Source: a virus
IMG/VR virus record: IMGVR_UViG_3300025655_000170
Location: 1-31,858 of that record
Reading direction: 5' to 3' (one strand)
DNA length: 31,858 nucleotides
The notes beneath the pieces were generated by a model. It was not told the origin of the DNA and made no database searches. It saw nothing but the letters and a program-made list of their open reading frames with translations. How positions within the stretch are numbered: position 1 is the stretch's first letter; each line of letters begins with the position of its first letter. A program made the position numbers and the translations under genes. This document shows positions 1-31,858 of this stretch, in pieces.

Positions 1-1
1 T

Positions 2-1843
2 AGCCCAGCAACTCAGCAGGCCGTGGAAACCCGCCACGCTGAAGTTATTGAGGCAATCTTCGGTCAAGGAGAGTTCTTTGACATTCAAGACGACGTGAAG
101 GACGTTGACGGCAATCCAATGGACATCCAAGCCATTAAGACGCTGTTGGTTGAAGACTTCAAGCGGGACAAGATTAAGAAGAGCATTGACCATATTGAAC
201 TAATGGCTGAAATCTACGGAACAGGCATTGGTGAGATTTCTGTTGCTTCCTACACCGAATACAAACCAGCCACCCAAGCTATGCAAGGCGTACAGGGCAT
301 GGCAGCTATTGGGGTTCAGGCTTCGGAGCGCTTCTGTGTGAAACTGAAGCCCATCAACCCTAAGAACTTCATTATTGATCCAAACGCAGATAGCATTGAA
401 GAAGCTATGGGCTGCGCCGTGGAGAAGTATGTCTCTGTGCACAAGATTGTACAAGGCATGGAGAAGGGTATTTATAAAAAGGTGGATATTGGTACAAGTG
501 GCGAAGACAGCGACTTGGAGCCAACTCAAGAGCTTTCCTATTACCAAGACGATAAGGTTAAGCTGATTACGTATTACGGCTTGGTTCCTCGTGAGTATTT
601 GAAAGCTGTTGACGAAGACGAGAGTGAAGAAGTGGACTTGTTTCCAGATGACTCCCTTGCTGACGAATACAGCGACATGGTTGAAGCCATTGTTGTAATT
701 GCTAATGACGGGCAGCTCTTGAAGGCTGAGGAATCTCCTTACATGATGAAGGATCGTCCTGTAGTTGCCTATCAAGACGATACAGTTCCGGGCCGCTTCT
801 ATGGCCGTGGGACGGTGGAGAAGGCTTACAACATGCAGAAGGCCATTGACGGCCAGCTACGGGCTCATATGGACTCCCTAGCCCTCACCACAGCCCCTAT
901 GATTGCTATGGACGCTACGCGGCTTCCGCGAGGTGCTAAGTTTGAAGTTAAACCCGGTAAGGCTCTTCTCACCAATGGTAACCCAGCAGAAATCATCTAC
1001 CCCTTCCACTTCGGTCAAACAAATGTGGACGCTCCAGCGGCTGCACAAAACTTTGAACGTATGCTTCTCCAAGCAACCGGAACTGTGGATAGTGCTGGTC
1101 TACCTTCCGCTACGCAGCGCGACGGTGGTGGTCAGGGCATGTCGATGGCTATGGCAGGTATCATCAAGAAGTACAAGCGCACCCTTGTAAACTTCCAAGA
1201 AGATTTCATGATTCCGTTCATTTACAAAGCTGTGTATCGCTATATGCAGTTTGACCCTGAGCGTTATCCTTCTGTGGACATGACCTTCATTCCTACGGCT
1301 ACGCTGGGCGTGCTTGCACGTGAGTATGAACAGCAGCAGATGATTGGCTTGCTGCAAACCCTTGGCCCTAACACTCCGGTGCTGCCGGTGCTGCTCAAAG
1401 GGATTTTGGCTAATAGCTCGTTGTCCAACCGTGCAGAACTGATGGAAACGCTGGACAAGATGAGTCAGCCAAACCCAGAGGCTCAGAAGGCCGATCAAGA
1501 GCAGAAACAAATGCAGGCTCAGCTCATTGGTGCTCAAACAGCTGAATTGGCTGCCAAGGCTCAGAAGGCTGGCGCAGAGGCTCAGCAAATTGTTGTGGAC
1601 ACTCAACTGGCCCCTCAACTGGCTCAGGCGAAGCTCACAGCAGCTTTGTCTACCAACCTGAATGAGGACAATGAGAGCAAAGACTTTGAGCGTCGTGCCC
1701 GTATCACTGAGCTTATGCTGAAGGAAAAGGATTTATCCATTAAAGAAGAAGACAGCAAGCGCAATGAACGAATCACCATGATGCAGATGGACAAGAAGAA
1801 GGAGAATGACAACACGTTTAACACTTTGATGAGTAATGGATAA
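2..1843 (+). CDS. Portal protein (5' end outside window)
   Basis: The frame is open from the window edge through 1843, so the true start lies upstream; a GTG at 23 is only the first in-window start codon. About 610 residues are visible. The middle part has the sequence style of P22-type podovirus portals, for example VEKAYNMQKAIDGQLRAHMD near residues 275-295 and the GLPSATQRDGGGQGMSMAMAG segment that follows. The last ~130 residues are a Gln/Ala/Lys-rich helical tail (QAQLIGAQTAELAAKAQKAG) with predicted coiled-coil character. A portal forms the dodecameric ring at one capsid vertex through which DNA is packaged and ejected. It sits immediately upstream of collagen-like, scaffold and capsid genes, the expected place. 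The last 8 bases overlap the next gene. Assignment is from sequence style plus context, without a database search. Confidence 0.85.
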   Translation, partial: SPATQQAVETRHAEVIEAIFGQGEFFDIQDDVKDVDGNPMDIQAIKTLLVEDFKRDKIKKSIDHIELMAEIYGTGIGEISVASYTEYKPATQAMQGVQGMAAIGVQASERFCVKLKPINPKNFIIDPNADSIEEAMGCAVEKYVSVHKIVQGMEKGIYKKVDIGTSGEDSDLEPTQELSYYQDDKVKLITYYGLVPREYLKAVDEDESEEVDLFPDDSLADEYSDMVEAIVVIANDGQLLKAEESPYMMKDRPVVAYQDDTVPGRFYGRGTVEKAYNMQKAIDGQLRAHMDSLALTTAPMIAMDATRLPRGAKFEVKPGKALLTNGNPAEIIYPFHFGQTNVDAPAAAQNFERMLLQATGTVDSAGLPSATQRDGGGQGMSMAMAGIIKKYKRTLVNFQEDFMIPFIYKAVYRYMQFDPERYPSVDMTFIPTATLGVLAREYEQQQMIGLLQTLGPNTPVLPVLLKGILANSSLSNRAELMETLDKMSQPNPEAQKADQEQKQMQAQLIGAQTAELAAKAQKAGAEAQQIVVDTQLAPQLAQAKLTAALSTNLNEDNESKDFERRARITELMLKEKDLSIKEEDSKRNERITMMQMDKKKENDNTFNTLMSNG

Positions 1844-3152
1844 AGCCATCATCTTAGCAACGGAGCTTAAAACCCTCCGTGAGCGTGTTTCAGCCTTAGT
1901 GGCTATCCCCATCCCTCTAGATGGCTTAGAAGGCCCTAGAGGGCCTGTAGGAGCCTCTGGTGAGCAAGGGGCTAAGGGAGAGGCAGGGAAGCAGGGCTCA
2001 GAAGGCCCTAAAGGCCCTAAAGGGGACAAAGGCGAGACAGGCAAGCAAGGGGTGTCAGTAGTTGATGCCCGTATTGACTTCGACAACAGCCTTGTCATCA
2101 CCCTCTCTGACGGACGGGAGATTGATTGTGGGGCTATAACGCCTTCAGAGGCCAAAGCCCTGATTGCTCTGAAGCAAACCCACGGGAATGCTTGGGACAG
2201 GATTGACTTCAATACAACGCTCCCTAATCCGCAGCACCAAGAGGGTTTGTTGTTCTATGACAACTTCGACCACTCCCTTGCCTATTACAACGAGGAAGAG
2301 AATGTAACTGTCAACATCGGTAGGGAGATGCTTGTCCGTGTTTATAACACCTCCGGAGCCCTTCTAACTGATGGAGACGTTGTTTATATTAGCGGAACAG
2401 ACACCAACTTCCCCGGTGTTGTTAAGGCCGATGCTTCAACTAAAGCCACTTCGGAGGCCATTCTGGGCATTGTTACGGCCCCTTTGGAGGTTAACACCTA
2501 TGGCTATGTGTGCGTTTCTGGGCTTGTAAGTGGTTTAAACACCTCTGCCTATCCAACAGGAACCATCCTCTATTTGTCTGAAACAACGGGAATGCTCACT
2601 GACATACCCCCGATTCAGCCTGCGTATGTCGTTGAAATGTGTACTGTGGTGCTTAGCGATGCCGTTAATGGTCGTGTGTACGTGAGGGTTGACAAGAAGG
2701 ACTGGTTTCCTTCTATTGAACTGCTCAATATTAATGCTACGGTAGTGCTTCCAACAACGCCTGTGGTGTTCAAAGCGACAACCATTGCTCATAACGATGG
2801 TTTCACCTACGACCTAGCAACAGGGGTTATGACAACCCTTGCAAGCAGCTCATATTCTCTGAACTTGAAGTTTAACGCAACTCCATCAGCTTCTAATAGA
2901 TATATTTATTTCTATGCTGAAGAAGACAAGGGAGCTGGCTGGGAAATTGATCGGTATTCGGCAAGAAAGCTAGAACTGGTAAATCAGACGGAAACAGAGG
3001 TTGTTATTGGGGTGTCTCATTACTACGCCACAGGCACTAAGATTAGGTATTACGTCTGGGGCGATGCAACCATAACCCTTAAGACAACTAATCTCCCCGG
3101 AACTACAGCAGGCACTGTTACGGTTCCAGCATATAAATTACAAATGGCTTGA
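1836..3152 (+). CDS. Collagen-like repeat virion protein
   Basis: This 438-residue protein starts inside the portal stop region (ATGGATAA overlap), so it is translationally coupled. A short helical N-terminus (residues 1-29) leads into 14 uninterrupted Gly-X-Y triplets at about residues 30-72 (GLEGPRGPVGASGEQGAKGE and onward), a collagen-like triple-helix signature. The remainder is beta-rich and Thr/Val/Tyr-rich, with a motif GLLFYDNFDHSLAYYNEEEN near 140-160 resembling phage surface or fibre attachment modules. Collagen-like tracts in phages usually trimerise fibres or decorate heads. Here the gene sits between portal and scaffold, so a head or neck fibre, or a head decoration, is likely. 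The exact location in the virion is inference. Confidence 0.75.
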   Translation: MDKAIILATELKTLRERVSALVAIPIPLDGLEGPRGPVGASGEQGAKGEAGKQGSEGPKGPKGDKGETGKQGVSVVDARIDFDNSLVITLSDGREIDCGAITPSEAKALIALKQTHGNAWDRIDFNTTLPNPQHQEGLLFYDNFDHSLAYYNEEENVTVNIGREMLVRVYNTSGALLTDGDVVYISGTDTNFPGVVKADASTKATSEAILGIVTAPLEVNTYGYVCVSGLVSGLNTSAYPTGTILYLSETTGMLTDIPPIQPAYVVEMCTVVLSDAVNGRVYVRVDKKDWFPSIELLNINATVVLPTTPVVFKATTIAHNDGFTYDLATGVMTTLASSSYSLNLKFNATPSASNRYIYFYAEEDKGAGWEIDRYSARKLELVNQTETEVVIGVSHYYATGTKIRYYVWGDATITLKTTNLPGTTAGTVTVPAYKLQMA

Positions 3153-3178
3153 CAAAAGTGTTGTATTTATGATACAAT
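3149..3178 (+). promoter_or_regulatory. Sigma70-type extended -10 promoter
   Basis: A perfect -35 box TTGACA (3149-3154) is followed 18 bases later by TACAAT (3173-3178), a 5/6 match to the -10 box, preceded by an extended -10 TG dinucleotide at 3170-3171. It overlaps the last codons of the collagen-like gene and lies about 30 bases upstream of the next start codon. It would drive the two small genes, scaffold and capsid up to the terminator at 5456. It suggests host RNA polymerase transcribes the head genes. Confidence 0.75.
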
Positions 3179-3209
3179 AGTTGCTACAAAACAACAGAAG
3201 GATAAAGCT

Positions 3210-3440
3210 TTGGCTCCTCATCTCCAGCAATACTACGAAGAAACCTTTTCAATGATGGCCACCAAAGGGTGGAAACTGTTGATGGAGGATTTGCAAGAAA
3301 TTAAAAACACGGTTAATGAACTGTCAACTGTCCTAGATTCACAATCTTTATTTAATCGCCAAGGACAGCTCGACATTCTTAACCTGCTTTTAACCCGCAA
3401 AGAAGCGTGTGAACGGGCTTATGAGGAACTCTCAGAATGA
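3210..3440 (+). CDS. Small helical conserved phage protein
   Basis: 76 residues. The start is TTG, chosen because AGAAGGA (3196-3202) lies 7 bases upstream and the promoter at 3149 ends just before it; no in-frame ATG gives a comparable site. The protein is helical and mildly acidic (YYEETFSMMATKGWKLLMED near the N-terminus) with no cysteine pair, membrane segment or catalytic motif. It is the first gene of the promoter-driven head unit and its last four bases overlap the next ATG. It may be an assembly factor or minor virion component; I do not recognise a function. Confidence 0.7.
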   Translation: MAPHLQQYYEETFSMMATKGWKLLMEDLQEIKNTVNELSTVLDSQSLFNRQGQLDILNLLLTRKEACERAYEELSE

Positions 3441-3664
3441 AAAGAATCTATGAGTTTCGCTGCGCCCAGAAGCATGTATCTGAGCATTACATAGACGAAA
3501 GCATCCGAGTCACTTCCTGTAAAGAATGTGGCGAAGAAGCAATTCGTATCTTATCCACCCCGATGATTTCATTGGAGGGCATTACAGGTGCTTTTCCCGG
3601 AGCTTCGGATAAATGGGTGAGGAATCGAGCTGAAAAGCTCAAACAAGAACAGAAGAACGCGTGA
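3437..3664 (+). CDS. FmdB-like zinc-ribbon small protein
   Basis: 75 residues, starting in an ATGA overlap with the previous gene. The N-terminal half matches the layout of FmdB-type zinc ribbons: an IYEFRC start, Cys9 and His13, then the Cys28-x2-Cys31 pair (SCKECG), followed by an RILSTP strand. The C-terminal half is basic (NRAEKLKQEQKNA). Such proteins appear beside terminase or capsid genes in many phages. They are thought to act as small regulatory or structural zinc proteins, but no biochemical role is established. It is co-transcribed with scaffold and capsid. Confidence 0.7.
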   Translation: MKRIYEFRCAQKHVSEHYIDESIRVTSCKECGEEAIRILSTPMISLEGITGAFPGASDKWVRNRAEKLKQEQKNA

Positions 3665-3725
3665 GCGACAACCTCTGAACTATTTAACTCTCCTAAAACC
3701 CTTACGGGCAGGATGAAAGGACGGT

Positions 3726-4493
3726 ATGGCAATTTTTGATGAAGTAGACATGGGCGATAGTGAATTTGATGCAGTGGAACGTAAGGAGGCCCAAGCGGCT
3801 TCTGAGGCTCCCCCTGAGCGTCCAAAGATTCCTTCTAAATATGAAGGCAAGAGTCTGGAAGACATCATGAACATGCACCAAGAGGCTGAGAAGCTTATTG
3901 GACGGCAGGCTCAAGAGGTGGGGGAGGTGCGTAAGCTGGCAGATGAACTACTCAAACAACAACTCTATAAAACAGAAGCCCCTACTCAGATTGAAAACGA
4001 GATTGATTTCTTTGAAGACCCAAAGACAGCAGTTCGTAACGCGGTGGATAAACATCCAGATGTCTTGGCAGCTAAACAGGCTGCGGCACAATTCAAACAA
4101 ATGCAAAGCCAAGGTGCTCTCCAAAAGAAGCATCCAGACTTTGCAGAGATTGTGCAAGACCCTGAGTTTACCGACTGGGTTAAGGGAAGTAAGCTTCGCA
4201 TGCAAATGTATACAGCAGCGGACACCTCCTTTGACTTCGACTCCGCAGATGAGCTGCTATCAACATTCAAACAGATTCGCAATGTAAAGACAACACAGAC
4301 GCGCACCGATGGTGCAGAGGCCCTTAAAGCCAACATGCGTGCTGCAACTGTTGATACTGGCGGAACTGGTGAAACTTCACGGAAAGTATATCGTCGTGCC
4401 GACCTTATCCGGCTTCGCATGACAGACCCCGCTCGATACGAGACGCTTGAACCTGAAATTCGTCAGGCTTATGCGGATGGGCGGGTTAAATAA
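3726..4493 (+). CDS. Capsid assembly scaffolding protein
   Basis: 255 residues, with AAAGGA seven bases before the ATG. The composition is typical of podovirus scaffolds: acidic and Gln/Ala/Lys-rich helices, a disordered N-terminus rich in Glu, Ala and Pro (EAPPERPKIP), the segment KYEGKSLEDIMNMHQEAEKL near 38-57, and a basic C-terminal helical stretch (RRADLIRLRM) able to contact the coat inner face. It lies directly upstream of the major capsid gene, the usual position. Scaffolds guide coat subunits into procapsids and are lost before DNA packaging. There is no protease signature, so simple expulsion is more likely than self-cleavage. The call rests on position and composition. Confidence 0.8.
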   Translation: MAIFDEVDMGDSEFDAVERKEAQAASEAPPERPKIPSKYEGKSLEDIMNMHQEAEKLIGRQAQEVGEVRKLADELLKQQLYKTEAPTQIENEIDFFEDPKTAVRNAVDKHPDVLAAKQAAAQFKQMQSQGALQKKHPDFAEIVQDPEFTDWVKGSKLRMQMYTAADTSFDFDSADELLSTFKQIRNVKTTQTRTDGAEALKANMRAATVDTGGTGETSRKVYRRADLIRLRMTDPARYETLEPEIRQAYADGRVK

Positions 4494-4523
4494 TACGCGC
4501 TAATGCGCTAAAGGAAATTTAAA

Positions 4524-5447
4524 ATGGCTCTTGGTACCGCTCACGTCACTACGACAACCGCTGCAACGTTCATCCCAGAAATCTGGAGCGATGAAATTGT
4601 TGCAACCTATAAGAAGAACTTGGTTCTGGCTAATCTGATTAAAAAGATGAGCTTCAAAGGCAAGAAAGGTGACAGCGTTCACATTCCTGCTCCTATCCGT
4701 GGCTCTGCTTCGGTTAAAGCTGCTTCCGCTCAAGTCACCCTGATTGCAGGCACTGAGTTGGAAATTGTTGCTACGATCGACCAGCACTACGAATACTCGC
4801 GTCTGATTGAAGATATTGTTGAGACGCAAGCTCTGGCTTCGCTCCGCAACTTCTACACTGAAGATGCTGGTTACGCTTTGGCCCGTCAGGTGGACACTTC
4901 GTTGATCCAACTGGGTCGTGGTGTTAACGGCGGTAACGGCACTGCTGCCTACACTGCTGCCTTCTCCGGCGCTGACGGTACAACCGCTTATGTCGCTGGT
5001 GCAAACACTGGCTTGGGTGCTTTGACTGACGCAGCAATTCGTCGTTCTATCCAGCGCCTTGATGACAACGATGTGCCTATGGACGGCCGCTTCCTGATTG
5101 TCCCTCCTTCAACCCGTAACACCTTGATGGGTATTGCACGGTTTACTGAGCAGGCATTCGTTGGTGAGCAAGGCTCTAGCAACACCATCCGTAACGGTGA
5201 AATTGGTAATGTTTACGGTGTTCCGGTCTTCGTGACCAGCAACGCTGAATCCACTACCGGCACCACCGCTGCTAAGGTTTGCCTGTTGGGTCATAAAGAC
5301 TTCGCAGTGTTTATCGAGCAGATGGGCGTTCGTTCACAAACTCAGTACAAACAAGAATACCTCGGTACCTTGTTCACTGCTGACACGCTGTACGGTGTTA
5401 AGGAACTGCGCGACGCTTCGGCTGTTGCTCTTGTGGTTCCAGCCTAA
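4524..5447 (+). CDS. Major capsid protein
   Basis: 307 residues with the AAAGGAAATTTAAA ribosome site just upstream. The start TAATFIPEIWSDEIVATYKK and the segments KGDSVHIPAP (about residues 50-60), YEYSRLIEDIVETQ and YGVPVFVTSN resemble HK97-fold major coat proteins of podoviruses and N4/P22-group phages. The gene sits between scaffold and a strong terminator, as expected for a highly expressed coat gene, and codon use looks enriched for the most common codons. It builds the icosahedral shell. A small GCGC-TAAT-GCGC hairpin (4497-4508) lies in the leader and could stabilise the message or mark processing; that is speculative. Confidence 0.88.
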   Translation: MALGTAHVTTTTAATFIPEIWSDEIVATYKKNLVLANLIKKMSFKGKKGDSVHIPAPIRGSASVKAASAQVTLIAGTELEIVATIDQHYEYSRLIEDIVETQALASLRNFYTEDAGYALARQVDTSLIQLGRGVNGGNGTAAYTAAFSGADGTTAYVAGANTGLGALTDAAIRRSIQRLDDNDVPMDGRFLIVPPSTRNTLMGIARFTEQAFVGEQGSSNTIRNGEIGNVYGVPVFVTSNAESTTGTTAAKVCLLGHKDFAVFIEQMGVRSQTQYKQEYLGTLFTADTLYGVKELRDASAVALVVPA

Positions 5448-5455
5448 ACCGGCTT

Positions 5456-5483
5456 AAGGGGAGCCCTACGGGGCTTCCTTTTT
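5456..5483 (+). terminator. Rho-independent terminator after capsid
   Basis: An inverted repeat of roughly 10 pairs (two G-U) closes on a C(TACG)G tetraloop, an exceptionally stable loop type. A run of five T follows (5479-5483). It starts 9 bases after the capsid stop codon and ends the unit begun at 3149. Read-through would be needed to reach the tail genes unless a further promoter exists that I could not identify. Confidence 0.85.
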
Positions 5484-5529
5484 ATAGACCTCCGAAGGCC
5501 CCTTCAGAGCTTTGCAAAAAGGAAAACAA

Positions 5530-5688
5530 ATGGCTAAATTTAAATGTGTGCATAGTGGTTGTGTTTATGAACTAACAGAGTCTGAAGCAATTGAGAACAT
5601 GCGAGCTCATGCGGAATACGAGGAGGTGGTCGCTGCCCCAGCTCCCGTTGCCCCTCCAAAGCCTAAGAAACAAGTCAAAGGGGAATAA
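5530..5688 (+). CDS. Small Cys/His protein after capsid
   Basis: 52 residues with an AAAAAGGAAAAC ribosome site. The N-terminal half holds Cys6, His8, Cys11 and His27 (KFKCVHSGCVYEL, then NMRAHAEY), a spacing that could bind one zinc ion in a C2H2-like mini-fold. The C-terminal half is a flexible Pro/Ala/Lys stretch (APAPVAPPKPKKQ). It lies between the capsid terminator and the tail-fibre gene, the stop being two bases before the fibre TTG. Similar tiny Cys-containing proteins often follow phage coat genes; the function is unknown to me. Confidence 0.65.
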   Translation: MAKFKCVHSGCVYELTESEAIENMRAHAEYEEVVAAPAPVAPPKPKKQVKGE

Positions 5689-5690
5689 CA

Positions 5691-7319
5691 TTGTTCTGTG
5701 ATTTTCCAAAATACAAGCACCTGAAGCAAACCATATACAGAGGGCCCGGTGGTGGTGGTAATGCCACTACAGATTCTGAAATAACAGAACTTACAGCGTT
5801 ATCTCTTCAAGCATCTAACTCGGCTGAACAAGCAGGCTTAGAAGCAGACGCAGCTTCCCTTTCAGCAGCGGCTTCCTCAAACAGTGCTTTTGATTCTAAC
5901 CTATCTGCCATTGCAGCCGCTCTGAGTGAATCAGCAGCGGCTATTAGTGCTTCTAATGCCTTAACAAGTGAAGGGAATGCAGCCCTTTCTGAAGACGCAG
6001 CAGCTCTGTCAGCAGCCGAAGCAGCAGCCTCTGCTTTATCAGTGAATGATTCAAACCTTGTTCATAAGACAGGGGATGAAACTATTGGAGGCATTAAGAC
6101 ATTCTCTTCTACAATTGTAGGGAGTGTGAATGGGAATGCGGCAACAGTTACAACCAATGCAAACTTAACAGGGGCGATAACCTCTGTAGGCAATGCTTCC
6201 TCTCTTGGAAGCTTCACATCTGCTCAACTCTTAGCAGCTGTCACGGATGAAACAGGCACAGGCTCTAATGTGTTTGCTACAAGCCCAACTCTTGTAACAC
6301 CTATCCTTGGAACTCCTCAGTCAGCAACACTTACTAATGCTACGGGCCTTCCTATCTCTACAGGTGTTAGTGGCCTAGCAACAGGAGCAGCCACTTTCCT
6401 AACAACCCCAACATCTGCCAACCTCGCAGCCCTAGTCACCAATGAGACAGGAACGGGTTCTGTTGTCTTTGCAACTAGTCCCACATTAGTCACTCCTTTG
6501 TTAGGAACTCCAACATCAGGGGCACTGACTAATTGTACGTTTCCTACCCTTAATCAAAATACTACGGGTAGCGCAAGCACCTTGACTACAGGACGAACCA
6601 TAGCAATCACAGGTGATTTAGCGTACACCAGTCCTGCGTTTAATGGGTCAGCCAATATTACTGCGGCGGGTACTTTGGCTACTGTAAATGCAAATGTTGG
6701 TTCATTTATAAACGCGAGCGTTACCGTTAATTCAAAGGGATTAGTAACTGCCGCTTCAAGTGGAGCTGTTGGTGGTAGTGTCACATCGGTAGCAGCAACA
6801 GTACCAGCGTTTTTGTCTATTTCTGGCTCTCCAATTACAACAAGTGGGACATTGGCAATTAGCCTATCAGGCACTGCGTTACCCGTTGCTAACGGAGGTA
6901 CGGGGGCGACAACGTCAACTGGTTCTGGTGCAGTTGTTTTAGGGACATCACCTACGCTGACCACGCCCACAATCAATTCAGCGCAGTTTGCTACAGTATC
7001 AGGTACGGCTCCTCTTTACGCCTGCCGCGCTTGGGTGAACTTCAACGGCACTGGTACTGTGGCTATTCGGGCTAGTGGGAATGTTTCTAGTATTACAGAT
7101 AATGGCACGGGTGACTATACGGTGAACTTCACTACCGCCATGCCGGATGTGAATTACTCAGTGCAACTGACAGGTGGTGGCACAGGAGGGCTTCGATGCT
7201 TGGCTACAGTCCGGTCTTCTGACCTTTTAACAACGACCCAAGTCCGAGTCTATTTCTTCGAAGAAGGCCTTGGCGTGGTGGTTGACCCTCCGTATTGCAG
7301 CTTTTCTTTATTTCGCTGA
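5691..7319 (+). CDS. Tail fibre protein
   Basis: 542 residues. The start is TTG with AAGGGG eight bases upstream; no comparable ATG is available. Layout: a short N-terminus ending in GPGGGGN; an Ala/Ser-rich coiled region at about 35-118; a HKTGDETIGGIKTFSS module at 125-140; then two copies of VFATSPTLVTPxLGTPxS (about 194-211 and 259-276) with a degenerate third copy later; and a C-terminal beta domain (YACRAWVNFNGTGTVAIRAS) of a kind widespread at phage fibre tips. It likely forms a trimeric fibre binding the host surface. The repeats are a common substrate for recombination between fibre genes. Small accessory genes follow in overlap, consistent with a fibre cassette. Confidence 0.82.
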   Translation: MFCDFPKYKHLKQTIYRGPGGGGNATTDSEITELTALSLQASNSAEQAGLEADAASLSAAASSNSAFDSNLSAIAAALSESAAAISASNALTSEGNAALSEDAAALSAAEAAASALSVNDSNLVHKTGDETIGGIKTFSSTIVGSVNGNAATVTTNANLTGAITSVGNASSLGSFTSAQLLAAVTDETGTGSNVFATSPTLVTPILGTPQSATLTNATGLPISTGVSGLATGAATFLTTPTSANLAALVTNETGTGSVVFATSPTLVTPLLGTPTSGALTNCTFPTLNQNTTGSASTLTTGRTIAITGDLAYTSPAFNGSANITAAGTLATVNANVGSFINASVTVNSKGLVTAASSGAVGGSVTSVAATVPAFLSISGSPITTSGTLAISLSGTALPVANGGTGATTSTGSGAVVLGTSPTLTTPTINSAQFATVSGTAPLYACRAWVNFNGTGTVAIRASGNVSSITDNGTGDYTVNFTTAMPDVNYSVQLTGGGTGGLRCLATVRSSDLLTTTQVRVYFFEEGLGVVVDPPYCSFSLFR

Positions 7320-7330
7320 AAGAAACCAAA

Positions 7331-7525
7331 ATGACCCAAAGAATAATCTACCAAACCCCAGAAGGCGGCGTCGCCGTCATCATCCCAGCCACCACCATCG
7401 AAGCCTGCATGAAAGACATTCCAGCAGGTGCTGAGTTTGCCATTGTGGACACCGTAGACATTCCAACAGACCGGACATTCCGCGCCGCATGGGAATACTC
7501 GCCTATCGGCTCGGAGGCTTCATGA
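7331..7525 (+). CDS. Small fibre-cassette protein
   Basis: 64 residues from ATG 7331 (an upstream ATG at 7295 would extend the frame back into the fibre gene; the conserved-looking part starts at MTQRIIYQTPEGGVAVIIPA). The ribosome site is weak (GAAAGAAACC), so coupling to the fibre stop 11 bases upstream is likely. It ends with the motif DRTFRAAWEY. I have seen this type of protein after fibre or tail genes in proteobacterial phages, where it may chaperone or cap the fibre; the function is not established. Confidence 0.65.
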   Translation: MTQRIIYQTPEGGVAVIIPATTIEACMKDIPAGAEFAIVDTVDIPTDRTFRAAWEYSPIGSEAS

Positions 7526-7758
7526 TAAGCATCAATTTAAACAAAGCCAAAGCAATCAGCCACGACCTGCGGAGGACAGCCCGCTCTGAGGAGCTGGCTC
7601 CGTTGGATGCTCTAATCGCTAAGCAGATTCCCGGCTCTGATGCAGAAGCCATTGAAGCAGCTCGGCAGCTCCTCCGTGACAAGCATGCTGAGGTTCAGAC
7701 AAGTATTGAAGTAGCTACGGAAGTGGACGCTCTTAAAACTATTGTGGAGGCGCTTTAA
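7522..7758 (+). CDS. Small helical fibre-cassette protein
   Basis: 78 residues from ATG 7522, which overlaps the previous stop as ATGA and has CGGAGG five bases upstream; the longer frame from 7489 is less likely. The sequence is helical: a basic start (NLNKAKAISHDLRRTARSEE), then LDALIAKQIP, then an acidic/Ala C-terminal helix. The pattern suggests a helical hairpin, as in small tail-fibre assembly or capping proteins. It is the second of three tightly coupled mini-genes after the fibre. Confidence 0.65.
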   Translation: MISINLNKAKAISHDLRRTARSEELAPLDALIAKQIPGSDAEAIEAARQLLRDKHAEVQTSIEVATEVDALKTIVEAL

Positions 7759-7925
7759 TGGCTATTGTATTCGACCCAGACAAAGGTGTTCAGATGCCTG
7801 TTGTCACAACTTCTGCTAAGAATGCCATTGCTTCTCCACTAACAGGGGCTGTGGTATTTGATAGCATTCTTGGTAAGCTATGTGTTTATACAGGCACTGC
7901 TTGGCAGACGGTAACGTCAGCATGA
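7758..7925 (+). CDS. 55-residue fibre-type mini protein
   Basis: The ATG at 7758 shares its A with the preceding TAA (TAATG), and the stop overlaps the next start as ATGA. The protein (MAIVFDPDKGVQMPVVTTSA...) ends in GKLCVYTGTAWQTVTSA, a motif that elsewhere terminates larger phage fibre or adhesin proteins. A free-standing copy may be a detached fibre module or a capping subunit. The overlaps on both sides support real translation. Confidence 0.6.
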   Translation: MAIVFDPDKGVQMPVVTTSAKNAIASPLTGAVVFDSILGKLCVYTGTAWQTVTSA

Positions 7926-8260
7926 CTATTTTCTATTCTTTTCTTATTGGCCTTGGTAGCACTTACGCTTTGTGGGTATTCTACCTAGCTGTTATGAATT
8001 TAGCTCGTGCTCGTGATGATAAATTACTTACTAAGACAGCTTTAGTTCTTGGTTATCCGGTACTAATAGTTGGTTATGTCTTAGATGCTTTTGTCAACTT
8101 CACAGTTATGACAGTGCTCTTGCTTGAGATTCCACAGGAGACTACAGTTACTGCACGCCTCAGTCGTCATCTAAATGAAGGAGGAGGTTGGAGGAAAGCC
8201 ATTGCTGTATGGGCTGCCCCCCTTCTTGACCCATATGACCCCCGAGGAAAACATCTCTAA
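7922..8260 (+). CDS. Integral membrane protein
   Basis: 112 residues from ATG 7922 (ATGA overlap with the previous stop); the longer frame from 7880 is out of keeping with the overlap pattern. One membrane segment spans about residues 3-25, and a long hydrophobic stretch at about 38-68 could form one or two further segments. A cytosolic-type tail follows (TARLSRHLNEGGGWRKAIAV, then LLDPYDPRG). Membrane proteins among phage tail genes are sometimes lysis or superinfection-exclusion factors. A dedicated holin occurs at 16516, so this one may be exclusion-related; that is inference. Confidence 0.65.
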   Translation: MTIFYSFLIGLGSTYALWVFYLAVMNLARARDDKLLTKTALVLGYPVLIVGYVLDAFVNFTVMTVLLLEIPQETTVTARLSRHLNEGGGWRKAIAVWAAPLLDPYDPRGKHL

Positions 8261-8493
8261 TGGACACACAACTAATCATTAACTTCGTCCTCGGGAGCAT
8301 TGCTTCTGTGACGGGCTGGTTCGCCAGAGAGCTTTGGGCTGCTGTGCAGCAACTAAAGGAAGACTTGTACAAGCTACGAGAAGAACTAGCTAAGGACTAC
8401 ATGCCGAAGGATGAGTTCATAGCCTTTAAAGGGGAGCTGTTCACGCTGCTTCATCGAATAGAAGATAAAATAGAAAAGAAGGAAGATAAATAA
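8260..8493 (+). CDS. Small anchored coiled-coil protein
   Basis: 77 residues, overlapping the previous stop by one base (TAATG) and the next start by one base. A single hydrophobic segment at about residues 4-22 (LIINFVLGSIASVTGWFA) precedes a charged helix (LKEDLYKLREELAKDY) and a Lys/Glu C-terminus (RIEDKIEKKEDK). The topology resembles small phage proteins with one membrane anchor and a coiled coil, sometimes annotated near lysis functions. No lipobox or spanin pattern is visible. Confidence 0.65.
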   Translation: MDTQLIINFVLGSIASVTGWFARELWAAVQQLKEDLYKLREELAKDYMPKDEFIAFKGELFTLLHRIEDKIEKKEDK

Positions 8494-9152
8494 TGGCCCT
8501 GCCCTCTCTCCTCTCCCTTGTTAACGATGTGCTTGTACGCCTGCGAGAGCCAGAGGTTACAACTGTTAATGAGAATGTGTTGTCTAAGCTTGTTGGTCGG
8601 TTTGTCAATGACTCCAAGCGACAAGTGGAAGATGCTTATAACTGGAATGCTTTAACCACAACCCTCACAGCAACCACAGCAGCCTCTGTGTTTAACTATG
8701 CTTTGGTGGGCACAGGTAGCCGCTTCAAAGTTATTGAGATTTATAACAATACGTCTCGTGCTTTCCTCGCTGCTCAGACATCTAAGCAGATGACTGCCAA
8801 CTTCATTAGCTCAGATGTCCCCCAGCCGGGAATCCCTGCCTATTACAACTTCAACGGCATTGACAACAACGGAGACACTCAGGTAGACGTGTTCCCCATT
8901 CCTGATGGCGTGTACACCCTCTTCTTTAACTTGTTTGTCCCTCAGGATGAGCTGGTTAACGACGTCGACACAATGTTGGTTCCTAAAGAGCCTGTGGTTT
9001 TGTTGGCTCTTGCGCGCTCGTTGGTTGAACGGGGTGAAGACGGTGGCTTGAGTAACTCCGAAGCCTATGCCATTTACAAAGCAGCCCTGTCTGACTACAT
9101 TGCCTTGGAAGCCTCTCGTTACCCTGAAGAGGAATGCTGGAGTGCTCCTTAA
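8493..9152 (+). CDS. Tail adaptor (tail-tube A-like) protein
   Basis: 219 residues, start in a TAATG overlap. The N-terminal helical part (LLSLVNDVLVRLREPEV, VNDSKRQVEDAYNWNAL) and the later NFISSDVPQPGIPAYYNFNG and VLLALARSLVERGEDGG segments match the layout of T7 gp11-type adaptor proteins: helices, a central beta part, then C-terminal helices. The adaptor forms a ring beneath the portal and carries the nozzle. The next gene is the nozzle-like protein, which is the order in T7-like phages (gp11 then gp12). The call is based on pattern and order. Confidence 0.78.
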   Translation: MALPSLLSLVNDVLVRLREPEVTTVNENVLSKLVGRFVNDSKRQVEDAYNWNALTTTLTATTAASVFNYALVGTGSRFKVIEIYNNTSRAFLAAQTSKQMTANFISSDVPQPGIPAYYNFNGIDNNGDTQVDVFPIPDGVYTLFFNLFVPQDELVNDVDTMLVPKEPVVLLALARSLVERGEDGGLSNSEAYAIYKAALSDYIALEASRYPEEECWSAP

Positions 9153-10693
9153 TGGCACAACCAATCCAAACCTTTAGTATTTCTGCTCCGGGCTTCTATG
9201 GCCTCAACACGCAAGACTCTTCACTAGACCTTGCGCAGGGCTATGCCTTAGTAGCCAACAATGCAGTGATTGACCAGTATGGACGCATTGGTGCACGGCA
9301 GGGGTGGACTAAAGCCTCAGCAGCCTCCACAGCCCTTAGCACAGCGGATGTGAAGGCTATTGAGCAGCTCGTCACCGCCGATGGCGCTGAATGGGTGGTT
9401 GTTGCCGGAAACAGCAAATTGTTCACCCTTACCTCCGGAGTACTTACAGAGCTCACCTATGGCGGTGGCGGTACAGCTCCGACCATTACAGACAGTAATT
9501 GGCAGATTGTCTCCTTAAACAACTGTGTGTATTTCTTCCAAGAAGGGCACGACCCCTTGGTGTTTGCTCCGCTTGTGAGCACTGCAACATACAGGAGAAT
9601 CACTGAGCAAGCAGGCGCTGTAGGAACGCCTCCCTCTGCGGATATCGCTATTAGTGCTTATGGCCGTCTATGGGCTGCTTCAACGGCTGGTAATAAGAAT
9701 GTGGTTTATTTCTCCGACATCATTGCAGGGCAAGTGTGGAGCACTGGAACAGCAGGCTCCCTAGACATCTCAACTGTATGGCCTGACGGCTCTGATACCA
9801 TTACAGGGCTTGGTGCGCATAATGGCTTCTTGTTCATCTTCGGACGGTCTTCCATTCTTGTCTACTCAGGAGCAACAGCTCCGGCTTCTATTGCTCTCTC
9901 CGACACCATTACAGGCATTGGCTGTGTGGCACGAGACACCATTCAGAATACAGGTAGTGACATCATCTTCTTGTCTGATACAGGGGTGAGAAGTATCCTC
10001 CGTACTGTACAAGAGAAGAGTGCTCCTTTTAGAGATTTGAGCAAGAATGTGCGCAACGACCTCATGAGAGCTGTGCAGGGAGAGCAGGCTAAAACAATCA
10101 AGAGTGTTTATAACCCTTTTGAGAGCTTCTACCTACTAACCTTTCCTGTGCTGAAGCAGGTGTATTGCTTTGACATGAAGCAAGCCCTTCCAGATGGCAG
10201 CGCACGGGTAACGACGTGGGACTCCATTCAGCCGTTGTCGTTCTGCTATCTCCGAAGTAAGGCCATGCTTATTGGCAAGCCCGGCTATGTAGGAATTTAT
10301 ACAGACCACGTAGATGATACCAGCAGCTATCGCTTTCAGTATTTCACCAATCACGCTGACTTAGGCTCACAGGGAGTAACTTCGGTTCTCAAGCGCCTAC
10401 AGGTAGTTGTTATTGGAGGAACCAGCCAGTATGTAACTATTAAATGGGGCTATGATTTCTCTGGAAGTTATTTGTCTCAATCAGTAGGTATTCCAGCTCA
10501 AGGGGTTGACTATTATGGGATTGGGGAGTATAATGTATCTGAATACAGCTTCGGAACATCTTTACAAACCCTTACTGCCTACCCGACAGGAGCAGGGAAG
10601 GTTATACAAACAGGTTATGAATCAGAGATTAACGGTGCTCCTATGAGTATCCAGCGAATAGAAATCCAAGCTAAGAACGGAAAACTACAATGA
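9152..10693 (+). CDS. Tail nozzle (tail-tube B-like) protein
   Basis: 513 residues from ATG 9152 (TAATG overlap with the adaptor gene); the frame also contains an ATG at 9134 that I did not choose. It is a long beta-rich protein with propeller-like repeats, e.g. PGFYGLNTQDSSLDLAQGYA near the start, WPDGSDTITGLGAHNGFLFI and GRSSILVYSG in the middle, and CVARDTIQNTGSDIIFLSDT later. This layout fits the nozzle of short-tailed phages, which extends the tail tip and touches the outer membrane. Its stop overlaps the tail-collar gene by four bases. Confidence 0.78.
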   Translation: MAQPIQTFSISAPGFYGLNTQDSSLDLAQGYALVANNAVIDQYGRIGARQGWTKASAASTALSTADVKAIEQLVTADGAEWVVVAGNSKLFTLTSGVLTELTYGGGGTAPTITDSNWQIVSLNNCVYFFQEGHDPLVFAPLVSTATYRRITEQAGAVGTPPSADIAISAYGRLWAASTAGNKNVVYFSDIIAGQVWSTGTAGSLDISTVWPDGSDTITGLGAHNGFLFIFGRSSILVYSGATAPASIALSDTITGIGCVARDTIQNTGSDIIFLSDTGVRSILRTVQEKSAPFRDLSKNVRNDLMRAVQGEQAKTIKSVYNPFESFYLLTFPVLKQVYCFDMKQALPDGSARVTTWDSIQPLSFCYLRSKAMLIGKPGYVGIYTDHVDDTSSYRFQYFTNHADLGSQGVTSVLKRLQVVVIGGTSQYVTIKWGYDFSGSYLSQSVGIPAQGVDYYGIGEYNVSEYSFGTSLQTLTAYPTGAGKVIQTGYESEINGAPMSIQRIEIQAKNGKLQ

Positions 10694-11415
10694 CAGATTA
10701 TGTAAAGGCTACAGCGTTTGCCTCTAAAGACACTCTTCCCACAGGTAATCCTTTAAAGATCGTTAAGGGGACAGAGATTGACACGGAGTTTAATAACATT
10801 GCAATTGCTGTTGCTACGAAGGCAGACCTGCTGAGTCCTGTGTTCACAGGAACCCCTACAGCACCCACAGCCGCTTATGGTCTAAGTAGTACACAGCTGG
10901 CAACCACTGCTTTTGCAACAGCAGCTGGGCCAGTTACCGGATCAATGCTTATGTGGCCTACAGCAACAGCCCCTACAGGTTTCTTGCTTTGTAATGGGCA
11001 GACGGCCAGTAGAGCAACATATGCGGCTTTGTTTGCCATTGTAGGGGTGTTGTTTGGTGCGGGTGATGGCTCTACAACCTTCACGCTTCCTGACTACCGC
11101 GATAGGATGCCTATTGGTGCGGGGACAACCTACACAGCGGCTATCACTGGAGGTAGTAAAGATGCCGTGGTTGTTAGTCACACACATACAGCATCTGTCA
11201 CTGATCCGGGACACACCCACCAACAAGCAGCCACTGTACCAAATCAGGGGATTGATGGAAGTCCTTTTAGCTCCGCCAATGCAGGATATTCTACTAGCGT
11301 AGTTACTAAAACAAACACCACAGGCATCTCAGTAACCAATGACTCCACAGGCTCCAGCGGCACAGACGCCAACCTGCCTCCCTATCTTGGTATTTTCTTT
11401 ATTATTAAGACCTAA
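10690..11415 (+). CDS. Phage tail-collar domain protein
   Basis: 241 residues, start in an ATGA overlap. The N-terminal ~70 residues hold an attachment-like segment (GTEIDTEFNNIAIAVATKAD). A tail-collar (PF07484-type) domain follows at about 83-145: a PTGFLLCNGQTASRATYAAL core, then FGAGDGSTTFTLPDYRDRMP. Histidines (SHTHTASVTDPGHTH, about 157-177) recall metal-binding His-x-His motifs in short tail fibres. The C-terminus ends in LPPYLGIFFIIKT, typical of this family. It is likely a second receptor-contacting protein besides the fibre at 5691. Confidence 0.85.
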   Translation: MTDYVKATAFASKDTLPTGNPLKIVKGTEIDTEFNNIAIAVATKADLLSPVFTGTPTAPTAAYGLSSTQLATTAFATAAGPVTGSMLMWPTATAPTGFLLCNGQTASRATYAALFAIVGVLFGAGDGSTTFTLPDYRDRMPIGAGTTYTAAITGGSKDAVVVSHTHTASVTDPGHTHQQAATVPNQGIDGSPFSSANAGYSTSVVTKTNTTGISVTNDSTGSSGTDANLPPYLGIFFIIKT

Positions 11416-11472
11416 TGAACAAACTAATGTTTAAAACAGCTAACAAGACTAATTGTAAAGAGGGGGTTTAAT

Positions 11473-12468
11473 ATGTGGGGATCACTAATCAGTGGGGGCC
11501 TTGGCCTCTTGGGTGGCATTATGGGTGGAAACTCAGCCGCCGATGCAGCTAGCTCACAAGCAGCTGGTCAAGCAGAAGCAGCCCGTATTGCAGCAGACGC
11601 ACAACGCTTCCGTCCTGTAGGCGTCACTACAGCCTTCGGCTCCAGCCAGTTTGGCACAGACGCCCAAGGCAATGTGAACGAGGCAGGCTACACCCTGTCT
11701 CCTGAGCTAGCAGCCCAGCGGGACGCCTTCCTAGCACAGGCAGGAGGCTCGGGAATGGACTGGGCAGCTCAGGCGGGGCAGGCCGGTCAAGGCTTGTTCA
11801 ACCTCGGTCAGGGCTACTTAGCTCAAAGCCCTGAAGCAGCAGCTCAGCAGTGGCTTCAGAGCCAACAGGCTGCCTTGGCTCCGGGACAGGAGCAACAGCT
11901 AGCGGGTATTCGTAATCAACAGCTGCAACAAGGGCGCTCAGGGCTTGCTGTAGGGGCTACAGACGCTGGTGGCATGGGAGCCTCTAACCCAGAGCTTCAA
12001 GCCTATTACAACAGCTTGGCTCAGACTAATCTGGGCTTGCAAGGGCAGGCACAAGAGCAGGGCCGTCTACAGACTCAGTTTGGTCAGGGCTTGCTTGGTA
12101 GCGGAATTGATCTTACTAGCCAAGGCTACAACCCCTATATCACACAGTTTGGTTTGGCTCAGAATCTTGAGAGTGCCGGTCAGAACGCGCTAGACTTAGG
12201 TTTGAATATTGGGGGTAGGTCTTCACAGGCTGGTGCTAATGTTGGTAACACGTTGTTCCAAGGTGGGACTAATGCAGCCAATACACAAGCAGCGGCTAAT
12301 GCTTATTCTCCTTGGGGTAGTGCTCTCTCCGGCCTTAGCAGCAACCAACAGTTCACAAGCGGCTTGCAGAACTACTTTGGCAACCAGAGCACCGCTAACC
12401 AATACGGAACTAACACAGGAAGCCAACAGACCAACATGCTTGCTGCTCAAGATTCTTGGTTTAATTAA
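11473..12468 (+). CDS. Internal virion / DNA-ejection protein A
   Basis: 331 residues; AGAGGGGG stands upstream of the ATG. The N-terminus is glycine-rich and hydrophobic (LISGGLGLLGGIMGG), able to insert in a membrane, and is followed by a Gln/Ala/Gly-rich low-complexity protein (GLFNLGQGYLAQSPEAAAQQ). This matches ejection proteins of podoviruses such as T7 gp14 or P22 gp7, which leave the capsid before the DNA and help form a channel across the cell envelope. It is first of three consecutive ejection-like genes. Confidence 0.7.
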   Translation: MWGSLISGGLGLLGGIMGGNSAADAASSQAAGQAEAARIAADAQRFRPVGVTTAFGSSQFGTDAQGNVNEAGYTLSPELAAQRDAFLAQAGGSGMDWAAQAGQAGQGLFNLGQGYLAQSPEAAAQQWLQSQQAALAPGQEQQLAGIRNQQLQQGRSGLAVGATDAGGMGASNPELQAYYNSLAQTNLGLQGQAQEQGRLQTQFGQGLLGSGIDLTSQGYNPYITQFGLAQNLESAGQNALDLGLNIGGRSSQAGANVGNTLFQGGTNAANTQAAANAYSPWGSALSGLSSNQQFTSGLQNYFGNQSTANQYGTNTGSQQTNMLAAQDSWFN

Positions 12469-12477
12469 GGACTAATT

Positions 12478-13611
12478 ATGGCAACACAACAAAGCCTCTT
12501 CGGAGCAACCCCAGAAGCCCTTCAGCAGCAACGGGCAGCGGCTCTTAATCAAGAGGCTGCTCAGTATGCTCAGATGGATCCCTTCCAACGGGCGTCCTTC
12601 GGCATTTACAAAGGAGCTAACCAGCTAGGAGGCGCTGTGGGGGGCATGCTTGGTGGTCAAGACCCTCAGATGCAGAAAGCCTCGCTAATGCAACAGCTGT
12701 CTCAGCAGGCAGATACATCCACCCCTGAAGGAATGATGGCTTTTGCTAAGGCTCTGCGTGATAGGGGCTTACAGCAGGAGTCCTTCCAAGCCTCTCAGCA
12801 GGCACAGGCTATGCAGCTTCAAGGGGCTAAGCTGAGCTCTGAACGGGCCTTAACCACGCAACGAGAGCGTGAGCGGGCTTCGGCTGACCCGGTTCAGCAA
12901 TTGCTTCGCACAGGTAAGTTCACAACCCCCTCAGTGGCTGCATACCAAACATCTGGCAACATTGAAGACCTTGTTTCTGTTGACCCCTTGCTGAAAACAC
13001 AGGTAGTTGAGACCAGAGAAGGACAGATTCTTATTGACACACAGACAGGCCAACCAATTGCTAACATTGGTAAGTCCCCTGAACGTGGTGTTAAGGTTTC
13101 GACTTCTGTTACGCAGGCCCCAGACATTGTTCAAGCTGTTAGTGCTTTTGATAAAAGTGTTGCTCCTTATATTGAGACAAGAGACTCTGCTCAAACGGTG
13201 CAAGGCCTGCTTAACGATGCTCGTAAATCTAACAATTCTCAGTCCTTTGAAGCAGCTCGTACAACACTGGCTAAAGCAATTGGGCAGAATAAATTGTCTA
13301 ATGAAGACATTCAACGGACAGGTATCGATCCCCGCCTAGTTGCCGGTGCTTTGGATTGGGTTAATAAGAAGATTGTCGGTGTGCCTAATGACGATGTTAT
13401 GAAACAGATGTACGCAGTTTCCAAGGCTTTGGAAATGAAAGCAACTGAGCGTATTGACAAACAAGCAGAGCGTACACAGGCAGCTGCTACGGCCCAAGGC
13501 TTCAAAGGGGATCAACAACTGTTCTTCCCTAAATCAACATCAGCCCCTCAAGGCAGTGACGCAGCTAAAGAAGCACGTTACCAAGCTTGGAAGCAACAAC
13601 AAGGACGCTAA
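12478..13611 (+). CDS. Internal virion / DNA-ejection protein B
   Basis: 377 residues, ATG 9 bases after the previous stop. Strong Gln/Ala/Arg bias (PEALQQQRAAALNQEAAQYA; GLQQESFQASQQAQAMQLQG) and long helices, as in the second ejection protein (T7 gp15-like position). A short hydrophobic Gly-rich stretch (GANQLGGAVGGMLGG, about 43-57) may touch membrane. No enzymatic motif was found. Function is inferred from order and composition. Confidence 0.7.
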   Translation: MATQQSLFGATPEALQQQRAAALNQEAAQYAQMDPFQRASFGIYKGANQLGGAVGGMLGGQDPQMQKASLMQQLSQQADTSTPEGMMAFAKALRDRGLQQESFQASQQAQAMQLQGAKLSSERALTTQRERERASADPVQQLLRTGKFTTPSVAAYQTSGNIEDLVSVDPLLKTQVVETREGQILIDTQTGQPIANIGKSPERGVKVSTSVTQAPDIVQAVSAFDKSVAPYIETRDSAQTVQGLLNDARKSNNSQSFEAARTTLAKAIGQNKLSNEDIQRTGIDPRLVAGALDWVNKKIVGVPNDDVMKQMYAVSKALEMKATERIDKQAERTQAAATAQGFKGDQQLFFPKSTSAPQGSDAAKEARYQAWKQQQGR

Positions 13612-13613
13612 TT

Positions 13614-16097
13614 ATGTCAGAGCAAGAAGAATTTGAGTTTCGGCTTCGTTTGGAGCAAGAGCAAGGGGCAGCCCCTATGACACGAGAGCAAGCCATTGCT
13701 CAGATTCCAACAGGCGGTATGCAAGCCCCTCAAGGGGGGGAGCGTGCGGAGCCTCGTTCTATTGTTCAGAGCATGATGGAAGGGGCTATGGCTGTTCCTG
13801 TTATTGGCGGTATTGCACGAGGAGCTCAGCTTCTAAGCCGAGGCTCCAGAGCAGCTCCGTATGCTGCTCAGTTTGCTAGTTCTGTTATTCCACAATCAGG
13901 AAGGGCTTTGTTGGCAGAAGGAGCCATTGGGGCAGCCGCTGGTGGCGCTGGTGAGATTGCTGCAAGGCAAGTACCTAAAGACTATTCCTCCCTTGCTGAA
14001 ATGGGCGCAGGAGCTGTTGCTGGTGGTGTTGCTGGAGGTGCTGCGGGTGCCTTGTCTCGTGTGGGCGGCTTCAAAGGAGGCGCTGAAGGCTTGTTTAGCC
14101 CTGTTAAGGACTTGGCAAATCAGGTGTCTCGTTTGTCTGGTGCTGGTAAGGCTTCAGAGCAGGCTATTACAGCTCTTTCTGCGAACCCCTCACTGGCAGG
14201 TTCCATTGCACGGGCAGCGGAGATTGAAGCAAACACAGGTATTTCTCTTCCAATGCTTGCACAGGCTAATGGCGATACAACCATCTCTAGCTATATGCAA
14301 AGCCAGATTGCTAAGGGAGACAACAGCCCCTTTACAGCACAGGTTAAACAGCAATACATGGCTGCTGAGAAGGCTTTAGAGGCTTCACGTAAAGGTGTTG
14401 CTCCATCCATTCAGGAAGTTGACAGCTATGTCAAGCGAAAGGCTCTGGAGACACAAGCAGCTAACGCTAAGATTGCTGCTGAAGCTGCTACAACCACCGC
14501 ACGTAGAGCACAAGGTATTGAGAATATTGACAACCGAATCTTGGAGCTGTCTTCAAACCTTCAACAAGCCCCCGGCAGGACAGATGTTGGTGGTCGGCTT
14601 GACAACCTCATCAGTGCTAAAAAGAAGGCAGTATTTAACGAAATCTCTCCTAAATACACAGAGCTATTTGATAGCTCAGAAGCAGCGGGTATTCGTCTTC
14701 CGGGAGAGGTTGCTAAAGACCTCCGAGAATATGCAACCGACGCTGAGTATAAAGATGCTTTTAAAACATTTCCAATCTTGTTTAGAAAGATTAAGGGAGT
14801 ATTTGCAGAACCCAAGGATAGTTATAGTCTCAGAGACTTGGATAGCCTAAAGCGGGAAACCAATGCAGCCTTGCGTAGCACTACCAAAGGTACTGACCAA
14901 TACCGTATTATTCGGGAACTGAAGGCTCAGGTTGATGGAGCAATTGACAATGTAGACCCAGCCTTCTCAGCACCTTATCGTGCTATTGACAAGGAATATG
15001 CTACACGTGTTGGTCTGCCCTTCAGTAAACAAGGAGTTATAGACATTGACAGGGCGCGATATGTAGAACTCGCTGTTCCTGCAATGACTAAGAATGCTTC
15101 TTCTTTGAAGGAAACAATGGACATCATTGGTGACAGCCTTGAAGGCTTGCAGATTGTAAAAGACGCCTTCTTGTTTGATATTGGTACTAATAAAAGCATT
15201 GTCAATACAGCAACAGGAGAACTGAATCCTGCACAGCTTCGTCGTTACATCGCTTCTAATAAGGAGAAGATTGATCTTGTCCCGGGCCTTCGTGGGGAGC
15301 TTGAGGGTCTTGGGGGACGTGTTGATGTGCTACGTAACAATCGCACAGCAATCTTGGAAGCAGAGAAAGCCGCTAAGATTGAAAAGATTGATAATTTGTG
15401 GACACAGGCATATGGAACCTCCGGAGGCATTACAGGTGTTGTGAAGCAAGCCCTGAATAACCCGCAACAACTAGATGCTTTACTGGATGTTGCTGGTAAA
15501 GATAGGGTTGCTCGTGAGGGTATTAAGAGTGCTGTGCTGGATGACCTGCTGAGTGCTCCGGGTGATCGCCTTGCTTCTCTCAACGAAAACAGAGCAGCCT
15601 TGTCTAAGGTGTTTGGAGAAGCGGGCACTAAGCAGCTAACATACATTGTAGAAGCCTCTCAGCGTCTTAAAGATAATCCATTTAAGATGAATATCAACAT
15701 CAATACAATTTCTAAATCTCAGTTTGAGAGGGATTTTGGTACACGTCCTGATACAACTCTTGGTGAGTTTAGGAATCAAATCTTGACAGCCCCCCGTGTC
15801 TTGATTAACCACTTGACGAGGTTTTGGTCTAACAATGCCAATAAGAATGAGGCTGCGGAGGTACAGAAGTTTCTTCTTGACCCCAAAGCCTTGGAAGATG
15901 CTGCTAAGCTGGTAACTGAGCTTGATACCAAGGGATTCACTGAAAGAGCGACTTCGCTGCTTTCTTCTCTTGCCAAGAACAGCGCCAGTAGTTGGTTGTT
16001 GGGTGCAACAGCTGGTGGCATTGTAGGTGCTCAGGAGCGTGATCGACAGGAATATGTTCCTTCAGACCCTGCTCTATTACAAGGATATGGACAATGA
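13614..16097 (+). CDS. Internal virion / DNA-ejection protein C
   Basis: 827 residues from ATG 13614 with AAGGA about nine bases upstream; a TTG at 13587 would lengthen it into the previous gene and has no site. It is a large helical protein with Gly/Ala-rich hydrophobic segments at about 60-80 and 110-155 (AGAVAGGVAGGAAGAL) and near 800-815 (ASSWLLGATAGGIVGA), consistent with transient membrane insertion during ejection. I saw no lytic transglycosylase catalytic motif, which the largest T7 ejection protein (gp16) carries. It is last of the ejection set and overlaps the lysozyme start by four bases. Confidence 0.7.
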   Translation: MSEQEEFEFRLRLEQEQGAAPMTREQAIAQIPTGGMQAPQGGERAEPRSIVQSMMEGAMAVPVIGGIARGAQLLSRGSRAAPYAAQFASSVIPQSGRALLAEGAIGAAAGGAGEIAARQVPKDYSSLAEMGAGAVAGGVAGGAAGALSRVGGFKGGAEGLFSPVKDLANQVSRLSGAGKASEQAITALSANPSLAGSIARAAEIEANTGISLPMLAQANGDTTISSYMQSQIAKGDNSPFTAQVKQQYMAAEKALEASRKGVAPSIQEVDSYVKRKALETQAANAKIAAEAATTTARRAQGIENIDNRILELSSNLQQAPGRTDVGGRLDNLISAKKKAVFNEISPKYTELFDSSEAAGIRLPGEVAKDLREYATDAEYKDAFKTFPILFRKIKGVFAEPKDSYSLRDLDSLKRETNAALRSTTKGTDQYRIIRELKAQVDGAIDNVDPAFSAPYRAIDKEYATRVGLPFSKQGVIDIDRARYVELAVPAMTKNASSLKETMDIIGDSLEGLQIVKDAFLFDIGTNKSIVNTATGELNPAQLRRYIASNKEKIDLVPGLRGELEGLGGRVDVLRNNRTAILEAEKAAKIEKIDNLWTQAYGTSGGITGVVKQALNNPQQLDALLDVAGKDRVAREGIKSAVLDDLLSAPGDRLASLNENRAALSKVFGEAGTKQLTYIVEASQRLKDNPFKMNININTISKSQFERDFGTRPDTTLGEFRNQILTAPRVLINHLTRFWSNNANKNEAAEVQKFLLDPKALEDAAKLVTELDTKGFTERATSLLSSLAKNSASSWLLGATAGGIVGAQERDRQEYVPSDPALLQGYGQ

Positions 16098-16519
16098 AAG
16101 AACAACTACTAAAGCAGCTACGAAGGGATGAAGGAGAAGTCTTATCAGCTTACCAAGACCACTTAGGCTTCTGGACTATTGGGGTTGGTCGATTAATTGA
16201 CAAACGGAAAGGGGGTGGTCTGTCTCCCGAGGAAAGCGAGTTCCTTCTAAATAACGATGTGGACACCCGCATCAATGCCTTAGAAGCAGCTTTCCCGTGG
16301 TTTAAAGGAATGGATGAGGCTAGGAAGGGGGTTTTGGTCAACATGTCCTTCCAGATGGGTGTGAAGGGCTTGAAAGCCTTCAAGAACACTCTGGCCTCAG
16401 TAGCCAATGGCTTGTATGAGAAGGCAGCTGCTCAGATGCTTCAAAGCCTCTGGGCTTCGCAGACGCCTGAAAGGGCTAAGAGGCTTTCTGAGCAGATGAA
16501 AACCGGAGAGTGGCAATGA
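16094..16519 (+). CDS. Endolysin, T4-lysozyme-type muramidase (GH24)
   Basis: 141 residues, start in an ATGA overlap. The catalytic set of T4 lysozyme is present with exact spacing: Glu13 in RRDEGEVL, Asp22 in YQDHLG and Thr28 in FWTIGVG (E-x8-D-x5-T). The downstream VLVNMSFQMGVKGLKAFKNT segment is also typical of the family. It would cut the N-acetylmuramic acid to N-acetylglucosamine bond of peptidoglycan. No signal peptide is seen, so export depends on the holin encoded next. It is somewhat shorter than T4 lysozyme (164 residues). Confidence 0.93.
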   Translation: MKEQLLKQLRRDEGEVLSAYQDHLGFWTIGVGRLIDKRKGGGLSPEESEFLLNNDVDTRINALEAAFPWFKGMDEARKGVLVNMSFQMGVKGLKAFKNTLASVANGLYEKAAAQMLQSLWASQTPERAKRLSEQMKTGEWQ

Positions 16520-16899
16520 ACCCGCTAGCCCTTGTAAGCCTAGCCACTTCCATCTTTGATAAAATCTTCCCTGATCCTGTGAAGGCTGGGGAGGCTAAAC
16601 TGGAGCTGCTGAAGCTTCAACAAAGTGGGGAGCTAGCTGCAATGCTCTCTCAGACGGAAATCAATAAGGTGGAAGCTGGTTCCTCCTCCCTGTTCGTTGC
16701 AGGCTGGAGGCCCTTCTTAGGCTGGGTGTGTGGCTTTGCAATGGCCTACCAATACCTTGTGCGTCCCTTCCTAACAGCGTTCCTTCCAGAGCTTGTGTTC
16801 CCCGGCTTGGATGACAACCTGTGGCAGCTCTTGCTGGGTATGCTGGGCTTGGGAGGACTGAGAACTTTTGAGAAAACAAAGAGCGTTGCTCGTAACTAG
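16516..16899 (+). CDS. Holin of the three-TM (gene-transfer-release) type
   Basis: 127 residues from ATG 16516 (ATGA overlap with the lysozyme stop; GGAG eight bases upstream). A GTG at 16510 gives two extra residues. The first ~55 residues are helical and charged. They are followed by the characteristic GWRPFLGWVCGFAMAYQY segment (about 64-81), a hydrophobic stretch with Pro (RPFLTAFLPELVFP), and a last hydrophobic segment (LLLGMLGLGGLRTFEK), matching the family PF11351-type holin. It would make the membrane lesion that lets the endolysin out. The pairing with the lysozyme gene is strong context support. Confidence 0.85.
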   Translation: MNPLALVSLATSIFDKIFPDPVKAGEAKLELLKLQQSGELAAMLSQTEINKVEAGSSSLFVAGWRPFLGWVCGFAMAYQYLVRPFLTAFLPELVFPGLDDNLWQLLLGMLGLGGLRTFEKTKSVARN

Positions 16900-16907
16900 G
16901 AGAAGAA

Positions 16908-16994
16908 ATGAACAAACAGCCTGCAAAGAAACCTGCTCCAATGCCTATGCGAGGTAGTCGAACTGCAAAGCACAAAGCAGCTAAGAAGAAATAA
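16908..16994 (+). CDS. 28-residue very basic peptide
   Basis: ATG 16908 has a strong AGGAG five bases upstream, the best ribosome site in the neighbourhood. The peptide (MNKQPAKKPAPMPMRGSRTA, then KHKAAKKK) has 9 Lys and 2 Arg in 28 residues, no acidic residue and three prolines. It lies 8 bases after the holin stop and ends two bases before the terminator hairpin. It could bind nucleic acid or act at membranes; the function is unknown. The site and position argue for translation. Confidence 0.6.
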   Translation: MNKQPAKKPAPMPMRGSRTAKHKAAKKK

Positions 16995-16995
16995 G

Positions 16996-17030
16996 AAAGC
17001 CCCCAAAGCTTCATAGGCTTTGGGGGCTTT
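16996..17030 (+). terminator. Strong terminator between converging operons
   Basis: A 14-pair perfect stem (AAAGCCCCCAAAGC at 16996-17009 with its complement at 17017-17030) closes over a 7-base loop and is followed by further T residues. It ends the structural/lysis unit. The flank on the other side is A-rich (AAGAAATAAG), so it can also act, more weakly, for the converging - strand unit whose last gene stops at 17038. Confidence 0.93.
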
Positions 17031-17037
17031 TTCACGT

Positions 17038-17196
17038 CTAGAAGATGAAGTGGATAACCACAACCCCTAGGTAGAGGTTGATGGAGGTGCTTTGAGGGGC
17101 ATCAAAGGTCATCACGTCTCCTTCGTCCATTAGGCTGATTGAATCAGTGTCTAGACCAAACACTAAGCCCGCTATCCATTCAAAATCAATAAACAT
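17038..17196 (-). CDS. Small conserved-type phage protein
   Basis: 52 residues. AAGGAGA, overlapping the reductase stop codon, lies before the ATG at 17196. The sequence starts MFIDFEWIAGLVFGLDTDSI and ends in a hydrophobic stretch (LYLGVVVIHFIF) after an acidic middle. The WxAGxVFG start is a pattern I associate with small phage proteins of unknown function. It is the last gene of the leftward unit, 8 bases from the shared terminator. Confidence 0.65.
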   Translation of the reverse strand: MFIDFEWIAGLVFGLDTDSISLMDEGDVMTFDAPQSTSINLYLGVVVIHFIF

Positions 17197-17205
17197 AATT
17201 TCTCC

Positions 17206-19113
17206 TTAGATTTCACATTGCCCTGCCGTACAAGCAAGAGTTTGAGCACCTTCAACGTTATCTGTATTCTCATACAAATGATCCCAGTTAATCCCCTTTG
17301 GCATTGCTGCTTCAAGGACTACGTATTCCTCTTCCGTAATAGCCTCATAAGGAGCCTGTCGATATGTGCCTCCATCCATAGGTAGAAAGCTAACACCTGT
17401 GATTTCATCAAAATGCTCCCATACCTTAGCACCAATGATCGGCCATTCGTCCTCTTTCACACTAATCGTAACAGAGGGCTTATGTTCACAATAATGTCGT
17501 TGATACAACAACCAAAGCTTCAAGTGCTTAACCGCGTCCAAGTCTTCACGCAACAGAGCCCCTTCTTTAACCTTCATAGGAAAGCTAAAGATTGTTGTGC
17601 TGTCAGGCTTCATAACACAAGGCTCTGAAGGAAACCCTTGAATCTTCAGGAAGTCCGTCAAGGGATCCTTGTTATCACTTCGTACACGACGACTAAAATA
17701 GCGGCTGTGTTGAGGATGCAAGCCACTAGCAGTGTTAGAGAGTTGGCTGACTGTTCCTTCCGGCTTAATTGCGGTAATAGCCACAGAGGCATTGATGCCA
17801 ATATCAGCAGCAAACAGCTTATTTGTATCCACAGCATGTTGTTTAAGTTTCTCTAAGAGCTTTGGAAGATTCTCATCATCCGGGTTATTCAATAAACGGT
17901 TGTCCAAAGGGCCTGTCATCGACACACCCAACAAACGCTCTTCTTCGGTATTCTGCTGCCAAATCTTACGGAGATATGGAAAGTTGGTCATTGTAGATTG
18001 GAAGGTTCCCAAGATGGTTGCCATTTCAATCTTATCTAGCAAGGTTTCTTCTGTGTCCTCTGGTCGCACAATAACGGAAGAGAGGTTACAGAACTGGAAA
18101 GGCCGGAGGATGATTTCACTACATGGATTTGTACCCCATTCCTTTCCTGTTGTTCGCCGTCCGTTCTTAGCAACTTGTAGCTCAGAAGCATAACGATTAA
18201 AAATACCACGCTCACCTGAATGACTTTCATAAATAGAGCTCCATTCACGCATAAACTGGCCTACGGAGGGCTTAACGTCATATACAGCACTATTGTTAGC
18301 CAAAGCACGTTGTCCGTTACCATCCCACCAATTACCCGCCTTAGCCTTAGCCATGTTGTCATCGCCAAGGTCAGACAAACTAATCATTGCACTTCGTCGG
18401 ACGCCGCCCACAACAACAACTTCCCCAATCTTGCATAGAATATCGTGCGCTTCAAGAGAGGTGAGTTTTCGGCCAACAGCACCTTTGAACTTCGCAATGA
18501 CATATTTAAACAAGTCCACCAAAGGCTCGGGGCCACTTGCACGACCACCGAATGTCTTAAGACGTGCTCCGGCAGGGCGCACAGATGATACGTCCCATTT
18601 AGGGATTTCACCTGCATAAAGCAAGGCAAACACTTGTCGTAACGCCTTAGCCCATCCCTCTTTGGAGTCTTTAACACCAATAACAGTGTTGCTATTATAC
18701 AACACCTCTGGAACTTCTGGAAGTTTGTTAACATATTTCTGCTCCACGCTATAGCCAACACCGGTACCACAAAGCAAGATGTACATGCTCTCATCAAAGC
18801 TCTTCGGGTCATCAATCGTCAAGTAGGCACAGTTGTAGCCTGCAACGTTCTGTCGGTCTAGAGCCTCACCAGCGGTCATGATGGAACGCATTGAAGGCAC
18901 AACTTCCAAGTTGGTCACAGCCTCTTGCAAGCGTCCACGGAGAGCCTCTGTAAGCACATAGCCGTGGTTCTTCTGAAGCTGATTACTCATGAAGTCAAAG
19001 TATCGGGCAACCGTCTCAGGCCAGTGCTCTCGTCGGCCCTCTTTATCTAGGAAGCGGCTGTAACGGCTCTTCGAGATGTAGGTTTGGTATGGGCTCATTT
19101 CATTTTTAGTCAT
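17206..19113 (-). CDS. nrdJ: Class II (B12-dependent) ribonucleotide reductase, monomeric type
   Basis: 635 residues from ATG 19113, preceded by AAGGAAATTG; an in-frame start 57 bases upstream adds unlikely leader residues. Key parts of the adenosylcobalamin-dependent ribonucleoside-triphosphate reductase are present: Cys95 in GYNCAYL and Cys342 in QFCNLS (active-site disulfide pair); the thiyl-radical Cys331 within NPCSEI (329-334) with its Asn and Glu; the KPEGTVSQLSNT phosphate-binding segment; and the C-terminal shuttle pair Cys628/Cys633 (CTAGQC). It converts NTPs to dNTPs using host cobalamin and needs no second subunit. It is about 100 residues shorter than the Lactobacillus enzyme (739). 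Its start overlaps the preceding gene by 8 bases. Confidence 0.93.
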   Translation of the reverse strand: MTKNEMSPYQTYISKSRYSRFLDKEGRREHWPETVARYFDFMSNQLQKNHGYVLTEALRGRLQEAVTNLEVVPSMRSIMTAGEALDRQNVAGYNCAYLTIDDPKSFDESMYILLCGTGVGYSVEQKYVNKLPEVPEVLYNSNTVIGVKDSKEGWAKALRQVFALLYAGEIPKWDVSSVRPAGARLKTFGGRASGPEPLVDLFKYVIAKFKGAVGRKLTSLEAHDILCKIGEVVVVGGVRRSAMISLSDLGDDNMAKAKAGNWWDGNGQRALANNSAVYDVKPSVGQFMREWSSIYESHSGERGIFNRYASELQVAKNGRRTTGKEWGTNPCSEIILRPFQFCNLSSVIVRPEDTEETLLDKIEMATILGTFQSTMTNFPYLRKIWQQNTEEERLLGVSMTGPLDNRLLNNPDDENLPKLLEKLKQHAVDTNKLFAADIGINASVAITAIKPEGTVSQLSNTASGLHPQHSRYFSRRVRSDNKDPLTDFLKIQGFPSEPCVMKPDSTTIFSFPMKVKEGALLREDLDAVKHLKLWLLYQRHYCEHKPSVTISVKEDEWPIIGAKVWEHFDEITGVSFLPMDGGTYRQAPYEAITEEEYVVLEAAMPKGINWDHLYENTDNVEGAQTLACTAGQCEI

Positions 19114-19267
19114 CAATTTCCTTTTGTTCTTGTTCAAATACGTATAGTTGGTCAAACTTCTTAAAAGCATCTACGAAAGACACAGCAGCTAGGAAGTCCT
19201 GCACTGTCTGTCTTCGTAGCCCTCCTGTAATATAACTACTTTTTATATATGGTGTGTAATAACCCAT
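19106..19267 (-). CDS. Small protein between dNTP genes
   Basis: 53 residues from ATG 19267, one base after the stop of the upstream diphosphohydrolase-like gene, with GAGAGGG just upstream. The frame continues 5' but there it runs through the neighbouring gene in another phase. The protein is aromatic and mildly charged (MGYYTPYIKSSYITGGLRRQ, then QDFLAAVSFVDAFKKFDQLY). No motif was recognised. It overlaps the reductase ATG, so it is coupled to it. Confidence 0.5.
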   Translation of the reverse strand: MGYYTPYIKSSYITGGLRRQTVQDFLAAVSFVDAFKKFDQLYVFEQEQKEIDD

Positions 19268-19268
19268 C

Positions 19269-19799
19269 TCAGCCCTCTCGGTCTTTTTGCTCAAACCACA
19301 AGAGAAACAGCAAGCAACAAATGGCATGTGCTAGATGGCTCTTGCCGGTCTCTGGGTCTTTCTTCTCTCCTGAGTTCCAATCTGCTAAGTGTCGATAAGC
19401 AGCGTCGATATAACGCTCCTGAGCCTGTGGCACGTGCTTCCAATTATCAGCAGCATACTTCTTAGCACCGAAGGTTAGCACCTCCACAACCTCTTGCAAG
19501 GCTTTGAAGGGCAGCAACGACCACCGGGGCTTATCGCTGTCGTATTTAACTCCCAAGGCTGCGGAGGCGCTTTTAGCAGCTTCGAAGGCTGAGGCAGAAG
19601 CGCTAATACGATGAAGCTGTTGAAGCATTTGTTCCATAACCTTCTCTCCTTCCATGCTAGAGGTGTCATCGGGTACGTCCTTTAAGAAGTCTACTGCTAC
19701 CCAGTTAGAATTACCTTGGGTGGTCATCTGACAATGAAAGCAGGGGCCTTCCTCATAAGGGGCTTCCGAATAGAAGCAATTGTCGCAATCATTGGCCAT
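19269..19799 (-). CDS. dATP/dGTP diphosphohydrolase-like protein with N-terminal zinc ribbon
   Basis: 176 residues, AAAGG before ATG 19799. The N-terminus has two Cys pairs, Cys5-x2-Cys8 and Cys20-x2-Cys23 (DCDNCFY, PCFHCQ), a rubredoxin/zinc-ribbon-like knuckle. Residues ~85-172 match the phage dATP/dGTP diphosphohydrolase domain: KYDSDKPRWSLLPFKAL, then FGAKKYAADNW, RYIDAAYRHLADW and DPETGKSHLAHAICCLLFLL. The family is predicted to remove pyrophosphate from dATP/dGTP or otherwise trim purine dNTP pools; it is related in role to MazZ of phages with 2-aminoadenine DNA. It sits beside the class II reductase, consistent with dNTP-pool control. The substrate is inferred from family, not shown. 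Confidence 0.75.
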   Translation of the reverse strand: MANDCDNCFYSEAPYEEGPCFHCQMTTQGNSNWVAVDFLKDVPDDTSSMEGEKVMEQMLQQLHRISASASAFEAAKSASAALGVKYDSDKPRWSLLPFKALQEVVEVLTFGAKKYAADNWKHVPQAQERYIDAAYRHLADWNSGEKKDPETGKSHLAHAICCLLFLLWFEQKDREG

Positions 19800-19808
19800 A
19801 TTTACCTT

Positions 19809-19994
19809 TCATTCCCAAATACCAACACTAACAAACTTTCCTTCAGATGTAAAGGAAAACTCAGCAATAAAGCCCATATATCCTTTAACCATAGAAGAGT
19901 TTCCCTCGGCTTCAATAACTATAACACCCACGGAAGAAGTTATTGGAACTTGAAAATCAGTCATCAGGGCTATAAATCTTTCTTTATCGGTCAT
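19809..19994 (-). CDS. Small conserved-type phage protein
   Basis: 61 residues, with GAAAGG before ATG 19994. The start MTDKERFIALMTDFQVPI, the central VIVIEA strand and the end FTSEGKFVSVGIWE resemble a family of small phage proteins of unknown function. The beta-rich pattern suggests a compact single domain. It overlaps the end of the phosphoesterase gene by 11 bases and precedes the diphosphohydrolase-like gene. Confidence 0.7.
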   Translation of the reverse strand: MTDKERFIALMTDFQVPITSSVGVIVIEAEGNSSMVKGYMGFIAEFSFTSEGKFVSVGIWE

Positions 19995-20745
19995 ACTTGC
20001 CTTTCAAGTAATTCATGCTTAAGAACATTTCGTCAAAAGCACCATCGTTAACTTCGTTCAAGACTACCAAGCCGCGCCAGTGCTTATTGCTTAGCTGATC
20101 CATATAATCTTCGTCGTGCTGATAGAAGCTTCCTGCGATGATAGCACAGATGCTTTGCCCATCAGCGCGTTTTCCATAGGCTACGGCTCGGCCTTGCTGA
20201 TGACCAACAACCGCACTCATATGCAGCTTGCTGATAATTGCAGCAGGAGAAGCAGCGGGGCGCCCCATAGCACCAACTGGAAAATAGTGATTAAAACCCA
20301 CCCCATTAATAAATACCGGATGAAGAAATTCATGCACTTCCCAGTCAGCTAAATCCAAATGGTCAAAGGTCATCAAGCCCTCAAGCATTGGGTTGCTATT
20401 CACAGCGCGGGTAAGTCGATTGCAGTGGTTCCCTTTAAGAAACACAAGACGAGGCTTATACACCTTATGCTTGGTTTCCTTTTGAACCCTCTGAAGCTCC
20501 TTCAAAGGAAACAACAAGGCTTCCATGCCCTTGTTGCCTGCCTCTACGTCTGCCAAATATCGCTTACCTTCGAAGTACTTACTGCCTGCTTTGTCGTGGC
20601 TGCTAAGGCTTGGAAAATCCCAGTGGTCGCCTAAATGCACAACAACGTCGGGCCGGTAGTCACAGATGGCATCACCTGCCCATCCTAGGTGCTCCGTAGG
20701 TGTTCCTTCTTTGCACTGAGTGTCAGGAATAACTAATATCTTCAT
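19984..20745 (-). CDS. Calcineurin-like metallophosphoesterase
   Basis: 253 residues, ATG 20745 in an ATGA overlap with the upstream gene, AAGG eight bases before. Metal-site motifs are in order: D8-T-Q10 (IPDTQC; the usual His is Gln), GDHWD (39-43), GNHCNR (105-110), His153 in FNHYFP and GHQQG (181-185). This layout is typical of phage and Mre11-type phosphoesterases. The substrate may be nucleic acid ends or a small nucleotide; I cannot tell. It lies between nucleotide-metabolism genes. Confidence 0.85.
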   Translation of the reverse strand: MKILVIPDTQCKEGTPTEHLGWAGDAICDYRPDVVVHLGDHWDFPSLSSHDKAGSKYFEGKRYLADVEAGNKGMEALLFPLKELQRVQKETKHKVYKPRLVFLKGNHCNRLTRAVNSNPMLEGLMTFDHLDLADWEVHEFLHPVFINGVGFNHYFPVGAMGRPAASPAAIISKLHMSAVVGHQQGRAVAYGKRADGQSICAIIAGSFYQHDEDYMDQLSNKHWRGLVVLNEVNDGAFDEMFLSMNYLKGKYDR

Positions 20746-21011
20746 GTAAACGCCTTCTTAAACTCAGGGGAAATCCGGTACTCATACAGCTTGGTTTGTA
20801 GGGTTTGGAGTTCTGCGATAATCTTAAAGAGCTTCTCTTCCCTCTCCTTAAACCCCTTGACGCTGCTGCTCGTAAGGTCAATAGTAATCTGCTTACCACA
20901 GTCACTCATGACAAAGGAGCAGTCTACGTAGTGGCTACTAATGTTTAGCTCCGTCTGCATAGCAGCCATGCCAATCTTCTTGTTTAGGAAGATACGTGAG
21001 AGGTAGTTCAC
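20742..21011 (-). CDS. Small helical protein, GTG start
   Basis: 89 residues. The start is GTG at 21011, supported by GGAGG seven bases upstream and a GTGA overlap with the preceding stop. The C-terminal half is a charged helix (FKEREEKLFKIIAELQTLQT) suited to a coiled coil; the first half holds two cysteines (YVDCSFVMSDCGKQITIDLT) in a beta-like stretch. The function is unknown. It is coupled to the phosphoesterase. Confidence 0.65.
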   Translation of the reverse strand: MNYLSRIFLNKKIGMAAMQTELNISSHYVDCSFVMSDCGKQITIDLTSSSVKGFKEREEKLFKIIAELQTLQTKLYEYRISPEFKKAFT

Positions 21012-21253
21012 AGGCAGTCCTCCGGATCAAACACAGGGCCTGTCCATTTCTCCGGGTCAACACCAAAGGGGCTAGCAACAATACCCACCTTATCATGAAT
21101 ATCATACCCATACACGTTGCTCATGAAAGAGACAAACTGCTCCAGCACCTCCGGCCACGTGTCTCCGGGAGAGAAGCTCACATAGACACTGCGGTCTTCA
21201 CCGTCAGAATATTGGAACGTATAGGCTTCTTTAAAGCTGGTGGTGTTAGTCAT
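21008..21253 (-). CDS. Small acidic phage protein
   Basis: 81 residues from ATG 21253, inside the end of the upstream gene (ATGACTAA overlap); a longer frame from 21277 is possible but runs further into the neighbour. It is acidic with a beta/aromatic pattern (YTFQYSDGEDRSVYVSFSPG, then DTWPEVLEQFVSFMSNVYGY). No catalytic motif was found. It ends in FDPEDCL, where the next gene's GTG overlaps. Confidence 0.6.
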   Translation of the reverse strand: MTNTTSFKEAYTFQYSDGEDRSVYVSFSPGDTWPEVLEQFVSFMSNVYGYDIHDKVGIVASPFGVDPEKWTGPVFDPEDCL

Positions 21254-21539
21254 AATTATTCCATTCAGAGACAACAAATTTAAGAGATAGATATTTATTC
21301 AAGTCGCCGGTTTCCATTGTACGGGTTGCTTCAAAGCCTCCCGTGCCCACGGAGTAGTAGGGGCTTGGTGCTTTATAATAAGCGTCTTCAAGCAGCTCAC
21401 GAGCCTGCCTACGAAGCTCCCCCATAGAAGGCACTCCGTCCGCTGCCAAAGCCCACTGCCAATCTAAAGCCTCCATAGCTTGGTTAACACGTACGAAGTT
21501 AAACTCGTCTAGGATGTTTTCAATTGTTTCAATTCGCAT
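21246..21539 (-). CDS. Small phage protein of unknown function
   Basis: 97 residues, AAGGAAGG upstream of ATG 21539. It is helical at first (RIETIENILDEFNFVRVNQAMEALDW begins the fold), then LRRQARELLEDAYY, and a GTGGFEATRT turn. Trp, Glu and Asp are prominent. It is the first gene after the - strand hairpin at 21557-21588. The function is unknown. Confidence 0.65.
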   Translation of the reverse strand: MRIETIENILDEFNFVRVNQAMEALDWQWALAADGVPSMGELRRQARELLEDAYYKAPSPYYSVGTGGFEATRTMETGDLNKYLSLKFVVSEWNNYD

Positions 21540-21556
21540 AATTTCCTTCCTTAGAC

Positions 21557-21588
21557 AAAACGAACTAACGAGGAATCCTTGTTAGTTC
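21557..21588 (-). terminator. Hairpin terminator or attenuator after thyX
   Basis: In the - strand direction a 12-pair stem with one G-T pair (21577-21588 with 21562-21573, loop 21574-21576) follows the thyX stop by about 13 bases. It is trailed by GTTTTG (21561 down to 21556). The T run is short, so partial termination with read-through into the next genes is more likely than a full stop. Confidence 0.6.
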
Positions 21589-21601
21589 ACCTTGTCAGTT
21601 A

Positions 21602-22228
21602 TTAAAAGCTACCCACAATGCTAGGGAATGCCTTAGCAATCTCTTGTTTACACAACAAAGCAACCTCTCGGTGCTCCTTCTGCGTTGCTGGGTCACAGCG
21701 GATGGCTACATAGTGAAGCCAGCTCCGCAGAGTGCCGTTCATGTACATCCGGCTTGTGGTCAAGCCTTCTGGCAGCACCTTACGAGCAACCTCCTTAGCA
21801 ATCCCTTTCTTCAAAGCTTCTTGGTAGATGTATTCAGCATCTGCCACAGCACGGTGTTGCATACCAATCCACCAGTTCTTCAAATACTCGTCATCGCTTT
21901 CAAGGCTGTTCTGTCGATTCTTGCTGTCTTGCAACCGAGCCTCCCCGTATTCAAAGCCGTCAGAAGGAACTTCCGCATATCTCTGTGAGAATTCCTGAAA
22001 GCTAAAGCTTCGATGACGGAGAATCTGCCTAGCAATGTCTCGGGTTGTTTCAATCTCCATGCAAATGTTAACCATCTCCATAGGGCTCCAGTGGTTATTC
22101 TTAATCAAGTATTGAATAAGCTTTGGAGCTGTTTCTTTATTGTCTTGATTAGCGGGGTTGGAAACCCGAGCCATATAAGCCACCAGAGCTTCTCCCTCTG
22201 GCGTTGCCCACACTGTTGTCACCTTCAT
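21602..22228 (-). CDS. thyX: FAD-dependent thymidylate synthase ThyX
   Basis: 208 residues; GGAGAAACAGA precedes ATG 22228. The ThyX signature RHRxxSxxxxSxRY is exact (RHRSFSFQEFSQRY, 71-84), with the upstream HWSPMEM dUMP/FAD segment and the later RSWLHYVAIRCDPATQKEHR active-site region. It makes dTMP from dUMP using methylene-tetrahydrofolate and FADH2. It provides dTTP when the host ThyA is insufficient, working with the reductase encoded downstream. It overlaps the upstream gene by ATGA. Confidence 0.95.
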   Translation of the reverse strand: MKVTTVWATPEGEALVAYMARVSNPANQDNKETAPKLIQYLIKNNHWSPMEMVNICMEIETTRDIARQILRHRSFSFQEFSQRYAEVPSDGFEYGEARLQDSKNRQNSLESDDEYLKNWWIGMQHRAVADAEYIYQEALKKGIAKEVARKVLPEGLTTSRMYMNGTLRSWLHYVAIRCDPATQKEHREVALLCKQEIAKAFPSIVGSF

Positions 22229-22539
22229 TCTGTTTCTCCGGTTGCTTTGGCTACTACTCTTTTCGCAGTCTCGTAATAAGCGAAGGCTCTCGGCCCATAC
22301 CCTGCCTCCTTGTCACAAAACTCATAGTCAGAAATAATCTCTTTAAATTCAGCAAGCAACTCCACATTCACTTCATGCAGGCGGTCTATTTCGCTGAACA
22401 TTGAGCCAACAAACTTATCCCCCGTCAGGTCGCGCCACAATTCACCGTGTCGAGTAACGGTGCAAGTTCCTTGGCCTACAAAGGCTATGTACTTTCCGCC
22501 TTCAAACTCATATCGAAGTGCGTCGGGTTGTTTGGTCAT
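22225..22539 (-). CDS. Small modular phage protein (MTKQP/RLHEVN type)
   Basis: 104 residues from ATG 22539, overlapping the stop of the membrane mini-gene upstream (ATGA). It starts MTKQPDALRYEFEGG and carries DRLHEVNVELLAEF in the middle, both segments shared with the gene at 22631-22882, joined by different connecting sequence. The centre has a beta-type module (IAFVGQGTCTVTRHGELWRD). Such mosaics are common among small phage genes; the function is unknown. A frame from 22581 is longer but less well placed. Confidence 0.65.
   Translation of the reverse strand: MTKQPDALRYEFEGGKYIAFVGQGTCTVTRHGELWRDLTGDKFVGSMFSEIDRLHEVNVELLAEFKEIISDYEFCDKEAGYGPRAFAYYETAKRVVAKATGETE
22360..22384. repeat. 25-base direct repeat, copy 1
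   Basis: Identical to 22751-22775 (CTCCACATTCACTTCATGCA, then GGCGG). Both copies encode the RLHEVNVEL segment of two neighbouring small genes, in the same orientation about 390 bases apart. It marks a duplicated or shuffled module. Confidence 0.85.
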
Positions 22540-22634
22540 GTCTTGCCCCAATACCCTGCGGCAAGGAAGAGTGCCCCACATATAAGCAGAAACACATCCG
22601 TCCAGTGGGCGTGCAGTAAGTCGTAAAAAGTCAT
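22536..22634 (-). CDS. 32-residue single-pass membrane peptide
   Basis: ATG 22634 follows CCGGAGAAAACGC, a good ribosome site, and both ends overlap neighbours as ATGA. The peptide starts MTFYDLLHAHW and has one hydrophobic segment (VFLLICGALFLAAGYW, about residues 14-29) ending in GKT. Translation is supported by the overlap chain and the site rather than by length. It may be a membrane micropeptide; no function is known. Confidence 0.55.
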   Translation of the reverse strand: MTFYDLLHAHWTDVFLLICGALFLAAGYWGKT

Positions 22635-22882
22635 GCGTTTTCTCCGGTTACTTTCCTAAGTAATTCAACCACGTCTGCTCTAGCGTCTCGCCACGGCTGA
22701 GGGTCTTTCATACCGGCGGCTAAAAGTAAGCTGTTCAAAGCAGCGAGCAGCTCCACATTCACTTCATGCAGGCGGCGTAGTTCGGCGGCTGCTTTATCTA
22801 CAATCGTGCCGTCAATCGAATCAAGTCCTTGAATATCTTCAATATCATCAGCCAGTCGAAGTGCTTCTGGTTGTTTAGTCAT
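22631..22882 (-). CDS. Small modular phage protein (MTKQP/RLHEVN type)
   Basis: 83 residues; AAGGAAGAAGAA before ATG 22882, overlapping the HNH stop as ATGA. It begins MTKQPEALRLADDIEDIQG and has LRRLHEVNVELLAALNSLLL at the centre, a helical-hairpin type widespread in phages and prophages of proteobacteria. DNA encoding the shared central piece is identical over 25 bases to the gene at 22225-22539. The function is unknown. Confidence 0.7.
   Translation of the reverse strand: MTKQPEALRLADDIEDIQGLDSIDGTIVDKAAAELRRLHEVNVELLAALNSLLLAAGMKDPQPWRDARADVVELLRKVTGENA
22751..22775. repeat. 25-base direct repeat, copy 2
   Basis: Identical to 22360-22384. It lies in the 22631-22882 gene and encodes the same RLHEVNVEL piece. 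Flanking sequence diverges, while the gene starts (MTKQPxALR) are again alike. Confidence 0.85.
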
Positions 22883-23259
22883 TTCTTCTTCCTTAGTTTC
22901 TTCTCTGCCGCTGTCTTCTCAGCATGGCAAGGCTTGCACAAAACACTTAGATTGTCCTTCTCACAGAACAGCCTATCGACATAAACATCCCAGCTAATGA
23001 AGCCCTTTGAAGGCTCCACCACAGGGCTTGTATGGTCTATCTGCACATCCCCACTAACAAACTCAACAGAGCAAGCGGAGCACCTGTAGTGCATAGCAAG
23101 CTTGCCTGTCTTCTTGTTAGTCTTCCGAGTGGTAGAAGCTTCCTTCAGAGCAGCATACTTAGGAGGCCAGCGGCGGGTAGCCGTTCGCAGCGCACCAGTA
23201 ACGAAGCTTCTGAATTTAGCCGCTGTCCACTCTCCGTCGTTGAAGGAACTACGCTTCAC
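22879..23259 (-). CDS. HNH endonuclease
   Basis: 126 residues from GTG 23259, chosen because GGAG lies eight bases upstream and homologue-like residues begin at RSSFNDGEWTAAKF; a TTG at 23286 gives nine more residues without a site. The HNH core with zinc ligands is clear: YRCSACSVEF, then VQIDHTSPVV, RLFCEKDNLSVLCKPCHAEK. It is predicted to nick or cut DNA. It stands next to the exonuclease gene (11-base overlap), a common arrangement in T7-like replication regions, so a resident replication or packaging nuclease is as likely as a homing element. Confidence 0.87.
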   Translation of the reverse strand: MKRSSFNDGEWTAAKFRSFVTGALRTATRRWPPKYAALKEASTTRKTNKKTGKLAMHYRCSACSVEFVSGDVQIDHTSPVVEPSKGFISWDVYVDRLFCEKDNLSVLCKPCHAEKTAAEKKLRKKK

Positions 23260-23947
23260 TTGGCAGGCTCCATCGTTGTCCTTCAAAGCGGCTCAACCAA
23301 AGCAGCTGTCCATTCTCTAGCAGGCGCTCCGGAGGCTCCTTAGCAGCTTCATAAGCCTTCTTCACTGAAGCGTAGAGCTCTTGCTCTGTCTCACAGCCTG
23401 CAAGAAGCTTCTTAGCTTTAACAGGGCCAATTCCGCGCAAGCCAACAATGTTATCAATTCTGTCTCCTGTCAATAGTTGCAAGTAGAAGCTACGCAGCCC
23501 CTGCTCAGGTGTTACGAAGTATTCCTCTCCCTTTACAGGATTGTAGTGCCATCCCGGAAGCTGGTCTAGGTCTTTGTCTACGTGGACAATCCACCCAACA
23601 TACTTCGTAGAAATAATCCCTACATCGTCGTCAGCTTCTTGGTTCTCGCTCACCGTGGCCCCTAGAGAGATAAGCTTCTCTCGTAAGGCTTCGTAGTGAA
23701 TAGGACGCTCAAGAAGCTTTCTGTTACCTTTATAAGGGTGTGTTACAGCTGTCTCATACCGGAAGTTTGTCTTCCCTGTAATGAAGGCATCGTAGTCTTC
23801 ACATTTCAGTTGGATATAGACAATATCAAAAAGCTGTTCTTGAAGCCGACTACAGGCTATTTCTTCGGCTACATCCTTGGATGAGAAGCCAATTTTATAA
23901 ACCAAATAATCGCTATCAATAAACGCCGTATTAGGGCGCTCTGTCAT
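23249..23947 (-). CDS. 5'-3' exonuclease (T7 gp6 / FEN-like)
   Basis: 232 residues from ATG 23947 (TGATG overlap with SSB; a TTG one codon earlier is possible). The FEN/PIN-like fold is indicated by acidic residues in AFIDSDYLVYKI (near 10-20), EADDDVG (about 105), HVDKDLDQL (about 123-130) and the helix-hairpin-helix GDRIDNIVGLRGIGPVKAKK (about 161-180). It would remove RNA primers and process recombination ends. In T7-like phages it sits with polymerase and SSB, as here. Confidence 0.87.
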   Translation of the reverse strand: MTERPNTAFIDSDYLVYKIGFSSKDVAEEIACSRLQEQLFDIVYIQLKCEDYDAFITGKTNFRYETAVTHPYKGNRKLLERPIHYEALREKLISLGATVSENQEADDDVGIISTKYVGWIVHVDKDLDQLPGWHYNPVKGEEYFVTPEQGLRSFYLQLLTGDRIDNIVGLRGIGPVKAKKLLAGCETEQELYASVKKAYEAAKEPPERLLENGQLLWLSRFEGQRWSLPSEA

Positions 23948-24375
23948 CAAAGAACGTATTCGTCCAGCTCTTCAGACAGCTCCTTAGCAGGGCTGTACGT
24001 GGCCAGTTCCGTAACAATCAGCTTCTTAATAGAGGGAGCATTGCCATGCATCTTGCTCATCTTATGAGTGTAGAAGCTCATAATCGCTGCAACTTTAGTG
24101 CCCTTACCAATGGAGGCTGCTTCAATGGCAGTGCCTTCTTCATCAACTGCGTTATGCACATAGTTACTCTTACACACGATGAAGTTGCCCTGACCATCCT
24201 TGTTCTTAATCTTGATGCCCATAGCCTTCAGAGCCTCGCAATCCTTGTCAGAAATGTCACCAATGGTGCATTCGTACTTGGTGCTGTCTTCATTGAAGGC
24301 TTTGTTGATCTTGCTCATCCACTGAGTCCAATAGAGGGTGCCTGTGATGCGAACTGGTTTCATGTTTTCTGTCAT
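23947..24375 (-). CDS. Single-stranded DNA-binding protein
   Basis: 142 residues, AAGGAAATATT before ATG 24375. An N-terminal OB-type strand pattern (KPVRITGTLYWTQWMSKIN), an internal IKIKNKDGQGNFIVCKS stretch and an acidic tail ending EELDEYVL fit the T7 gp2.5-like layout, in which the acidic C-terminus with a terminal aromatic contacts polymerase and primase. The location between exonuclease and polymerase supports the call. Confidence 0.78.
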   Translation of the reverse strand: MTENMKPVRITGTLYWTQWMSKINKAFNEDSTKYECTIGDISDKDCEALKAMGIKIKNKDGQGNFIVCKSNYVHNAVDEEGTAIEAASIGKGTKVAAIMSFYTHKMSKMHGNAPSIKKLIVTELATYSPAKELSEELDEYVL

Positions 24376-24388
24376 AATATTTCCTTGT

Positions 24389-24577
24389 TTAGTGAATTGT
24401 AGCTTCGTCTTCTGTCTCGCCGCCTAAGTGTTCTAGAGTTGCAATCAGCAAACCCACAACTTCGTTGGGACTAAGCCCCGCTGTGTGCTCTACTGAGAAG
24501 CAATCATTATACACTGTAATAATCAACTTTCCGATAATTTCCCCTGCATCAGTGGGTTTCTCTCCAACTTCTTCCAT
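24389..24577 (-). CDS. Small acidic protein after polymerase
   Basis: 62 residues from ATG 24577, which has GGAG nine bases upstream; an ATG at 24592 adds five residues but lacks a site. The gene begins inside the 3' end of the polymerase gene (29-base overlap). The sequence is acidic (MEEVGEKPTDAGEIIGK, then SPNEVVGLLIATLEHLGG and ETEDEATIH). No motif was found. It is possibly a replication accessory, by position only. Confidence 0.55.
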   Translation of the reverse strand: MEEVGEKPTDAGEIIGKLIITVYNDCFSVEHTAGLSPNEVVGLLIATLEHLGGETEDEATIH

Positions 24578-26264
24578 ATTTAAATTCTCCATTTAAAGGA
24601 CAACGTAGCTTATAAAACTCTCCGGCTTCAACGATGCTCTGAACCGCCGCCTCACCTGTTATTGTAGCATAAGATTCGGTGGTCTCCCACTGAAATTCGT
24701 CATGGACATTAACAACTATCTTCACAGGCCACTTATTCTGTCGTATTTTAGCATCAAACAGAACCAGAGCCTTCTTCATCACAACTGCCCCGGCACCCTG
24801 AAGGAGACTGTTGAGGGCTGCGTGTTCGCTTCTGACAAGGATTCGTCTTCCGTCAAGTCCGGGGACGCTGCCCCCTTCCGCAATTCCTGCAACTCTTTCA
24901 ATGAGTTTGCGTAAAGCCGGTGTTTTAGAGAGAAATTCCTCTTTAAGCTTTCCACCAGCCTTAGCTGAGCCTCCGACGATTGAACCAATCTTTGCATTTC
25001 CAGCTCCGTACAAGAAGGCATAAATGAAGGTTTTTGCAGCATCCCTAGTAGAGAGTCCCGCAGCCCTCTGATTGACTGAGTGTACGTCTGTTCCATCCTT
25101 AGATGATCCATTAACAACTGTTGCGACATAGCTTTCATCTTTCATATAATGGGCCAACATCCGTAGCTCTAAGCCACTAGCATCAGCCCCTACAAGCACA
25201 CTACCTTCCTCTACAGACCAACACTCACGACACTCGGGGCCAAACACACTAGAGCTGTTGGGAATCTGAGCCATATTAGGGCCTGAATGAGTCATCCTGC
25301 CCGTCACAGCCCCATTGGTAGTTACCCTTCCATGTACTCTGCCGTCATCCTCCACAGCCTCTAACCAGCTTTCTATCTGAGCTACACGCTTCTGGAGCAT
25401 CAAATACTCACTGATTAACAAAGCCTCTGGAAGCTTACACCCTGCTAAGCTTCCTTCGTCCACAATAGGCTGTCCTGTTGGAGTGAACGTGCTTGGCTCC
25501 CAGCCCAGCTCAATTAGCTTTTCTCCAATTTGTTGCCGACTGCCGGGATTGAATACAATGGTAGCTGGCTTAAGAGACTTACCTGTTTTCTCGCTTGTTC
25601 GTTCGACGATGTAAGGAGGCCATCGCTCTTGCATTTGTTCATATATGCTGTCCAGTTTGCCTCGGATTGTAGTAAGTAGCACGGTTGCATAGGGCCTATC
25701 CAGTTTAAATCCATTACGTTCCTGCTGAGCTATGATAGCGGCTACGGAGTGTTCCAGCTCCACACTTTCCTGTGAGAACTTCTGAGCCTCCGTCTCTGCT
25801 ATCAAGTGCTCATAGAGCAGGGCTGTCACATCAATATCACGTTCACAATAGACAGCTAAGAGAGCTGGGTGAGGAAGGTCATAACATTCCCCCTTGTAAG
25901 CCTCTCTCCTGCCCATCAACCACTGCCAAGTTGCTTTGTAGTCAATCTTCGAAGTGCCTAATGTGCTGCCCCATTCGGCGAGGCTGTGGCCCCCTTCGCG
26001 GCTTGGGTTGAGCAAGCGAGATACTAGAAGAGTGTCGTAGCACTTGTTCAAAACTATCCGTGTCTTCCACAAGCTGTTCAATAGATAGGCATCGAAGCTG
26101 ATTAAGTTGTGGCCTATCAGTAACGTAGCGTCCGCGATATAGTCCTGAAATGCTTTTGCCTGATACCATATATTCTTTTCTTTCGTGTCAATGTCTAATG
26201 TGCAGCAGAGCCAGATGGTTTTATGATCTAACGTTGTCTCTATATCAACCACAATCCTCTTCAT
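24549..26264 (-). CDS. Family A (T7-like) DNA polymerase with exonuclease domain
   Basis: 571 residues, AAGG six bases before ATG 26264. Exonuclease residues: Asp7/Glu9 in VVDIETT, Asp58 in NLISFDAY and Asp143 in CERDIDVT. Polymerase motifs: A with Asp361 (GADASGLELRML), B with RDAAKTFIYAFLYGAG (Lys411, Tyr415) and C with Asp522 (VHDEFQWE). These, and GLDGRRILVRSEHAALNSLL, are close to T7 gp5. Tyr415 corresponds to T7 Tyr526. At 571 versus 704 residues it appears to lack the thioredoxin-binding insertion, so its processivity must come from elsewhere. It replicates phage DNA with the primase-helicase upstream. Confidence 0.95.
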   Translation of the reverse strand: MKRIVVDIETTLDHKTIWLCCTLDIDTKEKNIWYQAKAFQDYIADATLLIGHNLISFDAYLLNSLWKTRIVLNKCYDTLLVSRLLNPSREGGHSLAEWGSTLGTSKIDYKATWQWLMGRREAYKGECYDLPHPALLAVYCERDIDVTALLYEHLIAETEAQKFSQESVELEHSVAAIIAQQERNGFKLDRPYATVLLTTIRGKLDSIYEQMQERWPPYIVERTSEKTGKSLKPATIVFNPGSRQQIGEKLIELGWEPSTFTPTGQPIVDEGSLAGCKLPEALLISEYLMLQKRVAQIESWLEAVEDDGRVHGRVTTNGAVTGRMTHSGPNMAQIPNSSSVFGPECRECWSVEEGSVLVGADASGLELRMLAHYMKDESYVATVVNGSSKDGTDVHSVNQRAAGLSTRDAAKTFIYAFLYGAGNAKIGSIVGGSAKAGGKLKEEFLSKTPALRKLIERVAGIAEGGSVPGLDGRRILVRSEHAALNSLLQGAGAVVMKKALVLFDAKIRQNKWPVKIVVNVHDEFQWETTESYATITGEAAVQSIVEAGEFYKLRCPLNGEFKYGRSWRETH

Positions 26265-26394
26265 AGCGCGCCTTTAGTTTATCTAGTTTTAGCTCTTCAT
26301 GCTCATGGATAAGCTCTTGGTACTTAGCCTGCAAGTCATAATACTTGGTTTCCAGCTCCATCATACGAGCAATTACGGCTTCAAGGGTTATCAT
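26245..26394 (-). CDS. 49-residue coiled-coil mini protein
   Basis: ATG 26394 shares its A with the primase-helicase stop (TAATG), and the stop at 26245 lies inside the polymerase start (20-base overlap), so it bridges the two replication genes. The peptide is a long charged helix (MITLEAVIARMMELETKYYD, then LQAKYQELIHEHEELKLDKL) with heptad-like Leu/Ile spacing. Coupling at both ends makes translation credible. Possible roles are helicase-polymerase contact or simply a coupling peptide. Confidence 0.6.
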   Translation of the reverse strand: MITLEAVIARMMELETKYYDLQAKYQELIHEHEELKLDKLKARYEEDCG

Positions 26395-27995
26395 TATAGC
26401 CCACTTTCATCAATAAGAGGACACTCATTTAAATATCCTGTGTTTCTGTCGTAATGCAAACCAAACTTCTCCCCTGTGGCGCTGCCTGCAAAACGGTCTT
26501 TCAACACTCGGAAGGTTGTTGTCTGTCGCTTCACAGGGTCTGGGTCTTGCTTGTTTCGCTCAAGGCCAAAAAGAAAATGAGCCCACCGAGCAATTGCTCT
26601 ACTACCTGTGAAGTGCTTTTCCAATACCCTACCACCTTCTTCGTGTGCCTTGCCCTCTGGTGTTGTCAAGTGAGCAACAAAGTGAATAATAAGACCGTCA
26701 GATTGAGCCAGACTAGCCATTTCAGCCATAATACCGTCCAATGCCCTCCGCTCATCTTGCTCATTTGCTGCCAATGCCGTTAAGTGATCCAAGTAAATCA
26801 TTTTGATGTCATAAGCTTTAGCGAAGTAGCGAATAATCCCCTTCACTGTGGCCCAGTCCATCGCTCCGAAGTGCTCCATCATGTAAAGCTGCTTGCGGTT
26901 AGACAAACTATCTACGCTTGCTTCGTATTGCGCCTGTGTCCAACCAGCGTCCGGAATGTGATACAGCCTTTTGTCAATCTTTCCAGCAACCCGTTGAGCA
27001 GTCTCTACAACATTCTGCTCCAAGTAAATAACCCCCACCTTCTCGTTCAACACATCAATGTCATAGCTAATCTGCTGAGTAAACACGTCAGTCTTACCCA
27101 CACCAACGCCTGCGCCGAAGCCATAAATCTCCCCCTTACGCCGCCCATATGTGAGGCGGGTAAGCGTTGGGAAACACCACGGAAGCCCCGCCACTGGAGG
27201 GGCCAGCATCCGTTCCTTGATGTCGCTAACCGTCACAATGCCTTCAGGCTTAAACTCCTCAGCTCTCCACCAGAGGTTAACAAACTCTTTCTCTTTCCCT
27301 GCTGCTAAGTAGTCACAAGCATCTTTGAAGCCTGTTGAGTGCTTAACAATCTTGCTCTTGCCTCCGAAGAGTTCAGCAACCTCCTTAGCTGCCTTCTGCC
27401 CCGGCTCATCTGCATCGAAGCAAATAACAATGGAGTCGAAGGAGTCAAGCCACTCAAAGGAGGCTTTGCAGTCCTTCAGGGCTGCCTGTGCGCCGTTCCT
27501 CACACTCACCGTGGGGTAGAGGCTCCCCTGCATCTGAAAGGCTGCTAGAGCGTCCAGCTCACCTTCGCAAATGGTGACTGCCTTTCCCCCAGAACTGAAT
27601 AGGGATTGACCGAACAACTGAGCGCTTTTAAAACTTCCCCGGATAGTGAAAGATTTATCCGCAACACCTCTGACCTTTGAAGCAACAACAGCTCCGCTGG
27701 CGTCAGTGTAAGGGTAATAGTGGCTGTGTTCATCCTGTCTCACCTCGTATTTAGTGCATGTAGAGCGGGTAATTCCTCGTTCAGGAATGCTCTTGATTTC
27801 CCCTGTAATTTCCATAGGTGCTTTCATTGCCTGTTGTCGTTGTGCTTCTTCGTAGCCTCGGTAGCTGTCTTCTCTGTTGTCCTCTCCTGCTGTTGTGCCA
27901 CATGCAAAGCAATGGGTGTGCCCATCGTCGTACAAGGCCGCTGCGTCAGAGCTTCCGCAATGGTTGCATGAAACATGCTTTAGAAACTGGCTCAT
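26394..27995 (-). CDS. Primase-helicase (T7 gp4-like)
   Basis: 533 residues, AAGGAAAACAG before ATG 27995. The N-terminal primase zinc site has four Cys (CNHCGSSDAA at 10-13; HCFACG at 29-32) with spacing as in T7 gp4. A TOPRIM primase core follows (ICEGELDALAAFQ near 144; CFDADEPGQKAA near 193). The helicase part carries Walker A GAGVGVGKTD (about 295-304), a catalytic Glu in IYLEQNV, Walker B IYLDHLT (about 402-408) and a later VAHLTTPEG segment. It forms a hexamer that unwinds the fork and lays primers for the lagging strand. Confidence 0.95.
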   Translation of the reverse strand: MSQFLKHVSCNHCGSSDAAALYDDGHTHCFACGTTAGEDNREDSYRGYEEAQRQQAMKAPMEITGEIKSIPERGITRSTCTKYEVRQDEHSHYYPYTDASGAVVASKVRGVADKSFTIRGSFKSAQLFGQSLFSSGGKAVTICEGELDALAAFQMQGSLYPTVSVRNGAQAALKDCKASFEWLDSFDSIVICFDADEPGQKAAKEVAELFGGKSKIVKHSTGFKDACDYLAAGKEKEFVNLWWRAEEFKPEGIVTVSDIKERMLAPPVAGLPWCFPTLTRLTYGRRKGEIYGFGAGVGVGKTDVFTQQISYDIDVLNEKVGVIYLEQNVVETAQRVAGKIDKRLYHIPDAGWTQAQYEASVDSLSNRKQLYMMEHFGAMDWATVKGIIRYFAKAYDIKMIYLDHLTALAANEQDERRALDGIMAEMASLAQSDGLIIHFVAHLTTPEGKAHEEGGRVLEKHFTGSRAIARWAHFLFGLERNKQDPDPVKRQTTTFRVLKDRFAGSATGEKFGLHYDRNTGYLNECPLIDESGL

Positions 27996-28113
27996 CTGTT
28001 TTCCTTAGTGATCGAACTACTATCTTAGCATCTAATCGACTTGCAAACCACTTGCTTAGCCTTTTATTTAAGTCTTGGCAGAGCCACTCGTTAATTCTCT
28101 TCAGCTCTTGCAT
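27946..28113 (-). CDS. Small basic protein ahead of primase-helicase
   Basis: 55 residues from ATG 28113, with TAGGAGAGAACAC upstream. Arg/Lys-rich and helical (MQELKRINEWLCQDLNKRLS, then KWFASRLDAKIVVRSLRKTD). Its last 50 bases overlap the primase-helicase start in another phase, and its start overlaps the stop of the upstream gene. The ribosome site is good, but the long overlap lowers certainty. Confidence 0.45.
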   Translation of the reverse strand: MQELKRINEWLCQDLNKRLSKWFASRLDAKIVVRSLRKTDEPVSKACFMQPLRKL

Positions 28114-28565
28114 GTGTTCTCTCCTATGCCGTGGGCGGAATCTCGCGTTATCCACGCTTTTCGATGGCCTGCGTAAAAGATTCGGCGCATTTCTGGAAAG
28201 TCCAAAGCTGGCCGCGCCTTGAAGTATTCGTCTGAAGCATCGTTGCAATACGCCTCGCACACCGCACGGTCTTGCTCATCCGTCAGCGGCTGGCGCTTTG
28301 GTGAATAGTCCTCTTCTATGCTTTTCATCAGCACTTTTGTATATGGGTTTGCCTGCCAGCTATCGAAGTCATCTGGCTGTGCCATTAATTCGTCAATGCG
28401 TTTTTCCAGCCTTTTGATTGTGGCTTCATGGTATTGAATGATGAGGTCATCTTCATCGGGCTGTGCCAAGGCTGCTTTGATTGCGGTAATAGCTTCTTCA
28501 CATTTGGGTGTTGCGCTAGTCCAGAGCACCAGCAGTGCCAGCTTCAATGCTTCGTCTTTAGTCAT
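28101..28565 (-). CDS. Mosaic early phage protein
   Basis: 154 residues, TAGGAGAGAAGAC before ATG 28565. The order is a helical KLALLVLWTSATPKCEEAITAIKAALAQ, an acidic helix IIQYHEATIKRLEKRIDELM, then KRQPLTDEQDRAVCEAYCND and DSAHGIGENTC near the end. Several pieces (AALAQP, KRQPLTDEQ, HGIGENT) recur in the neighbouring gene and in many proteobacterial phage proteins of unknown function. It is a candidate for interaction with host factors, without direct evidence. Confidence 0.65.
   Translation of the reverse strand: MTKDEALKLALLVLWTSATPKCEEAITAIKAALAQPDEDDLIIQYHEATIKRLEKRIDELMAQPDDFDSWQANPYTKVLMKSIEEDYSPKRQPLTDEQDRAVCEAYCNDASDEYFKARPALDFPEMRRIFYAGHRKAWITRDSAHGIGENTCKS
28111..28138. repeat. 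Repeated gene-junction element, copy 1
   Basis: Matches 28563-28590 at 26 of 28 bases. It contains the ATG start, the TAGGAGAGAA ribosome site and the codons for the end of the preceding protein. The pair marks two successive junctions. Confidence 0.75.
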
Positions 28566-29008
28566 GTCTTCTCTCCTATGTCGTGGGCGGCTTCAACCAT
28601 GTCGATCAAGATTGATTCAGCGTTCCAGCTAGACCTGCTCGGTGCAAACGCTGTTAGTAAATCAAGCCTTTGCTCGTGAGTCAGCGGCTGGCGCTCCATT
28701 ACAACAAACCCCACCGGCTCCTGTTCTGGCTGGCGCTTTGGTGGTGATGCGTACAGCGGATTCCAACATTCAGACTCTCCAGTCGGCGGTATCTTTTTAC
28801 GAAATGTTGCCGTGTCTAACCACTGCCAAGCCACAGGCTCCCGCTCTTGCAACTGCCCAAAATCTGCCACTGCTTGCAGATGCGATTCCGCTTCCTGCTT
28901 TGCCAAGGCGTTGCGCAGGGCTGCGATAGTGTCCATCCAATAATCACCGTAATTACCTTGGGCGTTTTCCAGTGCCTCAAGCGCCTGCTGCATCACGGCG
29001 CGGGTCAT
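28562..29008 (-). CDS. Mosaic early phage protein
   Basis: 148 residues; AAAGGAGCCAATC before ATG 29008. It begins MTRAVMQQALEALENAQGNY, followed by TIAALRNALAKQEAESHLQA, EREPVAWQWLDTATF, PLYASPPKRQ, RQPLTHEQR and AHDIGEKT. This modular chain is typical of accessory genes in betaproteobacterial and gammaproteobacterial phages, where individual modules are shuffled. Its C-terminal module parallels the gene at 28101. The function is unknown. Confidence 0.65.
   Translation of the reverse strand: MTRAVMQQALEALENAQGNYGDYWMDTIAALRNALAKQEAESHLQAVADFGQLQEREPVAWQWLDTATFRKKIPPTGESECWNPLYASPPKRQPEQEPVGFVVMERQPLTHEQRLDLLTAFAPSRSSWNAESILIDMVEAAHDIGEKT
28563..28590. repeat. Repeated gene-junction element, copy 2
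   Basis: Partner of 28111-28138 with two mismatches. Again it covers stop, ribosome site and start of neighbouring genes. Confidence 0.75.
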
Positions 29009-29020
29009 GATTGGCTCCTT
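29005..29020. repeat. Repeated initiation cassette, copy 1
   Basis: The - strand reads AAGGAGCCAATCATGA, identical to 29181-29196. It is a complete unit of ribosome site, 6-base spacer and ATGA stop/start overlap. Confidence 0.75.
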
Positions 29021-29184
29021 TCTTCAAGTGCTTTTGCATCGAACCAAATATTCCAAGGCTGCTCGATCTTCTTAACTTGACACTTGTTGCACTTGTTGCA
29101 GTAGCGTGACTGCACTTTCGCGTAGTCGCTCATGGTGTCCACGGGTTTCGACCAGATACCCCAGTCGTGGAAACAAAACTTCAT
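29005..29184 (-). CDS. 59-residue Cys/His zinc-finger-like protein
   Basis: AAGGAGCCAATC precedes ATG 29184, and both ends overlap neighbours as ATGA. The sequence holds Cys4, His6, then Cys29-x2-Cys32-x2-Cys35 (MKFCFHDWGIWSKP, RYCNKCNKCQVKK), fitting a small zinc fold. Comparable CFHxWGxW proteins with a CxxC pair occur in many coliphages with no known function. It may bind nucleic acid or a host protein. Confidence 0.7.
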   Translation of the reverse strand: MKFCFHDWGIWSKPVDTMSDYAKVQSRYCNKCNKCQVKKIEQPWNIWFDAKALEERSQS

Positions 29185-29196
29185 GATTGGCTCCTT
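29181..29196. repeat. Repeated initiation cassette, copy 2
   Basis: Identical to 29005-29020, one gene upstream. Together they bracket the zinc-finger-like gene 29005-29184. Confidence 0.75.
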
Positions 29197-29423
29197 GCTC
29201 GGATAACTTCGTGTAATTCCATATCACCCGTCATGTCATACCCGTGAATATGAAACTGTTGAGCAAGCAATGCACAAGCCTCACGCTCCGCAGCGGCTAC
29301 AAGGTTGGCGAAGCGTTTGATGATCTCCATGTTGTACGCGTACATGCCGGGAACACCAGCAAGCCCATATTCAGAACTCTCAAAACCAGCTTCTTTCGCC
29401 ATTTGGATAATGTCTTTAGTCAT
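29181..29423 (-). CDS. Small accessory phage protein
   Basis: 80 residues, GGGAGAAACAGA before ATG 29423. The pattern MTKDIIQMAKEAGFESSEYG, then IIKRFANLVAAAEREACALL, is common among proteobacterial phage and prophage early proteins; the AAAEREACA helix is its most typical part. The function is unknown. It overlaps the upstream gene by 8 bases (ATGACTAA) and the zinc-finger-like gene by ATGA. Confidence 0.7.
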   Translation of the reverse strand: MTKDIIQMAKEAGFESSEYGLAGVPGMYAYNMEIIKRFANLVAAAEREACALLAQQFHIHGYDMTGDMELHEVIRARSQS

Positions 29424-29616
29424 TCTGTTTCTCCCTATAAAGCGTGTTCATTGTTTCAAACCCGTGCTCTTCCCTACTGAGCACCCTAGAAGTGCGTATA
29501 AGCTGCGTTCCAAGCAAGGGGTGACCTATGCCATAGACAAGGGCTGTAAAGCCTTCAGCGCTGCCCTGTATAGGCCGGAACGTTGCTTCCCCTTCGTAAT
29601 AGACAACTGGTTTCAT
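29416..29616 (-). CDS. Small conserved-type early protein
   Basis: 66 residues; AGGAGTTCTCAA before ATG 29616. Beta-rich with the segment ALVYGIGHPLLGTQLIRTSR (about 25-44) followed by VLSREEHGFETMNTLYRE. I recognise the LVY-x-HP-x-LG-x4-RTSRVL pattern from small phage proteins, but not a function. The start overlaps the stop of an upstream micro-ORF. Confidence 0.65.
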   Translation of the reverse strand: MKPVVYYEGEATFRPIQGSAEGFTALVYGIGHPLLGTQLIRTSRVLSREEHGFETMNTLYREKQND

Positions 29617-29663
29617 TTGAGAACTCCTATATAAGTTAAGATAAGAACTATTACCTTAGACAT
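29613..29663 (-). CDS. 16-residue hydrophobic micro-ORF
   Basis: MSKVIVLILTYIGVLK, from ATG 29663 to a TGA shared with the next ATG (ATGA). Its start lies 8 bases inside the previous micro-ORF (29656-29663). The whole peptide is one hydrophobic stretch with Lys at both ends, like a membrane micropeptide. The ribosome site is weak, so expression would depend on coupling. It might simply be a spacer with an accidental frame. Confidence 0.3.
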   Translation of the reverse strand: MSKVIVLILTYIGVLK

Positions 29664-29715
29664 CTGCTACCAACTTAATTATAAACACAACGACAATAAA
29701 AGAGACATAAATCAT
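29656..29715 (-). CDS. 19-residue membrane micro-ORF
   Basis: MIYVSFIVVVFIIKLVADV, from ATG 29715 with GGAAG seven bases upstream, inside the end of the 58-residue gene (ATGA overlap). Residues 2-17 form a transmembrane-like segment. The site and the overlap are real features of the sequence; whether it is translated needs testing. Confidence 0.38.
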   Translation of the reverse strand: MIYVSFIVVVFIIKLVADV

Positions 29716-29888
29716 TGCTTTTCTTCCATAAGTTGCAAGATTGTTGCAAGGATGGAGGGCAGCCCCTTCAAAGCAATGAGGGCAACGACATCATTAAGCA
29801 CCTGATATTCATGGAACTCCTGTTGTAGCAAGTCCCAATTGTCTTCTTCTACTACCTGCTCTTCATTCAAATAAAAGTCATTAGCCAT
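29712..29888 (-). CDS. 58-residue acidic helical protein
   Basis: ATG 29888 is preceded by AAAGAGAGAAACC. The first half is acidic (MANDFYLNEEQVVEEDNWDL, then LQQEFHEYQVLNDVVALIAL), the second is a hydrophobic helix (KGLPSILATILQLMEEKQ). It could be an amphipathic or membrane-associated protein. It heads the micro-ORF ladder that ends at 29613. The function is unknown. Confidence 0.6.
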   Translation of the reverse strand: MANDFYLNEEQVVEEDNWDLLQQEFHEYQVLNDVVALIALKGLPSILATILQLMEEKQ

Positions 29889-29962
29889 TGGTTTCTCTCT
29901 TTAAAGGACTGGAGTACTAAAGGTGGTTTAATGTAATTGGTTTCCTATTACTTCTAAGAACT

Positions 29963-30187
29963 TCATAGCTCTTTAAAGGTAGGGTACACCATGTTGTCGT
30001 CGTTGTCAAGCTCTTCTTCAATTAAGCTTCCGTTTAGTAGGTCTTTCCTGTCTATGGTGGGCAGCCGTGCTGTGCTTTCCACCGAAGCATGGCAGCTGTT
30101 GCACATGTCTAAGAACTCGCGGGTGATCGCGTGGCGACGGGTACTCTCGAAGTCGTTTAGGTTTTTGTTACAAATTACACAACGCAT
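29963..30187 (-). CDS. Small zinc-binding protein (two CxxC pairs)
   Basis: 74 residues with the near-perfect ribosome site GGAGGTGATC before ATG 30187, directly abutting the upstream stop. Cys3-x2-Cys6 (RCVICNKNLNDF) and Cys29-x2-Cys32 (DMCNSCHAS) form a four-Cys zinc site around an RRHAITREFLD helix, an HNH-like or treble-clef-like layout without a clear HNH His-Asn-His. The C-terminal half is acidic. It is possibly a nucleic-acid or protein-binding adaptor. Confidence 0.72.
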   Translation of the reverse strand: MRCVICNKNLNDFESTRRHAITREFLDMCNSCHASVESTARLPTIDRKDLLNGSLIEEELDNDDNMVYPTFKEL

Positions 30188-30466
30188 TTAGATCACCTCC
30201 GCTGATTTAAGTTTGCCTGTCTCGCCGTCAAATACGTGGCGAAGATTTGGCCTCTGAGACGTATCTGGAGCGTGCGTGCCATAGACGTTGCAAACATACT
30301 CACGCATCACATCAGGCTTCGGCTCTGGCTTGATGCGGTAAACAGCTTGCTCTAACCATTGGGGGGTAGGAGCATTCACCCATCCGTACAAAATTCTTTC
30401 AACTTCAATCTCAGCGCCGTCTGCCCATGCCTTGATTAGCGCCGCGTGTTTATGTGGTGTTTTCAT
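30188..30466 (-). CDS. Small phage protein, YRIKPEP family, copy 1
   Basis: 92 residues. HKHAALIKAWADGAEIEVE at the start and QAVYRIKPEPKPDVMREYVC in the middle are family marks shared with the gene at 30555. The C-terminus has DGETGKLKSAEV. Family members are common in phages and have no known role. The site AAGAAAG upstream of ATG 30466 is weak. Confidence 0.7.
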   Translation of the reverse strand: MKTPHKHAALIKAWADGAEIEVERILYGWVNAPTPQWLEQAVYRIKPEPKPDVMREYVCNVYGTHAPDTSQRPNLRHVFDGETGKLKSAEVI

Positions 30467-30554
30467 CTTGTTTCTTTCTTGGCTTCATAGAAGCCTCTCA
30501 GTTCAATTAATAGGTGGTTGGGCTACATAGCCCTTCCGTAGGTGCTTAGAAGCC
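30467..30554 (-). other. Spacer with two small hairpins
   Basis: This 88-base spacer separates the paralogous genes at 30188 and 30555. It holds a 5-pair hairpin GGGCT-ACAT-AGCCC (30520-30533), and at its edge a 7-pair hairpin AGAAGCC/GGCTTCT (30548-30554 with 30562-30568) that reaches into the end of the next gene. No T run follows either, and I see no convincing promoter. They may be RNA processing or stability elements. Confidence 0.35.
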
Positions 30555-30866
30555 TTAGAAGGGCTTCTGAGGCTGTTTAAACGACACGTCCTTGAGCTCA
30601 CCTGTTGTTCCGTCAAAAACCATAGTGATATTGGACTCAATGCTTTTCTGGACTGCGTACATCATAGGCCCAGCACTTAGGCTGTTTACAATGTAAGCAT
30701 CTCGCAGAACATCTCGCACCGGCTCGGGCTTGATGCGATAGTTCAGACTTTCATACCATGAAGGGGTTTGTACGTCATGCCACGTATCAGCCACTGCATC
30801 CTTCATTTCAATAGGTGCACCATTAGCCCATGCAATGATTGTATCATAATGTTTATGTTTATTCAT
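30555..30866 (-). CDS. Small phage protein, YRIKPEP family, copy 2
   Basis: 103 residues from ATG 30866, with GGAGAAAGATT upstream; an in-frame start at 30881 lacks a site. HKHYDTIIAWANGAPIEMKD and SLNYRIKPEPVRDVLRDAYI align with copy 1 at 30188, and both end in a DGxTGxLK segment. The copies differ strongly in the middle, so the duplication is old. The function is unknown. Confidence 0.7.
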   Translation of the reverse strand: MNKHKHYDTIIAWANGAPIEMKDAVADTWHDVQTPSWYESLNYRIKPEPVRDVLRDAYIVNSLSAGPMMYAVQKSIESNITMVFDGTTGELKDVSFKQPQKPF

Positions 30867-31113
30867 AATCTTTCTCCACAATAATATATTTAATCAGTCG
30901 TTTAGTGAACATATGCTCTTTAAAGCAAATATACCCGCTATCGTCAGTTGATACGTGCGCTGTCCAGCTCTTACTAGGCCTGCAAAGCCCCTCAACACGG
31001 GCAAGCCTTAGATCGTCCTCTATGCCCTTCGCAGCATAACCAATGGCTAGGCCAAGGGAGAGCGCTGTGAGGCTTGCCAAGGGCCATAGAAGCCCCTTAA
31101 ACACGGTCTTCAT
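30859..31113 (-). CDS. Single-pass membrane protein
   Basis: 84 residues from ATG 31113; an ATG at 31128 gives five more. One membrane segment near the N-terminus (about residues 8-28, LLWPLASLTALSLGLAIGYA) is followed by a soluble part with two cysteines (GLCRPSKSW, GYICFKEH). The hydrophobic start with basic residues could be a signal anchor placing the rest in the periplasm. It overlaps both neighbours. The function is unknown. Confidence 0.6.
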   Translation of the reverse strand: MKTVFKGLLWPLASLTALSLGLAIGYAAKGIEDDLRLARVEGLCRPSKSWTAHVSTDDSGYICFKEHMFTKRLIKYIIVEKDYE

Positions 31114-31306
31114 TCCATAACCAGTCATCTAACAATACCCGCTCAATTTCATGCACTACGCGAGGATCAACGACAAGCATTAGATCGATGCCCTGCACCT
31201 CCAAGGTGCATATAGTGAATATTGCGTATTCGTCAACCAGTTCGCGCTCATAAGAACCAGTAAATTCTATATCGTCAACAACGTGACTATATTTATGCTT
31301 TTTCAT
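31097..31306 (-). CDS. Small acidic early protein
   Basis: 69 residues, AAAGGGG nine bases before ATG 31306. Acidic and beta/alpha mixed (KKHKYSHVVDDIEFTGSYER, then LEVQGIDLMLVVDPRVVHEI). No motif was recognised. The start overlaps the upstream stop (ATGA) and the end overlaps the membrane protein gene, so it belongs to the same coupled series. Confidence 0.6.
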   Translation of the reverse strand: MKKHKYSHVVDDIEFTGSYERELVDEYAIFTICTLEVQGIDLMLVVDPRVVHEIERVLLDDWLWNEDRV

Positions 31307-31455
31307 GCGTTAGCCCCTTTGGTTTTAACAATGCTATATAGGTTTGCCGGCTCTCCTAGGAGACAGTTGTTATCGGCCATCCAGTCAATGGCAAATGAGC
31401 GGTCATTAAACGTGGCGACAACAATTCCGGTGGATATATTGATGATTTTGTACAC
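31303..31455 (-). CDS. 50-residue early protein, GTG start
   Basis: Start GTG 31455 with AAGG six bases upstream; stop overlaps the next ATG. The sequence (VYKIINISTGIVVATFNDRS, then FAIDWMADNNC) follows a pattern common in small phage proteins, with a YKIINxxTG strand-turn start and an Ala/Asp/Trp helix. A compact beta-beta-alpha fold is likely. The function is unknown. Confidence 0.6.
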   Translation of the reverse strand: MYKIINISTGIVVATFNDRSFAIDWMADNNCLLGEPANLYSIVKTKGANA

Positions 31456-31470
31456 AATAGGCCTTAGAAG

Positions 31471-31596
31471 TTAAGAGAAATAGACAAACAAACCGAAGGC
31501 GATACCGACGCCTAAGAGAACGGCTAGAACAACGTCAGCGAAGCGCTCAAGGCGTGACGGAACGGTAGTGATAGTATAGGGCTTTAAGGGCTTCAT
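31471..31596 (-). CDS. 41-residue single-pass membrane protein
   Basis: ATG 31596 has a weak GAAAG site. The N-terminal half is basic and proline-containing (MKPLKPYTITTVPSRLERFA), then one transmembrane segment (VVLAVLLGVGIAFGLFVYF, about residues 22-40). The topology would leave the N-terminus in the cytoplasm. It lies between coupled early genes and is not explained by other features. Confidence 0.5.
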   Translation of the reverse strand: MKPLKPYTITTVPSRLERFADVVLAVLLGVGIAFGLFVYFS

Positions 31597-31610
31597 TTCG
31601 TTTCTTTCAG

Positions 31611-31754
31611 TTAAAATAAGGCATCGGGTAAGGCTTGGCGCTTTTCGTCGATTAGCCGTTGGAGGGTTTCGGCTGACAAGGGCACTGGCCCAGTAAGTGG
31701 AGGGAAAGGCCAGTTTAGGGGCTTAGAAGGGCTTAGCGGGCTAAAATTGAGCAT
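31611..31754 (-). CDS. 47-residue Pro/Leu-rich early protein
   Basis: ATG 31754 lies inside the end of the upstream gene (14-base overlap). Pro-rich first half (MLNFSPLSPSKPLNWPFPPL) then LSAETLQRLIDEKRQALPDA, a helix with a typical small-protein end. The ribosome site is poor (GGATCAATTGTCT). The SAETLQRLIDEKR helix looks like a conserved phage piece, which supports a real gene. Confidence 0.5.
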   Translation of the reverse strand: MLNFSPLSPSKPLNWPFPPLTGPVPLSAETLQRLIDEKRQALPDALF

Positions 31755-31851
31755 AGACAATTGATCCACTAGGCGTAACACCAATTACGGATGTATGCTC
31801 GCTTAAGTAGGAGGTTACATCTTCATCTTCATGTAACCCATAGGCTTGCAT
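31741..31851 (-). CDS. Small early protein, possibly cut by window edge
   Basis: The frame is open to the right edge, so the start may be upstream; the first in-window ATG is at 31851. The visible 36 residues are MQAYGLHEDEDVTSYLSEHT, then SVIGVTPSGSIVYAQF, an acidic helix followed by a short beta pattern. No ribosome site can be checked for lack of upstream sequence. Confidence 0.4.
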   Translation of the reverse strand: MQAYGLHEDEDVTSYLSEHTSVIGVTPSGSIVYAQF

Positions 31852-31858
31852 AATGGCA

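Follow-up and report, generated by a model that had tools for sequence, protein, structure and literature searches.

In the DNA analysed here (a stretch of 31,858 nucleotides from an IMG/VR virus record, hereafter the window), three short repeats occur at junctions between small genes, and every one of them combines the C-terminal codons of the upstream gene and a Shine-Dalgarno (SD) sequence with the overlapping start of the downstream gene. In a syntenic relative these junctions are fixed and the genes between them have changed, sites are empty in one phage and filled in another, and homology between phages ends at the ATGA of the junction. We consider it probable that the repeats serve as portable gene-end adaptors, and that crossover within such islands replaces, inserts or deletes small genes. 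On the basis of these sequence comparisons, small genes are exchanged at gene starts, with the junction islands as likely crossover points.

Three repeats and the genes they join

Repeat A (AAGGAGCCAATCATGA) is present in two exact copies on the minus strand, at 29005-29020 and 29181-29196, with none expected, and the pair can be extended to 19 nt at 95% identity. Repeat C (GGAGAAACAGAATGA) also has two exact minus-strand copies (22225-22239 and 29420-29434), and repeat B lies on the same strand at 28111-28138 and 28563-28590, where TAGGAGAGAANACATG occurs in two copies and the likeness extends to 28 nt (26/28 identity). All three pairs had been reported in an earlier note on this DNA, and each was found where that note had placed it. 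To evaluate them, we used a position-specific null model derived from 43 gene starts of the window itself, two further starts being left out; as it contains the repeats themselves, this start model is conservative. Shared runs of at least 15 bases ending at a start codon were represented by two pairs in the window and appeared in 0 of 2000 simulations, and the expected count of shared runs of at least 12 bases at starts was 0.0165. The repeats exceed the level that ribosome-site composition predicts, so this refuting outcome named in the earlier note did not occur. An origin by chance or composition is hardly credible: although the A 16-mer is present in 77 IMG/VR stretches, many of which are plain ribosome sites, such an origin is contradicted by these simulations and by the conservation of the islands in the relative L069 described below.

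The six copies are arranged as follows:

Junction A, copy 1, 29181-29196 (minus strand): last codons (...IRARSQS-stop) of 29181-29423, SD, ATG of 29005-29184
Junction A, copy 2, 29005-29020 (minus strand): last codons (...ERSQS-stop) of 29005-29184, SD, ATG of 28562-29008
Junction B, copy 1, 28563-28590 (minus strand): last codons (AAHDIGEKT-stop) of 28562-29008, SD, ATG of 28101-28565
Junction B, copy 2, 28111-28138 (minus strand): AHGIGENT codons of 28101-28565, SD, ATG of 27946-28113
Junction C, copy 1, 29420-29434 (minus strand): end of 29416-29616 read as YREKQND-stop, SD, ATG of 29181-29423
Junction C, copy 2, 22225-22239 (minus strand): end (KATGETE-stop) of the 22225-22539 gene, SD, ATG of thyX

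The SD in junction A is AAGGAG. A and B encode C-terminal peptides that are common to their upstream genes (RSQS-stop and AH(D/G)IGE(K/N)T, respectively). C is read in two frames, ending in KATGETE at 22225 and in YREKQND at 29420, and thus its common part is DNA and not peptide. Since the ribosome site is supplied from upstream, whatever small gene is joined at the ATGA would be translated and coupled at once, and these junctions are expected to couple translation in the cell. It should be noted that four-base ATGA overlaps make up 54% of close gene pairs in such regions and are, taken by themselves, weak evidence.

The genes concerned, first in their minus-strand order as far as the primase/helicase and then around the second C copy, are:

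29416-29616 (minus strand): conserved left flank gene 'HPLLGTQL', 66 aa, also found in the relatives L069, L081 and L083
29181-29423 (minus strand): small mosaic gene, 80 aa, with FANLVAAAEREACA core and IRARSQS tail; member of the EREACA family
29005-29184 (minus strand): small CxxC gene 'FCFHDW', 59 aa, flanked by the two A copies; missing at the L069 locus
28562-29008 (minus strand): mosaic gene, 148 aa, with MTR.VMQQALEALE head, RQPLT motif and AAHDIGEKT tail; L069 has another body
28101-28565 (minus strand): mosaic gene, 154 aa, with MTKDEALKLAL head, RQPLTDEQ motif and AHGIGENT tail
28273-28298 (minus strand): RQPLTDEQ internal island within 28101-28565
27946-28113 (minus strand): 55-aa gene ahead of the primase/helicase; L069 homology picks up again at 28112
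26394-27995 (minus strand): DNA primase/helicase, conserved right flank
21602-22228: ThyX (PHROG thymidylate synthase), starting at the 22225 C copy
22225-22539 (minus strand): mosaic gene MTKQPDALR..LHEVNVELL..KATGETE with C tail
22631-22882 (minus strand): sister mosaic gene MTKQPEALRLADD..LHEVNVELL..TGENA

The islands are the C-terminal tails of mosaic protein families, with further islands inside genes, which the earlier reader had overlooked. The neighbours 22225-22539 and 22631-22882, with common MTKQPxALR heads and LHEVNVELL cores, belong to another mosaic family, whose tails are of the C type (ACC GGA GAA). Neither the five exchanged genes nor the 29416 gene beside them obtained a convincing score against any PHROG, Pfam or PADLOC family, and comparison of the small proteins with the named phages of INPHARED gave no matches or weak ones only. 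A comparison with Rfam for structured RNA elements at the junctions gave no match at E <= 0.1 in 27900-29700. Two candidates were rejected: a short GCCG..CGGC stem in the B island, which is broken in both window copies, and a 62-aa ORF at 27545-27733 nested in the primase gene, which is open in the window, L069 and close relatives and interrupted by stops in other relatives, as expected of a frame shadow.

Paired junctions could also stem from whole genes having recently been duplicated in tandem in this phage, and 28101-28565 and 28562-29008 do have the RQPLT motif and the tail in common. However, these two genes have unrelated bodies (their best blastp E-value is 0.06), and the pair of genes ending in RSQS has just a nine-residue stretch in common, which makes such duplication very unlikely as the source of the pairs.

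Gene content and junctions in related phages

We collected 80 related IMG/VR loci through the primase, all of them metagenomic contigs. In relatives aligning beyond the primase, 27.9-29.7 kb is a variable stretch between conserved neighbours. One contig, L069, on which some of the following comparisons rest, entered through its exact A match and then proved to be syntenic. Its flanks are 85.6% identical to the window over 797 nt on one side and 84.8% over 716 nt on the other, and between them the islands alone can be aligned: island A over 47 nt at 87% (identical across the 16-mer), island B over 33 nt at 97%, island C over 32 nt at 87.5% and the internal RQPLT motif over 26 nt at 92%. The small genes differ, and the sequence beside the islands is unrelated. 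The earlier note had suggested searching related phages for fixed junctions with differing gene content, and this is the pattern that L069 displays, with A, B and C all kept; the opposite pattern, the same genes with diverged junctions, was not seen in the relatives.

Several sites show individual gains, losses and rearrangements. L069 has a single A and lacks the 29005-29184 gene, whereas the window has two A copies around that gene, which represents an empty and a filled site. L069 also has an additional gene, similar in type to the 22225/22631 genes (84-96% identical in patches of 27-45 nt), between two C-like junctions; the left part of the second junction matches the 22225 copy of the window and its right part the 29420 copy. 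In L081, B is kept and followed by a different gene. In L083, the 29005-type gene is kept and ends in A, after which comes another tiny gene, and in L160 the 29005-type gene ends in a C-type tail, not A. Gene order is permuted as well, since the gene with the EVLK-stop tail lies ahead of the 29005-type gene in L083 and behind it in L160. Elsewhere in L069, the HPLLGTQL protein contains an in-frame tandem SEG repeat (SEGSEGSEGSEG; 10674-10910, reverse strand) that is not present in the window.

Tails and breakpoints across IMG/VR phages

The tails are widespread. The B tail peptide matches at least 599 IMG/VR stretches, and both the B tail (RAIEAAHGIGE.T plus ATGA) and the A tail (AIRARSQS/G plus ATGA) precede many unrelated genes in other IMG/VR phages. 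Among host genomes in GTDB, the strict B pattern had 0 matches and a looser pattern had one, in a Competibacteraceae MAG. Among 79 B-type tails picked by peptide alone, the next gene starts on the stop codon in 52, and the genes that follow this set fall into 45 clusters among 76 proteins. Comparison of in-register nucleotide pairs across the B junction revealed that in 1332 of 1629 the match is confined to the island (mean 44 nt, 89%); the matches end most often at +4, the last base of the ATGA, and 3 of 1629 run more than 100 nt into the next gene. In the EREACA family, the same overlap is found in 59 of 73 members, and 57 members end in IRAR. Recent cases are also available: L301 and L306 are 98.9% identical over 729 nt up to +4 and unrelated beyond, and L298/L339, L268/L290, L296/L335 and L199/L263 resemble them. 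In L268, two copies of AGCAAGGGGTGAGCAATGA enclose an insert of 839 nt at a place where L290 has one copy, again an empty and a filled site.

Other inserts were observed with repeats at their borders. Between L298 and L312 there is an insert of 281 bp, bordered by a 58-nt repeat that encodes the LERFAALVAAAEREACA core, which may have come from exchange or duplication at an internal island. In L132 and L135, compared with L141 (all distant primase relatives), a direct repeat of ~38 nt with a hairpin-like core (TAGCGCTTTTGCTA) flanks inserts of 250-292 bp; it is possibly a promoter or terminator element.

Codon choice was used to separate conservation of DNA from that of peptide. Within the B island, codon usage is far more uniform than in the bodies of the same genes (Ala GCC 0.68 vs 0.22, Glu GAA 0.90 vs 0.49, Gly GGC 0.79 vs 0.33), and the internal R(K/Q)PLT motif has the same uniformity, though it has no evident ribosome role. 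Such uniformity suggests that pieces of DNA have spread and that constraint on the peptide is not the whole cause. The tails might instead be functional C-terminal peptide motifs of two protein families, with the DNA repeats simply following; tails A and B do encode conserved peptides (IRARS/G and RAIEAAHGI), and related bodies occur. Given that the Ala and Gly codons of the islands are conserved beyond usage in the same genes, that C is read in two frames and that tail A sits on unrelated proteins, we regard this explanation as improbable, although the tails could also be kept as peptides. One of these unrelated proteins is an HNH_3 endonuclease-like ORF in L034 that carries tail A (AAIRARSQS) ahead of 545-571 on the minus strand, and nucleases of this type could themselves provoke exchange at adjoining junctions.

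We then measured where gains and losses take place. In the fetched loci, 55 of 120 clean distinct insertions lie at gene starts (10.6 expected), and right ends of alignments of at least 88% fall within -5 to +10 of a start in 85 of 214 cases (5.3 expected), so gene starts are the general breakpoints. A clear flanking direct repeat accompanies 12 of the 120 insertions (counted without an overlap filter; requiring an overlap of at least 8 nt favours repeats and gives 8/46), compared with 0.6% of random start pairs (~17-fold). Thus, most small-gene gain and loss in these loci needs little homology: island homology is clear for a minority of the insertions there and is the rule within the tail families. 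The earlier note's view of homology islands through which small genes are swapped is supported by the kept junctions and changed genes of L069, within the limits that ~90% of insertions in the fetched loci have no long flanking repeat and that the use of the islands in recombination is our inference.

These counts bear directly on illegitimate recombination with selection, according to which breaks are random, survivors are those broken at gene starts, and the likeness of junctions reflects ribosome-site needs. The excess of insertions at starts with so few clear repeats fits this explanation, as does the fact that many of the event repeats are merely AGGA..ATGA-like. Nevertheless, the pairs in the window exceed the ribosome-site model, the B islands extend 44 nt upstream, far past an SD, clear repeats flank insertions much more often than random start pairs, and three separate islands are kept in L069 despite differing genes. 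We consequently consider it unlikely, while it deserves more weight than the other alternatives.

Proposed exchange of small genes and known systems

We propose that an adaptor is an island of ~15-45 nt that ends a small accessory gene, holds an SD inside its last codons and supplies the overlapping ATG(A) of the next gene. Phages would draw on a common pool of such small genes, and crossover in the islands, whether it involves two phages or two copies within a genome, would replace, insert or delete single genes and leave the islands in place. The phage has T7-type replication genes (primase/helicase, polymerase and 5'-3' exonuclease), and two of its genes may be involved:

23249-23950 (minus strand): 5'-3' exonuclease, possible resection factor
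23947-24375 (minus strand): predicted T7 gp2.5-like single-stranded DNA-binding protein (SSB), possible annealing factor

The 23947-24375 protein had no Pfam or PHROG match, and its predicted structure (mean pLDDT 83) matches the SSB of phage Enc34 and T7 gp2.5. T7 gp2.5 is able to anneal complementary strands. Exchange seems likeliest to proceed by resection and annealing at the islands, probably as single-strand annealing by the phage exonuclease and the gp2.5-like SSB. A broader proposal is that many unrelated aquatic phages hold a common adaptor set (tail codons, SD, ATGA and internal islands) that is maintained because it enables small-gene exchange, as a community-wide plug-in system and not a by-product of ribosome sites or shared ancestry; we consider this rather doubtful.

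It is a long-standing question whether phage mosaicism arises by short border homology or by random joining and selection, and cases of clear homology at gene borders have been rare. The tails described here form a large natural data set (at least 599 IMG/VR stretches per tail type) that makes border islands countable, datable and testable. It also explains simply how tiny phage genes may be exchanged and still be expressed, namely that the ribosome site comes from the upstream gene, and the tails provide markers to find and bound exchangeable accessory genes in metagenomic phages.

One of the closest comparisons is with mycobacteriophages of Subcluster I1. In Island3 gene 67/68, an inserted small gene repeats the 60-bp 3' end of the preceding gene (18 C-terminal residues), and Brujita, which lacks the insert, has one copy; recombination between ~50-bp repeats was inferred by the authors (PMC3029335). 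The arrangement of two copies around an inserted small gene, with one in the relative without it, is the same here. However, Island3/Brujita is a single case, whereas here the recurring tails are of several types, found in one operon and in many metagenomic phages, and they contain an SD and overlapping ATGA and sit on unrelated proteins. Boundary sequences of lambdoid phages (Susskind and Botstein, 1978; Clark et al., 2001, on HK620) are described as short conserved homology at module borders that serves module swapping (PMC3029335, PMC2327257). As far as these accounts describe them, they resemble our islands in that a short conserved sequence stays at the border of exchanged modules while gene content differs; those are modules of temperate phages, whereas here single small genes are concerned, in phages of T7-type replication, with coding islands that also initiate translation. 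The Start-Associated Sequences of Cluster K mycobacteriophages are 13-bp repeats with AGGAG just before the starts of genes of different families (PMC3203893). They share with our repeats the AGGAG and the position at starts of genes from different families, but have one consensus (GGGATAGGAGCCC) and were described as start-associated, not as a C-terminal tail, and no gene exchange was demonstrated there. In the window, this consensus had 0 copies with up to 2 mismatches and 11 with 3 mismatches (6.9 expected). The ninR region of lambda, reportedly described by Kroger and Hobom in 1982, is said to be a chain of small interlinked genes with overlapping ATGA stop/start and the SD inside the preceding gene, and our small genes are built in a like manner. 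Short conserved boundary sequences in phages are already known; what is distinct here is the triple role of the island, the several tail types per operon, the unrelated bodies on one tail and the breadth of occurrence.
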